Positions 1-64,000 of a stretch of DNA of 64,000 nt are shown here, in pieces (within the stretch, counting starts at the first letter, position 1; every line of letters starts with the position of its first letter). This stretch comes from Methylomonas sp. 11b (lineage in GTDB: Bacteria > Pseudomonadota > Gammaproteobacteria > Methylococcales > Methylomonadaceae): positions 3,901,741-3,965,740 of the forward strand of contig NZ_KI911557.1 of the NCBI RefSeq assembly GCF_000515215.1, read 5' to 3'. The notes beneath the pieces were generated by a model that saw nothing but the letters and a program-made list of their open reading frames with translations, made no database searches and was not told where the DNA came from. Made by a program: the position numbers and the translations under genes.

Positions 1-665
1 ATTAAATCGGAGACTTCCAACTTGCCGAAATCCAGGGCCTTGGCCAGCACGTTGCATTCGTCGCTGGTCAGGTTCTCGCCGGCCCGGCTGGAGCGCAGAA
101 TCAGTTTCAATTCCTCGTTGGAATAATGACTGTCGAGGTTGTGACCATCGCTAAGTCCGGCGATGCGTAACACCAGGTTGGCGCTGCCGTTCAACAACCA
201 GATGGCCGGATACATCAACCAGTACAGCGCGTAAAGCGGTCCGGCGCTCCACAGGCCTATGCCTTCCGGATTGCGGATAGCCAGCGATTTAGGCGCTTGC
301 TCACCAACGACGATATGCAGAAAGGAGATCGTGCAAAACGCAAACGCAAACGAGACGTTATGGATGATTTCCGGGGAGGTGATTTCGGCCTTGGCAAATA
401 GCGGTATTAACAGATCAGCGAAAGCCGGTTCGCCGATCCAGCCCAGCCCCAGCGAGGCTAGGGTAATGCCGAGTTGGCAGGCTGATAGATAGGCATCGAG
501 TTTTTTGTGTACTTTGGCGAGAATCCGGCCGCGCCAGCCTTCGGTTTGTTCGATGGTCTTGATTCTGGTCTGCCTTAGTTTGACCAGACTGAACTCGACC
601 GCAACAAAGAAGCCGTTTAGAAATACCAGCAACAAGGCGCAGGCGACCAGAACAAGATTACTCAT
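1..665 (-). CDS. CNNM/CorC-HlyC family membrane protein, 3' part outside window
   Basis: The reverse strand is open from an ATG at 665 to the window edge and gives about 221 residues. The N-terminus is hydrophobic (MSNLVLVACALLLVFLNGFF) and is followed by the charged VEFSLVKLRQTRIK stretch typical of the DUF21/CNNM transmembrane domain. Other family-like pieces are SACQLGITLASLGLGWIGEP and VGEQAPKSLAIRNPE. The visible end (SNEELKLILRSSRAGENLT) leads into the CBS-pair region, which lies outside the window together with the expected CorC_HlyC domain. The family is associated with divalent cation transport or homeostasis at the inner membrane; the old name hemolysin is misleading. The family assignment is firm; the substrate is not known. 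Confidence 0.85.
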   Translation of the reverse strand, partial: MSNLVLVACALLLVFLNGFFVAVEFSLVKLRQTRIKTIEQTEGWRGRILAKVHKKLDAYLSACQLGITLASLGLGWIGEPAFADLLIPLFAKAEITSPEIIHNVSFAFAFCTISFLHIVVGEQAPKSLAIRNPEGIGLWSAGPLYALYWLMYPAIWLLNGSANLVLRIAGLSDGHNLDSHYSNEELKLILRSSRAGENLTSDECNVLAKALDFGKLEVSDL

Positions 666-751
666 AAATAAAGCGTTGATTACAGCGGAATGGCCATTAT
701 ACCGGGAATCCGCACCTTTGCTCGATGTGTGATGGCACCGCCGGGCGCGCG

Positions 752-1549
752 CTAATCCGGCGGGCCAGGCAGGCGTTCGACATTGGCGGCCATATGCATG
801 GGATAAAGCGCCGGTCCGAATTGAGTAAAAATCGCTACGTCCGCCGCGTCGTGGCCGTAAGCGACGATGACCCTACCGCCGCACGGTTCGGCTTGGGTCG
901 GGTCGAAGGTATACCATCGACCGCCCACATAAGCCTCGAACCAGGCGTGAAAATCCATCGGCTGCAAGCCGTATAGATAACCCACCACCATCCGTGCCGG
1001 AATGCATAAGGCCCGGCACAGAGCGATGCCCAAATGGGCAAGTTCGCGGCAGACGCCTTCGCCGGCCATATTGGTTTCGACTGCCGACAGCTGGAAATGC
1101 GGCGAGTCCGGATTGAAACGGATATTGTCGCGCAGCCAGCGGTGCAGCGTCGCGACTTGGTCGTAACCCGGTAAGGCATCGGCGACGATTTCCTGGGCTA
1201 GATCGATAAACCGGTCGGATTCGCAATAGCGGGTCGGGATCAGATAGGTCAGTACCGAATCCGGCAGACTTTGCACTTCCGTAAACGGTGCGCCGGGGCA
1301 GACGTCGATATGCTCGTTAGTATGAATATCGGCGCTGGTGCGCACGGCAAACTCGCCGGGTGGCGCGATCAGGCGTTGACAGAGATTGCCGTAGTAGTCG
1401 GTATATTCGAATACCGGCACCGTCGGATTCAATGTATACGACTCGCGGGCTACCCATTGATTGGCGCCGTTGCGCGGTCGCAGCATCAAAATGAACGGAG
1501 TCTCGATGCTGACATCGAAGGTTATTTCGCAACTAGTGCGCAGCCACAT
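752..1549 (-). CDS. Transglutaminase-like domain protein
   Basis: This is a predicted soluble protein of 265 residues with a papain-like transglutaminase core. The catalytic Cys is in [11 protein letters not shown], the His in [11 protein letters not shown] and the Asp in YTFDPTQ. An N-terminal beta-rich segment precedes the core, as in bacterial transglutaminase-like proteins. I chose the ATG at 1549 because AGGA lies nine bases upstream and the protein then begins [12 protein letters not shown] longer frame opens at 1720 but overlaps the end of the GH17 gene upstream. Most such bacterial proteins are thought to be proteases or peptide-modifying enzymes; the substrate here is unknown. It follows the GH17 gene in the same direction with about 100 bp between them. 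Confidence 0.8.
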
Positions 1550-1650
1550 ATGGGGTGTCCTTGTGTTGATTACCGAAAAATTAGCCTTGGGGCACGCGCC
1601 GATAGGCGCGTTGCCGGAGCCAGCCGCTTGAGCAACATTGATCGTACGTG

Positions 1651-3351
1651 CTAAATCTTGGCTTTGCCTGAGCGGAGGGGCCAGAACGGGATCGACAGCA
1701 CCAGTATACACAGCAACCAAGCCATGAGTTGCTGATTGTAAAACGTGTAACCCAGGGCTATCGGTAAACCTTCGCTAAAGCCCGGATGCGCTTGGATAAA
1801 GTCGTAGGCAGCCATAAACTCGTGCGTCTCGCCTATCACCACGGCGACAGTGCCGAAACTTAAAAAATACGCCAATAAGCGGTCGCGGGGCGTTTGTGAA
1901 TCACCGCCGGACAGGCTGTCGAAGCGCAGCATCTGCCAGTGTAGCCGGTGCTGGGCGAGGTACAGGCAGACCATCAATCCGCAGATGCCAAAGGCCGGAA
2001 TCGCGAATTGTTCGACCGGGAAACTTAGATAACGGCCGTTGAATGCCAGGCTATAGGTTTTAAAAAGCGCCAGCACCACGAAGAACAGATAGGCGCTTCT
2101 CAAACGGTTTGCCAGGGCCGGCAGCGCGGCTTGGTTGGCTAAAAGCGCATAACCGCGTTGCAGCAACAAGCCGCTTAATAGGGTGTTGGCTACTATTAGC
2201 AAAATGGTGTAAGCCTGTTGCCAGATGCTATAGCTGGTAAACCACAGAAAGTCGGCCAGCGTCACCAGGCAAACGCTAAACACTTGGGCCAAGGCTAAAA
2301 ACACCAATAGGCGCGGCAGCGACAATTCGGATAATTTTTTGAAGTAGACTGCAACCAGTAACAGCCACAAGCCAGTTGCCCAGGCAAAATGCAGCAACCA
2401 GTCCGGGTTTTCGTAAACCGGGCCGGTCAATGGAAACACGGGCTCGCGGTCGATAGTCAGCAAGCCCCAATTAGCGCCGACTACGCCTTCGTTATGACTT
2501 TTCCAGGGCTGGTTAAAGGCTTCGACGATGTTGTAGTCCAAGCCGTGCCGGTTCACGACTTCGATCAGGCTGCGTATGAAGCGGGTTTCGTTAACCACGC
2601 TGGGAATGGCTCGGCCGCGTTGGCGGCCGGCGGCGGGCCAGCCGGACTCGCCGATCAGAATCGGTTTGTTCAGGCCCATGCTATGTGCTTTGTCTTCGAT
2701 CTGCTGGACGATTTTCTCGACATGGCCTGCGGCATCTTCAATAGCCACCGGCTCGTCTTCCCAGTAGGGCAGAATGTGTACGGTGATGAAATCCACTTCG
2801 TGCATCAGTTGCGGGTATTTCAGATAAATCGACCAGACATCGGCATACGATACCGGCTGTTTCACCGCCTGTTTGACCTGGCGGATATAGCCGATCAGCG
2901 TGTCTACATCCATGTCTTTGCGCAGCAGGACTTCGTTGCCGACCAGCACCCGTTTCACCACATCCGGATTGGCGTTCACCGCTTCGATCAGCGCGGCGAT
3001 TTCCTTTTTATTGCTGGCATGGCCGTCGCCCAGCCAGCCGCCTTGAATCATCTCCACGCCGTGTTTGCGCGCAAACTCCGGAGTTGGTTGCATGCCGCCG
3101 AGTATCGAGTAGGTGCGGATGGTATGGGTTTTATCCGCAATCAAGCCCAGGTCGGCGTCGATATGCTCCGGCAACGGAAATTTTTCTTCTATCGGACTAA
3201 AACCTTCCCGATAAGGCGCAAACGACAAGCTGCGCAATTTGCCCGAAGGCACATCGACACCGGCGTCCTGGGGGCGATTCAGGCTCCAGGCGATGGCACC
3301 GTGAACGATAACGATGAAAATTAGGCTGAACAGCAGATTGGTGGGGCGCAT
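1651..3351 (-). CDS. Membrane-anchored glycoside hydrolase family 17 protein
   Basis: The protein has 566 residues. An N-terminal membrane anchor (about 5-22) precedes a GH17-like barrel, and five or six transmembrane helices follow from about residue 320 to the end. The GH17 acid/base and nucleophile are visible as VLVGNE (Glu140) and ILIGESGWP (Glu235). GH17 enzymes act on beta-1,3-glucans. Bacterial relatives with a membrane domain are often annotated as beta-(1-6)-glucan synthase or glucan-modifying proteins and are linked to periplasmic or exported glucan. Activity on a particular glucan is inference. The start follows a purine-poor leader, and the next gene on this side is divergent (the fecI-like gene). 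Confidence 0.8.
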
Positions 3352-3684
3352 GACAGGGGATGGTTAAGCTGAGTGAATAAATACGTGGGTTTGCGGGGAT
3401 TATACAGGCTTGGCGCGCGCTAAAAATCAAAGTCGGCGAGGCGGACGGCGATTCTGGATAAAACTATGTTATCTGCCGGCCATTTCGCGGGTTATTTGCC
3501 GCATTCCCGGATTGCAAGCAAGCAAGGTTCAAAGCCAGTCTGCATGTAGGGTGGGGCCTGCCGGCAGCATCCGTCGTTGGTTCAATTATTGCAAACGCTC
3601 TGACGCAAGGCCGCGCTGCGACATTGTGGTGGGGTATCAGCCAGCCGCTGTTTTTGAATAAAGCTTTGGATATTACCGATACGC
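3352..3684. other. Divergent intergenic region, GH17 gene / fecI-like gene
   Basis: About 330 bp separate two divergent genes, so promoters for both must lie here. I see no clear sigma54 or sigma70 consensus, no Fur box that I would defend, and no repeat. Short frames in this stretch look like chance frames. Confidence 0.4.
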
Positions 3685-4203
3685 ATGAGTGCACAGCCAT
3701 TGACCGATATTTCCGCGTTCTGGACCGAGTCCTTGGCCGATGAGCTATTGCGTTTTTTAACCGGGCGCTTGAAATGCCCGGACATTGCCGCCGAATTAAC
3801 CCATGACACCTATCTGGGCTTACGGCAAATCGCCGAGAAAACGCCGCCGGATAATGCTCGCGCCATGGCGTTTCGGATCGCGATCAATCTGACCATCGAT
3901 CATCAGCGTAAAACCATGGTCAGGGACCGTTACGGCGCTGACGAAGATTTTGATGCGCTAGCTGAATCCATTCCCGGCAACACCGCGCCACCGGAGCAGG
4001 TGTTGATCAGTCAACAACGTTTGGCCGCATTGCAACATGCGCTGGACGAGTTGCCGCACGTCTGTCGTGGCGTGTTTTTGCTGCATGGGGTCGATGGCCT
4101 GACCTATACGCAAATTGCCGAACGCTTGGGGATTTCCAAGTCCCAGGTCAACAAGTTGTTGGCTAAAGCCATGGCGCATTGCGCGCGGCAACTGGCTGAT
4201 TGA
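3685..4203 (+). CDS. ECF RNA polymerase sigma factor, FecI-like
   Basis: This 172-residue protein has the two-domain plan of ECF sigma factors. Region 2 is about residues 15-80 (LTHDTYLGLRQIAE, then AFRIAINLTIDHQRK). Region 4 is about 115-165, with a helix-turn-helix in LTYTQIAERLGISKSQVNKL. Length and order next to a FecR-like protein and a TonB receptor point to the FecI group, which directs transcription of an outer-membrane receptor gene when its substrate is sensed. The FecR-like gene starts 137 bp downstream on the same strand. Iron control is inferred from the family and neighbours. Confidence 0.88.
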   Translation: MSAQPLTDISAFWTESLADELLRFLTGRLKCPDIAAELTHDTYLGLRQIAEKTPPDNARAMAFRIAINLTIDHQRKTMVRDRYGADEDFDALAESIPGNTAPPEQVLISQQRLAALQHALDELPHVCRGVFLLHGVDGLTYTQIAERLGISKSQVNKLLAKAMAHCARQLAD

Positions 4204-4340
4204 ACAAAACGCCCGCATTATTTTTCCGCAACCCGCTTCACACCGATGCCGTTAACGCCTGCCGCTTGCCCTTCTTGGTATGATCGCTTTCGTGCCTCGC
4301 ACGTCTTTATCAATAATACCCTTGCTTAATTGGAGATCGC

Positions 4341-5366
4341 ATGCCTGCGCCGTCCGACAAATCCGCTTACACAAGTCTGCAAGACCAGGCCATCGCCTGG
4401 CTGGCTTGTCTGCGCGACGACAGTTTGAGCGATGCGGAACTCGAAGCGTTCGCCGATTGGCTGAGCCGCGACCCCTTGCATGCCGAAGCGTTTACCGAGG
4501 CGGAGAATTTGTTCAGAGATATGGTGCTGGCCGGCAACCAGTCCAGACAGGCCGAGGCCCAACAACCAGCGTCTCGGCAAATCGCCCCGGTGACATTCCG
4601 CGCCGCTAAAATCAAGTCAGCCAAACCCCAATCGCGCCGGCCCTGGTTTACTGCCGGGCTTGCCTTTGCTGCGATGTGGCTGCTGGCGATTGGTCTGATC
4701 ATGCCGCAACAAGCGCGCTTACTCAGCGATTATTTAAGCGACTACCGCACGCAAACCGGTGAAATTCGCGAGATTCAACTCAGCGACGGCAGCCGGTTAT
4801 TGATGAACACCAATAGCGCTGTTTCCGTGGCGTTCAGCAGTGAGGCGAGGCGTATTGTGTTGCATCACGGTCAGGTGCAGTTTACGGTGGCAAAGGATAG
4901 CCGGCGGCCTTTCGAAGTGGTGGCCGACGACTTGACGGTACGCGCTTTGGGTACCGTGTTTGAAGTGTATAAAACCGCAGAGGATCATACCGAGGTGACT
5001 GTCCAGGAGCATGCCGTAGCGGTCAGCGTCGCCGGTCGAGAGAAAGACGTTACCGTCGCACAAGGCCAAGGTTTGCGCTACAACCCCGAACTGCCGTTAC
5101 CGCATCCGCGGGCCGTGGGTGCGGAACAGTCCGCTTGGCAGCAACATCGGCTGGTGATCAATGATAGACCTTTAGCCGAATTGATAAGCGAGTTGGAGCG
5201 CTATCGCTTCGGGCGGATATTTCTCGCCGATGCCGCACTTAAAAATCTGCGGGTGACGGGAGTGTTTTCTCTGGATACGCCCGATGAGGCGCTGTCCTCG
5301 GTGCGCATAGCGCTGGGTTTGCAAGAAACCCGTATCGGTCCCTGGTGGGTGTTATTGCGTCGCTGA
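4341..5366 (+). CDS. FecR-like inner-membrane sigma regulator
   Basis: The product is 341 residues. The cytoplasmic N-terminus carries the DUF4880-like motif (QAIAWLACLRDDSLSDAE and FADWLSRDPLHAEAF, residues about 13-55). A single membrane span lies near 105-122 (AGLAFAAMWLLAIGLIMP). The periplasmic FecR domain follows (EIQLSDGSRLLMNTNSAV, RALGTVFEVYK). The C-terminal segment matches the part that in FecR contacts the receptor signalling domain. It lies between the sigma factor and the receptor and would pass the signal from receptor to sigma factor. The start ATG follows GGAG at a good distance. Confidence 0.88.
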   Translation: MPAPSDKSAYTSLQDQAIAWLACLRDDSLSDAELEAFADWLSRDPLHAEAFTEAENLFRDMVLAGNQSRQAEAQQPASRQIAPVTFRAAKIKSAKPQSRRPWFTAGLAFAAMWLLAIGLIMPQQARLLSDYLSDYRTQTGEIREIQLSDGSRLLMNTNSAVSVAFSSEARRIVLHHGQVQFTVAKDSRRPFEVVADDLTVRALGTVFEVYKTAEDHTEVTVQEHAVAVSVAGREKDVTVAQGQGLRYNPELPLPHPRAVGAEQSAWQQHRLVINDRPLAELISELERYRFGRIFLADAALKNLRVTGVFSLDTPDEALSSVRIALGLQETRIGPWWVLLRR

Positions 5367-5418
5367 GTTTTTGGCGCGGAAACCCTTCGTGCATATTTCG
5401 TCAACCCAGCCCTTGAAC

Positions 5419-5511
5419 ATCGTCGCTCCCGCACAGACGGGAACGACGATGCCGCTCTAATTTGGAGTCGAAAGCTCGAGCGCATAAGCTCAAACCGTCC
5501 GCTTCGACTCC
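5419..5511. repeat. Two hairpins between the fecR-like gene and the receptor gene
   Basis: The first inverted repeat has arms at 5419-5431 and 5438-5450 (ATCGTCG and CGACGAT as outer pairs, CCCG/CGGG inside, one mismatch). The second has arms at 5464-5475 and 5501-5511 (GGAGTCGAA paired with TTCGACTCC). Neither is followed by a clear T run on the plus strand, so simple terminators are unlikely. They may be dispersed repeat units or may set the ratio between regulator and receptor message. Confidence 0.55.
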
Positions 5512-5537
5512 CTAATTTCGAAAATAGTTAAATTTTT

Positions 5538-8135
5538 GTGATCGATTTTTGTGCTGAAACGACTTCTATGTTGAGAAACATTTTTTTTTGGACAGGACGG
5601 ATCTTGAAAGCACGGATTAACGATTTTCGCTACCAGCTTGCAGTCGGCGTATGGCATCGGCCAGCCGTATATCTTTGCTATGCGCTGAACGGCAACCGTG
5701 TCGGCGTCGATACCTGGGTGTTGATTGGGCTGGTGGCGGCCGGCGGACAATTGAGCAGCAGCCAGGCGGTTGCCGCGGAAGTTATCCGCCACTTCAACAT
5801 CAGCGGCCAGTCCTTAAATAACGCGTTGATTCAATTTGCCGCGCAAGCAGAGTTGGAATTGATTTTTTCAGCGGACATGTTGCGTGAGCTCGCAAGTCCC
5901 GAGCTGCGCGGTGATATGTCGGCGGAGCAGGCATTAACACACTTGTTGCATGACAGCGGCTTTACCTACCGTTTTATCGATGCCGATACGGTGACTTTGG
6001 AACGCAGCCTGACGGCAACGGAGTCATCTAACCTGCCGCCCGTTACCCTGGATGCCATGACTGTCGTGGGCTTGAAAACAAGGGAGGCCGGTGCGGAAAT
6101 CCTCACCGAGCCGATGCTTGACGAGGCGCGGACCTATGCCGTCAGGCATATTGCCAGCGCTACCGGAACGGACACGCCAATCAAGCAAATCCCGCAGTCG
6201 GTGCATGCGCTTAAACGCCCTTTGTTAGACGACCAGCAAACGATCAACGTCAGCGAATCCTTAGTCAATGTCAGCGGCATAGTGGCGCGCAATGAGCTCT
6301 ACAGTCCGGTTATCGAGGGTACATTGATTCGCGGTTTTCGTTCCGAACAACTGATGGACGGCTTTACCCAGTACTACAACCCCGGCGACCGGGAAAGCAC
6401 TATTAATATCGAGAGAATCGAGGTGCTGAAGGGGTCTAACGCCTTGCTCTACAGCGGCGGCTCGGGCTCCCCGGTGGGCGGGGTGGTGAATCTGCTTTCC
6501 AAATTGCCGCAGGCCAAAGCCTTCGGCGAAGCGGGTTTTAGAATCGGCAGTCACAGCTTTTATCAGCCGTTTTTCGATGTCAATCAACCGCTAAACGCCA
6601 ATATTTTGTTGCGCATGACGGGTGAATATACCAACGCCAGACACAACATCGACATGATCGAAACTCAGCGTTTCAACATCAATCCGGCTCTGACGCTGAC
6701 CGATAACGATAAAACCCGTTTGACGTTCCAAGCCAAAGTGTCGCGCTGGCAGCAACCGGAGTATCAGGGCTTACCCGCCACCGGCAGCATTGCCGGCGAT
6801 TTTGCTACCCGGCCCGACCTGTTCTTGGGGCCGGCCAATCTGCCCGATAGCCATTCGAATGCCGATGCGGTGTGGGCCTCGTTGGAAAGGAGCATCAATC
6901 GGAGCTGGCGCTTAAACCTGAAGGCGCGCTATGCGCACTCGGAATTCGACGAGAAAATTCAGACCCTGTTCGGCAGCGATGGCCTCGTCGCGGACCGGCC
7001 CTTGCTACCGGCATCGAGTTGGGCATTGGTCAATGCCGAATTGTTTCAACAACAGCAAGAGCGCAGCGTGCTGGGCAATTTGCAGGGTAATTTCAAGCTG
7101 GGTCCCAGCGAAAACAATCTGTTGCTGGGCGCGGATTACAGTCGCTTGCGCGATGCAGGCTTTATCGAGGGCGATTTTGGCCCCTTGGGTTTGGGTGTCG
7201 GTACGGTCGATCTGCGGGCGCCGATATTTGATACCCCTTATGCTGTGCCGGGGCCGGGCCTGGAAAATCAGTTCATCGAAAACATCACTTACGGCGCTTA
7301 CCTCCAGTGGCAAAGCACGCTGTACCGGCGTTTGCATTGGCTGTCCGGTGTCAGGCTGGGCAAGGTTGGCATCGATTTTAATAATGCGCAAACCGGGGTA
7401 CACGCTAAAACCGATACGCTGAAATGGCTGCCGCGACTCGGTGGCGTGATTGATCTGAACGACGAGGTTTCCTGGTTTGTTTCCTACAGCGAAGGCATGC
7501 GCGGTCAACCCTTTGTGAATTTTGTCGATACGCCGGCACCGGAATTATCCAACCATCTGGAAACCGGCCTGAAATTCAATTTTGCGAACCAATTCAGCGG
7601 CCAATTGGCGCTGTATCAAATCGAGCGCAGCCAGGTCGCGGTTACCGACAGCAGCGATTTTCAGCGGCGTTCGGTCGCCGCCGGCCAGCAACGCTCGCGT
7701 GGTGTTGAAATGGATTTGCTCTGGCAACCGGTCGAGGGCTTCAGCGTGCTGGCGAACTATGCGCATACCGACGCCCGGTTCATGGACGACGAAGCCGGGG
7801 TGGCTGCCGGCACTCGCTTAGCCCAAGTCCCGGAGGATGCCGGGCGGCTCTGGGCGCATTACCGTTTTCAGCAGGATGCGCTGCAAGGCTTTAGCTTGGG
7901 TTTCGGCGTTTATGCCCGTGCCGGGGCGTATTTGTCCGACGACAACCGCTTCAAAACCGCCGGCTACCAAAGCTTCGACGCGGCGTTAGCTTACGAAACC
8001 GGGCGTTTCAAATGGGCGGCCACCGTCAAGAATCTCAGCGATGAGGATTATTTTCAGCCCTACGGCTATTTCGAGGGCCGGGTGGCGCCGGGACCCGGCC
8101 GAGCCGGATTTGTCAGTGTTTCGATCAAGTACTGA
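5538..8135 (+). CDS. TonB-dependent receptor with N-terminal signalling (STN) domain, FecA/siderophore type
   Basis: The frame is 865 residues long. A long, poorly defined N-terminus ends in a signal-peptide-like stretch (WVLIGLVAAGG up to SQAVA-AEV). An STN signalling domain follows (HFNISGQSLNNALIQFAAQA), then the plug (NVSGIVARNELY, IERIEVLKGSNALLYSGGSG) and a 22-strand-type barrel ending in a terminal aromatic (FVSVSIKY). The start is uncertain. ATG 5568 and TTG 5604 are in frame and leave a shorter leader; TTG 5604 has a GGACGG sequence upstream. The protein would import a ferric siderophore or similar chelate with TonB energy and signal to the FecR/FecI pair just upstream. The ligand cannot be read from sequence. 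Confidence 0.9.
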   Translation: MIDFCAETTSMLRNIFFWTGRILKARINDFRYQLAVGVWHRPAVYLCYALNGNRVGVDTWVLIGLVAAGGQLSSSQAVAAEVIRHFNISGQSLNNALIQFAAQAELELIFSADMLRELASPELRGDMSAEQALTHLLHDSGFTYRFIDADTVTLERSLTATESSNLPPVTLDAMTVVGLKTREAGAEILTEPMLDEARTYAVRHIASATGTDTPIKQIPQSVHALKRPLLDDQQTINVSESLVNVSGIVARNELYSPVIEGTLIRGFRSEQLMDGFTQYYNPGDRESTINIERIEVLKGSNALLYSGGSGSPVGGVVNLLSKLPQAKAFGEAGFRIGSHSFYQPFFDVNQPLNANILLRMTGEYTNARHNIDMIETQRFNINPALTLTDNDKTRLTFQAKVSRWQQPEYQGLPATGSIAGDFATRPDLFLGPANLPDSHSNADAVWASLERSINRSWRLNLKARYAHSEFDEKIQTLFGSDGLVADRPLLPASSWALVNAELFQQQQERSVLGNLQGNFKLGPSENNLLLGADYSRLRDAGFIEGDFGPLGLGVGTVDLRAPIFDTPYAVPGPGLENQFIENITYGAYLQWQSTLYRRLHWLSGVRLGKVGIDFNNAQTGVHAKTDTLKWLPRLGGVIDLNDEVSWFVSYSEGMRGQPFVNFVDTPAPELSNHLETGLKFNFANQFSGQLALYQIERSQVAVTDSSDFQRRSVAAGQQRSRGVEMDLLWQPVEGFSVLANYAHTDARFMDDEAGVAAGTRLAQVPEDAGRLWAHYRFQQDALQGFSLGFGVYARAGAYLSDDNRFKTAGYQSFDAALAYETGRFKWAATVKNLSDEDYFQPYGYFEGRVAPGPGRAGFVSVSIKY

Positions 8136-8159
8136 CCTGATAGCAAGATGCTTCAGCTA

Positions 8160-8320
8160 AACCAAAAAAGTCCGTCATGCTCGCCGGGATACCCACAGGG
8201 CACAAGAGCGGGCATCCAGTGCCATGGATGGCGAGCTTCGAGCTATCCATGCAGTCTGGATTTCGGCAATCCCTGCCGAAATGACGACTTACGCGACGTG
8301 CCTTTGAATTAGCTGAAGCA
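8160..8320. repeat. Dispersed palindrome-rich repeat downstream of the receptor gene
   Basis: The stretch begins CCGTCATGCTCGCCGGGA and later carries TTTCGGCA-ATCC-TGCCGAAA and ATGACG. This is the pattern of short dispersed repeats of the 'GTCATTCCCGC ... GGAATGACG' type. Similar pieces occur at 10390-10470 and 13166-13194. No coding frame is convincing here. Confidence 0.45.
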
Positions 8321-8407
8321 GCTTACTAATCAGGAGTACTGATGTCGTCGTTATCTATTTGCCACAGGAGTTTTTCAGGAGCACCTCACTCAGGGACTTA
8401 GAGTGAT

Positions 8408-8500
8408 GTCGTAAGGACCGCGACAAACATGCCACATCCGCCGCGAGACGGAGCCGGAAAGCCACGGGTCTTGGAGATTAAGACAGCCGGGTTACCTGCA
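8408..8500 (+). promoter_or_regulatory. Candidate c-di-GMP-I (GEMM) riboswitch
   Basis: The core reads GCGACAAAC, then a stem closed by a GCGA tetraloop (TCCGCC-GCGA-GACGGA), then GGAAAGCCACGGGTCT ... AGACAGCCGGGTTACC. This order of tetraloop stem, AAAGCCACGGGTCT and AGCCGGGTTACC follows the GEMM-I consensus. The tetraloop would dock to a receptor in the second stem. GTAA near 8411 can pair with TTAC in the 3' end to close the base stem. It sits 70-160 bp before the start of the first secreted protein gene at 8572, as expected for leader control. Downstream AGTTAA and TTAACT can pair and may form the expression platform. The 5' half departs more from consensus, so I keep this as a strong candidate. 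Confidence 0.62.
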
Positions 8501-8571
8501 AGTTAACTGCCCTAAATTCGGGTTGGCGATTTGCAGATTAACTTTAACCGTAATTTATTAAGGAATAAAAA

Positions 8572-9348
8572 ATGACAATCTTGCACTACAACCGCAATCA
8601 ACTGGCAAGCGCCGGCCTGTTAGCCTTCAGCGCATTGACCGCCGTTTTAGCGCCTGCAACAGCGAGCGCTGCACAAGTTAGCGGCGATGCCACCATCACC
8701 ATCAACAATGCCGCTTTTGCGGCGGCATCTGTCAATGTCGGCAGCGGGTATCCGAATGGCTGGATTGTCACGAAACATTGGGGCGCCAGCGATAATTTAC
8801 TCGGCATTACCGGCGCAACCAACGGCGGAACGGCGCTATCGGCAACCGCTAGCACAGCGATGTCGTTTGCGGTTAACAGCAACACCACGACCAACAGCTA
8901 TCCGGCTGCCGGCCCCTATGGCCGTACCGAACAAGCCACAACGATGGACGCCGGCAACACCTCGATCGGTCAAATCGGTCTGAGCGGCGCCTGGTTGTTG
9001 ACCAGCCAAGGCGGCAGCGGCATTTTGACGCCCTACGACTTTAGCCTGGTAAAAACCGGGAGCACCTGGAATATAAAAACCTTCGATACCGGTTTCGGCT
9101 ACCAAAATTTCTTGAAGCTGACCAACGTCGCCGAGTCGCTGAACAGCAATGGCGAATTACTACTGAGCGGCGATTTGCAATGGACCGGTTTGTGGGCCGG
9201 TTTGGTTGGCGCCAATACCAATGCCGTGGTCGGTACTTTTAGTCTGGCGCCGTCCGCTGTGCCGGTGCCTGCGGCCGTGTGGATGTTCGGCAGCGGTCTG
9301 CTGGGCTTGCTGGGTGCAAGTCGCAGAAAAGCCTTGGTCGCGGCTTAA
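8572..9348 (+). CDS. Secreted protein with VPLPA/PEP-CTERM-like sorting tail
   Basis: The protein has 258 residues. A signal peptide (about 1-33, ending TASAA-QVSG) leads a low-complexity Thr/Asn/Gly-rich beta-type body. The C-terminus has the sorting pattern VPVPAAVWMFGSGLLGLLG followed by SRRKA. Such tails are recognised by exosortases, which cleave and release or anchor the protein during export, often with exopolysaccharide production. The gene follows the riboswitch candidate and has AAGGA about ten bases before its ATG. The body shows no domain I recognise. It shares a general plan (NNAAF / NLDRN near the N-terminus, GW-V near the middle) with the next two genes, which suggests a local family. 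Confidence 0.8.
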   Translation: MTILHYNRNQLASAGLLAFSALTAVLAPATASAAQVSGDATITINNAAFAAASVNVGSGYPNGWIVTKHWGASDNLLGITGATNGGTALSATASTAMSFAVNSNTTTNSYPAAGPYGRTEQATTMDAGNTSIGQIGLSGAWLLTSQGGSGILTPYDFSLVKTGSTWNIKTFDTGFGYQNFLKLTNVAESLNSNGELLLSGDLQWTGLWAGLVGANTNAVVGTFSLAPSAVPVPAAVWMFGSGLLGLLGASRRKALVAA

Positions 9349-9502
9349 CTCGCAAAGTGGGCTTGGGGCGGTCGCCAAGATTCGCTCCGGGCCTTAGCTT
9401 ATTGAAATAAATCCTTCTTCTTGCCCGCATGCCGTGCACTGCGGCTGTTTGCGTATTCAGGCAGGGAGAGGGCTTATTCTGACCATCGGCTGTAGGGCTT
9501 TT

Positions 9503-10336
9503 ATGAAGATCAACAAAAACCACGGCTATCCCGTTTTGGCCGTGCTGGTTATTGGCATGGGGATGGTATCTCCAAGCGCCGATGCCGCGATATTGAATGC
9601 GCCATCCGGTGGTACCTTTACGATGAACCTGGACCGCAATGCGCTGGCGCCTTACGCCGGGGGTTATTACTTGTCGACGTTTTGGAGTACTGCAACGTCC
9701 AATGCCGATAATCCGGTCAATACCGGCGACCATTTGCTTAGCCAACTCAACAACACCGAGATTTCCGGACTTAATCAGGTGTTCGAGTTGACGGCTATCG
9801 GTAACGATCCTAGTCCGCAAGCCAGTCAGCGTCATGTCAAAGCGACGTCAGCCGAGTTTGCCATCGATACCGGCACACTGGCCGGGGTGGCCGGGGCGCA
9901 AGTCGGTATGAGCGGCGTGCAGGGGTTTTATGCGCCGAACTGGCCGCCCGGCGGGGCCGGCTTGGTCAACGGCGATTTTTCGCTGCTATACGATGCCGGC
10001 CGGCAAACTTTGGGCCGCACCGGCTGGTACCTAGCCAATAACATTTATTTCACGATGGCGGTGTACGACTTAAACAACCTAAGCCTGAGCTTTACCAACG
10101 CCGAAAACTGGCAGTTTAGCGGCGATTTACTGATGTCGCCGGAAAACGCCGGCATGTTGCAAGGCGTGCAACTGGTCGATGTCGGCAGTTTCTGTTTGGG
10201 CACGGGTGCCTATGCCGGTTGCGGTCAGGTATCGGCGGTGCCGCTGCCCGCTGCGGTCTGGTTATTCGGTAGCGGCTTTTTGGGCTTTATCGGCATAGGC
10301 CGTAGGCCATATCTTTCAAGGAGTGTGACATTATGA
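9503..10336 (+). CDS. Secreted protein with VPLPA-like sorting tail
   Basis: I place the start at 9503, which gives a 277-residue protein with a clear signal peptide (MKINKNHGYPVLAVLVIGMG ... SADA-AILN). A frame extending up to 9434 only adds a non-signal leader. The mature part begins with a GGTFTMNLDRNALAPY segment that resembles the following protein. The tail is VPLPAAVWLFGSGFLGFIG then GRRPY. Its stop overlaps the next start by ATGA, so the two are likely translationally coupled. The function is unknown beyond probable surface or matrix export. Confidence 0.78.
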   Translation: MKINKNHGYPVLAVLVIGMGMVSPSADAAILNAPSGGTFTMNLDRNALAPYAGGYYLSTFWSTATSNADNPVNTGDHLLSQLNNTEISGLNQVFELTAIGNDPSPQASQRHVKATSAEFAIDTGTLAGVAGAQVGMSGVQGFYAPNWPPGGAGLVNGDFSLLYDAGRQTLGRTGWYLANNIYFTMAVYDLNNLSLSFTNAENWQFSGDLLMSPENAGMLQGVQLVDVGSFCLGTGAYAGCGQVSAVPLPAAVWLFGSGFLGFIGIGRRPYLSRSVTL

Positions 10337-11310
10337 AAATCAATAATCATCGATCATCCGGCAGGCTGTTGGCCGCGAAACTATTAAATTCCCTGGATTC
10401 GCCAATCCCGTGCAGGCTGGAATCCACTACAGTCGCTCAACCTCCGTCTGCGCCGGAACGACGCTATTTAGGAGCCGGGTTACTACTGGCGGTTTGCGGT
10501 ATTTTAATGTCCGGCCATGTCCACGCCGCGACAGTAAGCGGCGGTGCGCTGGTCCTTAACCTAAACCGCGATGTGCTAATCGCCAGCGTCGATGTGAATG
10601 ACTATCCGGACACACCCACCGCCGACTTTCCGATTTGCTGCCGGCCTTCTATTTATCTGGAAGAGTTTTACGACGCTTCGGCGGCATCAAAAACCTTTGT
10701 ACAGTTGCGGGACGGCAATGCTCCGGATTTATACGATCTGGTGTCCGATGAAATTCCGGCGACGGGGCTGCAATTTAGTGTCAACGGGTTGAGTCCGATA
10801 GTTAATCCGGGCGGGCGGCAGAACAGAAATACTAATTTCGCGTTCGAGCCCGGCAATTTATTCGGCACTGCCAGCGGTAGTATCGGTCTGGGCGGCGTCA
10901 TGCGGTTTAGAGTGGACGTCGAGCCACCAACCAATAGAGTGTTGTTGGGCGACATGACCTTGGAATACGATCCTGCTCTTGAAGCGGCTACGCCCGGGCG
11001 TTCCGGTTGGGTGATTACTAATCATATAGGTTTCGATGCGGGCGGTTTTGAGCTGTTTGATGTCACCACCGCAATAGTCGGGGATACTTTAAGTCTCAAC
11101 GGCAATCTGGGTTTAGGGTGGGGCTTCGATCATCTGGGCGCTCGCGACGCCCGTTTGCGCGATACCCGCATCGGCACCTTCAGCTTTCAAACCACGGTGG
11201 TGTCGGGAGAGCTGCCTGCGGCAGTACCGGTGCCGATGACGGTATGGCTGTTTGCCAGCGGCTTGGCTGGACTGGTTCTGAATGGCCGATCTAAAAGAGA
11301 GATCGTCTGA
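10333..11310 (+). CDS. Secreted protein with VPVP-type sorting tail and a repeat-extended leader
   Basis: The protein has 325 residues. It shares GGALVLNLNRDVLIAS with the preceding protein's N-terminal motif and ends VPVPMTVWLFASGLAGLVL then GRSKRE. The hydrophobic signal core (LGAGLLLAVCGILMSG, cleavage near HVHA-ATVS) begins only at about residue 46. The extra residues, about 20-44, are encoded by bases that look like the dispersed repeat seen between genes here (near 10395-10465). No in-frame ATG lies between the repeat and the signal core, so the long leader seems to be used. The gene overlaps its upstream neighbour by ATGA and its downstream neighbour by TGATG. Confidence 0.75.
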   Translation: MKINNHRSSGRLLAAKLLNSLDSPIPCRLESTTVAQPPSAPERRYLGAGLLLAVCGILMSGHVHAATVSGGALVLNLNRDVLIASVDVNDYPDTPTADFPICCRPSIYLEEFYDASAASKTFVQLRDGNAPDLYDLVSDEIPATGLQFSVNGLSPIVNPGGRQNRNTNFAFEPGNLFGTASGSIGLGGVMRFRVDVEPPTNRVLLGDMTLEYDPALEAATPGRSGWVITNHIGFDAGGFELFDVTTAIVGDTLSLNGNLGLGWGFDHLGARDARLRDTRIGTFSFQTTVVSGELPAAVPVPMTVWLFASGLAGLVLNGRSKREIV

Positions 11311-13100
11311 TGAAACAGGATGAAGTTGCAGGATTGACTCGGCCCCTAACTGCCGTTCGCCCAGAGCCTGGCGAATGGCGCACACCATTTTTCCGTAACG
11401 TCAGGCTGGTAAAAATCGCGGCAGGCTTAGGAGTCGGTTTGACATTGACGACAGCCGCGCAGGCAGGGCCTTCCCCGGTAATAAGCTTTGGACAGTATCG
11501 TAGTCATCAGGTCAATGTCGATGCCGGCGGCCAAAACATTGTCGGTGACAAAGGCAACGAACCGACGCTGGCCTTGAATCCGCTGAATCCCGCGAATATC
11601 GTTGTGGGCTGGCGTAGGTTCGATTCGCCGCCCACTGCTGTCAAACACGGCGGCTATGCCAATAGCTTCGACGGCGGCGTCAGTTGGGGTACCGGCATGC
11701 TGCCGGCCTTGCCGCTGCAAACCCGCACCGATCCGGTGTTGGAGGTTGATGGCCAGGGGAATTTTTATTACCAGTCCCTGGCGATATCGGATAGCACGTC
11801 GGTGTTTAAATCCAGCGACGGCGGCGTGACCTGGTCGGAGCCGGTGTATCAGTTTAAAGGCGACAAGAACTGGCTGGCCATCGATAAAACCGGGGGTCCC
11901 AGCGACGGGAATATTTACAGCACCTGGCGGCGGCCGGCCGATAGCAACCCCGATCCAAATTATGTGCCCAAGTATTTCAGCCGTTCCACGGATGGTGGGT
12001 TGAGTTACCAGGAGCCGGATGCGGCGTTGCCGGTGGCAAACTTCGGTTTCGGCCGGCTGGCCATCGGCCCGGACGGCGAGGTTTATTTATTTGGCGTCGA
12101 TGAAACGATTTTGTCCGTCAGTGCCTTGGGCATAGTGCGTAGCGGGCATTATTTCCTGAAATCGGTTGATGCCAAAGATCCTAATACCTCGCCCAGCTTT
12201 AGCGCGCAAAAAATCGATATGGGCGGCCACGGCATGATGTTCCTGTCGCCGAGTTTGCAGTTACCCAATCCGTTGGGCGGCGACGGTGATGTGCAAATCG
12301 CTGCCGATCAATCGGCCGGGCCGTTGCGCGGCAATATTTATTTGCTGGCACACGTCACGCCCTACGCTTGGCAAGCGGGCGACGATCCGCAGGATATACA
12401 TTTCGTGCGCAGCAGCGACGGCGGCGCCACTTGGTCGGCACCGGTACGTGTGAATGACGATCCACCCGGCGCCACGGCTTATCAATGGTTTGCTATGCTA
12501 GGCGTGGCGGCCAATTCCCGCATCGACGCGGTGTGGTACGACACCCGCAACGGCAGCGGCAGCGCGCCGTATCGCTATTCCCAGCTTTACTACGCCTACT
12601 CCTGGGATGGTGGCGCAACCTGGAGCAAAAACCAGGCGGTGACGCCCGTGTTCAATACGCATCTGCCGTATAACATCGTGAACGGCGAAGAGCGGCAAGG
12701 CGACAAAATGGGTGATTACACCCAGTTAGTCTCCGACGCCAACGGCGCACACATTGCCTACACCGCCACCTACCACGGCGAGCAGGATGTGTATTACTTG
12801 AACGTATTTCCGGATTGCAATAGCAACGGCAAGTCGGACGTGCTGGATATTCAAAACCGCGTTAGCGGCGATACCAACTTCAATCATCTACCGGATAGCT
12901 GCGAGAACATCGCAGTAAAAGGCGATCTGGACGGTGACCGCGATGTCGATCAATTGGATTTGAACGTGGTCGTTGCTGCCCGCAACAAACCGGCTTCCGG
13001 CGTAAACGATCCGCGCGATCTGGACAAAAACGGCGTGATCAATGCGTTGGATGTGCGCAAGCTGACTTTACTGTGTACGCGGTTACGCTGTGCTGTGTAA
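11310..13100 (+). CDS. Secreted sialidase-fold (BNR/Asp-box) protein with dockerin-like C-terminus
   Basis: The product has 596 residues. A signal-type segment lies at about 35-52 (AAGLGVGLTLTTAAQA). A beta-propeller body with at least four or five Asp boxes follows (SFDGGVSW, SSDGGVTW, STDGGLSY, SSDGGATW, SWDGGATW). The last ~80 residues contain calcium-loop repeats of dockerin type I: DLDGDRDVDQLDLNVVV and DLDKNGVINALDVRKL, with a weaker one before (DCNSNGKSDVLD). Asp-box propellers include sialidases and many non-enzymatic binding proteins. I do not see enough of the arginine triad to claim sialidase activity. The gene begins on the stop codon of the previous gene. The next gene encodes a cohesin-like protein, which suggests a possible binding pair. 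Confidence 0.8.
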   Translation: MKQDEVAGLTRPLTAVRPEPGEWRTPFFRNVRLVKIAAGLGVGLTLTTAAQAGPSPVISFGQYRSHQVNVDAGGQNIVGDKGNEPTLALNPLNPANIVVGWRRFDSPPTAVKHGGYANSFDGGVSWGTGMLPALPLQTRTDPVLEVDGQGNFYYQSLAISDSTSVFKSSDGGVTWSEPVYQFKGDKNWLAIDKTGGPSDGNIYSTWRRPADSNPDPNYVPKYFSRSTDGGLSYQEPDAALPVANFGFGRLAIGPDGEVYLFGVDETILSVSALGIVRSGHYFLKSVDAKDPNTSPSFSAQKIDMGGHGMMFLSPSLQLPNPLGGDGDVQIAADQSAGPLRGNIYLLAHVTPYAWQAGDDPQDIHFVRSSDGGATWSAPVRVNDDPPGATAYQWFAMLGVAANSRIDAVWYDTRNGSGSAPYRYSQLYYAYSWDGGATWSKNQAVTPVFNTHLPYNIVNGEERQGDKMGDYTQLVSDANGAHIAYTATYHGEQDVYYLNVFPDCNSNGKSDVLDIQNRVSGDTNFNHLPDSCENIAVKGDLDGDRDVDQLDLNVVVAARNKPASGVNDPRDLDKNGVINALDVRKLTLLCTRLRCAV

Positions 13101-13159
13101 CCAGACCGGCGCCAGTCGGCCCGCAATCGACACACCTGACCGGCTATATGAACCGAAAG

Positions 13160-13196
13160 TATCCCGTCATTCCCGCGCACGCGGGAATCCAGGATG
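13160..13196. repeat. Short palindromic dispersed repeat
   Basis: The palindrome CGTCATTCCCGCGCACGCGG with GAATCCAGG following is the common dispersed repeat type also seen in altered form near 8160 and 10390. It lies between the dockerin-like gene and the cohesin-like gene. Confidence 0.6.
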
Positions 13197-13217
13197 CCAA
13201 ATATAGGAATAACAACG

Positions 13218-13808
13218 ATGATGAAACAATTCAAAGCAGGCCTGGCCGGCATAGCTTTATACGCGGCCAGCGGTGTCGCCGATGCTGCCATTGATTTACA
13301 TTTCACGCCGCTTAGCCAAACCGCCGACGCCATTGAAATTGGCTTGAGCATTTCCGGCTTGGGCGACGCCGCGTTAGGAACGTATGACTTTAATATTCAG
13401 TTCGATCCGACGCATTTGGCGTTTGCCGGCGTGGCTTTCGGCGACCCGCTTCTGGGTGACGAGTTGGATGTGTTTGATTTGGGTGGAAACAGCGTTGCCG
13501 CCGATTTGCTGGCTCCGGGTATGGTGAACCTATTCGAGTCGTCCTTGGACAACGCGGCGGATTTGCAAACCCTGCAAGCCGATAGCTTTACATTGGCGAT
13601 CATCCGCTTCAATGTGCTGATCGGCGGTAGCAGTGAGCTTGATTTACTGATCAACAGTTTGGCGGATGCCAGCGGGGATGGCTTGTCGGTAAACACCGCG
13701 CCGTTTAACGTCAACACTGCCGCCGCCGTGCCCTTGCCGGGGATGTTTTGGCCGATGGTTGGTGGGTTTTGGGTGGTGTTTAAGCGGCGTAGGGTTAAGT
13801 CAATGTAG
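13218..13808 (+). CDS. Secreted cohesin-like domain protein with VPLPG tail
   Basis: From the ATG at 13218 (AGGAA upstream) the protein is 196 residues. A signal peptide ends at GVADA-AIDL. The body has the cohesin-type pattern: LGTYDFNIQFDPTHLAFAGV, then LQADSFTLAIIRFNVL, then LDLLINSLADASGDGL. The tail VPLPGMFWPMVGGFWVVFKRR is a weakened version of the sorting signal in the three genes upstream. Cohesin modules bind dockerins in cellulosomes, but the fold also occurs widely without a known partner. Here the upstream neighbour has a dockerin-like C-terminus, so a pair is plausible but not proven. Confidence 0.72.
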   Translation: MMKQFKAGLAGIALYAASGVADAAIDLHFTPLSQTADAIEIGLSISGLGDAALGTYDFNIQFDPTHLAFAGVAFGDPLLGDELDVFDLGGNSVAADLLAPGMVNLFESSLDNAADLQTLQADSFTLAIIRFNVLIGGSSELDLLINSLADASGDGLSVNTAPFNVNTAAAVPLPGMFWPMVGGFWVVFKRRRVKSM

Positions 13809-13945
13809 CCTGGATGAAGCAAAGCGTAATCCAGGGGCAACTTTGGGAATAATCCGAGTTACATTGTTCTTCTTCCTGGCAAGTTGCTAAGCATGTGTTT
13901 GGGTGATATACGGAAACTTTATAATCACTTGTTAGGGTTCTCACT

Positions 13946-14443
13946 ATGCCCATGACCAACGACGAGTTTCAACTCTTTGTTGAAACTGCCAATGCTGAAC
14001 TCCGAAATAAACAAACGATATTGGCCGATGATTATGGTCTCGGAAGTGCCGGACGTTGGTGGTTCGAGCAAACGACGGGAAATCTTCAGTTTTTTGATGC
14101 CGCAGACAATTTATCCGTTGAAACGGATGTGATTGATATTGGCAGTTATTCACCCAAGTCCAATTCGTGGAAATGGGCGTGGGGTAATGATTCAGTATTG
14201 CCGTGGCTACGGCAAAGAGCAGAAAAACTCAAAGAGCTTGAAGCCATCACAGGCATAGAGATCTTCGGGTATGAAAATGCTTTCACGGTCGAAGATGAGT
14301 CAATGGCTTGGGAATTAACTGCTATGTGCCTAAAGCATCTCGGAGCCGTAGGTTGCTACAGATGTCCGTCGTCTAAACCCGGTGGGCCAACTACGTTCCT
14401 TGCCATCATGTCAATCAAGAGGTGCGGCAAAAATGCACCCTAA
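13946..14443 (+). CDS. DUF6882-like protein
   Basis: The protein is 165 residues, predicted cytosolic. Motifs such as AGRWWFEQTTGNLQFFDA, IGSYSPKSNSWKWAWGNDS and YENAFTVEDESMAWELTAM match the small DUF6882 group (named from memory), which has no assigned reaction. The last ~25 residues look less conserved and may run into non-native sequence, because the reading frame continues into a Cys/Pro-rich tail. There are no obvious operon partners. Confidence 0.6.
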   Translation: MPMTNDEFQLFVETANAELRNKQTILADDYGLGSAGRWWFEQTTGNLQFFDAADNLSVETDVIDIGSYSPKSNSWKWAWGNDSVLPWLRQRAEKLKELEAITGIEIFGYENAFTVEDESMAWELTAMCLKHLGAVGCYRCPSSKPGGPTTFLAIMSIKRCGKNAP

Positions 14444-14646
14444 CCCAGCGCTCAACCTCACTCCCTTTGGTCGCAGCACGCTACGGGATAAAGCCAAGTA
14501 GGTCAAGGTGCGCGTTAGCGTTCCCCGTCATATCCAAAAGCTAGTATTGAAATGTCACATAACCGCTTACGCGGCAATGTGACCTACGGCTGCGATTCGC
14601 ACGAAAGGCGAAAGCCGTATTCCCCATTGGCATCAAGTGCGACATT
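14444..14646. other. Intergenic stretch, no supported gene
   Basis: About 200 bp. It holds repeat-like pieces (GTAGGTCAAGGTGCGCGTTA, CGGCAATGTGACCTACGGC) that resemble degraded dispersed repeats. I see no coding frame and no terminator. Confidence 0.4.
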
Positions 14647-14940
14647 TTGTTCCGGGAGGTTCAAATCAGTTTCAGACGGCTATTGCACCTGGCGGGTGCC
14701 ATTCTCTCGGTCGCTTTGGGCGTCGGCTTGTGGAAGCAGTGGACATTAATCTGCAACGAAGCTTGTGCGCCGGGGCGGGCGTTAATGATGATTTTCCTGA
14801 GCTTTTTGCTGCCGGCCGCGGCGTATTCGACGCTGTTGGTATGGACTGCTGCACGTCCCAGGCCCGTTGCCCGAGTTATCTCCGCTGCTTTGACTTTAGC
14901 TAGTCTGATGGCAGCGATTTGGCTAAGTTTCTTTGAGTGA
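14647..14940 (+). CDS. Small membrane protein, function unknown
   Basis: The frame encodes up to 97 residues with three hydrophobic segments (LLHLAGAILSVALGVGLW, MMIFLSFLLPAAAYSTLLVW, VISAALTLASLMAAIWLSFF). The start is unclear. The frame opens at a TTG, and a GGGAGG sequence at 14654 has no standard start codon at the right distance. It converges on ubiH with 17 bp between stops. The hydrophobic pattern supports a real small membrane protein, but this is not certain. Confidence 0.45.
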   Translation: MFREVQISFRRLLHLAGAILSVALGVGLWKQWTLICNEACAPGRALMMIFLSFLLPAAAYSTLLVWTAARPRPVARVISAALTLASLMAAIWLSFFE

Positions 14941-14957
14941 GGCGGCGCGATTTGGAT

Positions 14958-16172
14958 TTATTTGCGTTCGCCGATCTTAGGCAAGCGACCCGCCAAACCC
15001 ATCGCATGCCGCGTCAGCAGTTGCTTGGCGAAGGGCAGGTGGTCCAGCATGGTCAATCCAGCGTTGCGGACAGCGGCTAGCGGCAGATTGTCGTTGGAGA
15101 ACAGCTTCACCACACTGTTGGTAAAGCCTATGGTTTTGCCGTGATCTTGTTGACGTTGCCGGCTGTAGTTTTTCAGCAGGCGGGCATCGCCCAAATCGCC
15201 ATGGCGTTCGTGTTGGTCTATCAGCATTTCGGCCAGTAAGGCCACATCGCGTATCCCTAAATTAAAACCTTGGCCGGCGACCGGATGCAGTTGATGCACG
15301 GCGTTGCCGATGATGACGGTGCGGCCAGAGACCATACTTTCGGCGCGGATCAGGCTTAACGGAAAGGCGCGGCGCGGCGCGGCCAGTTTTAATTCGCCTA
15401 AGCGGTAACCGAAGCAGTTTTGCAGTTCGGCGAGAAATTCGCGGTCGCTGACGTTAATCAGGGTTTCCGCTTGTTCGTGCGTGCGCGTCCAGACCACCGC
15501 CGATTGTTTGCCGGCCACCGGTAGCAAGGCCAACGGGCCGAATTCGGTGAAGCGTTCGAAGGCGATATTGCGATGTGGTAGCGCCGATTGTACGGTGGTG
15601 ACCAAGGCGGTTTGGCCGTAGTCGGTGACTTGCTGCGGAATTTCCAACAATTTACGCACGGTGGAATTGCCGCCGTCCGCGCCGACCAGTAACTGGGCGT
15701 TGACGTTTAACGAGCTGCCGTCGTGCTGTTTCAAACTGACGTTCACCGCATCCCGGCCGGACATTAAGCCGGCAACCCGGGTTTGATACAGGCAAACCGT
15801 GTCGGTTTTTTCGACCAGATCGGCCATATGCTGTTCGATGTCGCGGGCGACGATGACGTAACCCAACGCTTCGACACCTTGATCTTCCGCTGCCAAGCGG
15901 GTCTTGCCGAAATGACCGCGATCCGAGACGTGGATGTGTTTGATGGCGGTGGCTTTATCGGCGACGCCGCGCCAGGCGCCCAAGTCATTCAGCAGTTCCA
16001 CGGTGCCGGCCGCCAAGGCCAACGCGCGGTCGCCGGCTGGCGAGTTGCGCAGTTGCTCGCGGCTATTGGCTTCGACCAAGGCTATCTTTAAGCCACTGTT
16101 TTTCAGTGCCAGGGCCAGACAGTTGCCGGCTAGGCCGGCACCAACGATGATCAGGTCGAAATCGGTTTGCAT
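14958..16172 (-). CDS. ubiH: UbiH/UbiF-family FAD-dependent ubiquinone hydroxylase
   Basis: The protein is 404 residues, the usual length for the family. FAD-binding motifs are present: the N-terminal dinucleotide fold LIIVGAGLAGNCLALAL, the middle LLVGADGGNSTVRK, and the C-terminal GNAVHQLHPVAGQGFNLG. These are flavin monooxygenases of ubiquinone ring hydroxylation at the membrane. The position directly after pepP matches the conserved ygfB-pepP-ubiH order, which favours UbiH (C4/C1-type hydroxylation) over UbiF or UbiI. The exact ring position cannot be read from sequence. Confidence 0.88.
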   Translation of the reverse strand: MQTDFDLIIVGAGLAGNCLALALKNSGLKIALVEANSREQLRNSPAGDRALALAAGTVELLNDLGAWRGVADKATAIKHIHVSDRGHFGKTRLAAEDQGVEALGYVIVARDIEQHMADLVEKTDTVCLYQTRVAGLMSGRDAVNVSLKQHDGSSLNVNAQLLVGADGGNSTVRKLLEIPQQVTDYGQTALVTTVQSALPHRNIAFERFTEFGPLALLPVAGKQSAVVWTRTHEQAETLINVSDREFLAELQNCFGYRLGELKLAAPRRAFPLSLIRAESMVSGRTVIIGNAVHQLHPVAGQGFNLGIRDVALLAEMLIDQHERHGDLGDARLLKNYSRQRQQDHGKTIGFTNSVVKLFSNDNLPLAAVRNAGLTMLDHLPFAKQLLTRHAMGLAGRLPKIGERK

Positions 16173-16175
16173 TGC

Positions 16176-17483
16176 TTAGCCCGCCATAATGGCTTCGATG
16201 TCGGCAACGGTTTTGGGCACGCCATGAGTGAGAATTTCATGACCGTTTTTAGTCACCAAGACATCGTCTTCGATGCGAATGCCGATGCCGCGCCATTGTT
16301 TGTCCACCGTTTCGCAGTCGGCCGGCACGTAAAGGCCGGGTTCCACGGTTAACACCATGCCGGGTTCCAACAAGCGCCATTCGTCTTTGATTTTGTAATC
16401 GCCGACGTCATGCACATCCATGCCCAGCCAGTGGCCGATGCGGTGCATGTAAAACTGTTTGTATTTTTCGTCCTTGATCAGTTTTTTGGGTTTGCCTTTT
16501 AACAATCCCAGCTCGATCAAGCCCTTGGTCAGCGTTTCTACTGAGGCGTCGTGGGCTTTGTTCCAGGGATTGCCGGGTTTGATTTCGGCCAACGCAGCGG
16601 CTTGGGCATCCAGCACCAATTGGTACAACAACCTTTGCGGCTCACTGAATTTGCCGGACACGGGGAAGGTGCGGGTGATGTCGGCGGCGTAATGGTCGCA
16701 TTCTACGCCGGCGTCGATCAGCAGCAAATCGCCTTTGTTGAGTTTGTCCTTGTTTTCCACATAATGCAGCGTGCAGGCGTTTTTGCCGCCGGCGACGATG
16801 GACGGATAAGCCACCGCGCGCAGGCCGTCCTGAATAAATTCGTGGATCAGCTCGGCTTCGATTTGATACTCGTACAAGCCGGGTTTGCAGGCTTGCATGG
16901 CGCGAATATGCGCCTTGGCCGATACTTCGCCGGCTCTGCGCATCAATTTCAGTTCTTCCGTGCTTTTGAACAAGCGCATTTCGTGGACGATGTGCTCCAA
17001 CGACACCAATTCGCCCGGCGCGGTGACGCCGGTACGCGACTGCTTGCGGATGTGGTTGATCCACTCCAACAGTTTGTGGTCCAAATCACTGTCCTTGCCC
17101 ATCGGGTAGAACACCTTGCTTTTGTTTTCCAGCATGCCGGGCAGGATGTCGTCCAGATCGTCGATCGGGAAGGAGTCGTCGGCTTCGTAGTGTTTGGTGG
17201 CACCTTCCAGGCCGGCGTGGGCGCCTTCCCACTGCGCTTTTTTCTCGTCGAACTCGCGGCAGAACAGAATGTATTCGCCTTGTTCGCGACCGGGGATGAA
17301 TACGGCCATCGATTCGGCTTCGTTAAAGCCGGTTAAGTAATAAAAGTCGCTGTCTTGGCGGAACGGGTAGTGCACGTCGCGATTGCGGGTGCGCTGCGGC
17401 GCGCTGGCAATGATGGCGATATTGCCTTTGCCGATTTGCTTCATCAGGCTCGCGCGGCGTTTTTTGAATTCGCTTTGTTTCAT
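16176..17483 (-). CDS. pepP: Xaa-Pro aminopeptidase
   Basis: The 435-residue protein has an N-terminal aminopeptidase P domain (RRASLMKQIGKGNIAIIAS, YLTGFNEAES) and a C-terminal pita-bread metallopeptidase domain. The five metal ligands are visible: Asp in LLIDAGVECD, Asp in AADITRTFP, His in RIGHWLGMDVHD, Glu in LTVEPGLYV and Glu in GIRIEDDVLVT. The enzyme removes the N-terminal residue before proline in the cytosol and uses manganese. It is followed after three bases by ubiH and preceded by the ygfB-like gene. Confidence 0.93.
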   Translation of the reverse strand: MKQSEFKKRRASLMKQIGKGNIAIIASAPQRTRNRDVHYPFRQDSDFYYLTGFNEAESMAVFIPGREQGEYILFCREFDEKKAQWEGAHAGLEGATKHYEADDSFPIDDLDDILPGMLENKSKVFYPMGKDSDLDHKLLEWINHIRKQSRTGVTAPGELVSLEHIVHEMRLFKSTEELKLMRRAGEVSAKAHIRAMQACKPGLYEYQIEAELIHEFIQDGLRAVAYPSIVAGGKNACTLHYVENKDKLNKGDLLLIDAGVECDHYAADITRTFPVSGKFSEPQRLLYQLVLDAQAAALAEIKPGNPWNKAHDASVETLTKGLIELGLLKGKPKKLIKDEKYKQFYMHRIGHWLGMDVHDVGDYKIKDEWRLLEPGMVLTVEPGLYVPADCETVDKQWRGIGIRIEDDVLVTKNGHEILTHGVPKTVADIEAIMAG

Positions 17484-17498
17484 GGTCGATCTACCTGA

Positions 17499-18026
17499 TT
17501 AATGCGTTTGCGAATGGCCGAGTTCGGCAAATTGATCGCGGACGGTAAACACGGCGGCGCGCACATATTCGCGCAGTTCTACCAAGGCATTTTCGTCGTC
17601 CTCGTCGCCGACATCGGTGTCGATTTTGGTGAGCTCTATCATGTCGCGCATCACTTCGGCGGTATCGCCCGGCCAGTCGGCGCCGGTTTGTGCGTAACCC
17701 ACGCCAAACAAAAAGCCCTGGCACCAACAGCGCAGCGCTTCCACTTGTTCGTCCAGCGGATCGTCGTCTTCTGGCATCAGCAAGTCGAAGGCAAAATCCT
17801 CATTCTGGTTTTCCAGTAATACCCTGGTTTTTTCGAATACGCCATGCAGTAGCGCTTTGTCTTCGTCAATCAATTGTTGCTCGTCGTCGATCAGTTCGCG
17901 TAGCCAGTTTTCCGCGTCGGCGCGGATTTCGACGCAGAGCATGCCGGTGGCGATACCGTGCGCCTCGGCAGCGCCGATATCGGCGTCTTGTTGCTCTAAA
18001 ATTGCTTCAACCGAACGGTAGGTCAT
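17499..18026 (-). CDS. ygfB: YgfB/UPF0149 family protein
   Basis: The product has 175 residues and the acidic, helical character of the UPF0149 family. Motifs include AAEAHGIATGMLCV near the start and CQGFLFGVGYAQTGADWP in the second half, and the protein ends FAELGHSQTH. It lies 15 bp upstream of pepP and divergent from zapB, the order known from many gammaproteobacteria. The molecular role of the family is poorly defined; in Pseudomonas YgfB has been linked to transcriptional control of antibiotic tolerance genes. Confidence 0.85.
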   Translation of the reverse strand: MTYRSVEAILEQQDADIGAAEAHGIATGMLCVEIRADAENWLRELIDDEQQLIDEDKALLHGVFEKTRVLLENQNEDFAFDLLMPEDDDPLDEQVEALRCWCQGFLFGVGYAQTGADWPGDTAEVMRDMIELTKIDTDVGDEDDENALVELREYVRAAVFTVRDQFAELGHSQTH

Positions 18027-18128
18027 CTGGGCTGTGTTTCCTATTAAAGCTGTTTAATAACATGGCTTATGCTAACATTCTTAGTCATCTACGATGATTA
18101 TAACGTCATATCGGCCCATACTCTTGCT

Positions 18129-18356
18129 ATGTCTGAAACAGAAAAAGATCCGTCAACCGAACTCGAAGCATTGGAAGCGAAACTGGATACGCTCATTGCC
18201 CAGTTCAATCAAGTCAAAAGCGAGAACAAGTCCTTGAAAGTTAAGCAGGATGCCTTGGTTAAAGAAAAAGCCAAATTGCTGGAAAAAACTACGTTGGCTA
18301 AAACCCGAGTGGAAGCGATGATTGCCCGTTTGAAAGCCATGGAGCACGATTCGTGA
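18129..18356 (+). CDS. ZapB-like / TIGR02449 coiled-coil protein
   Basis: From ATG 18129 the protein is 75 residues and almost wholly coiled coil (ELEALEAKLDTLIAQFNQVK, then a Lys-rich heptad run). A longer frame from 18069 adds a hydrophobic, unlikely leader. It overlaps zapA by a few bases and thus forms a coupled pair. Small coiled-coil proteins in this position are annotated as ZapB-like or TIGR02449 and are thought to act at the division ring with ZapA; that role is inference here. Confidence 0.78.
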   Translation: MSETEKDPSTELEALEAKLDTLIAQFNQVKSENKSLKVKQDALVKEKAKLLEKTTLAKTRVEAMIARLKAMEHDS

Positions 18357-18652
18357 GTAAAGCCGTCCAGCCTGTTTCGCTGAATATCCTGGATAAGGAA
18401 TACAAAATCGCCTGTGCCGCCGACGAAAAAGAGACTTTGATTAGCTCGGCGCGTGAGCTGGATAGGCAAATGCGTAAAATTCGCGACACCGGCAAGGTCA
18501 GCAGTACGGACCGCATCGCGGTACTGGCCGCTTTGAACTTGGCCCACGACTTGGTGGCATCCAATAAAACCGAAAGCGGTGGTGGCATCGACATATGTGC
18601 GCGTTTGGCGGATTTGCGTAACAAAATAGAAAACGTTTTGGAAAACCCGTAA
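18353..18652 (+). CDS. zapA: Cell division protein ZapA
   Basis: The 99-residue protein has the ZapA plan: an N-terminal beta/alpha globular part (VSLNILDKEYKIACAADEKE, LISSARELDRQMRKIRDTGK) and a C-terminal coiled coil (LADLRNKIENVLEN). The motif DRIAVLAALNLAHDL is typical. ZapA tetramers bundle FtsZ filaments. The 6S RNA gene follows, as in Escherichia coli and many relatives. Confidence 0.92.
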   Translation: MSKAVQPVSLNILDKEYKIACAADEKETLISSARELDRQMRKIRDTGKVSSTDRIAVLAALNLAHDLVASNKTESGGGIDICARLADLRNKIENVLENP

Positions 18653-18666
18653 ATCCCCGGTAGACT
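18638..18666 (+). promoter_or_regulatory. Sigma70-type promoter for 6S RNA
   Basis: TTGGAA at 18638-18643 and TAGACT at 18661-18666 are spaced by exactly 17 bases and lie just before the expected 5' end of 6S RNA. The -35 box falls inside the last codons of zapA. Confidence 0.55.
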
Positions 18667-18673
18667 ATAAGTC

Positions 18674-18853
18674 CAATCTCCTGCGGCGTTCGAGCAGTAC
18701 TGGGTGTTTCCTGAACCTGTTTTTACCCCGGAAACTTTTTGCCATTCATGGTGCGCATGCCTGTTTATTCAGGAAGCCTGATTGACTGGATTTGGTTTCC
18801 ACTTGAACCTTCGGTTCAAGGACGAAAGTATCAGACGGCGCAGGCGGGAGATC
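18674..18853 (+). ncRNA. ssrS: 6S RNA
   Basis: About 180 nt directly after zapA. The ends pair (AATCTCCTGC at 18675 with GCAGGCGGGAGAT near 18840-18852), which gives the terminal stem. The strongly conserved 3' segment CTTGAACCTTCGGTTCAAGG followed by a purine run and GGCGCAGGCGGGAGAT matches the 6S pattern. 6S RNA mimics an open promoter and sequesters the sigma70 holoenzyme in stationary phase. Position and both ends agree, so the call is strong. Confidence 0.87.
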
Positions 18854-19080
18854 TCTTGATTTTTCTTGTCTCGATTTCCTGTGCTCTTTCGATATTCCCC
18901 CACGTGTTTGTTGTTAGTCTGCTGGTAGCTCGCGCGCAGGGTGGTATAAGGCACGGTGACTATAATCGCGGCTCAAAATTCGGTTAGCTAGCGCTGTATT
19001 GACTAAGTCCGTCCCCCAGTATCTCTTGATAACATGCCCCTTTCCTTTTCGCTCCGCTGGACAACAACGATTACGCGATA
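18854..19080. other. Spacer between 6S RNA and the GspE-like gene
   Basis: About 225 bp with no supported gene. It holds a T-rich stretch after the 6S 3' end (ATCTCTTGATTTTTCTTG). The promoter of the next gene must lie here; no consensus stands out. Confidence 0.35.
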
Positions 19081-20979
19081 ATGAACATAAGCGACACGAA
19101 CACTGGCGATTCCGGTAAAAGCTTTACAGAAAACTTCTTGGGCCTATTGGTTGGTCAGGGCCTGATCGATGCGGAAAAACTGAAATACGCCTTGCGGGTG
19201 CAAAGCAAACTGGAGTCGCCAAAGCCGATTTTGTTGGTGCTTTGCGATCTGGGTTATGTCACTCACAACCAGCTGGTCGAGTTGTTTCGTAACCATCCGG
19301 TCAAAGTCAAATTAGGCCTGTTCTTGGTGGAGTTCGGGTACATCACCAACACCGACTTGGAACTGGCGCTGGCAGAGCAACAGCAGAAAGCAGGGCGCAA
19401 ACGCCTGGGCGAAATTCTGGTGGAACGCAATCTGATATCAGAAATGAAAATGCTCGAGGTTTTGGCCGATCTGATGGGCATTTCGGTTATCGATTTGAGT
19501 ACTGCCGTGATCGATCAGACGCTGATGACCAAGCCGATGTTGAAGTCCGCCAACAAGCATTGTTTTTTGCCTATCGAAAAGCAAGTGGACGGCGTATTGG
19601 TGGCTTTTGGTGATCCGCTGGATCAAAACGCCATCGAAATGGCCCGGCACGTCTTGGGTGCCGAGATCATTCCGGCGGTGGGGCGTTATTCGCAAATCAT
19701 GCGTTTTCTCCTCAATTACGAGCGCAACACCGGCACCGAAAAAGCAGCAGTGGGCGAGCAGTCGGCCGTCGCGGTTGCCAACCGGATCTTTGAAGACGCG
19801 ATACGCCAGGGAGCCAGCGACATCCATATCGAACCGCTGGAGCATAAGGTCAGGGTTCGGCAACGGATCGATGGCGTAATGGTGCACTACCGGGATTTTC
19901 CGATCGAAATCGCCCAGGCTTTGATTAGCCGGATCAAAGTAATGGCCGGCGCCGATATTGCCGAAAAGCGCCGGCATCAGGACGGTCGGGTCATGTATGA
20001 ACAGGCCAGCAGCAATCGCGTGATCGACATGCGCGCTTCGTTTTTCAGTACCATAAACGGCGAAAAAATCGTGTTGCGGCTATTGAACCGCAAGACAGAA
20101 TTGCTGGACATACACGAAGTGGGCATGGCGCCTTTGATGCTGGAACGCTTTATTCAAGATTCGCTGGACGTGCCGACCGGCGTTATCATCATCACCGGAC
20201 CGACCGGTTCGGGTAAAACCACGACGCTGTATAGCGCAGTGGATTATCTGAACGCCCCGGAAGTCAGCATCGTTACCGCCGAAGACCCTGTCGAATACGT
20301 GATTGACGGCGTGGCGCAATGTTCGATCAACCCGAAGATCAATCTGACTTACGAAGAAACCCTGCGCCACATCGTGCGTCAGGACCCGGACATCATCGTA
20401 CTCGGCGAAATTCGCGATAAGTTTTCTGCGGACACCGCGATCCAGGCGGCCCTGACCGGCCATAAAGTGTTGACCACATTTCACACCGAGGACAGCATAG
20501 GCGGCCTGCTGCGGCTGTTGAACATGGAAATCGAGGCTTTTCTGATTTCTTCGACCGTGGTATCGGTAGTTGCCCAGCGCCTGTTGCGCCGGGTGTGCCG
20601 GCATTGTGCCGAACCGTTCAAGCCCGATCCGGCTTTGCTGCGTCGGCTGAATGTGACGCCTGATGACATTGCCGGCGCTCAATTTGTGTTGGGCAAAGGC
20701 TGCGAAAAGTGCCGTTTTACCGGATACTCCGGCCGGGTATGCGTGTTCGAACTGTTGTCGATGAACGAATTGGTCAAAGATGCGATATTGCAGCGTAAAA
20801 CCTCCTACGAAATCCGTCGGGTTAGCCTGGAGACGGCGGGCTTGGTTACCCTGGTCGAGGATGGTTTGGTAAAGGCCGCCGCCGGCGCAACTTCGCTACA
20901 GGAAGTGATCCGCAATCTGCCGCGTTTTGGAAAACCCCGTCCTCTTTACGAGCTGCGCCGTTTGTTGGGCAGTCGATGA
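19081..20979 (+). CDS. GspE/PilB-family secretion or pilus ATPase with MshEN-like N-terminus
   Basis: The protein has 632 residues. The N-terminal ~190 residues carry two MshEN-like repeats (KLGLFLVEFGYITNTDLELA and RLGEILVERNLISEMKML), a module that in MshE binds c-di-GMP. The ATPase core follows with Walker A (ITGPTGSGKTTTLYS), an Asp box (EDPVEYVIDG), Walker B (IIVLGEIRD) and a His box (TGHKVLTTFHTED). A four-Cys zinc site is present (CRRVCRHC and CEKC). Such ATPases drive assembly of type II secretion pseudopili or type IV pili. No GspF, GspG or pil gene is adjacent, so the partner machine is elsewhere. It is followed after 17 bp by an HDOD gene. Confidence 0.88.
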   Translation: MNISDTNTGDSGKSFTENFLGLLVGQGLIDAEKLKYALRVQSKLESPKPILLVLCDLGYVTHNQLVELFRNHPVKVKLGLFLVEFGYITNTDLELALAEQQQKAGRKRLGEILVERNLISEMKMLEVLADLMGISVIDLSTAVIDQTLMTKPMLKSANKHCFLPIEKQVDGVLVAFGDPLDQNAIEMARHVLGAEIIPAVGRYSQIMRFLLNYERNTGTEKAAVGEQSAVAVANRIFEDAIRQGASDIHIEPLEHKVRVRQRIDGVMVHYRDFPIEIAQALISRIKVMAGADIAEKRRHQDGRVMYEQASSNRVIDMRASFFSTINGEKIVLRLLNRKTELLDIHEVGMAPLMLERFIQDSLDVPTGVIIITGPTGSGKTTTLYSAVDYLNAPEVSIVTAEDPVEYVIDGVAQCSINPKINLTYEETLRHIVRQDPDIIVLGEIRDKFSADTAIQAALTGHKVLTTFHTEDSIGGLLRLLNMEIEAFLISSTVVSVVAQRLLRRVCRHCAEPFKPDPALLRRLNVTPDDIAGAQFVLGKGCEKCRFTGYSGRVCVFELLSMNELVKDAILQRKTSYEIRRVSLETAGLVTLVEDGLVKAAAGATSLQEVIRNLPRFGKPRPLYELRRLLGSR

Positions 20980-20996
20980 ACGAATAAAACAATCCT

Positions 20997-21833
20997 ATGA
21001 GTGAAAAAACGCTTTCCGAATTAATAGACGAGGCCATTACCTCGGGGGCCAGCGCCTTGCCGGTATTTCCGCGGGCGATAACCGAGCTGCGTTTGGCCTT
21101 GCAAGACGAAAATAGATCGCTGGACGCGATTGCTAAACAATTGGCCATGGACGCCAGTTTGGCCAGCCAGATTTTGCGCGTTGCCAACTCGTCATTCTAT
21201 GCAGGTTTGGGATCGATCAACACGGTCAAGGACGCTCTCGTCCGCTTGGGTTTGCCGCGCATCGTCCAGATTGCCACCTTGGTCATGCAGAAAGGCTTGT
21301 TCGCGGCAAAAGATGCCGCAACTCAGCAATACATGGTCAAACTTTGGCAGCATAGCGTCGCGGTAGCCTTGGGCGCCGAATGGCTGGCCAAGCGTTTGTC
21401 GTTCCACACGATAGCGGAAGAAGCCTTTATGGCCGGCCTGTTTCACGATATTGGCGAACTGTTGCTGCTGCGCTGCCTCGAAGATCTGGCGGCCAAGGAC
21501 CCCAACCTAAATTTACCCGCCAATTTGCAACGAGAACTGATAATCCGCCAGCACGAGAGCAAAGGCGCATGGTTGCTGCAAGAATGGAATTTACCGGAAA
21601 CCTATCGTACGGTTGCCGCCAACCATCATCAGCCGGCCACCGAACATACCGGCACGGTGGAATTGTTGGTGCGAGTAGCCGACATGGTGGCCTACAAGCT
21701 GGGTATTGCGCCTCGGCCGCAGCCCGATCTGGTGATCTCCAGCAGCGAGGAAGCCGGTCGGCTCGGCCTATCGGAGATTATGCTGGCCGAATTGGAAATT
21801 GCGCTGGAAGATTCGCTGGCCTTGTCTGTCTGA
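20997..21833 (+). CDS. HDOD domain protein
   Basis: The product has 278 residues and is almost entirely an HDOD domain. Typical pieces are LPVFPRAITELRLAL, MDASLASQILRVANSSFYAG, IVQIATLVMQKGLF and EEAFMAGLFHDIGELLLL. HDOD proteins are degenerate relatives of HD phosphohydrolases. Most are signalling adaptors in c-di-GMP, motility or stress control. The 17-bp gap to the GspE-like gene suggests one transcript, so it may report on or tune the ATPase. Confidence 0.88.
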   Translation: MSEKTLSELIDEAITSGASALPVFPRAITELRLALQDENRSLDAIAKQLAMDASLASQILRVANSSFYAGLGSINTVKDALVRLGLPRIVQIATLVMQKGLFAAKDAATQQYMVKLWQHSVAVALGAEWLAKRLSFHTIAEEAFMAGLFHDIGELLLLRCLEDLAAKDPNLNLPANLQRELIIRQHESKGAWLLQEWNLPETYRTVAANHHQPATEHTGTVELLVRVADMVAYKLGIAPRPQPDLVISSSEEAGRLGLSEIMLAELEIALEDSLALSV

Positions 21834-21998
21834 CGCGCCAACCCCAGTCATACACCTGTGATGCGGGGCAACCCTGCTGGTACCGCTTCCTAATACCGGG
21901 TCGACCAATTGCCGTCGCTAAAACGCAAGGCTTTGCTTTAGAATGGCTGTCAGCCGGCATGGCCGCTTTCCCAAACTTTGCACAATCACGTTGGAACA

Positions 21999-23528
21999 AT
22001 GACCATCGAATTTCTGATCAATTTTCTGATTCTGTTGCTCGGCACTCTGGCCGCCGGGTTTTTGGCTTACCGCTCGTTTCAAAAGCGCCGGATCCAGCTC
22101 GGAGCGGAACCGACTTTGCCGCAGTATTTTATCCGGCGCGGCACTTACTGGAGCGGAGTTGCCCTTTACTGCGCGTTAATGGCCGTTTTGTTCTACTTGC
22201 TGACCTGGCAGTGGCTGCCGTTGGAGCCGCTGGTAACCTTGATTGTTAGCCATCTACGCGCTGGCGAGCTGGTGAATCTGCTCTTCGGTTTGGATGGCAA
22301 TAAACTGTTGCCGCTGATTGCTGCCGGCATCATGTTATTTTTCGTCGCCTGGGAAAGCCCGTTTAACCCCTTGCTAATTTTACGCGACAGCATTCACGAC
22401 GCCTTTGCCATTCCGACTAAAGCGGTCGAAGTGTATAACGCGCTGATCAAATCCAGGCTGTCGGCGGTTGACGATAAAATAAAAGCCCAAATCGCCGATC
22501 GGCTGTTGGTGCAAAGCATCGACGCCGGCGATTTCGATAAATCCGGCGCCACGGTCGAATACAAATGGGCCCATAACAGCCTGCTGTTCGACCAGATTCA
22601 ACATTACGCCGACCAATCCTCTTACCGACGCTTGTTCAGCGAGCCTTCGCTGAAATGGGGCGAAATCTGCATTTCCTATAATGCAATGTCGGAAAAAGTG
22701 AATATTTGGAAAGAAGCCGAACCGCATTACACCAAGACCGTCAACTTGCTAAAGGACTTGGACCGACTGACCAGTCTGCTGTGCCGATTGCTGGCGGCGG
22801 CGGTGGTATTCGGCAGCCCCAGCGAAAACGACATGTGGGAGACGGTCAGAAAGCTCGGCGGTAATGTGCACGAAGCGCGCTTGAAGCACACCTATAAATA
22901 CTTGCTGATATTCGCTGCGGCGACGGCGTTTGGCGTGATTTTGGGGCGCGAAGTGTCGGTGGCTCTGCACAATGTATTTTTGTTTCCGGATAAACCGTTG
23001 CCGCACTTTAGCTATACCACCTTGCGCTGGATAGCCTATTCGATCGCGATTTACGTGGTGCCGATCACGCTGGTTTTCGCTTTGCGCAGCGTCGCATTCC
23101 GGCATCAACAGGAACCCGCCGAGCATAATTACGGCTTCTACATGGCAATCATGTTCGTCTGCTTCCTGGTCAGTACCACCATCTCGACATTTATTCTGGA
23201 GTTAACCTTTTATCGCCGGGATGATTTTAATTTCCTGGACAGTTTCCTCGACCATGCCCGCTGGGGGATTATGCCGGCGCTGATTTGCGGTTTCGTCGCC
23301 TACCGGATGGACGCGCCGGCCAGCGAATCCGAAGCCTTGAGCAAAACCATTCTGTCCGCCGTGTTGGGCTTTCTGGCCTGGGGCGGGATTGCGGTGATTT
23401 TCATGCTGTATGCGACGGACGATTTGGCAATTGAGAAATTGAATTTGCGGTTTACCTTGGTGGGGACGGCGTTTTTTGTTTCTGGTTTGTTGGGGGCGGC
23501 GGCGCGGTTTAAGACGGCTAGTGATTAG
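21999..23528 (+). CDS. Polytopic membrane protein, family not recognised
   Basis: I place the start at ATG 21999, which gives about 509 residues beginning MTIEFLINFLILLLGTLAAG. Two helices lie near the N-terminus, and a charged soluble stretch follows (about 110-290, including DSIHDAFAIPTKAVEVYNAL). About six further helices follow, e.g. YLLIFAAATAFGVILG, WIAYSIAIYVVPITLVF and YMAIMFVCFLVSTTISTF. I see no motif of a known transporter or enzyme. The soluble loop with WxEAEPHYTKTVNLLKDLDR may form a sensor or binding domain. It has no operon partner. Confidence 0.75.
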   Translation: MTIEFLINFLILLLGTLAAGFLAYRSFQKRRIQLGAEPTLPQYFIRRGTYWSGVALYCALMAVLFYLLTWQWLPLEPLVTLIVSHLRAGELVNLLFGLDGNKLLPLIAAGIMLFFVAWESPFNPLLILRDSIHDAFAIPTKAVEVYNALIKSRLSAVDDKIKAQIADRLLVQSIDAGDFDKSGATVEYKWAHNSLLFDQIQHYADQSSYRRLFSEPSLKWGEICISYNAMSEKVNIWKEAEPHYTKTVNLLKDLDRLTSLLCRLLAAAVVFGSPSENDMWETVRKLGGNVHEARLKHTYKYLLIFAAATAFGVILGREVSVALHNVFLFPDKPLPHFSYTTLRWIAYSIAIYVVPITLVFALRSVAFRHQQEPAEHNYGFYMAIMFVCFLVSTTISTFILELTFYRRDDFNFLDSFLDHARWGIMPALICGFVAYRMDAPASESEALSKTILSAVLGFLAWGGIAVIFMLYATDDLAIEKLNLRFTLVGTAFFVSGLLGAAARFKTASD

Positions 23529-23530
23529 AT

Positions 23531-23817
23531 TGGATTTGTCGGGTGGGCGCGTGGTTGAAGTTTATGTGTCGCTGGCGCGACGGCTGGTTTTAATGTCGGG
23601 TCTCGGCCCGACAGCCGAGTAACTTTTCTTTGTTTGGCCAAAGAAAAGTCACCAAAAGAAACGCCACCCGGATGCCGCTTTGATCCTGCGCTCCAGAGCT
23701 TTTATCGAGGGTCGACAGAAGGGGCTTCCCAGTCCCTCCGCCGACGTGCGCATCCCTGCCGCACCCCTTCGGGCTATTCTCGATAAAAGCTCCGGTGCTC
23801 GGCGCGGCATACGGGAG
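23531..23817 (+). repeat. Structured multi-hairpin repeat, copy 1
   Basis: About 290 bp carrying successive inverted repeats: 23568-23581 (GTCGC/GCGAC), 23595-23612 (GTCGGG/CCCGAC), 23623-23648 (CTTTTCTTTG/CAAAGAAAAG) and a long outer stem with arms 23696-23709 and 23779-23792 (GAGCTTTTATCGAG, perfect). Two further hairpins lie inside the outer stem. A second copy lies inverted at 25081-25373, and the stems differ by paired changes. Confidence 0.85.
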
Positions 23818-23861
23818 AACCCCCCGCGCGAAATCCGACAGCTTATTATTTACAAAGTTTT

Positions 23862-23936
23862 GTAGGGTGCATTAGCGGTAGCGTAATGCGCCGAATGATT
23901 TAAAGCCAACATTCGGCGAAATACGGCTCGCCCTAC
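23862..23936. repeat. Dispersed palindromic repeat (REP-like)
   Basis: The outer ends GTAGGG (23862) and CCCTAC (23931) pair. Inside, CGCCGAATG (23889-23897) pairs perfectly with CATTCGGCG (23910-23918). The unit has no coding potential and resembles the short extragenic repeats elsewhere in the window. Confidence 0.7.
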
Positions 23937-24065
23937 GTATTGCAACTTATGGCCTTAAAATTGTGCCTTACGGCCCTAATCTATGGACCTTCTCCAGTTG
24001 ATGCGTAACGCTCAGATTAATCGGAGGCAAAAGTATAGCTTTTGGAGTCCGAGTTGAATAGTTAG

Positions 24066-24872
24066 TTAGAACAGCCCCTTAACAGAGGAGGCAAACCCGA
24101 TGCACCCAATCAGAAATACGGCTACTCCCCAAGCCCAATGCTCTTTTGCGAGTTCAAGAAGGATTGATGGGTGTAGGCCGCTGACCTCCAGCCAAGACGA
24201 GTTTGTCTTTAGTGAGCCATCAAGAACACGCTCAAGTATGTTGGACATGACATCAACTTTCCGCAAGGTTGATTGATGTAATTTAATAAATTCTTTGTTT
24301 TCGAATGCTGCAGCCTCCTCTTTTCCGTTAAGAAGGTCTTTGGCTGTTATTTTGTTGAGATCCAAAAGACTATGGAGTCGTCCATTGCTCCCATGAGAAA
24401 TGTAGGCAACGCCATAGAGTGATATGAGTTCGCGCGCCAAATCGATTTTTCTTCGATCATCAATGATGTATGGATTCCCTCCAAGAACTTTATAGCGGTG
24501 TTCTATAGCCTGGAATCCGTAGTTGATATCTCGCATGTTCCAGTGGATGAAGTTACTAATGCTTTGAGACTTCAAATAGTCAAAGTACTCATCAAGCATA
24601 CTTCGCTCTAGGTCGTCGTATTTCTCCGGGATTTCAGCGAAGGCTACATGCTGCTGTTCGGCACTCTTATGAATAGAGAATGAGTGTGTTTGCCCAGTGG
24701 AGAAGTTGCGTATTGCAATTGACGTAATTCTGGGTGTATGTCCGTCCTTGATGTCGTAGAAGGACTCGCAAGAGTAGTGAATTACGAAATGTAGTTCTCG
24801 TTTCTCATCGATCTCCGCAAGGCGCTTTTGGGCCTCACGGCGGCGTTTTAGCTTTGTTAGTTCTTTTCCCAT
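24066..24872 (-). CDS. Unknown protein with possible exonuclease-like fold and C-terminal membrane helix
   Basis: The protein has 268 residues and is encoded by DNA clearly richer in A+T than its neighbours. The N-terminus is a basic coiled segment (KELTKLKRRREAQKRLAE). The middle has a pattern that could be an RNase H/DEDD-type exonuclease fold: LHFVIHYSCESFYDI, ITSIAIRNFSTGQTHSF, then FIHWNMRDINYGFQAIEHRY and KIDLARELISLYG, with acidic residues at plausible sites. This is a weak guess from pattern only. The last 20 residues form one hydrophobic helix (GVAVFLIGCIGFASSV). It stands alone between two inverted structured repeats, which suggests acquired DNA. A membrane-tethered effector is one possibility. 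Confidence 0.6.
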   Translation of the reverse strand: MGKELTKLKRRREAQKRLAEIDEKRELHFVIHYSCESFYDIKDGHTPRITSIAIRNFSTGQTHSFSIHKSAEQQHVAFAEIPEKYDDLERSMLDEYFDYLKSQSISNFIHWNMRDINYGFQAIEHRYKVLGGNPYIIDDRRKIDLARELISLYGVAYISHGSNGRLHSLLDLNKITAKDLLNGKEEAAAFENKEFIKLHQSTLRKVDVMSNILERVLDGSLKTNSSWLEVSGLHPSILLELAKEHWAWGVAVFLIGCIGFASSVKGLF

Positions 24873-25080
24873 ATGCTGAATGCAGTTGATCTAACAAGTA
24901 ATTTTATGTTTCTGTATATTTTCCCAAATCAGATGATAGCTGATTTCCGTTAATTTGGTGAAAGTTTGGCCGGCAACGCGTTTCTACTCGTCAATTCAGT
25001 ATGGATACTAATAGAGAGTTGTCTGGAACTACATTGAAAAGTGATTCGACTTGGTTTGACCTGCGATTTTGGGACGGGTT
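24873..25080. other. AT-rich spacer upstream of the unknown gene
   Basis: About 200 bp, A+T rich, with the likely promoter of the gene at 24066-24872. It contains an ATCAGATGATAGCTGAT inverted repeat near 24930. No coding frame is convincing. Confidence 0.4.
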
Positions 25081-25373
25081 AGTCCCGCATGCCGCGCCGA
25101 GCACCGGAGCTTTTGAACGGAACAGCCCGTTAGGGGCGCCGCAGGGATGCGGCGCGTTGCCGAAGGGGCAGGAAGCCCCTTTCGGCAACCCCGTTCAAAA
25201 GCTTCGGAGCGCAGGGAATAGGCGGCATCCGGGTGTCTTTTCTTTTGGATACTTTTCTTTGGACAAGCAAAGAAAAGTATCGCGGTTGTCGGTCCGCGAA
25301 CCGACATTAAACTTAGCCGTCGCGATAGCGACACTTTAACCCGCGTGGGCACAAAAACCCTTGCCCACCCTAC
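25081..25373 (-). repeat. Structured multi-hairpin repeat, copy 2 (inverted)
   Basis: Inverted relative to copy 1. The outer stem arms are 25108-25120 (AGCTTTTGAACGG) and 25191-25203 (CCGTTCAAAAGCT). Inside are a strong GTTGCCGAA/TTCGGCAAC hairpin with GGGGC/GCCCC and a GCGCCGCA/TGCGGCGC hairpin. Further out are 25251-25278 (ACTTTTCTTTG/CAAAGAAAAGT), 25288-25305 (GTCGGT/ACCGAC on the repeat's own strand) and 25319-25332 (GTCGC/GCGAC). A last GTGGGC/GCCCAC hairpin lies at 25345-25368. Confidence 0.85.
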
Positions 25374-25417
25374 GCCCAGCAAAGATGACGACCAATTTAG
25401 AATGACCTTAACAAAGC

Positions 25418-26380
25418 CTAAACGTTATACGGCGTAGAAATCCAATCCCTCAACACCGCCTCATCCCGTTCCGGCAAATAAGCAAAATCCCCGGAAATAT
25501 CCTTATAAACCGACTCAGCGCTATAGGTAGAAACCAACTTACCCTTGACCATGTAAAAAAACCAGGCAAACGGATAGCCGGCCTGACGGTCAAACCGACT
25601 CAACACATTACTCAATGCACTACCTTTTTTTCCGGCAAAGTCTTCCAGATGCGGCAGGTTGTTTTTGTGGGTGTTGACGATTTCCACGTTGACGATTTGT
25701 TCGCCAAAGCGGCCGGTATGGCGGTAAGGACGGATGATCCAATCTTCGGACATGCTGTGTTTTTGGCCGGCGCTGCTGCGGTTCCAGTCTTCCATGAAGC
25801 GTTGTACCGGGTGTTCACCGGGATGGCGCTCGTTAATGACTTCCATGAACAGCTTGACATCGGTTTTGCGCCGGTAGGTATACCTTGAATGCCCAAAGCC
25901 GAAGCTCTCGATGCAAAAGGGTTGCAGCGGGTCGATGAATTCTTCCAAATCGTCGGGCGGATTGTTTTCGTCTACCAGCATCCGGTCCGAAACCTCGTGG
26001 GTTTTATCAATTTCGATCAGCGTGAAATCTTCGGCTTTAGTGCCGGTCTGCACCACAAAGTACAGGGTCTTACCGGTCTGTTTGGTGGCGATCAGCTTTT
26101 GTTCCAGCGTGTAATCGATCAGGGTTTGCAGGTTTTGCCCGCATTCCAGATAGGTGCGCTCCACCCATTCGATCAAGTCGTTGGCGATGCGTTTGCCGTC
26201 CATGTCCACCACGCCGCCCAGCCGGTACCATTCGTCGCCGGTTAAGGCCAGGCGGATGGGGTGGTCGGGTATCAGCGCCTGTAGTTTGCTGAGCAGCAAA
26301 TCGTCGGTTTGACCGGGGATGATTTTTTTACAGCAATCGGTAATGTCTTGTCCGGCAAGATTGAGTCGTGATTCAGTCAT
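25418..26380 (-). CDS. Nif-linked protein, family not recognised
   Basis: The product has 320 residues, predicted soluble. I do not recognise the family. Visible features are a Cys pair near the N-terminus (DITDCCKKIIPG), a central acidic segment (VDENNPPDDLEEFIDPLQPF), the pattern SFGFGHSRYTYRRKTD and a C-terminal WFFYMVKGKLVSTY. It overlaps the LRV iron-sulfur gene upstream by eight bases and is the last gene of the run that begins at nifH, so co-expression with nitrogenase is likely. An accessory role in nitrogenase assembly or protection is inference from position only. Confidence 0.7.
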   Translation of the reverse strand: MTESRLNLAGQDITDCCKKIIPGQTDDLLLSKLQALIPDHPIRLALTGDEWYRLGGVVDMDGKRIANDLIEWVERTYLECGQNLQTLIDYTLEQKLIATKQTGKTLYFVVQTGTKAEDFTLIEIDKTHEVSDRMLVDENNPPDDLEEFIDPLQPFCIESFGFGHSRYTYRRKTDVKLFMEVINERHPGEHPVQRFMEDWNRSSAGQKHSMSEDWIIRPYRHTGRFGEQIVNVEIVNTHKNNLPHLEDFAGKKGSALSNVLSRFDRQAGYPFAWFFYMVKGKLVSTYSAESVYKDISGDFAYLPERDEAVLRDWISTPYNV

Positions 26381-27137
26381 GATCGGCTTCAGGAGTGGAG
26401 TTTGAATTTAAGCGTTGCTGCACGAGTTCGCGGACATCCGGTTCCGGATCGTCGGCTAGTCCGGCCAAATGCGCGGGATCGACCTTTAATGCCGCAGTGT
26501 AGCGCACTACCCAGTCGCTGTCGTTTAACAGCATGGTGGCGTCTTCCGGGGCCATGCGTTCCGCGACGATGCGGCGCACGTCCGGCGAGCGGTCATTGGC
26601 CATCAGCCCCAAGCTGACTTCCGGCAGCCTTTCGGCTACGCGTTTGCGTACTTGTAAGTCTTCGTCTTTGATGAAACGGAACAAGCGGCCTGGCGCCAAG
26701 CGTTTGGCTACCATTAAGCGCACGATATAGTCGGGATCGTCAGCCAGCAATTCCAATTGTTCGAGGTCGATGCGGTCCGCTACCGTCATGCGTACTTCGC
26801 GGTCCGGGTCGTCGATCAAGGCGCTTAATTGCTGGGCCGGCAGCCGAAAAGCCACGGCGCGGCGTACCACTTCGTCTTCGTCAGTGATTAGCGCCGACAA
26901 GGCTTTTAGCGGTGCGTAACGCACGGCGATGGCGCGGCGTTCCCAGAAAGGATCTTGCAGATAATGCGCGGCATAGGCCGGATTAACCCGAAAGAAGCGG
27001 TCGATTTGCCGGCCGCTATTAATGAAGACGCAGGTATCGCCGGGCATGCACCGGCCCATCAGCAGGGTTTTCCCCCGGAATGGGCAGAGGCTGCAATCGG
27101 CGACGGGCAGGGTAACAGGGCTGTCTTGTTCCGCCAT
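26373..27137 (-). CDS. LRV (leucine-rich repeat variant) [4Fe-4S] protein
   Basis: This 254-residue protein begins with a cysteine cluster (CSLCPFRG and GRCMPGDTC) that can hold a [4Fe-4S] centre. It continues with about seven or eight helical repeats of roughly 24 residues (DEDEVVRRAVAFRLPAQQLS, DPDREVRMTVADRIDLEQLE, DPDYIVRLMVAKRLAPGRLF and so on). That is the plan of the Azotobacter vinelandii LRV protein, which is also linked to nif genes. The repeats form a right-handed superhelix that probably binds a partner protein. Its biochemical role in nitrogen fixation is not established. Confidence 0.85.
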   Translation of the reverse strand: MAEQDSPVTLPVADCSLCPFRGKTLLMGRCMPGDTCVFINSGRQIDRFFRVNPAYAAHYLQDPFWERRAIAVRYAPLKALSALITDEDEVVRRAVAFRLPAQQLSALIDDPDREVRMTVADRIDLEQLELLADDPDYIVRLMVAKRLAPGRLFRFIKDEDLQVRKRVAERLPEVSLGLMANDRSPDVRRIVAERMAPEDATMLLNDSDWVVRYTAALKVDPAHLAGLADDPEPDVRELVQQRLNSNSTPEADHD

Positions 27138-27146
27138 ATTATCGCC

Positions 27147-27413
27147 TTATTCGGGGATAACTTCGGCGATCACAATGCCCGAGGCATTTTCGTAATTATC
27201 GGTAATGCGTAAGCAATGTTCGCGGCCATCGACCAAATACAGATTGAAGCCTGCGCCTTCTAATAACGGTTCATTGTTGGGCAGGTCGTCGTCCATGCAA
27301 TAGGTGAAATGCACGCCGGGGTATTCGCCGCGTAGTCCACTCACCACGGTTTCGTTCAAGGCTTGGCCGTTAATTTTCTCGGCTATGGTTTGCAGTTGCT
27401 CTGGACTAATCAT
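27147..27413 (-). CDS. Small nif-linked protein, DUF6129-like
   Basis: From ATG 27413 the protein has 88 residues: MISPEQLQTIAEKINGQALN ... YCMDDDLPNNEPLLEGAGFN ... REHCLRITDNYENASGIVIA. It resembles a small conserved protein annotated as DUF6129 near nif genes; the name is from memory. It starts three bases after nafY ends and stops ten bases before the LRV gene starts, so it is firmly inside the operon. No function is known. Confidence 0.7.
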   Translation of the reverse strand: MISPEQLQTIAEKINGQALNETVVSGLRGEYPGVHFTYCMDDDLPNNEPLLEGAGFNLYLVDGREHCLRITDNYENASGIVIAEVIPE

Positions 27414-27415
27414 TG

Positions 27416-28108
27416 CTAGGATTCCTGTTCGAAACAAACGCGTTGCACGGGCTGGATGCCCATCGATTTAGCCAGCCACGGTGGCGGAGCATGTGCTAAA
27501 ACGATTTGCAACTGCTTGATAATTTGATTGATGGCTTCGCCCTGATCGGCTTTGACCGGATGAATGCCGTATTTGATAAGTTTTGCTGCCGCCGGGCCGC
27601 CGATAGAAGCAATATACAACACTCTGCAATCGGCGATCAGTTCCGCGCGATACACATTCTTGTCGTCATGCTGCCGTTGCGCGTCGCTATCGATACTGCG
27701 CACATCGATGAGACGGGCGTCGTCCGCGGCAATCTGATAAACCAAAAACTGCCGGCACGAGCCAAAATGACCGCTGATTAACTGCGGATCGTCGCTGCCG
27801 ATGGCAATTCGGATCGAGCTGGCCGATTCAATTGCCTGAGAGTTCTCAGCTTTTGGTACTTGAGCCTCAGTGTTCTGCAGAATACGCAACGACTCGCGGA
27901 TGCTGTCGGTGTCGGCCACAATGCCGAAATTGTTCAAGGCTTGTTGGAACTGTGCTTTGCCGAGTTCGGCCAGGCTTTTGTCGTTTAAAACCGTGCCGGT
28001 ACAGGCACGGAGCACGGAGATAAACAGTTTGGGTGGGGTATCGGGCAGGGCGCGAGCCGCAAGCCCGATGCGCAGTGCCAGTTCCCGGGTTAAGGTAGAC
28101 TGGCTCAT
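27416..28108 (-). CDS. nafY: Nitrogenase accessory factor Y (NafY/NifX family)
   Basis: The product has 230 residues. An N-terminal helical domain (LALRIGLAARALPDTPPKLF, LNDKSLAELGKAQFQQALNN) is the apo-dinitrogenase-binding domain of NafY. The C-terminal domain has the NifX/NifB-C fold (IRIAIGSDDPQLISGHFGSC, FLVYQIAADDARLIDVRSID). The family binds FeMo-co or its precursor and hands it to apo-NifDK. The position after nifT and the ferredoxin agrees with the Azotobacter order, and the N-terminal extension separates it from plain NifX. Confidence 0.85.
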   Translation of the reverse strand: MSQSTLTRELALRIGLAARALPDTPPKLFISVLRACTGTVLNDKSLAELGKAQFQQALNNFGIVADTDSIRESLRILQNTEAQVPKAENSQAIESASSIRIAIGSDDPQLISGHFGSCRQFLVYQIAADDARLIDVRSIDSDAQRQHDDKNVYRAELIADCRVLYIASIGGPAAAKLIKYGIHPVKADQGEAINQIIKQLQIVLAHAPPPWLAKSMGIQPVQRVCFEQES

Positions 28109-28112
28109 GGCG

Positions 28113-28313
28113 TCACGCCACTAAAGGCAGAATGCAGTTGTCGATCGGACAAACCTTGACGCATTGCGGTTCGTCGTAATCGCCATTGCACTCGGTGCAG
28201 GTTTTTTTGTTGATTTCAAAAACAATCGCCCCTTCCTTGATGGAGTCGGTAGGGCATACCGGCAGGCAATCGCCGCAGGAGATGCATTCTTCGGCAACAA
28301 TATACAGAGACAT
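28113..28313 (-). CDS. Nif-linked 2[4Fe-4S] ferredoxin
   Basis: From ATG 28313 the protein has 66 residues with two cluster motifs: CISCGDCLPVCP and a second, CTEC then eight residues then CVKVCP. The second motif, with its longer loop, is that of the Allochromatium-type (Alvin) ferredoxins often found in nif operons (FdxN or NifF-independent donors). It may deliver electrons to nitrogenase reductase or serve in cofactor assembly. It lies four bases before nafY and directly after nifT. Confidence 0.9.
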   Translation of the reverse strand: MSLYIVAEECISCGDCLPVCPTDSIKEGAIVFEINKKTCTECNGDYDEPQCVKVCPIDNCILPLVA

Positions 28314-28317
28314 AGCT

Positions 28318-28539
28318 TTATTCCTCCGATAACCGTTTAGCTTGTAACGTCGTAGGGATTTTAGGCGGAGGTGACAATGGATCAAAGTAATATTTGGATC
28401 CGTCACCCAAAACCACTTCGCCGCCCCATTTATCGGCGCTGTCGAATTCTAAGGATTCGATGGTTTCTTCAAGGTCTTTTTTGGCAATATAGAACAGCAA
28501 TTTGCCGTCTTCGCGTTTCCTGAGCATGACGCTAGGCAT
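28318..28539 (-). CDS. nifT: NifT/FixU family protein
   Basis: From ATG 28539 the product is 73 residues, the usual size, beginning MPSVMLRKREDGKLLFYIAK with the family pattern WGGEVVLGDGSKYYFDP. NifT follows nifK in many diazotrophs; its role is unknown and it is often dispensable. A longer frame to 28593 would read through a hairpin repeat and is unlikely. Confidence 0.93.
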   Translation of the reverse strand: MPSVMLRKREDGKLLFYIAKKDLEETIESLEFDSADKWGGEVVLGDGSKYYFDPLSPPPKIPTTLQAKRLSEE

Positions 28540-28562
28540 TGGGATTCTCCAGACAAGAGTAG

Positions 28563-28643
28563 GTCGGGTTAGGCGTGAGCCGTAACCCGACACGAGGGCT
28601 TTGAAATGTTGGGATACGCTGTGATTAGGCTCAGCGTATCCCA
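28563..28643 (-). repeat. Two hairpins between nifK and nifT
   Basis: A perfect 12-bp stem (arms 28610-28621 and 28632-28643, TGGGATACGCTG) lies seven bases after the nifK stop. A second hairpin (arms 28563-28571 and 28583-28591, GTCGGGTTA, with an inner GGC/GCC) lies before the nifT start. Neither has a T run, so they look like stability or processing elements, or REP units. Confidence 0.8.
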
Positions 28644-28650
28644 GGCTACA

Positions 28651-30234
28651 TTAACGAATCAAATCGTAGTTGTAGTCGGTGGTTCCCATACCTTTGGTTT
28701 CTTTATCCAGCTGTTCCAACAAGGCGTTGACGATGGTGGTCAGCAGATACATACCGCCTTCGTAACCCAGAGTCGTCATCCGGTGCAGATGGTGACGATC
28801 GAAGATGGGGAAACCGATGCGGATCAACGGTACTTCGAACTCTTCGCCTTTGTAGAAGGTGTCGCGTTGGATAAATTTGCCGTAGGAGTTGCCGATCATG
28901 AAGTCCGGTTTATTGGTGAACATCAAGGAACGGAAGTGCCACAAGTCTTTACCGATGTGTACAGTCGCGGTTTGGCCATATGGAGAGGCTTTCAACACTT
29001 CTTCAACCGCTTTTTTGTAACGTTTGTTCGCGTGGTTGACTAACACGTCTGTTACCTCGGCACCCATTTCCAGCAGGAATTTGGTCATACCCAAAGCAAA
29101 GTCTGCGTCGCCGTACAGGGCAAACTTTTTGCCGTGTAACCAAGCGTGGGAGTCGGTCATCATATCAACATAACGGCCGCGTTCAACTTCCAGAGATTTT
29201 GGAATCGGCTTGCCGGTCAGTTCGGAGATTTTCATCAGGAACTGGTCGGTCCACTCCAAGCCCATTGGGATGTTCAGCTTAGGCGCGTCATGTTTCCAAC
29301 TGGTTTCCAAGAATTTTTTGGTTTTTTCCAATTGCCAAGGTTGCAACAGAATGGTCGTAATCGCATTCGGCGCGTCTTTGACTTCATCAATGGTGGTGCC
29401 GCCGGCATACATGTTGAAGTGACCGTCAGCAGGCGTATCCAATACTTCGGTAGGATCGCTCAACAAGGTATGGTCGACGCCCATTTCGTTCAGCATCCGG
29501 TGAATCACGCGGAAGTTGCCCAAATAGGTTTCAAAGCCAGGGACTAAGTTGATTTTGTTGTTACTGCCAACTTCGTATTTACCTTCAGGCATCACACCTT
29601 TCTCAAGGGTGAAGTAGCGGGCAATGCCTTCGAACATATTGTCCCAACCGGTGGTATGGCTACCAACGAAGCTAGGAGTGTGAGCGAATGGTACAGGGTA
29701 GTCTTGATCGACGTGACCTTCTTTTTTGGCGTTGTTGATGAACGCGTTCAAGTCGTCACCGATAACTTCCGCCATACAGGTGGTCGATACCGCGATCATG
29801 GTAGGTTTGTACAAGGCTTTCGCGTTTTCCAAACCGGCGAACATGTTTTTCTGACCGCCGAATACCGCCGCGTCTTCAGTCATCGAGTCGGACACGCAAG
29901 AGATAGGCTCTTTGAAATGACGGTTGAAGTAAGTACGGAAGTAAGCCACGCAACCTTGCGAACCGTGCACATAAGGCATGGTTTTTTCGAAACCCAGTGC
30001 GCACAGTACCGCGCCCAAAGGTTGGCAAGCTTTTGCAGGGTTAACAGTAATCGCTTCGCGTTGGAAGTTCAGTTCTTGGTATTCCTTGGTGGTCGTCCAT
30101 TGGAATACTTCGTCTATCGTGTCTTGCGGATGACGTTCTTCGTACTGTTCGCGTTTATTGGCCAGACTCTCCTTATATTCGTCGTTTCTGAATAAAGGAT
30201 AACTGGGTTCTATTTTATCGACATTTTGGCTCAT
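28651..30234 (-). CDS. nifK: Nitrogenase MoFe protein beta subunit
   Basis: The protein has 527 residues, the length of the Azotobacter-type NifK with its extended N-terminus. P-cluster Cys residues are visible in KACQPLGAVLCALGFEKTMP and HGSQGCVAYFRTYFNRHFKEP. Other family motifs are SDSMTEDAAVFGGQKNM and STTCMAEVIGDDLNAFI. With NifD it forms the alpha2beta2 dinitrogenase. The start MSQNVDKIEPSYPLF has GGAG upstream. Confidence 0.97.
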   Translation of the reverse strand: MSQNVDKIEPSYPLFRNDEYKESLANKREQYEERHPQDTIDEVFQWTTTKEYQELNFQREAITVNPAKACQPLGAVLCALGFEKTMPYVHGSQGCVAYFRTYFNRHFKEPISCVSDSMTEDAAVFGGQKNMFAGLENAKALYKPTMIAVSTTCMAEVIGDDLNAFINNAKKEGHVDQDYPVPFAHTPSFVGSHTTGWDNMFEGIARYFTLEKGVMPEGKYEVGSNNKINLVPGFETYLGNFRVIHRMLNEMGVDHTLLSDPTEVLDTPADGHFNMYAGGTTIDEVKDAPNAITTILLQPWQLEKTKKFLETSWKHDAPKLNIPMGLEWTDQFLMKISELTGKPIPKSLEVERGRYVDMMTDSHAWLHGKKFALYGDADFALGMTKFLLEMGAEVTDVLVNHANKRYKKAVEEVLKASPYGQTATVHIGKDLWHFRSLMFTNKPDFMIGNSYGKFIQRDTFYKGEEFEVPLIRIGFPIFDRHHLHRMTTLGYEGGMYLLTTIVNALLEQLDKETKGMGTTDYNYDLIR

Positions 30235-30287
30235 GATAATCTCCTAACGCGCCACTAATCTGTGGTCCGGCGTTGATTGGATTTTGC

Positions 30288-30378
30288 CGGGAATGAAATC
30301 CCGACCGACATTTTGGCACCTGGTAAGGTGGACACAAGCCCACCTTGCCGGGAATTAAGGCGGGCACTGCCCACCTTA
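30288..30378 (-). repeat. Three hairpins between nifD and nifK
   Basis: Arms lie at 30356-30365/30369-30378 (TAAGGTGGGC with GCCCGCCTTA, one G-U pair), 30323-30331/30340-30348 (GCAAGGTGG with CCACCTTAC) and 30288-30292/30299-30303 (CGGGA/TCCCG). The first begins five bases after the nifD stop codon. None is followed by a T run. Confidence 0.8.
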
Positions 30379-30382
30379 CGGA

Positions 30383-31864
30383 TTACGCAACCGCTTTAAC
30401 GGGTTCGCTTTCGGTGGCCTCGGTTTTCCAAGGCGCTTTGAAGCTTTTCCAGCAAGGGTTGTTGATGGTCATGTCCATATCGCGGGCGAAGATGGCAAAA
30501 CCGTCGTAGCCGTGATAAGGGCCTGAGTAATCCCAGGAGTGCATTTGGCGGAAAGGCACACCCATTTTTTGGAAAATGTATTTTTCCTTGATGCCGGAGC
30601 CGACCAAGTCAGGTTGGACTCTTTTCACGAACTCTTCGAATTCGTAGCCGGTGACGTCGTCATACAGCAATGTCGCATTGCCCATTTCTTTAATGGTACG
30701 GTCGTAGTCGTCATTGTGACCGAACTCGTAACCGGTACCGACCACTTCCATGCCCAAATCTTCGTAGGCACCGATCACGTGGCGAGGACGCAAGCCGCCG
30801 ATGTATAACATCACGCGTTTGCCTTCCAGACGAGGTTTGTATTTAGCGATAACTGCATCGTATTCGGCTTTGTAGCGTTCGATCACGCGCTCAGCACCTT
30901 CTTTGATAGTGTCATCGAAGTGAGCAGCGATTCTGCGCAAAGACTCGGCGATTTTAGTCGGGCCAAAGAAGTTGTACTCGATCCAAGGGATGTTGTACTT
31001 TTCTTCCATATGGCGCGCGATGTAGTTCATCGAACGGTAGCAGTGAATCAGGTTCAGTTTCACTTTTGGAGTTTTTTCGATCTCGGCAATGGTACCGTCG
31101 CCGGACCATTGAGCCACCACGCGCAGACCCATTTCTTCCAGCAAAGTACGTGATGCCCAAGCATCGCCGCCGATGTTGTAGTCGCCGATCACGGCTACGT
31201 CGTATGGAGTGGTTGGGAAGCTTTCGTCGCCGTCGCGATTTTCCAAAACCCAGTCGCGGATCGCGTCGTTAGCGATATGGTGACCCAAGGATTGAGACAC
31301 ACCACGGAAGCCTTCGCAGCGCACTGGCACGATGGTTTTGTTGTACTCTTTGTTTTTAACTTTAGAAACCGCTTCGATGTCGTCGCCGATCAAACCGATT
31401 GGGCACTCAGATTGAATGGAGATACCTTTGTTGAGCGGGAACAAAGTTTCGATTTCGTCGATACATTTGGCCAGTTTTTTGTCACCGCCGAATACGATGT
31501 CTTTCTCGGTAAAATCCGAGGTAAAGTTCATGGTACCGAAGGTGTTGACGCCTGTAGTACCTACATAATAGTTACGGCGACCGGCACGGGAATATTGACC
31601 ACAGCCAACCGGGCCGTGTGAAATATGGATCATGTCCTTAATAGGACCCCAAACCACCCCTTTGGAACCTGCGTATGCGCAACCACGAATGGTCATGACG
31701 CCTGGTAGGGATTTACGGTTGGAAGTGATACATTTGTTTGATTTTTCCAAGCTTTGATCGTTGATGGCCAAATGTTTGGCGCGATCTGCTTTGGCTTTTT
31801 CGGGATAGACTTCCAGCACTTCTTGAATAAGCGCTTCGGTCTCTTCTCTTGTCATGGCTGCCAT
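30383..31864 (-). CDS. nifD: Nitrogenase MoFe protein alpha subunit
   Basis: From the ATG at 31864, with CAGGAGG in front, the protein has 493 residues. P-cluster Cys residues lie in [18 protein letters not shown] and [19 protein letters not shown], and the third is in [19 protein letters not shown]. The FeMo-co Cys is in [12 protein letters not shown]... context and the following [20 protein letters not shown] contains the cofactor His. The sequence looks complete and unbroken. A longer frame to 31918 reads through the leader and is rejected. Confidence 0.97.
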
Positions 31865-31929
31865 GATGAAATCCTCCTGGTAGTCGTGGGTAATCCCCCA
31901 CAGACCTGTTAGGAACAATGCGAAAGCAA

Positions 31930-31956
31930 GTTGGGTCGGCTGATAGCCAACCCAAC
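31930..31956 (-). repeat. Hairpin between nifH and nifD
   Basis: The arms 31930-31940 and 31946-31956 (GTTGGGTTGGC with GCCGACCCAAC, one G-U pair) form an 11-bp stem with a five-base loop that begins 12 bases after the nifH stop. There is no T run. A stem here could protect the 3' end of nifH message and allow NifH excess over NifDK. Confidence 0.8.
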
Positions 31957-31967
31957 CTACATAGTGA

Positions 31968-32933
<966 letters not shown>

Positions 32934-33009
32934 TCATTGAAAAATATAGATAAAAAATAATATTTCCGGCTTTTTCGATAGTCGGATTAGCAACATTCTT
33001 TGTAAGGCC

Positions 33010-33025
33010 TGTTATCTAACCAACA
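33010..33025 (-). promoter_or_regulatory. NifA-type upstream activator site
   Basis: The sequence is TGT, ten bases, ACA (TGTTATCTAACCAACA on the plus strand). This is the NifA consensus TGT-N10-ACA, placed about 97-112 bp upstream of the -24 element, a normal distance. The region between is A+T rich, suitable for DNA bending. Confidence 0.8.
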
Positions 33026-33411
33026 TAAATCGCGGGGTTTTTGTATTGAGGCGGGGGTTAGGTGCATATCCGCCTCGGATTATGGCTCCGATCTCTCAAT
33101 GGTTGTCACTCGTGCGCTGAGCTCGTAGAAGCGAGTTGGTTAGCCCTTCGATAGATTCAGTACCCTCAAGCACATTAAGGCGAACGGTATTTATGGGCCG
33201 ATAACGGGAGTCTGTTGCGTTGCACGGGCGACGTCGGAGAATAATCGGCTACACACTCTATAATTGATGGCAATCTCGGGCGCCGGGCATAAGCAGGCGT
33301 GTACCCGGTTTTGTCATAGGACTTGTAAGTGGCGGTTTGCAGCCACATTTTTTACCTGGGAACGGTTACCCATGCGGTATTTCTAATATTTAATAATGAT
33401 ATTGTCTTTGT
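33026..33411. other. Spacer between nifH control region and HD-GYP gene
   Basis: About 385 bp with no supported gene. I see no second NifA site and no clear consensus for the HD-GYP gene promoter. Confidence 0.35.
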
Positions 33412-34737
33412 ATGTTTTTTAAGAATTGGTGGCCTTTCCGCCGCAAGCTGAAAAATCAGACCAAGAAGGATGATTCCTTCGATGTCAATCAGCGCATCTA
33501 CACGCCGGTTAGCCAGTTGACCGTCGGCATGTATGTCATCGAATTGGATCGGCCTTGGCTGGAGAGCCCGTTCTTATTTCAAGGATTTGAACTTGAAACC
33601 GAAGCGGATATCCGCGCGGTAAAAGATGTCTGCCAGTACGTCTACATCGACGCCACCCGGAAAAGAAAGCGCCCGGTCCAGGCTAAAACCACGCAGGACA
33701 GTTTGCTAAGCGAAAGCAATATCGATTTTGGCGCGCCGCCACCGCCAAAATTAAGCGTTTTTGAGAAAGAATTCGCGCGCGCCGAACACGTTCATAAAGA
33801 AGTGGGGCAGTTGGTATCCAACTTTATGGAGCGCATCGCCAATGGCGAAGGCATAGACACTAAGGCTGCCAAAGAAGCGGTGGCGCAATGCGTTAACAGT
33901 ATTTTGCATTCGCCGGATGCTTTTTTGTGGCTGAATCAGCTGAAGAACAAAGACAAATACACCGCACAACATAGTTTGAATGTTTGCGCGTTGGCGATTG
34001 TATTGGGCCGGTACCTGAATTTTTCCGTAGCCAACCTTAACAATGTCGGCTTGTGCGGGATGATGCACGACATGGGTAAAATGCTGGTGCCTTTGGATAT
34101 TCTGAATAAGCCCGGCAAGTTGGAACCAGACGAGTTGGCAATTATGCGCTCGCATGCCGCCTTGGGCTACGAACTGCTCAAATCCAGCGATCAGATGTAT
34201 CCAGGGGCGATAGACACGGCGTATTCTCACCACGAAACGCTGGACGGCAAAGGCTATCCCCGACAAATCGGCGAAAGAGGTATTTCGCTATTTACCAGAA
34301 TGGTGACCATCGTTGACATGTACGATGCCATCACCAGCGACCGGGTGTATCAGAAAGGCCGGACTCATCTGGAAGCGACCAATATCCTGGCCAATATGGC
34401 CGGCTCTCAGCTGGACGAGCGTTTGGTGATCAAATTTATAGAATGTCTGGGGGTTTATCCGCCCGGCAGTATCGTCATGATGACCAACGGGTACATCGCG
34501 ATTGTGGTGGAAGTCAACGAATTGCAGAAGCTACGGCCCAAAGTCATCATGTTGCTTGATGCGCAGAAACAGCGGATTCCGGAAAGAATCGTCAATCTTG
34601 CGGATATGCTGCTGGACGAACACGGCAAGGTGCTAACTATCAAAGGGATAGTCAAAGCTCAGGATTACAACATCGACATCAAAAAATATTATCAACAGGG
34701 CGTATTGCAAAAGGGATTTGCTAACGACAAACGCTAG
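33412..34737 (+). CDS. HD-GYP c-di-GMP phosphodiesterase with DUF3391 N-terminus
   Basis: The product has 441 residues. A DUF3391 domain (about 28-90, SQLTVGMYVIELDRPWLESP) precedes the HD-GYP core. Catalytic features are YTAQHSLNVC (His187), MMHDMGK (His219-Asp220) and HHETLDGKGYPRQ (His273-His274), all matching the active pattern HHExxDGxGYP. A C-terminal ~90-residue domain follows (YPPGSIVMMTNGYIAIVVEV ... IDIKKYYQQG). It should hydrolyse c-di-GMP, probably to GMP. It lies upstream of a pilin-like gene and a GGDEF-EAL gene on the same strand. Confidence 0.92.
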   Translation: MFFKNWWPFRRKLKNQTKKDDSFDVNQRIYTPVSQLTVGMYVIELDRPWLESPFLFQGFELETEADIRAVKDVCQYVYIDATRKRKRPVQAKTTQDSLLSESNIDFGAPPPPKLSVFEKEFARAEHVHKEVGQLVSNFMERIANGEGIDTKAAKEAVAQCVNSILHSPDAFLWLNQLKNKDKYTAQHSLNVCALAIVLGRYLNFSVANLNNVGLCGMMHDMGKMLVPLDILNKPGKLEPDELAIMRSHAALGYELLKSSDQMYPGAIDTAYSHHETLDGKGYPRQIGERGISLFTRMVTIVDMYDAITSDRVYQKGRTHLEATNILANMAGSQLDERLVIKFIECLGVYPPGSIVMMTNGYIAIVVEVNELQKLRPKVIMLLDAQKQRIPERIVNLADMLLDEHGKVLTIKGIVKAQDYNIDIKKYYQQGVLQKGFANDKR

Positions 34738-34890
34738 GGCACCTTAGCGAACCGGACGTTTAGAGCGATTCTGCTAGAATGAGGCATCTAATGATGGGTT
34801 CGGCACAGTTTGTTTATGGGCTAAATCGTCTGGATTGTCGCGGCTTGCCAAGCCATGGCTACAAATCTTCTTCTGGCGTCTTGGAATTCA

Positions 34891-35367
34891 ATGTACAGAA
34901 AAAACCTGATGGGCAACGGATTTACGCTGATGGAAATGCTGTTGGCGGTTGCCATCATGGCGGTATTGACAGCCATTGCCATACCTGCCTACAACGGTTA
35001 CATAGATAAAAGTAAGAACGACCTTGCTATTAGCTATCTGTTAGCCATACAAACTGAAATCGAACGCTACTACACCCGCGAATTTCACTATCCGAATGCG
35101 CTTAGCGACATTACCTCCGTTCTTCCCAACAACGGTAAGGACCCTTGGGGTAGAGATTATGTTTTTCTCAATATCATTGAGGGTGGTCCGGGTACCCACG
35201 GCGATGTGCGCAAAGACCACGCGCTTAACCCAATCAATACCAAATACGATTTGTACAGCCTGGGTAAAAATGGCGTCACTAAAAAACAGATTAGCCAGAA
35301 GGACAGTCTGGACGATATTATCCTGGCCCGAGATGGGGGGTTCGTCGGCTTGGCGGCGGATTTCTGA
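34891..35367 (+). CDS. Type IV pilin-like / GspG-like pseudopilin
   Basis: With ATG 34891 as start (GGAA upstream) the protein has 158 residues. It has a type III prepilin signal: a short basic leader MYRKNLMGNG then FTLMEMLLAVAIMAVLTAIA, with Gly before the cut and Glu at mature position 5. The body has the pattern KDPWGRDYVFLN seen in GspG-like pseudopilins, and AIQTEIERYYTREFHYP. The upstream frame start at 34855 would add a leader too long for the peptidase. No other pilus gene is adjacent; prepilin peptidase must come from elsewhere. The next gene starts 15 bp downstream. Confidence 0.83.
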   Translation: MYRKNLMGNGFTLMEMLLAVAIMAVLTAIAIPAYNGYIDKSKNDLAISYLLAIQTEIERYYTREFHYPNALSDITSVLPNNGKDPWGRDYVFLNIIEGGPGTHGDVRKDHALNPINTKYDLYSLGKNGVTKKQISQKDSLDDIILARDGGFVGLAADF

Positions 35368-35382
35368 GAGAAGCCACTAGTA

Positions 35383-38256
35383 ATGGATCGCAAGCTGTCT
35401 TTTAGCGGTAGTAAGGTTGCCCGCCGCATTCTATTTTCTTTCGTACTGGCCGCGCTGATCCCCATCGCTATTTTGGGTGTCCTTTCCTTTCAACAAGTGA
35501 AGCAGCAGTTGCAAGAGCAGACTGCCAAGGCATTGCAGAGAGGGTGTAAGGATTACGCCTACGGATTGGTCAGCCGTTTGCTGTTTGCCGAAAACTCTTT
35601 GCGCCTGGCGGCCTTGAAAATTCATAAATCCAACAAGGACGATAAACCTGTGGCGTTGGCCGGCGAACAATGGCTGCAAGGCCAGTTCACCGGGTTGGCA
35701 GTGCTCCGTGCCGATGGTCAACCATCCGCATTGTCCCGAGACAATGCGGCGATACCGACCCTGACGGCAGAAGAGCTTGCGCAGATTCTGGTCGGGAAAA
35801 CGCTGATTAAACCGGTGAGTGGTCAGCGGCTTGAGGATAATCGTTTGTGGATGGCCATCAATCTGGTCGAAAACTCACCGAAAGCCGGCATCCTGATGGC
35901 CGAATTGAAACCCGACTTGTTATGGAATTCCGAAACTATCGATCCCAACAATCTGTTGTGGGTGATGGCCGCAGATTCGGTGCGGATGCTGTTCGCGCTG
36001 GAGCAAAATTTCGATCCATCCCCCGAACTTAGGGCGCAAGTGGCACAAGCTAATAGCGGCCGCTTCTCGTGGCAAAAGGCCGGCGAAGCTTATCTTGGGG
36101 CGTATTGGAAGCTGCCGGTTGCAACTTTGTTTTTCGGTCCGGACCTGATCATCGTGCAAAGTCAGCCGGAATCGCTGGCGTTCGCGGCAATCAGGCAGTT
36201 TAGTATGATTTACCCGCCGGTCATCCTGCTCGCGGTGCTGATTGTCGTGTATTTGAGCAGCCGCTTAATTGTTAAATATCTGACCCCCCTCGAACGCCTG
36301 AAACTAGGCACCCATAGGGTTGCCGAGGGCGATTTGGAATGCCGTGTCACTATCGATAGCAACGATGAATTTGAAGAGTTGGCGGATTCGTTTAACGAAA
36401 TGACGCGCCGCTTGCGCAGCCAGTTCGATATTCTCGCCACCATGGCCGAAATCGACCGTCATATTCTCTCTGCATTAAATGCCGAAGATATTATCGACAC
36501 TGCGCTGAATCGCTTGCCCAGCATATTGTTTTGCGATTTGATTTCCATCGCCGCCGTCAATCCCGATATCGGTATCGCCAACGATATTCGGGTGCAACGC
36601 CGTGGACAAAATAGCGAAATATTAGCCGAGCCGGTGATTTTGAACCAACAGGATGTGGCGGATTTGCGCGCCATGCAAAACGGGGCTCTGGAGATTGCTA
36701 ATGATAGCGAGCAGATGTCCGAGTATTTGCAGCTCCTCGGCGTGTCCGGCGCATGGCGCTATTTGGTCGTTCCCGTTCATGTCAATGGCGCACTGGCGTC
36801 GATTATTTGCTTGGGTTATCAGGCGCCGAAACGGATTCCACCGGAATCGCGTAACGCGGCCATCAGCTTTGGCGACCGCATCGCTGTCGCGCTGTCCAAT
36901 GCCGCCTGGGAAGAGAAGCTGTACCAGCATGCCCATTACGATTCCTTGACCGGGCTGCCCAATCGCTTGGTGCTGCATGACAGGTTGGGGCAAGAAATCG
37001 CGCGGGCCAGACGCGATGACGCACAACTGGCGGTGTTTTTTATGGACTTGGACCGCTTCAAAAACGTCAACGATTCTTTGGGGCACTCCGCTGGCGACGA
37101 ATTGCTGCGCCAGGTGGCGGGCATTTTCCTCAATTGCGTCAGAGCCACCGATCTGGTGGTCAGATTGGGCGGCGACGAATTCGTGATCGTGATTGGCGAA
37201 TTGCATACTCAGCATAACCCGGCTGCGTTCATCAGTACTGTTGCCGAGAAAATCCTTAGCGCGCTGAAGCAACCCGTCACGGTGGCAGGTCTGCCCATGA
37301 CCGTGACCACGAGTATCGGTATTGCCTTGTTTCCCGATGATGCCGACAACGTGCCGGATTTACTGAAGAATGCCGATGCTGCCATGTACCACGCCAAGAG
37401 CGAGGGGCGCGCCAATTTCCGGTTTTATTCGCCGGAACTGAATGCGGCGGCTCTGGAAAATATCAAGCTGGAACAAGAGTTGCGCGGCGCAATCGGCAGA
37501 AATGAATTATTGGTGTTTTACCAACCCAAGGTGGATTGGGATGGTCGTATCGTCGGCGCCGAAGCGTTGATCCGCTGGCGGCACACCGAACTGGGCATGA
37601 TTTCGCCGGCCAAGTTCATTCCGTTGGCCGAGCAGACCAGTTTGATCGTGGAGATTAGCGACTGGGTGTTGGAGCAAACCTGTTTGTGGGTGAACGCTTG
37701 CCACGCCCAAGGCCTCGGGCCGTTGCGGATTTCCGTGAATCTGTCCGCTGTCGATTTTAAGCACCCGGAATTAGTCGAGAAAATCGCGGCCGTTTTGAAC
37801 AGAACCGGTGTGGATCCGGAGTTCATCGAACTGGAACTCACCGAATCGGTGGCTATCGGCGATATCAAAGCCTGTATCGAACGCATGCATCATTTGAAAG
37901 CGCTGGGTCTGACCCTGTCCATGGACGATTTCGGTACCGGTTTCTCCTCGCTGTCTTATCTAAAAGAATTGCCGCTAGATGTGCTGAAGATCGATCAATC
38001 GTTTGTCAGGCAGCTGGAAAACGATGACAGTAGCACGGCTATTGTTCGCGCTATTCTGGCGCTTGCCGACGGCTTGGGTATGGAGACTATCGCCGAGGGC
38101 GTCGAAACCGCAGCGCAACTTGAGTTATTGAAACAACATCACTGCGGCTTATTTCAGGGCTATTTATTCAGCCGGCCCGTACCTAACGACGAATTTTTAA
38201 GCTTGTTGCAGGCCGACGCGCTCAAGCGTGGCACGGCACAGCCGGCTAATTCTTGA
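35383..38256 (+). CDS. Membrane GGDEF-EAL protein with HAMP and GAF-like domains
   Basis: The product has 957 residues. Two membrane helices (about 12-30 and 278-294) flank a periplasmic sensor. A HAMP domain follows (LTPLERLKLGTHRVAEGDLE) and then a GAF-like segment (about 360-510). The GGDEF domain has an intact RLGGDEFVIVIGE, and an I-site RxxD (RATD) lies five residues before it. The EAL domain has GAEALIRWRH, DDFGTGFSSLSYLKELPLD and IAEGVET. Both domains look able to bind or turn over c-di-GMP, so the net activity cannot be read. It converges with the RND transporter genes at its end (13 bp). Confidence 0.93.
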   Translation: MDRKLSFSGSKVARRILFSFVLAALIPIAILGVLSFQQVKQQLQEQTAKALQRGCKDYAYGLVSRLLFAENSLRLAALKIHKSNKDDKPVALAGEQWLQGQFTGLAVLRADGQPSALSRDNAAIPTLTAEELAQILVGKTLIKPVSGQRLEDNRLWMAINLVENSPKAGILMAELKPDLLWNSETIDPNNLLWVMAADSVRMLFALEQNFDPSPELRAQVAQANSGRFSWQKAGEAYLGAYWKLPVATLFFGPDLIIVQSQPESLAFAAIRQFSMIYPPVILLAVLIVVYLSSRLIVKYLTPLERLKLGTHRVAEGDLECRVTIDSNDEFEELADSFNEMTRRLRSQFDILATMAEIDRHILSALNAEDIIDTALNRLPSILFCDLISIAAVNPDIGIANDIRVQRRGQNSEILAEPVILNQQDVADLRAMQNGALEIANDSEQMSEYLQLLGVSGAWRYLVVPVHVNGALASIICLGYQAPKRIPPESRNAAISFGDRIAVALSNAAWEEKLYQHAHYDSLTGLPNRLVLHDRLGQEIARARRDDAQLAVFFMDLDRFKNVNDSLGHSAGDELLRQVAGIFLNCVRATDLVVRLGGDEFVIVIGELHTQHNPAAFISTVAEKILSALKQPVTVAGLPMTVTTSIGIALFPDDADNVPDLLKNADAAMYHAKSEGRANFRFYSPELNAAALENIKLEQELRGAIGRNELLVFYQPKVDWDGRIVGAEALIRWRHTELGMISPAKFIPLAEQTSLIVEISDWVLEQTCLWVNACHAQGLGPLRISVNLSAVDFKHPELVEKIAAVLNRTGVDPEFIELELTESVAIGDIKACIERMHHLKALGLTLSMDDFGTGFSSLSYLKELPLDVLKIDQSFVRQLENDDSSTAIVRAILALADGLGMETIAEGVETAAQLELLKQHHCGLFQGYLFSRPVPNDEFLSLLQADALKRGTAQPANS

Positions 38257-38269
38257 GTTGCTAGCCAAG

Positions 38270-41200
38270 TTATTCAGACTGCCGGCTATCTTGGTTTGGC
38301 AGAAACAAGCGGCGGCCCCAGGCGCTCAATCCATCCAGATACAGATACACCACCGGCGTGGTATACAGCGTCAGCAATTGGCTGAAAATCAAACCGCCGA
38401 CGATGGAAATCCCCAAAGGCTGGCGTAATTCCGCGCCGTAACCCGAACCCAAGGCCAAAGGCAGCGCGCCCAGCATCGCCGCCAGCGTGGTCATCATGAT
38501 CGGCCTAAAGCGCAACAAACAGGCTTGGAAAATCGCTTCCTCGGCGCTTAGACCTCTGTGGCGCTCGGCGTCCAGCGCAAAATCGATCATCATGATCGCA
38601 TTCTTCTTGACGATGCCGATCAACAAAATCACCCCAATCAACGCGATGATGCTGAACTCGGTGTCGCAGGCCAGCAAAGCCAACAAAGCGCCTACCCCGG
38701 CCGAGGGTAGGGTGGACAATATGGTCAGCGGCTGAATATAGCTCTCGTAGAGTATGCCCAGCACGATGTAAATGCTCAACAGCGCTGCGGCAATCAGCCA
38801 GGGTTGGTTACGTAACGATTCCTGAAAAGCCTTGGCCGAACCCTGGAAGCTGCCGCGCACCGCAGCCGGCGTGCCGAGGTCGCGCAGGGTTTGCTCGATC
38901 AGTTGCGTGGCGGTGGACAGCGAAGTGCCGGGCATTAAGTTAAACGACACGGTGGCGGCGGCAAATTGGCCTTGATGATTGACGGTCAGCGGCGCGTTGC
39001 TGGTCTGGAAGCTGGCCAGTGTTGCCAGCGGAATCTGTTTGCCGTTGTTGGAGCTGATGTAAAGTTGTTGCAGGGTGCGAGGGTCTTGCCAGTATTCCGG
39101 CGCCAGTTCCATTACCACTCGGTATTGGTTCAGCGGCTTGTAAATCACCGAGACTTGGCGTTGACCGAAAGCGTTGTTCAGTGCCGTATCGATGGCCGCC
39201 TGACTGACGCCCAAGCTGGAGGCTTTGTCTCTATCGACTACCAGTGATATTTGTCGGCCCTTGTCTTGCTGATTGGTGTTGACGTCGGTCAGTTCCGGCC
39301 GCTTGCGCAGCGCCGCGACAATTTTGGGCGTCCATTCGCGCAGCAGGCTCAAATCTTCGGATTGCAAGGCAAACTCGTAGAGCGCCGCCGAGCCCCGGCC
39401 GCCAATGCGTAAGTCCTGCACCGGTTGTAAATACAGGCTGGCGCCGGGTTCGTCGGCCAGTTTTTCCCGCAGCCGTTGGGTGATTTCGGCTATCGGCGCG
39501 TCGCGCTGCTCGGGTGGCTTGAGTACCGCAAACATCAAACCGGAATTGGTGTTTTGCATGCCGCCGGCAAAGCCGACCACCGCAGTGACGGCCGAGTCTT
39601 GCCGTAAAATATCGACAAAATCATGTAACTTGGTCTGCATGGCCTGGAAAGAAATGCTCTGGTCGGCCTGGATGGTGCCGCTGAGCCGGCCGTTGTCCTG
39701 CACCGGGAAAAAGCCTTTCGGGACGATAATATAAAGATAAACATTCAAACCGATGCACGCCAACAAGACCAACAACATCAGCTTGGGATGGTGCAGGGCC
39801 CAACCTAAACTGCGCCGGTAGCCGTTATGAAGGCGTTGAAACTGCGATTCTATCCAAAGCGACAACCGATTGGGCTGGTGTTGTGCCTCTGGTTCCAGCC
39901 AGCGCGCACAGAGCATCGGCGTCACGGTCAAGGACACCACCAGCGATACCAGTACCGCTGCCGACAGTGTCACGGCAAATTCCCGAAACAGCCGGCCGAC
40001 GATGCCGCCCATTAACAAAATCGGCGTGAATACCGCGATCAGCGACAAGCTCATTGCCAGTACCGTAAACCCTACTTCGGTAGCACCGCGCAATGCGGCT
40101 TGGAACGGCGGCACGCCGTCTTCGATATGCCGGCTGCTGTTTTCCAAGACCACGATGGCGTCATCCACAACAAAGCCGGTGGCGATGGTTAAAGCCATTA
40201 ACGACAAATTATCCAAGCTGTAATCGCACAAATACATCACCGCGCAGGCGCCGATCAGCGATACCGGCACGGCGATAATCGGGATCAAAGTCGAGCGCAG
40301 CCGGCGCAGAAACAGCAAGACTACCAGGATCACCAGCACCACCGCGATCAACAGGCTGCGCTCGACTTCATCGACCGAGGCGCGGATGGTTTGCGAACGA
40401 TCCGAGACAATCGACAATTCCATCGCTGCCGGCAACAGCGCGCGCAACTGCGGCAGCATGACTTTGACGTGTTCGACGGTGTCGATAATATTGGCGCCGG
40501 GCTGTTTATTGATGATCAGCAATACCGCCGGTTGGCCGTTTTTCAGGCCGGTGCTGCGCAGGTCTTCCACCGAATCCACTGCCGTACCCAGATCGGCGAT
40601 GCGCACCGGCGCGCCATTGCGGTAAGCGACGATTAGCGGCAGGTAGTCGGCGGCATGTTCGGCCTGATCGTTGGCGTGGATTTGCCAATGTCGCTCGCCC
40701 CGTTCCAGCGCGCCTTTGGGCCGGTTGGCGTTGCTGGCGTTGATGGTCTTGGCGACCTGATCCAGGCCTATGCCGTATTGCGCCAATGCGCCGGGATTGA
40801 GTTCCACCCGTACCGCCGGTAAGGAACTGCCGCCGACATTGACCTGGCCGATGCCCGGCAACTGGCTGATTTTCTGCGCTAATATCGTTGACGCGGCGTC
40901 GTACATTTGGCCGCGGCTGAGGCTGGTGGAGGTGAGCGCCAGAATCAGAATCGGTGAATCGGCCGGATTGACTTTGCGGTAGTTGGGCCGATTGGGCAGA
41001 TTACTGGGCAGCAAGCTGCTGGCGGCGTTGATGGCGGCTTGCACATCGCGGGCGGCGCCGTCGATGTCGCGATTTAAATCGAACTGCAAGGTGATCCGGG
41101 TCGAACCCAGGGAACTGGCTGAGGTCATTTCGCTGATGCCGGCGATGCGGCCCAACGCCCGTTCCAGCGGGGTGGCGACGGTGGCGGCCATGGTTTCCGG

Positions 41201-41365
41201 ACTGGCTCCCGGCAGGTTGGCGGACACCGAAATGGTCGGAAAATCCACTTGCGGCAAGGGTGCGACCGGCAGTTGCAGGAAGGCGATGATGCCGGCTAGT
41301 GCCACACCGAGCGTCAGCAGCGTGGTGGCGACCGGCCGATAGATGAACAGCGCCGAGATGTTCAT
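38270..41365 (-). CDS. mdtC: RND efflux transporter subunit, MdtC-like
   Basis: The product has 1031 residues. It has the RND plan of 12 helices with two large periplasmic loops. The first helix is [20 protein letters not shown]. Family motifs include [40 protein letters not shown] (proton relay Asp pair) and [20 protein letters not shown]. It overlaps the upstream RND gene by four bases. MdtB and MdtC form a mixed trimer with the membrane fusion protein MdtA; assignment B versus C is by order and similarity. No outer-membrane channel gene is in the cluster. Confidence 0.88.
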
Positions 41366-44300
41366 TGATCGATTAAGGTCGATTCCGATACGCCGCGCAG
41401 TCGGCGGGCCAGCCGGTCCAGGCTCAAGTAGATCACCGGCGTGGTGTACAGTGTCAGCAATTGGCTGACCAACAGCCCGCCGACCATGCTGATGCCCAAG
41501 GGATGACGCAATTCGGAGCCAACGCCGCTGCCCAGCATCAAGGGCAGGGCGCCTAGTAAGGCCGCTAGCGTAGTCATCAATATTGGCCGGAAACGCAGCA
41601 GGCAGGCCTGGAAAATGGCTTCGCGCGGCGGCAAACCTTGCTTGCGCTCGGCGTCCAAGGCAAAGTCTATCATCATGATCGCGTTCTTCTTGACGATGCC
41701 GATCAGCAACACGATGCCGATCACCGCGATGATGCCCAGATCGTTACCGGACAGTTGCAAGGCCAGTAGCGCGCCGACCCCGGCCGAAGGTAACGTGGAC
41801 AGAATGGTGATGGGATGAATATAACTCTCGTACAGCACACCCAACACGATATACACGGTGACGATGGCGGCCAGGATCAACCACAGCGTGCCGCTCAGCG
41901 AGGCATTAAATGCCAAGGCTGCGCCCTGATAATCGCTTTGTACAGCCAGCGGTAAACCAATGTCCCGTTTGGCGGCTTCGATGGCATTGATTGCATCGCC
42001 CAAGGCGGCGCCAGGCGCCAGATTGAAGGAAATGGTCGCGGCCGGAAACTGATCCAGGTGATTGATGGCCAGTGCGGTTTGCCGCTCGGATACGGTCGCC
42101 AAGGCCGATAGCGGTACCTGGGTGCCGTTGCTGGAGGGAATGCGCAATTGCGCTAAGGCTTCCGGACCGCTCTGCTGCTTTGGGTCCACTTCCAGTACCA
42201 CCCGGTATTGGTTGGACTGGGTGAAGATGGTCGAGACCAGGCGTTGGCCAAAGGCGTTGTATAAGGCGTTGTCGATGTCGGCGGTGCTGACGCCCAAGCG
42301 GCTGGCGCTGGCGCGGTCGATTTCGATATACGCTTGCAGGCCTTGATCCTGCACGTCGCTGGCGGCATCGACAATGCCGGGAACTTGGCGCATGCGCTCG
42401 ACCAGACGCTGGGTCCAGCGGTTCAGTTCTGCCAGATCGACGGTCTGCAAGGTAAATTGAAATTGGGTGCGGCTGACTTTATTTTCCAAGGTCATGTCTT
42501 GCACCGGTTGCAGATAAACCGAGATACCCGGCACTTCGGCCAGACGTGGCCTTAAACGTTCGATCACCGCCGTGGCGCTGTCGCGTTGGGCTTGGGGCTT
42601 GAGGTTGATCAGGAAGCGGCCGCTGTTCAATGTCGAGTTGCTGCCATCCACACCTATGAAAGACGATAGGCTGGCGACTGCCGGGTCGGCTAATATCTGT
42701 TTGGCCATGGCTTGCTGGCGTTCGGCCATCGCCGCGAAGGAAATGCTGGGCGGTGCCTCGGAGATGCCTTGAATCAGGCCGGTGTCCTGGATGGGGAACA
42801 GGCCTTTAGGCATGGCGATGTATAACAACACGGTCAGTGCCAATGTGGCAATGGCGATCAGCAGCGTCAGGCCTTGCCGCTTTAGTACCCATTCCAGGCT
42901 GCGGCCATAGCCGGCGATGACTTTGGCGATGAAGTCGTCTCGTTTTTCATGGTCGGCCTGAAGCGGCCGCAACATCTTCGCGCACATCATCGGCGTCAGG
43001 GTCAGCGAAACTACCGCCGAGATCAGAATCGCCACGGCCAAAGTGATGGCAAACTCACGGAACAAGCGGCCGACCACGTCACCCATGAACAGCAGTGGAA
43101 TCAGCACCGCCACCAGCGAAACGGTTAACGAGATGATGGTAAAGCCGATTTGCTCCGAGCCTTTCAAAGCCGCCTGCAAGGCCGATTCGCCGCGCTCCAG
43201 GTAGCGGGAGATGTTTTCGATTACGACGATGGCGTCGTCCACCACAAAGCCGCTGGCGATAGTGAGCGCCATCAAGGTCAGATTATTGATGCTGAAGCCG
43301 GCCAAATGCATCACGGCAAAGGTGCCGACCAGCGATAGCGGCACTGCGACTGCTGGGATCAGGGTAGCCGGCAGGTTGCGCAGGAATAGAAAAATCACCA
43401 TCACCACCAGCGCCACGGCCAGCAACAACTCGAACTGCACATCGTGCACCGAGGCGCGGATGGTCACGGTGCGGTCGGTTAAGGGCAGCACTTCGACCGC
43501 ACTTGGCAATGTCGCGCGCAATTGCGGCAACAGCTTGTTGATGCGATCCACCACCTCGATGACATTGGCGCCGGGTTGGCGTTGGATATTGACGATGACG
43601 GCGGCGCTGTCGTTGGCCCAGGCTGCCAGCTTGACGTTTTCGGCGGCGTCGATGGTATCGGCGACTTCGCTTAGACGAACCGGCGCGCCGTTGCGGTAAG
43701 CCACCACCAAGTCGCGGTATTCGGCCGCCGAACGCAGTTGATCGTTGTTGTCGATGATGGCTGAACGCTGTGGACCGTCGAACATGCCCTTGGGTTGGTT
43801 AACGTTGGCGGCGGCGATTGCGCTGCGCAGGTCTTCTAGGCTCAGGCCATAGGCGGCGAGAGCTTGGTGGTTGGCTTGGATCCTGACCGCCGGCCGCTGG
43901 CCGCCGCTGATGCTGACCAAACCGACGCCGGGCAGCTGGGCGATTTTCTGCGCCAGGCGGGTATCGACCAAATCCTGGACTTTGGGCAAGGCCAGGCTGG
44001 ACGAGGTGACCGCCAGCGTCAAAATCGGCGCGTCCGCCGGGTTGACCTTGTTGTAGATCGGCGGTAGCGGCAGGTCATTGGGCAGGAAATTGTTGGCGGC
44101 ATTGATCGCGGCTTGTACGGTTTGCTCGGCGATGTCCAGATCCAATTCCAGGTCAAATTGCAACGTCACCACCGAGGCGCCGCCGGAGCTGGTCGAGGAC
44201 ATCTGCCGCAGTCCGGGCATTTGCCCGAACTGGCGTTCCAGCGGGGCGGTGATTGCCGAAGTCATCACTTCCGGGCTGGCGCCGGGGTAGAGCGTAGTAA

Positions 44301-44469
44301 CCTGGATAGTCGGGTAATCGACTTGCGGCAATGCGGAAATCGGTAATAAACGGTAAGTCAAAATCCCGGCCAGCAGCAGCGCCACCATCAGCAAGGAGGT
44401 GGCGACCGGGCGCAGAATAAAGTGTCGTGAAGGGTTGAAGCCGGTAAGCGGGTTTTGCGCGGCGGCCAT
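41362..44469 (-). CDS. mdtB: RND efflux transporter subunit, MdtB-like
   Basis: The product has 1035 residues with the same RND plan: [20 protein letters not shown] at the start, then [40 protein letters not shown] and [20 protein letters not shown]. It starts two bases after the fusion-protein gene ends and overlaps the next RND gene by ATGA. Gene order fusion protein-RND-RND is that of mdtABC. Such pumps export bile salts, novobiocin and some metals or flavonoids in enterics; the substrate here is unknown. Confidence 0.88.
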
Positions 44470-44471
44470 GT

Positions 44472-45686
44472 TCAGTTGGCGGGTTTGCCGGGGCTGGGAG
44501 CGGCCGGCTTGGTTTTATCGATGACCTTAACTTGGCTGCCTTCGCGCAGCTTGTCGGCGCCGTCGATCACTAGCTTGTCGTTCGGTGCCAGACCTTCCAG
44601 GATAGCGACGGTTTCGCCGTCCGCCGGTCCGGTTTTTACCCGCCGTACCGTGATGCTGTTGTCTTCCTTCACCAGATACACAAACGCACCGTTGGCGCCG
44701 TGCTGGATCGCTGCGCTAGGCGCCAAGGTGGCGGCGCGCAAGGTGTCCAGGCGCATTTTGATGTTGACGAACTGGTTAGCGAATAAGGTGCGATCTTCGT
44801 TATCGAACTGGGCTTTTAATTTCAAGGTGCCGGTGCTGGCGTCGATCTGATTGTCCACCGCCATTAGTTTGCCGCTGGCCAATTTTTGCTGGCCAGCCCG
44901 GTCGTAAGCGTCTATGACTATCACGTCGCCGGAGCGCCAGCGCCGCATCACCGCCGGTATGTCGTCTTCCGGTAGGGTGAATACCACCGAGATAGGCTGG
45001 ACTTGGGTAATCACCGCCAGACCATTCACGTCGCTGGCGCGGACCATGTTGCCCTGATCGACCAGGCGCAGTCCGATGCGGCCGCTGACCGGCGCGGTGA
45101 TGCGGGCGTAACTGAGTTGCAGTTTGGCGTTGTCGAGTTGGGCGCGGTCGATTTCGACGGTGCCGCGATATTGTTTGACCAGCGCAGCCTGGGTGGCGGT
45201 TTGTTGGGCGGCGATGGAGTCTTGCTCCAGCAAGGTTTGGTAGCGGTCCTGGTCGATTTCGGCGTTTTTCAGCAGTGCTTCGTCGCGCAGCAACTGGCCT
45301 TCGGCTTGTTGCACCGCTACTTGATAGGGGCGGGGGTCGATTTCGGCGAGCAGTTCGCCCTGTTTAACTGCTTGGCCCTCGGTAAATGCCACCCGGATCA
45401 GTTCGCCATCGACGCGTGAGCGCACCGTGACGGTGTGCAGCGGGGTAACCGTGCCCAAGCCGTTCAGGTAAATCGGCAGGTCGCCTTGTCGGGTCAGTGC
45501 TATGGCCACGCTGACCGGGGTGTTTTCATAGGGGTTACTGCGTGCATCCTTGTTTTCCTGATTTTGCTGGCCGGCGCGATGCAAATAATAGCCGCCTACC
45601 GCAGCAAGCAATGCGAATACTAACGCCCAGCGCCAGCGCGACCTCCGCGGTAATGCGGAAAAATCCTGATCCTTGTTCATAGCCAT
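44472..45686 (-). CDS. mdtA: RND periplasmic adaptor (membrane fusion protein), MdtA-like
   Basis: The protein has 404 residues. A single N-terminal anchor ([20 protein letters not shown]) is followed by the barrel-sandwich and hairpin ([40 protein letters not shown]), a beta-barrel ([20 protein letters not shown]) and a membrane-proximal domain. The coiled hairpin would bridge to a TolC-type channel. It is the first gene of the mdtABC-like operon. Confidence 0.9.
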
Positions 45687-45746
45687 GCGAATATCAGTAA
45701 GTGGAGTCTGGCATCGTGCCAGTTAGCCAAGTCTACCGGCACAACT

Positions 45747-45775
45747 AAAAAAGGCATCCTGAAGATGCCTTTTTC
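45747..45775. terminator. Bidirectional intrinsic terminator
   Basis: AAAAAAGGCATC (45747-45758), a short loop, and GATGCCTTTTT (45764-45774) form a G+C stem flanked by A and T runs on both strands. It separates the cupin gene from the mdtABC-like operon; reading on the minus strand it ends the cupin transcript. Confidence 0.9.
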
Positions 45776-45800
45776 GGATTGTCGACCGATGTGGCGACGA

Positions 45801-46076
45801 TCAATCGTAGTGGTAATGCTTGCGCAAAGGCTTAACCACTTCCCAATGACTATCCAGGCCCTCGTGGAACATGACCAGGTCGCCCGGTAAAATCCGCACC
45901 GGCTCGCCGCCGACTGGGGTGACGATGATTTCGCCTTCCAGTACATAAGCGGTCTCGGTTTCGTCGAAATCGATGGTGAATGTGGAAATTTCTTTTTCCC
46001 AGATCGGCCAGCTTGATACGCCCAGCTCCTGTAAACGTTCTTCGCTAGGGTTATGTTCGACGGTAATTTGGCTCAT
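45801..46076 (-). CDS. Small cupin protein
   Basis: The protein has 91 residues forming one conserved cupin barrel of the Cupin_3 type: WPIWEKEISTFTIDFDETET, AYVLEGEIIVTPVGGEPVRI, LPGDLVMFHEGLDSHWEV. Only part of the usual His/Glu metal set is present, as in many single-domain Cupin_3 proteins. Function is unknown; it stands alone between a Wzz-like gene and the terminator. Confidence 0.85.
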   Translation of the reverse strand: MSQITVEHNPSEERLQELGVSSWPIWEKEISTFTIDFDETETAYVLEGEIIVTPVGGEPVRILPGDLVMFHEGLDSHWEVVKPLRKHYHYD

Positions 46077-46138
46077 GGGTTTCCTGTTTGAATGAAGTTG
46101 ATCGAGCGGCGAATTTTAGCATTGTTGCCGCATTGCAG

Positions 46139-47605
46139 CTATGAATCGGTGGTTTCGTTCGGTAATTGCTTGGGATCGTCCGCGCGGCGCAGCCTATGAC
46201 GCCGTTCTGTCTCGACAGTGCGGTGACCGGCTTGGTTCTCCAACTTGGGCTCGCTTTGCTGGTAGATTTGAAATTCGGTGACCGAATTTATCGTGGTCAG
46301 CGTCGGCTCCTTATTCAGATAATCGTTAAGCCAGACCACCAGTAACGCGATTGCCAGGCTGGCAGCGCCGGCGATGCCGGCGTCCTGTCCGTAATCGGGT
46401 TTCACCGGCTTATCGGGTAGTGATGCCCAATCCACGACGTCCAATTGCGGATTGCTTTGGCGTTGTTTGACGTCGATTTCCACCAAGCGTTGTTTGGTTT
46501 GCTGTAATAATTCCTCCAATTTAACCAATTCTTCCAGCATGGCTTGGTGTTTGGCGAATTGATTGGTGTATTCCGTGGCTTTTTGTTTATGCTCGGCCAT
46601 TTGTTTTTGAATGGTCAGAACGGTGCGATGTGCTGCGCCGTAGGCGTTTTCGGCTTCTTGCGTGGCATAGCTCGAGCCTGCTTGTTCCTTGCTGGCGATT
46701 TTTTCATCCAGCTCGGCCAATTGGGCTTTTAAATTGCGCAAGCTGGGGTGGAATTCGATGTATTCGTCGGTGTATTGGCTTCTTTGCGCTTCCAGGCGTT
46801 CGCGCAGGCGTTCGGCTTGCTGGGTTAACACTGCCAGACTTTGCGAATCGGCTTCCGGTACCACAGCTTTGCCTTCTGCGATGGCTGCACGAATGGCGTC
46901 CAGTTTGGCCTTGGCTTTCGCTTCTTCTTCCAACGCGGCATTCAAGGAATTATTTAAACCTTGCAAGCGGGCGTGGGCCTCGTTATCGGTGCTCTCCAGG
47001 GAGAGAATGTCATGCTGCAATCTAAACGATTCAATGTCCTGGCGTTTGTCGCGCACTTGTTGTTCGAGGCGAGTCAATTCCGATTTGATCGAGGTACTCG
47101 CTTTATCGGTGATTTCGGCGATGTACTCCGCGCGAATTTGTTGGTAGGTTTTGATCCAAGTATTTAAGGCCATTTGTAGAAATTGCGGATGCGAGCCTTC
47201 CGCTGCCAATTGCACCAGATTGGTTTCCGCTACCGGTTTTACTTGGAACAGCTCTTTTAGCTGGTTGACACTGGGATGCTCAATATCATTCTGCTGCTTC
47301 AGCGTGTCGGCGGTTTTTTCCAATACCGGTTGTCCCAGCAAGACCTGCTTTTGAATGTTGACATGCTCCAGGTCCGCCTCTGCATGAGTTTGATCAATGT
47401 CGGTTGCCGCGGTCGTCAATACTAAGGCTCGGCTTTCAAAAATGGCCGGCTGTAGAAATACATAGATTTCGGTAATCAGCAGTAAAGGCAGAAGTACCAG
47501 CAAGAATAAGGTTCTACGCCTTAAGCGGCGTGGCCAAGGCGTTGGATTGGAACGGTAAAAATCGTCTCCGACGATGTGGAAATCATGGCGATATGGAAGC
47601 ATCAC
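46139..47605 (-). CDS. Wzz/GumC-type polysaccharide chain-length or co-polymerase protein
   Basis: The protein has 488 residues. Transmembrane helices lie near the N-terminus (LFLLVLLPLLLITEIYVFLQ) and near residue 415 (IAGAASLAIALLVVWLND), with a long periplasmic coiled coil between (about 170-370). The segment before the second helix holds the Pro-rich pattern SLPDKPVKPDYGQ typical of Wzz proteins. No C-terminal BY-kinase domain follows. It probably sets chain length or assists export of an exopolysaccharide. No glycosyltransferase gene is adjacent. Confidence 0.8.
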   Translation of the reverse strand: MMLPYRHDFHIVGDDFYRSNPTPWPRRLRRRTLFLLVLLPLLLITEIYVFLQPAIFESRALVLTTAATDIDQTHAEADLEHVNIQKQVLLGQPVLEKTADTLKQQNDIEHPSVNQLKELFQVKPVAETNLVQLAAEGSHPQFLQMALNTWIKTYQQIRAEYIAEITDKASTSIKSELTRLEQQVRDKRQDIESFRLQHDILSLESTDNEAHARLQGLNNSLNAALEEEAKAKAKLDAIRAAIAEGKAVVPEADSQSLAVLTQQAERLRERLEAQRSQYTDEYIEFHPSLRNLKAQLAELDEKIASKEQAGSSYATQEAENAYGAAHRTVLTIQKQMAEHKQKATEYTNQFAKHQAMLEELVKLEELLQQTKQRLVEIDVKQRQSNPQLDVVDWASLPDKPVKPDYGQDAGIAGAASLAIALLVVWLNDYLNKEPTLTTINSVTEFQIYQQSEPKLENQAGHRTVETERRHRLRRADDPKQLPNETTDS

Positions 47606-48183
47606 GATTTTCTCCCTGGCGCTAAGTCCGAAGGTTATAGTTTTTATTCTGGCCCACCTGACGGAATTTTAGAAAATCCTACTAAGCTATCCATGTCGGT
47701 GAAAGTCAGTTTCGATAACGGCACTTAAATGAATATCGTGTTTAGTGTTGTCGATATTGACTGCTGACCTCTGAAGCAATAGGGCAATCTTGATTGTGCT
47801 TTACGCCTGTAAAGCCATTTTCAGGGCCGTAGACCCAAGATCCACGCTGGTAGGCCAACTTTGATAACGGAACAGTCAATATCGCCGAGCCGCCAGTTTA
47901 AACCAATCCAAAAATCTAGCAATTCTAAATTTGCTAACGGCTTTAACGGGTTGTCATCAGTCCCAGTTAAGTTGTGAGCCGAAAAACGATTAGCGGGGCG
48001 GTGTGGGAGCAGCTTTCAAATCCGAGATATTAAGCCACGATAAAATATGCTTCGCCTATACTAAAAAGCCAATTGGATTTGTGATCCGCCGCCGGTTTGC
48101 GGGCTTTTGGTTCGGACAAGAACGACTGAACTAGGTATGCTGGCTAACTGGCGTCTGAGGTTAGGCGGACACAATTTTCCTTG
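47606..48183. other. Long intergenic region with a 12-bp inverted repeat
   Basis: About 578 bp between divergent genes, with no supported frame. Perfect inverted arms CGATATTGACTG (47752-47763) and CAGTCAATATCG (47873-47884) enclose about 109 bp. A motif GATAACGG followed by C/A and AC occurs at about 47714 and 47862. This could be a decayed miniature element. Promoters for both flanking genes must also lie here. Confidence 0.5.
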
Positions 48184-49470
48184 ATGCCGTTTTTGCGGCT
48201 GTTTTTCAAATTTTTGGATTTCCACAAATCCCCCGATTGGATTCGTATGGCAGATAAAGAGGATGGAATACTCAGAATTCATGTATATGAACTGAGAGTT
48301 GGTATGTGCGTAAGCCGTTTGGAAGCGCCGACGGCAGATTCACCTTTTTTATTGGATAGAATTGTTATTGAAAGCCATGCGGATATTCAGGCCATTCAGG
48401 CGATTTGTGATTATGTCTATATCGATGTCAAATACCAAAAATCCTTCTCCGGCGCGATTCCAACCAGAAACACTGAAGCGCGTAAACATCTGAGTTTTGC
48501 GCGATCTTTTAACCAAACCGCCAATACCTTTCAACGCACCGGTAATTTAATTAAAACGGTGATGGACGATATTCGTTTCGGTAATCAATTTAGTGTCAGT
48601 GCGGTTAAACAAGCTGTTTCCGAGTGTGTCGATAAAGTATTGGAAAACCCCGATACCATGCTATTACTGACACAGATTAAAGATCAGGATCAATATACCG
48701 CGCAACATAGTATGAATGTGTGCATATTGTCGATTCTGCTAGGGCGTGAGTTAAATTTATCAGTGGAAGAACTGAATAAATTAGGTTTTTGCGGCTTGAT
48801 GCACGATGTCGGCAAAATGAAAATACCTTTAGAGATACTCAATAAACCAGGCTCTTTAGAAGACTATGAGATGGATATAATGCGTAAACACACGCTATAC
48901 GGACGCAATGTGTTAATGTCGGCCCGTAATGTCTATCCCGGTGCGGTCGACGTTGCCTACGATCATCATGAACATTTGGCCGGCACCGGTTATCCGAGAG
49001 GTTTGAACAAAACGACCTTATCGATATTTACCAAGCTGGTAGCGGTGGTCGATACCTACGATGCCATCACCAGCGACCGGGTGTATCAGCGCGGTAAGCC
49101 GCATCTTATGGCGTTGGGGATTTTGGTAAAAGGGATGGGGCAGCAATTTGAAGCTAATTATGTTACGCAGTTTATTAACTGTATTGGCTTTTATCCGCAA
49201 GGTAATTTAGTCGAATTAAGCAGCGGCGAAATTGGCTTAATCGTCGAGCAAAATAAAGCCGATAGGCTAAAGCCAAAAATATTACTGATTCAAGATGGTA
49301 ATAAAAATCCTATTGAAGAGAAGATACTCGATCTATCCTTGAATATTGCCGATGCAAGCGGTAAGCGCTATGGAGTCAAACAGGTGATAAGGCCGCAGGA
49401 TTGCGGTGTCGATTTAGCCAAATATTATCAAGACGGCAAATTTACGAAAGAATATGCGGTAGTTGGCTAA
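48184..49470 (+). CDS. HD-GYP family protein with DUF3391 and altered GYP motif
   Basis: The product has about 428 residues from ATG 48184; a TTG one codon upstream and an ATG at 48247 (MADKEDG) are alternatives. It is a paralogue of the HD-GYP protein at 33412: DUF3391 (VYELRVGMCVSRLEAPTADS), HD core (QYTAQHSMNVC, GLMHDVGKMKIP) and a C-terminal domain (YPQGNLVELSSGEIGLIVEQ). The GYP motif reads HHEHLAGTGYPRG, so the usual Asp before Gly is Ala (GCC). The metal-site His and Asp residues remain. Catalysis may persist but partner binding may differ. The DNA is more A+T rich than around it. Confidence 0.88.
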   Translation: MPFLRLFFKFLDFHKSPDWIRMADKEDGILRIHVYELRVGMCVSRLEAPTADSPFLLDRIVIESHADIQAIQAICDYVYIDVKYQKSFSGAIPTRNTEARKHLSFARSFNQTANTFQRTGNLIKTVMDDIRFGNQFSVSAVKQAVSECVDKVLENPDTMLLLTQIKDQDQYTAQHSMNVCILSILLGRELNLSVEELNKLGFCGLMHDVGKMKIPLEILNKPGSLEDYEMDIMRKHTLYGRNVLMSARNVYPGAVDVAYDHHEHLAGTGYPRGLNKTTLSIFTKLVAVVDTYDAITSDRVYQRGKPHLMALGILVKGMGQQFEANYVTQFINCIGFYPQGNLVELSSGEIGLIVEQNKADRLKPKILLIQDGNKNPIEEKILDLSLNIADASGKRYGVKQVIRPQDCGVDLAKYYQDGKFTKEYAVVG

Positions 49471-49516
49471 GGTTTTAGTTCTGTAAATAACATGCCTTGG
49501 ATATTATTTTTTCAAC

Positions 49517-50035
49517 ATGGTTAAAAAAATTAATATTAACCAGCTCAGAAAAGGCATGTTTGTTTGCGGCACTGATCGGAAATGGATAGATACACCTTTC
49601 TTTCGAACCAAATTTCTGATTTCATCTGATAAACAAATTAATACTTTAAAAGAGTATTGCCAAACCGTTTCTATCGATACCGGCAAAGGTATCGATGTGG
49701 AAAAGCCCGCTGAAACCGACATAATCGATTCCGGCGGTTCTGCGGCTACGGAGATGCGCAGCCGCGCCAAGGAAAATGATTCTGCTTACCCTGTTAATTG
49801 CATCGTCGAATTGCAGACTGATGAACTAGCTATAGTGGTCAAGGAAAATTCACAATTTCCCCAGCGTCCATTATTAAAGGTGATCACCAATCCGCAGAAA
49901 CAATTGCTGTTCCAAGAACGCCTGCTTGATCTGGCCGATGAGCAGCAAAACCAGATCAACATAGTCAGAGTGTTGGCTAGTGATGAACCGATTATCGAGC
50001 TACTGAAAATGTTTGTCGAACTGGAAAAAACTTAG
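49517..50035 (+). CDS. Shortened HD-GYP paralogue lacking the catalytic core
   Basis: The product has 172 residues. Residues 1-60 are a DUF3391 domain (INQLRKGMFVCGTDRKWIDT, FLISSDKQINTLKEYCQTVS). Residues about 95-165 match the C-terminal domain of the two HD-GYP proteins in this window (YPVNCIVELQTDELAIVVKE, KQLLFQERLLDLADEQ). The whole HD-GYP core of ~200 residues between them is missing, and a short linker joins the two ends in frame. It starts 46 bp after its paralogue. It could be a regulator or decoy that pairs with the full-length protein. Confidence 0.8.
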   Translation: MVKKININQLRKGMFVCGTDRKWIDTPFFRTKFLISSDKQINTLKEYCQTVSIDTGKGIDVEKPAETDIIDSGGSAATEMRSRAKENDSAYPVNCIVELQTDELAIVVKENSQFPQRPLLKVITNPQKQLLFQERLLDLADEQQNQINIVRVLASDEPIIELLKMFVELEKT

Positions 50036-50047
50036 GCAGCCAATCAC

Positions 50048-51058
50048 TCAGGCGAGTTGTTGGGTCTTGCCGAATAGTTCATTACTCAGGGCAATGACGG
50101 CGCGAGGATCGATTTCGGCAATGGAGAAATCGTTTTTATCGAGTTTGAATGGATTGACCTGTGAAGGCGACTTCAACGCTTTATTGATGTCGGTTTGGTA
50201 AATCCGGCTGACCGGCGTTGGTCCGAACAAGGTAATCGACGGCCGATTCAAACCCCAAGCCATGTGGGTGGGCCCGGTATCGTTACCGATCACTAAGTCG
50301 GCTTTGGCCAGCGCCGCTTTCAAATCATTGAGGCTCAATTGCGGTAATACCCGTGCCAGGCTGCGTTCGGCCAGCCACTGCGCCATCCAGTGTTCCTTCT
50401 CGTTGCCCCAACTGATCAGAAAATTAGCTTCCAGGCCGAAGATGACCTGTAGAAATTTTTCTAAAGGGTAGTTACGGCTGGGCCAAGTAGAGCCAATGAC
50501 CAGAATGATGTTGGGCTGACCGGCTGGAAAATACTTATCCAACGCGGTTTGCGGCGGCTGAAAAAACAAAAACGGTTGCTTTGCCTGGATTTGCTCAGTT
50601 GTCACATTCAGACCCAGCGGCTGGGTCAGTACGGCGACATTTCGATCAATGGTATTGGCGTCGTAAGGGTACGCGACATGCCGGCTGTAAAAAAAAGCCG
50701 CCCATTTTTCCCGGATCGAATCCTGATCGAAACCCACGCAATTGGCCGACAGCAAACGCGCGACCACTGCGGACTTAATCAAACCTTGCGCATCCAGAAC
50801 TAAGTCGTAGCCCTGCTCGGCATAAGCGCGTATTTTGCTTAGCTCGGCAAAGACGCGCCATTTGTCGGTTTTCAAGGCTTTTAAATTTACACCTAAAATA
50901 TTATCCAGATGTGGATTGTCGGCCAGCACGCCGGCGAAGCGTTCCTCGACGATCCAGTCGATTTGTGCCAGCGGCAATGCGGCTTTGATGAATTGCAAGG
51001 CTGCCATCGCATGCACGATGTCGCCCAAGGCTGACAGCTTGACGATGGCAATTTTCAT
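50048..51058 (-). CDS. waaC: Lipopolysaccharide heptosyltransferase I
   Basis: The protein has 336 residues of the GT9 family. Motifs are KIAIVKLSALGDIVHAMAAL at the N-terminus, IDWIVEERFAGVLADNPHLD and the C-terminal donor site ADLVIGNDTGPTHMAWGLN, with SITLFGPTPVSRIYQT. WaaC adds the first heptose to Kdo of lipid A core at the inner face of the inner membrane. It is three bases downstream of waaF. Confidence 0.93.
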   Translation of the reverse strand: MKIAIVKLSALGDIVHAMAALQFIKAALPLAQIDWIVEERFAGVLADNPHLDNILGVNLKALKTDKWRVFAELSKIRAYAEQGYDLVLDAQGLIKSAVVARLLSANCVGFDQDSIREKWAAFFYSRHVAYPYDANTIDRNVAVLTQPLGLNVTTEQIQAKQPFLFFQPPQTALDKYFPAGQPNIILVIGSTWPSRNYPLEKFLQVIFGLEANFLISWGNEKEHWMAQWLAERSLARVLPQLSLNDLKAALAKADLVIGNDTGPTHMAWGLNRPSITLFGPTPVSRIYQTDINKALKSPSQVNPFKLDKNDFSIAEIDPRAVIALSNELFGKTQQLA

Positions 51059-51061
51059 CGC

Positions 51062-52141
51062 TTAGGCGTCCAATGCCGCCAGTACCTGTTCCGGCCGGAT
51101 TTCCGTCAAGCAGCGAGTATGGCCTAACGGACACTCACGCTTAAAGCACGGCGAACACTCTAGGTGTAAATCCAGAATCTCCGCCTTGGGATGCAGCGGC
51201 GGGGTAAAGCCGGGGTCGGAAGAGCCATAAACCGCGATCAGTTTTTTATCCAGTGCGGCCGCGACGTGCATCAGACCCGAATCGTTACTGACGACGGCGT
51301 CAGCCAAGGACAGCAAGTCCACCGCATCGGCCAGCGAGGTAATGCCGGCGAAGTTGCGGCAAACGCCGCCCGATAAGTCATTGATTTGCTCGGCGACTGC
51401 TTTGTCTTTTTCCGATCCGAACAACCAGACTTGCCAGCCTTGTTCTTCCTTTTGCCGGGCGACGGCGGCGTAATGTTCGGCTGGCCAGCGCTTTGCGGGG
51501 CCAAACTCCGCTCCTGGACATAGCGCTAGGATTTTGCTGACGATAGGGCGTAATTCCTCCGAACCCTCAAGCTGGGCGCTGGGGTGGGGGATTTCGATTA
51601 AATCCGCACCGGTAATCTCGAATTTTTTGCAGACGTTTAATTGTTGCTCGGTCGTGATAGTCAACCTCGGAAATTCGTAAGTTGGCGGCTGAGGCGCTTC
51701 GTTCGGCAAGCCCAGTGCGACGAAGCGCTGCACGGTCATGGTCAGCGCTGATTTATCTAGCGTGCGAACATCGTTCAACAGGCCGCGGCGTAGTTCGCCG
51801 ATATAACCGGTCCGTTTAGCAATGTGCGCAAAAAACGGAATCAGCGCTGACTTCCAGGAGTTGGGCAGTACAATCGCCTGATCGTAACGCTGACTTTGCA
51901 ATTCCCGGCCTATGCGGATACGCCCGCGCAAATCAAATTGCCCGTGGCCCAGCGGCATCGTCAGACCTTTATGCACTTCCGGCATGCGCTCCAATAGAGG
52001 CAAGGACCAAGCCGGGGCCAGCACATCAATGAGACAAGCGGGATGTTGTTGCTTAAGGGTGATGAACAGGCTTTGCGCCATCACCATGTCGCCGACCCAG
52101 GACGGGCCGACGACCAGGATTTTATAAGCTTGCTCCGCCAC
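51062..52141 (-). CDS. waaF: Lipopolysaccharide heptosyltransferase II
   Basis: The product has 359 residues of GT9. Start motif KILVVGPSWVGDMVMAQSLF and donor-site motif ADAVVSNDSGLMHVAAALDK are typical of WaaF, as is the late SDPGFTPPLHPKA and the Cys-rich ECSPCFKRECPLGHTRCL. It adds the second heptose to the core. It lies directly between ilvE and waaC. Confidence 0.95.
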   Translation of the reverse strand: MAEQAYKILVVGPSWVGDMVMAQSLFITLKQQHPACLIDVLAPAWSLPLLERMPEVHKGLTMPLGHGQFDLRGRIRIGRELQSQRYDQAIVLPNSWKSALIPFFAHIAKRTGYIGELRRGLLNDVRTLDKSALTMTVQRFVALGLPNEAPQPPTYEFPRLTITTEQQLNVCKKFEITGADLIEIPHPSAQLEGSEELRPIVSKILALCPGAEFGPAKRWPAEHYAAVARQKEEQGWQVWLFGSEKDKAVAEQINDLSGGVCRNFAGITSLADAVDLLSLADAVVSNDSGLMHVAAALDKKLIAVYGSSDPGFTPPLHPKAEILDLHLECSPCFKRECPLGHTRCLTEIRPEQVLAALDA

Positions 52142-53068
52142 TTAAGAAACGAGCGTCAGCCATTCCTTATGGTCGGCACGACGGCCTTGGACGTAGTCGA
52201 AATACAAGGCTTGCAGCTTTTCGGTGATCGGGCCGCGGCTGCCGGCGCCGATGTCGCGGTTGTCGTATTGGCGAATTGGCGTTACTTCGGCGGCGGAACC
52301 GGTGAAGAAGGCTTCGTCGGCGACATAGACTTCGTCACGGGTGATGCGTTTTTCGATCACTTCGTAGCCTTGTTCGCGAGCGATGGTGATCAAGGTATCG
52401 CGGGTGATACCTTCCAAAGCCGATGTCGTTTCCGGGGTGTAGATTTTGCCGTTACGGACGATGAACAAGTTCTCGCCGCTGCCTTCCGCGCAAAAACCTT
52501 CGTGGTCCAGCAACAAAGCTTCGTCATAGCCGGTGGACAAGGCTTCCTGCAAGGCCAGGATCGAATTGATGTAATTGCCGTTTGCTTTGGCTTTGCACAT
52601 CGTGCTGTTGACGTGGTTACGGGTATAGGACGAGGTACGGATGCGGATGCCTTTTTCCATGTTTTCCGCGCCCAGATACGCGCCCCAGGTCCACGCGGCG
52701 ACCATCACGTGTACTTTCAGATTGTCGGCGCGCAGGCCCATGCCTTCGGAGCCGAAAAACACCATGCTGCGGATGTAGGCGCTGTCCAGATTGTTTTTGG
52801 CAACCGCGTCGCGATGCGCCTGGTTAATCTCTTCTTTAGAGAACGGCATTTTCATGTTCATGATATGCGCGGAACGAAACAAGCGATCAGTGTGCTCGGC
52901 CAGCTTGAAAATCGCGGTGCCGGCATCAGTTTTATACGCGCGTAAGCCCTCAAAGACGCCGCAGCCGTAATGCAGGGTATGAGTTAATACGTGGACTTTT
53001 GCATCGCGCCAATCAACCCATTTTCCGTCTAGCCAAATCAACCCGTCTCTATCATCCATCGTTGCCAT
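52142..53068 (-). CDS. ilvE: Branched-chain amino acid aminotransferase
   Basis: The product has 308 residues, a fold-type IV PLP enzyme. Visible are DRDGLIWLDGKWVDWRDAKV at the start, YGCGVFEGLRAYKTD, the PLP Lys region TMCKAKANGNYINSILALQE and GSGENLFIVRNGKIYTP. It makes or degrades Leu, Ile and Val by transamination with glutamate. The gene is first in the ilvE-waaF-waaC group, an order found in several gammaproteobacteria. Confidence 0.95.
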   Translation of the reverse strand: MATMDDRDGLIWLDGKWVDWRDAKVHVLTHTLHYGCGVFEGLRAYKTDAGTAIFKLAEHTDRLFRSAHIMNMKMPFSKEEINQAHRDAVAKNNLDSAYIRSMVFFGSEGMGLRADNLKVHVMVAAWTWGAYLGAENMEKGIRIRTSSYTRNHVNSTMCKAKANGNYINSILALQEALSTGYDEALLLDHEGFCAEGSGENLFIVRNGKIYTPETTSALEGITRDTLITIAREQGYEVIEKRITRDEVYVADEAFFTGSAAEVTPIRQYDNRDIGAGSRGPITEKLQALYFDYVQGRRADHKEWLTLVS

Positions 53069-53428
53069 TATCTGAACCTGTTTTGTTTAGTGATTATTGC
53101 TGCGCCGCGTCGGCTTAAAAGTGACGGAAATTGTACTATAAAGCGCCCCCCGGCAATACCGGCTGCGCAGAAGTCCTAAATTTGGCGAGGGAATGAGTTT
53201 GGCAGCCTCAAGATGCGTTGTGTGTACGGGTGAAATAATTCACTGGTTCCTCGTGGCATAGGCTACCGACGGCAAGTGCTGTTTGCGATAAATTAAACTC
53301 AGCGTCAATTTTTAGAAGTTGCCTAAGCTTGGAAAAATCTTACGGGTATGATTTTTAAAGGCTTTTGTTAGTTGGCGTCAATTATGCTCAAGATTTATTA
53401 GTCAAATCGGCAGATTCGGGAGAGCGTC
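53069..53428. other. Intergenic region upstream of ilvE
   Basis: About 360 bp between divergent genes, A+T rich in its right half (AAATTAAACTCAGCGTC). No leader peptide rich in branched-chain codons and no attenuator-like hairpin pair stands out. The promoters of ilvE and the small ORF must lie here. Confidence 0.35.
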
Positions 53429-53638
53429 ATGAAAACAAGCAATGAAGTCAACGAAATCAGCACGCTGCGTATCGTGTTTATCGAAACGTTAAGTCGGCAG
53501 TTTATCGCCATTACCGGTTGCGGTATTTATGTGTACCTCAATCCGCTTACTATTAACGAATTGTTCAATCGCTATTTAAGCAGCAGCGTACCCATCAATG
53601 TGTTTGCCAGGCAATGCGTCAGAAATATAGTGGCTTAA
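53429..53638 (+). CDS. Small orphan protein, unknown
   Basis: The frame gives 69 residues (MKTSNEVNEISTLRIVFIET ... YVYLNPLTINELFNRYLSSS). GGGAGAG lies six bases before the ATG, which supports translation. The composition is not that of a membrane protein. A 7-bp hairpin (53656-53673, GGACGAC/GTCGTCC) follows the stop by about 18 bases. I recognise no family. Confidence 0.5.
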   Translation: MKTSNEVNEISTLRIVFIETLSRQFIAITGCGIYVYLNPLTINELFNRYLSSSVPINVFARQCVRNIVA

Positions 53639-53700
53639 AGTTGCGCAGCCGACCCGGACGACTAGAGTCGTCCAGGACGTCTCTTGAGCAAATAGCGTTG

Positions 53701-55086
53701 TCAGGCTTTGGCAAAGCGCCGGCGTGAGCCGAAGAGTACCGCCAACAACACAAACGCCAACGCCGCTTGTCCGGCAATCAAGCTTTGACAAGCCGCCGGA
53801 TTTGCCGGATGCGCAAATGCAAAGCGTGGTTGATCGTGACTGTGCTCATCGCTCCAAGCGCTATCGGTCATGATCTTCGGTACGAAATAGTCGCGCCATT
53901 GATCTTCAAAGTGATTGACCGCCTGAATATACTCAGCATAGCGCGGCGCATCGATGCCGGCCAGCCTATCCGCCATTTGCACAGCTGCCAGCGCCGGCGA
54001 CAGCCAAGACCACGCTTCCAAAAACTCGAATTGCGCTTGGCGGGCGCTGTCGAAGCGGTACATCACCGGTCTGATCTGTTGATCCAGAACCAAGCCGGCA
54101 GGCAAACCGGCGATTTCGCGCGGTAACTCTTTGCCTGTTTGCGGCATCGTCAGGTCGGGATGATTGCTATACCACTGCGCCAGCAGCGCTTGGCGTTGTT
54201 GATTGTTTTGCTCCTGGAACTGGCGGATGGCGATGATGCTCGCCAGCCGGGAAGGCATCTGCGCATGTTGGTCGGCTGCCCAGGTCAGCAAGGCCGGGCC
54301 GGCAAAGGTCAGTATCAACCAGACGCCAAGCATGCCGATGGCCGCCGCCCCTGAGGAGAAGGGCAGCAGCAGAAACAGGCCGGCGATGCCAAACCACACC
54401 AGTGTGTATATGCCTGTGAACACCAGCCAATAAGCCAGTGTATCCGCGCTAAATTCGGGATCGAGCCATAGCGCCAACAGCGAACTGCTGAAAACTACCA
54501 GTACTACCACGCTGTACCGCACGCTCAGCGCTGCACACACCAAGCGCCAGGGTGCCGACATTTGTGTGCAGACCAGTCGCCAGACTCCACTCTCTCGGTC
54601 CTCCTGCACCAAGCCGTAGCTCAAGGCAATCACCATTAACGGCGTCAGTAGCGCGAACACGGTGGCAAAATCCAGCATACCCAACTCATGCAGCATTGGG
54701 TTGAACAACTGATCGCTGTTACGACCGTCGGTGTGGCGGCTGCGGGTGGAGATTTTGATGCCGGTACTTAAAAAGTCCAGTTGCCGTACGCTCAAGGCCA
54801 AACCGCTCAGGGCCGGCAGCCGCAAAGGCGGCGCGGCGGCGCTGGCGGAGAAGGCATTGGCTTTGGGCGTGTGATCCGCCGCTTTCGGGGCGTCATGCAT
54901 CTCCGCTTGATTAGACATAGCGTTGACGGTCTGCGGCGCTGCCGTGCCGTGTTGACGGAATTCGCGCGCAGCCAAACCCGACCAGACTGCGCTACCCAGC
55001 ATCACGAGCAGAAATAACCCTGTCACCCACAGGTTTAAGGTGTTGCGTTTAAAACGCAGCCATTCGATGGCGATTAATGGCATCAT
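53701..55086 (-). CDS. ABC-2 type permease (DUF3526-like), second
   Basis: With the start at ATG 55086 the protein has 461 residues. A first helix (LNLWVTGLFLLVMLGSAVWS), a large extracytoplasmic part, and five more helices near 170-290 and at the end (AGQAALAFVLLAVLFGSRR) fit the DUF3526 ABC-2 permease plan. MLDFATVFALLTPLMVIALS and LVQEDRESGVWRLVCTQ are typical. Its start overlaps the stop of the first permease. The C-terminal helix flanks a DUF3526-like periplasmic domain. Confidence 0.83.
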   Translation of the reverse strand: MMPLIAIEWLRFKRNTLNLWVTGLFLLVMLGSAVWSGLAAREFRQHGTAAPQTVNAMSNQAEMHDAPKAADHTPKANAFSASAAAPPLRLPALSGLALSVRQLDFLSTGIKISTRSRHTDGRNSDQLFNPMLHELGMLDFATVFALLTPLMVIALSYGLVQEDRESGVWRLVCTQMSAPWRLVCAALSVRYSVVVLVVFSSSLLALWLDPEFSADTLAYWLVFTGIYTLVWFGIAGLFLLLPFSSGAAAIGMLGVWLILTFAGPALLTWAADQHAQMPSRLASIIAIRQFQEQNNQQRQALLAQWYSNHPDLTMPQTGKELPREIAGLPAGLVLDQQIRPVMYRFDSARQAQFEFLEAWSWLSPALAAVQMADRLAGIDAPRYAEYIQAVNHFEDQWRDYFVPKIMTDSAWSDEHSHDQPRFAFAHPANPAACQSLIAGQAALAFVLLAVLFGSRRRFAKA

Positions 55087-56495
55087 GGCACCAGCCTCCG
55101 TGCGGAAAGGCCTAATAAGCCCACCGATAAGCCCAGCCACAGCAATAACACCCATAGATCCAACTGTGCGGCCTGTAAGGCGAAACCGATGTCCGGTGCT
55201 TGATAACTAAAATCCGCGACGCTACGCCAATCGGTCTCGGCACCGGTGGCCTTGCGCTCCGTGCCACGGCTGCGTTCGCGGTCCCAGTCTTCGGTCAGAT
55301 TGATAAAATAGTGACGATATTGCTCGGCGGCGTCCTCGAAATGCCGTTGATGGGTTAAATCCGTACCGGCCAAGGTCATGGATAAAGACCGTAGCGCCAG
55401 GCTGGGGCCCAGCCAGGAAGCCAGATGGCTCAAGTGTTGTTGTTTAATAAAATTGTCGCGTAAGGCGTCGAAATGCAGGGTGTGAACCTTAACGGAATAG
55501 GCGTCGTTATGCTGACGACTTAAGGATACGAAACCGACCGGCAAATCTTCTTTGCGAGACACGCCGTACTGAGCCAACACTTGCGCCTCGAAGGCCTTGG
55601 CACGCTGCTCATGATCGCCGTCGTGTTCCAAACCATGATCGATATCGTCCTTAATTTCCCTCCAAAATTCGCTGGCGCTGGGATTGGGCGCTAGCAATTC
55701 CGCGCTTACCGCCCCCAGGCGCGGGGCGATAAATACGCTGGCCAGCCAAAAGCCCAGCAGGCAAAACAAGGTGGTGCGGCTGGTGTTGAAAGATGCGGAA
55801 GCGGCGATGGCGACTGCGGCGAAGACGCCGTAGTACAGATTCAACAGCAGCATCAAAACCAGCAGGCGCAGCACGTCGTCCAGCGTAAATGCGAAGTGGC
55901 CCAGTAGTATCACGGCGGCTACCAACAGCGCCGGTGCCAAGACCAGGGCAAACGCGCTCAGCAAGCCCAGCAATTTGCCGAACAACAACTGCCCGGCATG
56001 TACGCCCAAGCTATGCAACATTCGCAACGTGCCGGATTCGCGTTCCTGGCTGATCGAGTTAAAAGTCAATGCCACAATCAATAGCGGCAATAGCGCGGTC
56101 AACACAAAGCTGGTTGTGGCTTGACCGAAGCGGCCGGCTAACACTTGGTCCGCTGCCGGGCTGAACCGGGTCAGATTGCGCTTATGCGGCTCCAACCATA
56201 AAGACTGGCCGATATAAGGTCGCAAACCCGGATCCAGGGCCGCCACCGGCGTGTCTTGCTTAAACACGTAGATGCCGTAATGCGCGGCAGAGTGCGGGTT
56301 TTTCACACTCTGAGTATTCCACTGTTCTTTGGCGGTGCTGCCGACGCTGTGTTTTTCCGCGCGCAATTGCTGCAATTCGTAGGCTGATGCCAGGAAAAAG
56401 CCAACAAACAATAGCAATAGCGCTACGCCCAAAGTCAGCAAGCGGCCGTCGCGCAGTGTGGCGAGAAATTCTTTGCGGATGATGGTCTTGATCAT
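55083..56495 (-). CDS. ABC-2 type permease (DUF3526-like), first
   Basis: From ATG 56495 the protein has 470 residues, beginning MIKTIIRKEFLATLRDGRLL, a good family start. A much longer frame to 56906 runs over the ATPase gene and is a shadow. Helices lie near 22-38, 165-185, 205-235, 245-270 and at the C-terminus (LWVLLLWLGLSVGLLGLSAR). The motif FNSISQERESGTLRMLHSLG is typical. It probably pairs with the second permease as a heterodimer. The exported substrate is unknown. Confidence 0.85.
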   Translation of the reverse strand: MIKTIIRKEFLATLRDGRLLTLGVALLLLFVGFFLASAYELQQLRAEKHSVGSTAKEQWNTQSVKNPHSAAHYGIYVFKQDTPVAALDPGLRPYIGQSLWLEPHKRNLTRFSPAADQVLAGRFGQATTSFVLTALLPLLIVALTFNSISQERESGTLRMLHSLGVHAGQLLFGKLLGLLSAFALVLAPALLVAAVILLGHFAFTLDDVLRLLVLMLLLNLYYGVFAAVAIAASASFNTSRTTLFCLLGFWLASVFIAPRLGAVSAELLAPNPSASEFWREIKDDIDHGLEHDGDHEQRAKAFEAQVLAQYGVSRKEDLPVGFVSLSRQHNDAYSVKVHTLHFDALRDNFIKQQHLSHLASWLGPSLALRSLSMTLAGTDLTHQRHFEDAAEQYRHYFINLTEDWDRERSRGTERKATGAETDWRSVADFSYQAPDIGFALQAAQLDLWVLLLWLGLSVGLLGLSARRLVP

Positions 56496-57217
56496 GCCAA
56501 CCCCCGGGCATGAGCCAGATATTTTTGCTCCAGTTCGTCGTGTTGCACGGTGTGGGCGTCGAATTCTTCCACCAGCCGGCCGCTTTTCATGATGCCGATG
56601 CGGTCGGCGACTTGTTTGGCGTTGAACAAATCGTGCGTCGCCATCAGCACTGCCATGCCGCGATCGGCGGCAGCGCGGATGCGTTGGGCAAAATCGTTGG
56701 CGGCGCTCGGGTCCAGGCCCGAGGTCGGTTCGTCCAGCAACATGGCTTTGGCTTGCTTGGCGGAGGCGATAGCCAAACCGACTTTTTGCCGCATACCTTT
56801 TGAATAGGCCGCCACCCGTTTCTGATGGGCATCGGCTTGCAAACCGCTGTCCAGCAATAAGCTGTGGGCTTGCTCGCTGCTCAAACGAATATGGGCCAAG
56901 GTGCAAAAATAGGTCAAATTCTCTAGGCCGCTCATCACGTCATATAGCGCGACGTTTTCCGGCAGATAGGCCAGTTTTGCCCGCACCAGATCGGGATTGG
57001 CGTGTGGCGATTCGCCTTCTATCAGCACCTGGCCGCTGTTGGGGCGATTGAAAGTCAAAAAAGTGCTGATGGTCGTAGACTTGCCGGCGCCATTGCCGCC
57101 TAGCAGTGCATACACACAGCCCTTGGGAATTTGTAGGTTTAAGTTATCGACCGCGCGGTGCTGTCGGTATTCGACAACCAGGTTGTTTGCGGCTAAAACG
57201 GGGGAAATTGTAGTCAT
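56492..57217 (-). CDS. ABC transporter ATP-binding protein
   Basis: From ATG 57217 the protein has 241 residues. Walker A is ALLGGNGAGKSTTISTFL, the signature is AYSKGMRQKVGLAIASAK, Walker B is AKAMLLDEPTSGLDPSAAND and the switch His is in VLMATHDLFNAKQVADRI. It drives the two permeases that follow, each overlapping by four bases. The set resembles ABC-2 exporters linked to DUF3526 permeases. Confidence 0.92.
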   Translation of the reverse strand: MTTISPVLAANNLVVEYRQHRAVDNLNLQIPKGCVYALLGGNGAGKSTTISTFLTFNRPNSGQVLIEGESPHANPDLVRAKLAYLPENVALYDVMSGLENLTYFCTLAHIRLSSEQAHSLLLDSGLQADAHQKRVAAYSKGMRQKVGLAIASAKQAKAMLLDEPTSGLDPSAANDFAQRIRAAADRGMAVLMATHDLFNAKQVADRIGIMKSGRLVEEFDAHTVQHDELEQKYLAHARGLA

Positions 57218-57486
57218 GACAGGATCTGGGTTACGGTAAATGAGCGCTGGCGTCCGATTCAGAGCGTCGCATTTTGCGTCCAGCGGGGTTGGCATCGTGG
57301 CGACAGCCTGACATATAACGTCCGCTGTGCCAATACTTCGCCCGTGGTTAGCATGCATCATCTGCTGATTAAAACTTCAATCCGTCTGATTTGGCGGCAC
57401 CTTCCCGGTCAGATTATCAAAATTGTCCCGCCTTGTCTGGTTCGAAACGAATGGTCGAACACCTTGCCGCGCGGGCTGTGTTGAGC

Positions 57487-59457
57487 TTATTTCAGCTTGA
57501 ATTGTACGACCAATTGTTCCAGGTTGTTGCTGACGCCTGTCAGGGAAGATGCACTCAACATATTGGTTTTTGCCGCCTCCGTGGTTTTCTTTGCCAGTTC
57601 GGCGGTTTGTTCGAAATTACCGGCGATTCGCTCAGTGGCTTTCGATTGCTGGATGGTTGCCTCGGAAATCTGCGAACTTTTATCGTAAATGTGGTCGATG
57701 GATAAATTGATACCCTTGATTGCGTCGTTGACTTGTTTTACCGCTTGGGTAGTGCGGGTAGCCGCGGCTTGCTGATTGTTCATCATAGCGACTGTCGTTT
57801 TAGTGGCCGAGCTGAGCTTCTCGACCAGGGCTTGAATCTGACTGGCAGAATTGGCGGTGTTTCCAGCCAGGCTTCTGACCTCATCTGCCACGACCGCAAA
57901 GCCTCGACCGTGCTCACCGGCACGCGCCGCCTCGATAGCGGCATTTAGCGCCAACAGATTGGTTTGTTCGGCAAAGCTTTGGATCATGCCCAGGACGCCC
58001 TCAATTGCCGAGGCGTCACGTTGCAACAACAATAAGGCGTCAGCGGTTTTATTAATGACTTGTTCAAGTTCGGTGACTTGCTGGTTGGTATGCACGATAT
58101 GTCGAACGCCAAGCTCGATAAGGTTTTTTGCCTCCGTGGTGCAGTTCTGCGATTCCGCGGCATGACAGGCTACGCCGTTGAAGGATTTGGATAGATCGGC
58201 CATCTGTCGGGCGGCGACTTCGGTGGCCTGCTGTTGATCAGCGATGATACTATTCAAATTCTGGGCTACCGCCTCAATGTTTCTACCGTATTCTTTCAAG
58301 GCCTGCGATTCTCGGTTGATGTTGTCAATCAACGAAGTGAAATACGCGTGCAGTTTCTCCAGCGAAGTGCGCAATTGCACAATTTCCGCGATTCGACTCT
58401 CCAAGGTAAATTTCGAACTTAAGTCGCCATTCGCCAATTTGTCGACATAGATCGAGAACCGGCTGATGATGGTAGCCAGATGGTGCTTGACCAACAGGGT
58501 GATGCCGCTCGTTACCAGTATCAACACCGTGCAGGCGATCATGACGGCATACAGCATGTGTTCATAGTCTTGATACTCCCGGTTGATGTTGTCTTCCAAG
58601 CCCAGGAGTTTTTCTTGAAATGCCTGCATTTGTTGATTGATGTTGCTCTGGCTGAGCTGCTTTTGTTTGACGATATTCCGGGCATTAGCCAGATCTTTTT
58701 CGTAACGACTCAACAAGTAGCGCATTTCGGCAATGGGTTCGAGCGCCATATCTTCCGCTTTGGCCAGAGTCGTTTGATTGCCAAGCGTAAACTCTTGGTC
58801 TTCGCTAGCCTGAGTTTTCATTACCCCGAGCAGTGGCAAATGCTCGATGGTTGCAGCTGCGTCAGAAAGTTGCTTTAAATAATTCAGAACATTGTCAGTC
58901 GATGCTTGTTTCCGCTCTGAAAAGAAGCTTTGTCGGACGCGGGATAGATTTTGCAAGGCGAGTTGGGTCTGGCTAATCGCCATGAGGTAGCTTCGTTGCT
59001 CGCTGAGCCCGGCGCTATTGGCTTTCTCTACATAGTTCTGCAAGGTTCGCAGGTGCGCTGAAAGTTGTTGTTCGTTGTTGACCAGTAAAATCTGCGGGTC
59101 CGCAAGCTTTCCTGCTGCGCTCAATCCAGGTAATGCGGTTTGTTGGACGTCGACGATGAGTTGAGTCAGGGCGGTCTTTATGGTCTCGGAAAGCGCGGTA
59201 TTGGCGTTGATGTCATTACTCAGCCGATTGAGATTGTTCGCCAGCTCAGTGAGTAATGTGGCGTCGCCATTCTGCAAATAGGTGGAAATCGGCTGACTGA
59301 TTTCGAGGTAAATCTTATCCTTTTGTTGGCCAAAGAACGCGACTGTGGCAAATGCTTTGTTCAGATGATTTAACGACCAGCTGACCGTAATCCCGAAGCT
59401 AATGATCACAATGAGCAGCGCCAGCGTCACGAGCTTGGAAATTTGGCTGATTTTCAT
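57487..59457 (-). CDS. Methyl-accepting chemotaxis protein
   Basis: The product has 656 residues. Two helices ([20 protein letters not shown] and [20 protein letters not shown]) flank a ~260-residue helical periplasmic sensor. A HAMP domain follows and then the signalling domain with the conserved tip [20 protein letters not shown] and [15 protein letters not shown]. The receptor would couple to CheA/CheW. The ligand is unknown, and there are no che genes nearby. Confidence 0.93.
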
Positions 59458-59857
59458 GCGTTGTTTTCGGCGGAATGTTGACTAAGGTTAGAAGTTAATC
59501 CAGTTTCATTACGGTTAGATGACAGTTTTGGGGCTGTTCGACAAATTTCGTGATTTATCTAACAGATGTGGTGAATTAAGCACCGCAGGCGGGGAAATTG
59601 GCAGATTTAGCCGAGGAATGGGTAGGCTGAGTTAGCGCGTTGGAAAAGATTGGGCGGGCGATGGATAGAGACATAAGTCTTGCGATTGAAGATCCGCTTT
59701 GTAGCGGATCGTGGTATCCAAGGCAGGCAAGAGCACGAGCAATTTGCCGACGGTGTTGGTGAGAGTGCGGAACCATGTACGGACAACAAGAATGATTTGC
59801 CGGACTCCGCAGCGGATGGGGGCGATGCCCGCCGCCATCCGGCAAGGGTAGCCGCGT
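59458..59857. other. Decayed intergenic region
   Basis: About 400 bp upstream of the chemotaxis receptor. Short frames occur on both strands, none with a good start or a recognisable family. A hairpin GATCCGCT-TTGT-AGCGGATC lies near 59692. It is adjacent to a gene relic, so it may be decayed sequence. Confidence 0.4.
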
Positions 59858-59999
59858 CTAAGTCTTGGAAGAATACTTGCCAGTCTCGGTATTAATCTTC
59901 ACCATCTCGCCGGTTTAGTGCGGTTGGTGGCGCCGCACGAATCAGCCACGGACAAGCAATACGGTCAATTTTGGGCCGTTCACGGGTAATCCACTTCAT
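59858..59999 (-). pseudogene. Relic: start of a second ChrB-domain gene joined to an EF-P tail
   Basis: From ATG 59999 the first 21 codons read MKWITRERPKIDRIACPWLI then R, the exact opening expected of a free-standing ChrB C-terminal domain protein. The frame then stops at 59892. From about 59934 to 59858 two shifted frames give an EF-P C-terminus: GATNRTKPA and then GEMVKINTETGKYSS ending in KT and a stop. The ~16 residues that lie between these in EF-P are missing, and CCGGCG occurs at both break edges. This is a relic that arose by at least two rearrangements. Confidence 0.7.
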
Positions 60000-60009
60000 G
60001 ACCAATATC

Positions 60010-60924
60010 TCAGCTTTTGGGTAATGCGGCTTTAAATGCCTTAGCCAAATCAACGGCGTGCCCTTCGCCCCAATAGTGCAGAAAGACGATTCTGGGCGAT
60101 TCCCCCACCATGTGATTGTGGATCGTGGTAATGGCGATGCCGGAAGCCCGTAATGACTTCAAAACACCTTGCAGTTCGGCTTCCAAAACAGCGAAATCAC
60201 CTTCAACAATAGCTTTGTCGTCACTGCCCGCGAACACAGCCCATGTGTTGACGCCCATGGTTTTACCGACGCTATGTCCATCCATCATTTGCGTGGTGCG
60301 GCCTATCGTCACCTTGTAGACTTCTCCTGTCTTTTCGGGCGGAACGCCCAAGATTTGTTCGAGCGGTTTGGGATCAAGCGAGGTTTTGGCGGCGTCGAAC
60401 GATTTGGCTTTGCGTTTCGGTTTGGTGCCGGCGGTTTCCCGAATTTTGGCAAAGACTTTGCCTATGCCGGTGGCCAAGGTATCGACATCGCCGGTGCCGC
60501 CGATGTGCATGAACATCACCTTGGGCGTATCCCACAAAAAATGATTATGCAATGCCGTTACTTCGACGCCATTGTCCAGTGCGGTACTCATCACCGGATT
60601 GATCTGGTCTTCCGCCAGCACGATGTCGCCCATGACCATGGTTTTGTCCCCTGCCTGGGTAAAGCTGGCCCACGAGGTAAAACCGGTGGCGGCTGTCATT
60701 TTGACCCCAGCCACGCTCACAGCGAGATCGTTGCGCGGCACAGCCACTCGAAATACATTTTCGGCGCTATCCAGTTTGCCTTTGGCTCCGGTGAGTTGTT
60801 CGATTTTGGCGGTATCCAACGATGCGGCTGCTGCATGTTGCGTAGGCTCTTGAGCCATGGCATTAGCCGTCAATAGTGATGCTATTGCCAGCGATAAGAT
60901 AGGAAATAGACGCATGCTGTTCAT
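60010..60924 (-). CDS. DUF1259 (LppY/LpqO-type) periplasmic protein
   Basis: From ATG 60924 the protein has 304 residues with a signal peptide (MRLFPILSLAIASLLTANAM AQ-EPTQ region). It holds two DUF1259 domains, each with the pair ITTIHNHMVGESPRIVFLHY / VTALHNHFLWDTPKVMFMHI. The His residues repeat in both halves and suggest metal binding. It overlaps the end of chrA by ATGA, so it belongs to the chromate operon. The reaction is unknown. Confidence 0.83.
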   Translation of the reverse strand: MNSMRLFPILSLAIASLLTANAMAQEPTQHAAAASLDTAKIEQLTGAKGKLDSAENVFRVAVPRNDLAVSVAGVKMTAATGFTSWASFTQAGDKTMVMGDIVLAEDQINPVMSTALDNGVEVTALHNHFLWDTPKVMFMHIGGTGDVDTLATGIGKVFAKIRETAGTKPKRKAKSFDAAKTSLDPKPLEQILGVPPEKTGEVYKVTIGRTTQMMDGHSVGKTMGVNTWAVFAGSDDKAIVEGDFAVLEAELQGVLKSLRASGIAITTIHNHMVGESPRIVFLHYWGEGHAVDLAKAFKAALPKS

Positions 60925-62312
60925 AAAACCACCCCTTGCTGAGTCAGCCAGATTTTGGCGAAATGAACCAATAGTCCCGCAATGCCGCAGAACATGATCA
61001 CCGGAATGACATTCACCTTGTAACGGAACAGCGCCCAGAATGCGCACAGGCTGGTCAACGCGGAAAAGGCATCGAAATGGCCGCTAAAACCTTGTGGCCA
61101 GAGCATATGCCAGGCAAAAAACACCGCCAGATTCAGAATCACACCGACCACGGCAGCGGTGATGCCGGTCAACGGTGCGGTAAATTTGAGATTGCCGTGG
61201 GTCGATTCCACGATCGGGCCGCCAGCCAGAATGAATAGGAAGCTGGGTAGAAAAGTGAAGTAAGTGACCACGGTCGCCGCCAACGCGCCTGCCAGCAGCA
61301 TTTGCTCCGCGCCGAGGACTTGTTGGCCCCAACCGGCCACGAAGCCGACGAAGGTCACCACCATGATCAAGGGACCTGGCGTGGTTTCACCCAGTGCCAA
61401 ACCATCCATCATTTGCTGCGGTGTCAGCCAGTGAAAATGCTCGACCGCGCCTTGATAGACATAGGGCAGCACCGCGTAAGCGCCGCCGAAAGTCAGCAAG
61501 GCGGCCTTGGTAAAAAACCAACCCATTTGCGTCAGTGTACCGTCCCAACCGTACTCGGCACATAACCAACCGATAACGGCGCCCCATAAAATTAAGCCGA
61601 TGACGGTGATTTTGATTAGGCCAGACCAGGAAAACAGCGCATGGAGTGGTGTCGGCGTATCGTCGTCAATCAACGCCGGGCCGTAACTCAGTTTGGTCGC
61701 ACCGTGCCCGCCGCCTAATGCGAACTTTTCGGGTAGCCATTTACCACCCATCGCCCCCAAAACGGCGGCCAGCAAGACGATCAATGGAAACGCTGCATTC
61801 AATATGAAGATGGCCAAAAACGCCAAGGCCGCCATAGCCCATAACAGCTCATTTTTCAAAGCCCTGGAACCAATCCGATAAGCGGCAAACAGTACAATCG
61901 CCGTCACCGCCGGTTTGATGCCGTACAGTACCCCGGCTACTGCCGGGACATCGCCGTAGGCCATATAGACCCAGCTCAAGCCGATCAGAATCAGTAGCGA
62001 TGGCAGTACAAATAAGCCGCCCGCCACGATGCCGCCGATACCGCGATGCATCAACCAGCCGATATACGTAGCTAATTGTTGCGCTTCCGGCCCTGGCAAC
62101 AGCATGCAGTAATTCAACGCATGCAGAAAACGTTGCTCGGAAATCCAGCGCCGCCGTTCCACCAACTCCTGATGCATGATGGCGATTTGCCCGGCCGGGC
62201 CGCCAAAGCTGACGAAGCCCAATTTCAACCAGAAACGAAAGGCTTGCCAAAAGCCCACGGGATCAGGCCGGTTTTGGGGATTATCGGCAGAAGGCGTATT
62301 GAATCCGCTCAT
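60921..62312 (-). CDS. chrA: Chromate efflux transporter
   Basis: The product has 463 residues, a long-chain CHR protein with two homologous halves. The first half has FWLKLGFVSFGGPAGQIAIM and LLPGPEAQQLATYIGWLMH. The second has FFTKAALLTFGGAYAVLPYV and ALGETTPGPLIMVVTFVGF. It exports chromate from the cytoplasm. It overlaps chrB by ATGA upstream and the DUF1259 gene downstream. Confidence 0.93.
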   Translation of the reverse strand: MSGFNTPSADNPQNRPDPVGFWQAFRFWLKLGFVSFGGPAGQIAIMHQELVERRRWISEQRFLHALNYCMLLPGPEAQQLATYIGWLMHRGIGGIVAGGLFVLPSLLILIGLSWVYMAYGDVPAVAGVLYGIKPAVTAIVLFAAYRIGSRALKNELLWAMAALAFLAIFILNAAFPLIVLLAAVLGAMGGKWLPEKFALGGGHGATKLSYGPALIDDDTPTPLHALFSWSGLIKITVIGLILWGAVIGWLCAEYGWDGTLTQMGWFFTKAALLTFGGAYAVLPYVYQGAVEHFHWLTPQQMMDGLALGETTPGPLIMVVTFVGFVAGWGQQVLGAEQMLLAGALAATVVTYFTFLPSFLFILAGGPIVESTHGNLKFTAPLTGITAAVVGVILNLAVFFAWHMLWPQGFSGHFDAFSALTSLCAFWALFRYKVNVIPVIMFCGIAGLLVHFAKIWLTQQGVVL

Positions 62313-63250
62313 GAATGGGATGCTCCTTTTTCGAAACTGATCAGTAAGCTGTCAAACACCCCACTGGCCGCTACCAATAATTGGTCATCGTCTTGGATGG
62401 CATCGCGTAAGCCCGCCAGTACGCTCTCGATACCCGCGGCTTCGGGTGGCTGTACGCCACCGACATCCAAAAAGTGAACCAAGCCGCCTAAGCGTTTCAG
62501 GGCTGGCGTTGCCAAATCAAAACTGGCGACTAAGACTTCAAACGTCACCTGACCATCGCTATGGCTAAATCGAGCGCCGTCGAAATCAAAGCCAATGGCG
62601 TCCTGCGGGCAAACAGTGGGCGCAGGCAACCAAAGTAAATGGGCTTGCGGGTCAATGAACCGCCGAATCAGCCAGGCACTGGCTAACCGATCTACCCAGG
62701 GGCGTTGCCGGGTTGCCCAGGTTTTGCCTTGAAAATCGTTGATCGATAGTTTGCTGATCAACCCTGCGACGGGTTGCGGTTCATCGGGCGATAACAAGCG
62801 GGCGATTGTCCACTCAAGCTGGCGTAATGCGGATTCAGTTTGTTGCTGCGCTTCGCCTGGAAAAAAGTCGATAAACGCGAGACCGGTAAACGCTTTGCGT
62901 AGTTTTCGGGCTTGCTTGAGCCGGTCTGGAGCTGAATCAGTAGCTAAATCACTGCTCAGCTTGGAAATGTCGGCCAATAACGAAGCGTACTCTTCGCTAC
63001 GATCAAAGAGAACAACGAAACTTTCAGATTCCGGCTCATCGGTTTTCAACACCAAGGCCGTGCCGCCCGACGCTTTGACCTCTACAGCTAGACCTTTGAA
63101 TGTTTCCAGGCATTCAGCACGATCCGGCATCAAATAGACGCCATCACGCAGCACGGCAGCACCCGACGCTTTCAAGGATCGCCAAATGCGCATTCTCGCG
63201 GTGGCGTTCTCGGTAGGCAGGCTGATTATTAATAGATACCATTTATTCAT
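62309..63250 (-). CDS. chrB: Chromate resistance protein ChrB
   Basis: The product has 313 residues. The N-terminal half (KWYLLIISLPTENATARMRI, LKASGAAVLRDGVYLMPD) is the ChrB regulator-type domain, and the C-terminal half has WATRQRPWVDRLASAWLIRR and FIDPQAHLLWLP. ChrB is linked to chromate-sensing control or to support of ChrA. It is the first gene of chrB-chrA-DUF1259, with a palindromic region just before its start. Confidence 0.88.
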   Translation of the reverse strand: MNKWYLLIISLPTENATARMRIWRSLKASGAAVLRDGVYLMPDRAECLETFKGLAVEVKASGGTALVLKTDEPESESFVVLFDRSEEYASLLADISKLSSDLATDSAPDRLKQARKLRKAFTGLAFIDFFPGEAQQQTESALRQLEWTIARLLSPDEPQPVAGLISKLSINDFQGKTWATRQRPWVDRLASAWLIRRFIDPQAHLLWLPAPTVCPQDAIGFDFDGARFSHSDGQVTFEVLVASFDLATPALKRLGGLVHFLDVGGVQPPEAAGIESVLAGLRDAIQDDDQLLVAASGVFDSLLISFEKGASHS

Positions 63251-63261
63251 GTAATTAACTA

Positions 63262-63285
63262 TACATTTATGTAAATTATTTTACA
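63262..63285. promoter_or_regulatory. Tandem palindromes, candidate operator of the chr operon
   Basis: TACAT-TT-ATGTA (63262-63273) and TGTAAA-TTAT-TTTACA (63270-63285) are both perfect and overlap by four bases. They lie 12-35 bp upstream of the chrB start in A+T-rich DNA, suitable for a repressor site. The binding protein is unknown; ChrB itself is one candidate. Confidence 0.6.
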
Positions 63286-63601
63286 AAAAAAATCAGGGTA
63301 TCACCTTTCCAAGCTTGAGAGTAGGCAAAGCAGGGACGGCGTGGGTCAGCTAAGCCCTTATGCTGGCACTGGTTGCTTTGGCTTTTAAGGAATAAAAGTT
63401 TGCATTGGCTGAACTCGCTCAGTCAGCACGATATGCCTGTGAAATATCCCAATAGAGCCGGGTTAATCATTGCGGCTCCGACACGAATTCGGGCATGCCG
63501 CCAATCATGATTTAGGTGTTCTGAGTAAAGGGTGAGGTGTTTTAGTGAAGCCTTTGCCGCCGACGGCTGATTCGGTCGGCGGCTGGCCGGGGTGGGTAGT
63601 C
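63286..63601. other. Intergenic region between the EF-P family gene and chrB
   Basis: About 315 bp with no supported gene. It includes part of the chrB promoter region and a G+C-rich stretch CCGCCGACGGCTGATTCGGT with CGGCGG just after the EF-P stop; the paired CCGCCGA and TCGGCGG arms could form that gene's terminator. Confidence 0.4.
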
Positions 63602-64000
63602 TTACGCCCGCGATGAAAACTCGCCGGTGTCGGTATTGACCTTGATCATCTCGCCGGATTCTATATATTCGGGGACTTGCACTTCCAGCCCGGTACTGAG
63701 TTTGGCGGTTTTGGTGCGTTTGGTGGCGCTGGAGCCTTTCATGGATGGCGGGGTTTCGACGATTTGCAGCGTGATGGTGGTGGGTAACTGGATGCCCAGC
63801 GCCGCGTCGTCCATCAGGAGCATGATGATGCCTTCCAAGCCGTCCGATAAATACTCGGTCTGGCCTTCCAAATCTTCCGCAGACAAGCTGTATTGCTCGT
63901 AGGTTTCGGCGTTCATGAAGTAATAGGTGTCGCCGTCTTGATAGGAATATTGCACGTTGCAACGCGAGCAATCGGCGGCTTTCAACATCTCGTCGCTTTT
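63602..64000 (-). CDS. Elongation factor P family protein, N-terminus outside window
   Basis: The frame is open at the right edge and gives the last ~132 residues. The middle domain reads CNVQYSYQDGDTYYFMNAET and the last domain reads STGLEVQVPEYIESGEMIKV then NTDTGEFSSRA. EF-P helps ribosomes through proline runs. The VETPPSMKGSSA and STGLEVQVPEY segments lean toward the EfpL/YeiP subgroup, while the NTDTGEF ending is more like classical EF-P, so I leave the symbol blank. The loop that carries the modified residue lies outside the window. Confidence 0.88.
   Translation of the reverse strand, partial: KSDEMLKAADCSRCNVQYSYQDGDTYYFMNAETYEQYSLSAEDLEGQTEYLSDGLEGIIMLLMDDAALGIQLPTTITLQIVETPPSMKGSSATKRTKTAKLSTGLEVQVPEYIESGEMIKVNTDTGEFSSRA

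Follow-up and report, generated by a model that had tools for sequence, protein, structure and literature searches.

Two copies of one sequence, differing in their stems and alike in their fold, enclose a single gene in the chromosome of Methylomonas sp. 11b, and the question raised by this locus is what such a pair is and why its fold is kept. The pair lies in a stretch of 64,000 nucleotides (positions 3901741-3965740 of a single 5.41-Mb contig), hereafter referred to as the window, within which nitrogenase genes are also located. A first-pass annotation of the sequence had described an inverted pair of a repeat of ~290 bp; the pair itself was recovered, while the coordinates proposed for it overshot at both ends, the copies being 251 and 252 nt in length (Table 1). 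The bracketing context, i.e. the gene enclosed by the pair, did not figure in that annotation.

Table 1. Positions, within the window, of the two folded ends and of the features that they enclose.
Feature	Position	Strand	Remarks
Left end, copy 1 (251 nt)	23566..23816	+	outer end GTGTCGCT, inner end GCGGCATACGGGA
Hairpin 1 of left end, GTCGC..GCGAC	23568..23581	+	consensus structure mapped onto copy 1
Hairpin 2 of left end, GTCGGG/CCCGAC	23595..23612	+	consensus structure mapped onto copy 1
Hairpin 3 of left end, ACTTTTCTTTG..CAAAGAAAAGT	23619..23652	+	
Branched core of left end	23666..23816	+	portion modelled by covariance model R1
attC-like site, directly 3' of cargo gene	24003..24067	-	AACTAAC .. 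TCGGA/TCCGA .. GTTACGC
Cargo gene, 268 aa	24066..24872	-	
attI-like site just upstream of cargo gene	24889..24920	-	AATATACAGAAACATAAAATTACTTGTTAGAT
Right end, copy 2 (252 nt), inverted vs copy 1	25083..25334	-	
Branched core of right end	25083..25234	-	
Hairpin 3 of right end	25248..25281	-	

From the outside inwards, a copy comprises hairpin 1 (GTGTCGCT..CGCGAC), hairpin 2 (GTCGGG/CCCGAC or GTCGGT/ACCGAC), hairpin 3 (ACTTTTCTTTG..CAAAGAAAAGT) and a core of ~150 nt, in which a long outer stem surrounds three hairpins, the last of these being a short and nearly invariant CCC/GGG element; the outer edge of the repeat copies is sharp. The differences between the copies that had been noted previously are present, both in the outer stem (ATCGAG in one copy and GAACGG in the other) and in the two alternatives of hairpin 2, as are loops that remain constant between both copies, such as GCATCCCTGC. 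With respect to the proposed three-way junction with two inner hairpins, the branched outer stem was confirmed and the number of inner hairpins was not: with the third of them, CCC/GGG, the junction has more than three branches. The portion named in the first-pass annotation does not include hairpins 1 and 3. Pairing is imperfect in both larger inner stems of the core of copy 1; folded as single-stranded DNA, both copies proved much more stable than shuffled sequence, with z-scores of -5.4 (copy 1) and -10.6 (copy 2).

Paired changes that keep the folded form were evident in an alignment (A1) of 42 copies from the same genome, of 46 then known and 58 known later. Within this alignment 98.1% of cells were paired and 281 were changed on both sides, as compared to a shuffled mean of 77, while sliding the structure by one to three columns left at most 29 such two-sided cells and at most 47.5% pairing. 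Cells that departed from the commonest pair comprised 281 with a different Watson-Crick pair and 63 with a wobble, a mismatch or a gap; one of five covariation measures, the number of further pair types, was not above shuffles (46 versus 49.7). Additionally, other genera contributed 16 diverged copies (11 genomes), in which 92.9% of cells pair, two-sided changes occur in 39 of 49 pairs, and the covariation score is 0.665 versus 0.174 in shuffled sequences, in an alignment that was fitted to the structure and so leans towards it. The suggestion that the folded form is maintained by compensatory changes is thereby supported in the own genome and beyond it, the fold being kept by two-sided changes across a bacterial class.

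The copies that had been proposed for collection are numerous. At least 42 matches were identified in the own genome by blastn (40 of 69 candidates scored) and at least 58 full-strength copies by covariance model R1, which was built from the core (150 of 2255 candidates scored); apart from one weak match, the 15 remaining R1 matches were opposite-strand readings of known copies. Copies of 320-390 nt also occur. Neighbouring copies lie within 4 kb of each other in 25 cases, with convergent orientation in 21, divergent orientation in two and the same direction in two; a value of 21 or more was reached in none of 20000 strand shuffles, and even placement of the copies would give 2.4 neighbours. 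Sixteen of the 58 copies do not belong to any convergent pair with both members at full strength; for at least three of them a partial partner is present. With copy counts per genome representing lower bounds, the model matched 34 of the 37 genomes examined within the genus, the own genome among them, 62 of 151 genomes of the order and, outside the order, 23 genomes among 369 drawn from the class. In 24 diverged copies, hairpin 3 and the core were usually recognisable, and hairpins 1 and 2 often so. Outside the genus, 13 of 18 neighbouring pairs were convergent, two divergent and three in the same direction, with some of these loci chosen for their visible pairs; in L167 a housekeeping gene lies between the members of a convergent pair, and five distant pairs represent minimal forms that hold only 95-186 bp. 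The ends thus occur mostly in convergent pairs bracketing variable cargo, usually one gene, and such a bracketed unit is here termed a slot.

Twenty-four convergent pairs were tabulated in the own genome, a few of them with one weak or partial partner. Reading frames of 50 codons or more are present in nineteen of the 24, the other five enclose just 72-231 bp, and the cargo varies between pairs. Its GC content ranges from 0.38 to 0.53 as against 0.46 to 0.57 outside, being lower in most pairs, not all, and from 0.34 to 0.49 in the loci of the cross-species comparison described below. At an E value of 0.01, Pfam matches were obtained for 10 of 20 own cargo proteins, some below the cut-off, and include a GNAT acetyltransferase, an Mrr-type nuclease, an HNH protein, an LprI-type lysozyme inhibitor, ankyrin repeats, a KAP NTPase and a deaminase, among others. 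When 10 own cargo proteins were compared to the PADLOC models, the KAP NTPase matched PDC-S20 (512 bits) and the deaminase matched dCTPase (543 bits), besides two weak matches. Cargo from congeners and one distant genome gave a Pfam match in five of 10 cases (DUF1152, DUF3644, DUF4357, DUF3825 and AbiU2).

To follow the slots between species, the flanks of twelve of them were searched in the 37 genomes of the genus, the loci were fetched, and cargo reading frames of at least 90 codons from 35 loci at six orthologous sites, own loci included, were compared by blastp. These 35 loci carry 33 distinct first genes, while the ends stay. Among the 14 loci of site L015 only one protein is common to any two, and among the eight loci of site L024a a KAP protein is common to two and a RAYT to two; the cargo is different in all five loci of site L028 and in both loci of each of sites L010 and L030, and at the window site a gene is common to two of four loci. 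This comparison excludes six loci for which a single flank or a single copy was available (L049, L063, L077, L078, L079 and L081), and also two loci at site L024a with undetectable ends (L066 and L074); extra copies beside the slot were set aside in L048, L054, L057 and L060, in L047 the flank rather than a detected copy served to locate the second end, and only one flank matched well in L050 and L080. Within the three best-sampled sites, the 60-190 bp adjoining the ends are conserved while the gene changes. Mean identity between ends was 0.88 for orthologous slots, 0.86 within one slot (29 slots) and 0.80 for different sites (154 sampled pairs). Cargo has thus been swapped between species while the ends stayed. 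An inversion switch with frequent flipping was also considered and was rejected, since cargo orientation differs only at the window site among the six sites.

In some relatives, the orthologous site contains no slot at all. The flanks of site L015 are contiguous in at least 14 congeners, and the four of these empty sites that were read contain no copy, two genes being separated there by just 20-45 nt; at site L010 the slot is missing from one genome (G007). The empty sites are too diverged to show the exact joint. No target-site duplication was detected in 23 own pairs (p = 0.36 versus re-paired flanks), and a classical transposon with target duplication was rejected on this ground; for Y1 enzymes, a target-site duplication is not expected. 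The phages searched gave no match, and the comparison to plasmids gave two matches of 48 nt.

The 268-aa cargo protein of the window slot has no match in Pfam, NCBIfam or PADLOC, and 32 relatives of it, some of them short pieces, were identified in named genomes. The relative in Vibrio mimicus carries an attC site of the VCR type directly 3' of its gene, on a contig with seven such cores (an integron array), and attC-like sites also occur 3' of the relatives in an Alcaligenaceae genome and in Desulfuromusa kysingii. With its attC-like and attI-like sites, the window cargo is an integron cassette. A motif closely similar to the window attI lies 12 nt upstream of an integron-integrase frame that is followed by seven frames in one direction (L115), and a weaker attI-like motif is found ~0.6 kb upstream of an integrase domain, in an interrupted integrase (L116). 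No integrase gene adjoins the attI-like site of the window slot; the IntI of this genome (439.6 bits) is encoded at 0.57 Mb with a different attI, the window slot being located at 3.93 Mb.

A Y1/REP-type transposase, for which the first-pass annotation had suggested a search, is indeed encoded in the own genome, with 11 Pfam and 19 NCBIfam matches to the Y1/RAYT type, and three such genes reside inside own slots. Ten different RAYT genes of two subfamilies are situated 64-105 nt from an end and three further ones 84-122 nt from an end, while 18 other RAYT loci contain no copy within the stretch read; this sample is uneven, several loci having been fetched because they were listed as close. In a tree constructed without two interrupted genes (L180 and L188) and with one gene included twice (L005 and L023), the near-end label is clustered, requiring three changes versus 9.7 when shuffled. 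One near-end subfamily looks like a single orthologous place near L024a, and the other occurs in three different slots. Across the order (n = 151), 134 genomes possess a RAYT, i.e. 61 of 62 genomes with copies and 73 of 89 without, and one draft genome (G129) has at least 20 copies and no RAYT; as RAYTs are nearly ubiquitous in the order, their co-occurrence with the copies says little. No transposase is common to the own slots, and RAYTs near the ends may simply be cargo. A Y1 enzyme is consequently put forward as the best candidate and as nothing beyond that.

Our preferred reading, to which we assign a probability of about one in two, is that the two repeats form the folded termini of a mobile, non-autonomous slot that follows a REPIN-like logic on a far larger scale. 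The slots were probably moved as single-stranded DNA by an enzyme of the Y1/RAYT type. Each convergent pair would constitute a non-autonomous element resembling a greatly enlarged REPIN, the hairpins of its ends would be recognised on single-stranded DNA by an enzyme acting in trans, most likely a Y1 (RAYT-type) transposase, and this enzyme would have spread the slots. Once in place, a slot may receive new genes by homologous recombination through the shared flanks and ends and, where an attI-like site is present inside, as in the window, an integron integrase could capture a cassette. The dispersal of 58 copies, their convergent pairing, the covariation and the minimal forms count in favour of a mobile slot, as do the empty sites, the similarity of the ends within a slot and the exchange of cargo, and the RAYTs 64-105 nt from ends together with the lack of target-site duplication favour a Y1 enzyme. 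Against the mobile slot count the lack of a common transposase, the RAYT-free genome G129, the near-ubiquity of RAYTs and their possible status as cargo, as well as empty sites without an exact joint, a wobble pattern that fits RNA as well (see below) and the 16 of 58 copies outside convergent full-strength pairs. No movement of a slot was observed.

The strand on which the fold acts bears on a rival reading, in which the ends act in RNA as structured boundaries, terminating or processing transcripts that cross them in either direction and thereby allowing a foreign gene to sit among host genes without disturbance to its neighbours. In the alignment of 42 copies, departures other than to Watson-Crick pairs include five G.T, 30 A.C (six of which come from one column pair) and 26 other mismatches, and since A.C on the strand read corresponds to G.T on its complement, it is the complement that tolerates wobble. 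This wobble-tolerant strand, which would be present in transcripts leaving the slot, is the complement of the one read in the first-pass annotation, and terminator-like hairpins for inward transcription in the outer part of the ends (including 23567-23582, 23602-23619 and 25299-25280) point in the same direction. The asymmetry is, however, absent from two diverged sets (11 versus 12 and 34 versus 26), though a model of the other strand had been used to collect these; the terminator scan yielded four sites versus 2.9 expected from shuffles, minimal pairs exist without any gene to insulate, and the repeats scanned match no Rfam family at the gathering score. A known structured RNA was rejected, the three weak Rfam matches at relaxed thresholds belonging to unrelated families. 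The wobble asymmetry fits RNA too, and in view of it the lack of G.U no longer speaks for DNA over RNA. RNA boundaries appear to us a rather unlikely explanation of the slots. Alternatively, the covariation could be mutational or recombinational in origin, with template switching at palindromes and gene conversion fixing both arms without any selection on the fold. The excess of Watson-Crick outcomes among the departures (281 versus 63) would be expected from such a process, complete hairpin alleles are shared by the two ends of a slot, as in L050 and L053, from which it follows that part of the covariation is shared history, and several core stems are mutually linked, two of them fully. The arms of each stem predict each other (association 0.82-1.00), and hairpin 2 varies independently of the core stems. 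The outer core stem has matched arms (0.90) and is less tightly linked to the two larger hairpins that it encloses (0.71 and 0.58), so that the unit kept looks like a pair of arms and not only a contiguous block; this, the pairing and two-sided changes of the diverged copies (92.9% of cells, 39 of 49 pairs) and the conservation of loop sequences make a mutational or recombinational origin unlikely.

Two further explanations were weighed. The ends may be old repeats without an enzyme of their own, which passively provide homology for gene swapping after DNA uptake, as in the minimal mobile elements of Neisseria. Flanks and the inner 60-190 bp that persist at the best-sampled sites while the gene changes, and alleles common to both ends of some slots, agree with this account, but it leaves unexplained the 58 dispersed copies, their mostly convergent pairing, the empty sites and the maintenance of the fold, and we regard it as more doubtful still. 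Finally, the slots could represent an integron dispersed into single-cassette platforms, each with an attI and filled in trans by IntI. The attI-like and attC-like sites of the window, the relative of its cargo gene in the Vibrio mimicus array and the motifs upstream of the integrases of L115 and, more weakly, L116 are in keeping with this proposal, as is the observation that the cargo of two further slots (L015 and L028) breaks off between species at a GTTRRRY-like core. Furthermore, among 86 candidate sites, mostly weak motif matches, the complementarity between 5' core and 3' site averaged 3.94 versus 3.72 when permuted (p = 0.005), reached at least six of seven positions in nine sites versus 4.5 (p = 0.03), and was perfect in four candidate units versus 0.32, and attC-type scores of cargo genes slightly exceeded those of 172 background genes (p = 0.039). 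A scan for attC anchored at stop codons nevertheless returned a candidate after just 15 of 57 cargo genes, only two of which scored above the best of the 172 background genes, as against 24 of 31 genes in three array loci, and an attI core beat all 20 shuffles in only four of 18 own cargo regions, two of them without a GTT core. A first structural attC scan was not above shuffles at most slots, and two strict attC half-site patterns gave three matches in 711 kb (one being the window site) and three in a reversed control; these patterns also missed the attC sites 3' of the relatives of the cargo gene and were hence too strict a test. Moreover, within the genus IntI was identified in only 14 of the 37 genomes, and it is missing from four of those richest in slots (at least 50 copies). 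As attC is not general among the cargo genes, the integron explains some slots only; as a general account of them a dispersed integron already does badly, and we deem it highly improbable.

A wider and less probable proposal is that of a class-wide system in which folded ends spread empty brackets via single-stranded DNA, each bracket then possibly serving as an interchangeable one-gene socket that is filled by integron cassettes or by recombination, sometimes with anti-phage genes. Genes that an integron would queue in one array would in that case be held in dozens of separate places, and the folded ends would constitute a marker for hypervariable gene sockets that can be searched with a covariance model, each pair of matches pointing to a recently swapped gene, of which at least two strongly match anti-phage models. 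Such a system would link REP/RAYT repeats with integron cassettes and would offer a natural test case for selection on folded DNA versus RNA.

No description of the element was found in searches of open PubMed Central papers at the level of titles and opening lines of abstracts. It works like a REPIN with cargo, yet its ends lie outside the size of REP sequences, it shows no duplication as in MITEs, and it is devoid of the integrase that defines an integron. With the REPIN/REP-RAYT system it shares intergenic palindromic repeats of high copy number in inverted pairs (21 of 25 convergent here), predicted single-stranded DNA hairpins with compensatory changes, and Y1 RAYT genes in the genome, some of them beside ends though possibly as cargo; inverted doublets and compensatory changes are reported for REPINs in one study (PMC3116915). 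A REP, however, is a palindrome of 20-40 bp with a conserved tag, whereas the ends described here are 251-252 nt in length with several hairpins and a branched core, and enclose, as pairs, a gene that can reach several hundred codons and that changes between species. Like MITEs, which are mentioned around class 1 integrons of Acinetobacter in a review of these elements (PMC10969869), the slots are non-autonomous and intergenic, have terminal inverted repeats and occur in minimal forms without genes; they differ from MITEs in their far longer and structured terminal repeats, and in that no target-site duplication was detected and no related autonomous insertion sequence identified. No transposase is common to the own slots, and some slots carry a RAYT. 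A composite transposon was rejected, as the ends, being structured repeats of 250 nt, are too short for a transposase gene and are not the insertion sequences of such an element. The window slot resembles integron cassettes, CALINs and attG insertions by virtue of its attI-like and attC-like sites and of the relative of its cargo in an integron array, and cassettes outside integrons are known via attG sites (Loot 2024, as cited in PMC11023631 and PMC12444791); here, on the other hand, the slot has no integrase, most slots have neither attI nor attC, and inverted structured ends act as brackets. In the dif modules of Acinetobacter the recombination sites are in inverted orientation. These pdif sites are short (28-bp) XerC/XerD sites found mainly on plasmids, unlike the structured, chromosomal ends of 250 nt described here. 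The modules likewise consist of discrete genes that are bracketed by recombination sites and shuffled between plasmids (PMC6449649 and PMC13141974).

The window carries a second cassette-like unit, not bracketed by structured repeats, in which an attI-like site is followed by a reading frame and a 3' core. The core, CCCTAAC, lies directly 3' of the frame and is the exact complement of GTTAGGG on the 5' side; the unit looks like an isolated integron cassette. The strain's own integron integrase is encoded in locus L091 (positions 555000-574900 of the genome), where the stretch of note is 10820-13804; upstream of the integrase it has a transposase gene that is, by appearance, IS630-like.

Genes for the Y1-type transposase RAYT were located slightly inside the ends of several slots (cargo between two convergent structured repeats), with one RAYT subfamily being present at three different slots. 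Other short palindromic repeats, of the GTAGGGTGCATTAGCG.. and GTGGGCAC.. types, were observed at window positions 23862-23945 and 25337-25375, i.e. inside and beside the window slot, and similar repeats stand at break points in the interior of two further slots.

Coordinates of the features identified in the window and in other loci (L-numbers)
Feature	Position	Strand	Remark
Unbracketed cassette-like unit	window 13905-14530	+	
Its attI-like site	window 13905-13937	+	GATATACGGAAACTTTATAATCACTTGTTAGGG
Its 165-aa reading frame	window 13946-14443	+	
c-di-GMP-I riboswitch	window 8421-8499	+	exceeds Rfam gathering score
6S RNA	window 18675-18854	+	exceeds Rfam gathering score
Transposase gene upstream of integrase	L091 11362-12453	-	before next genes
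Single canonical attC half-site	L091 10820	-	
RAYT genes	L023 5049-5795; L024 13081-13611; L029 15293-15829		
Further RAYT genes	L067, L072, L193		

A long variant of the ends, about 320-390 nt and possibly with one additional hairpin, was found in L012, L014, L020, L028 and other loci. Additionally, three copies in L096 (genome positions 2019151, 2020068 and 2020988) share one orientation at a spacing of ~920 bp, in contrast to the convergent pairs usual among covariance-model matches in this genome.
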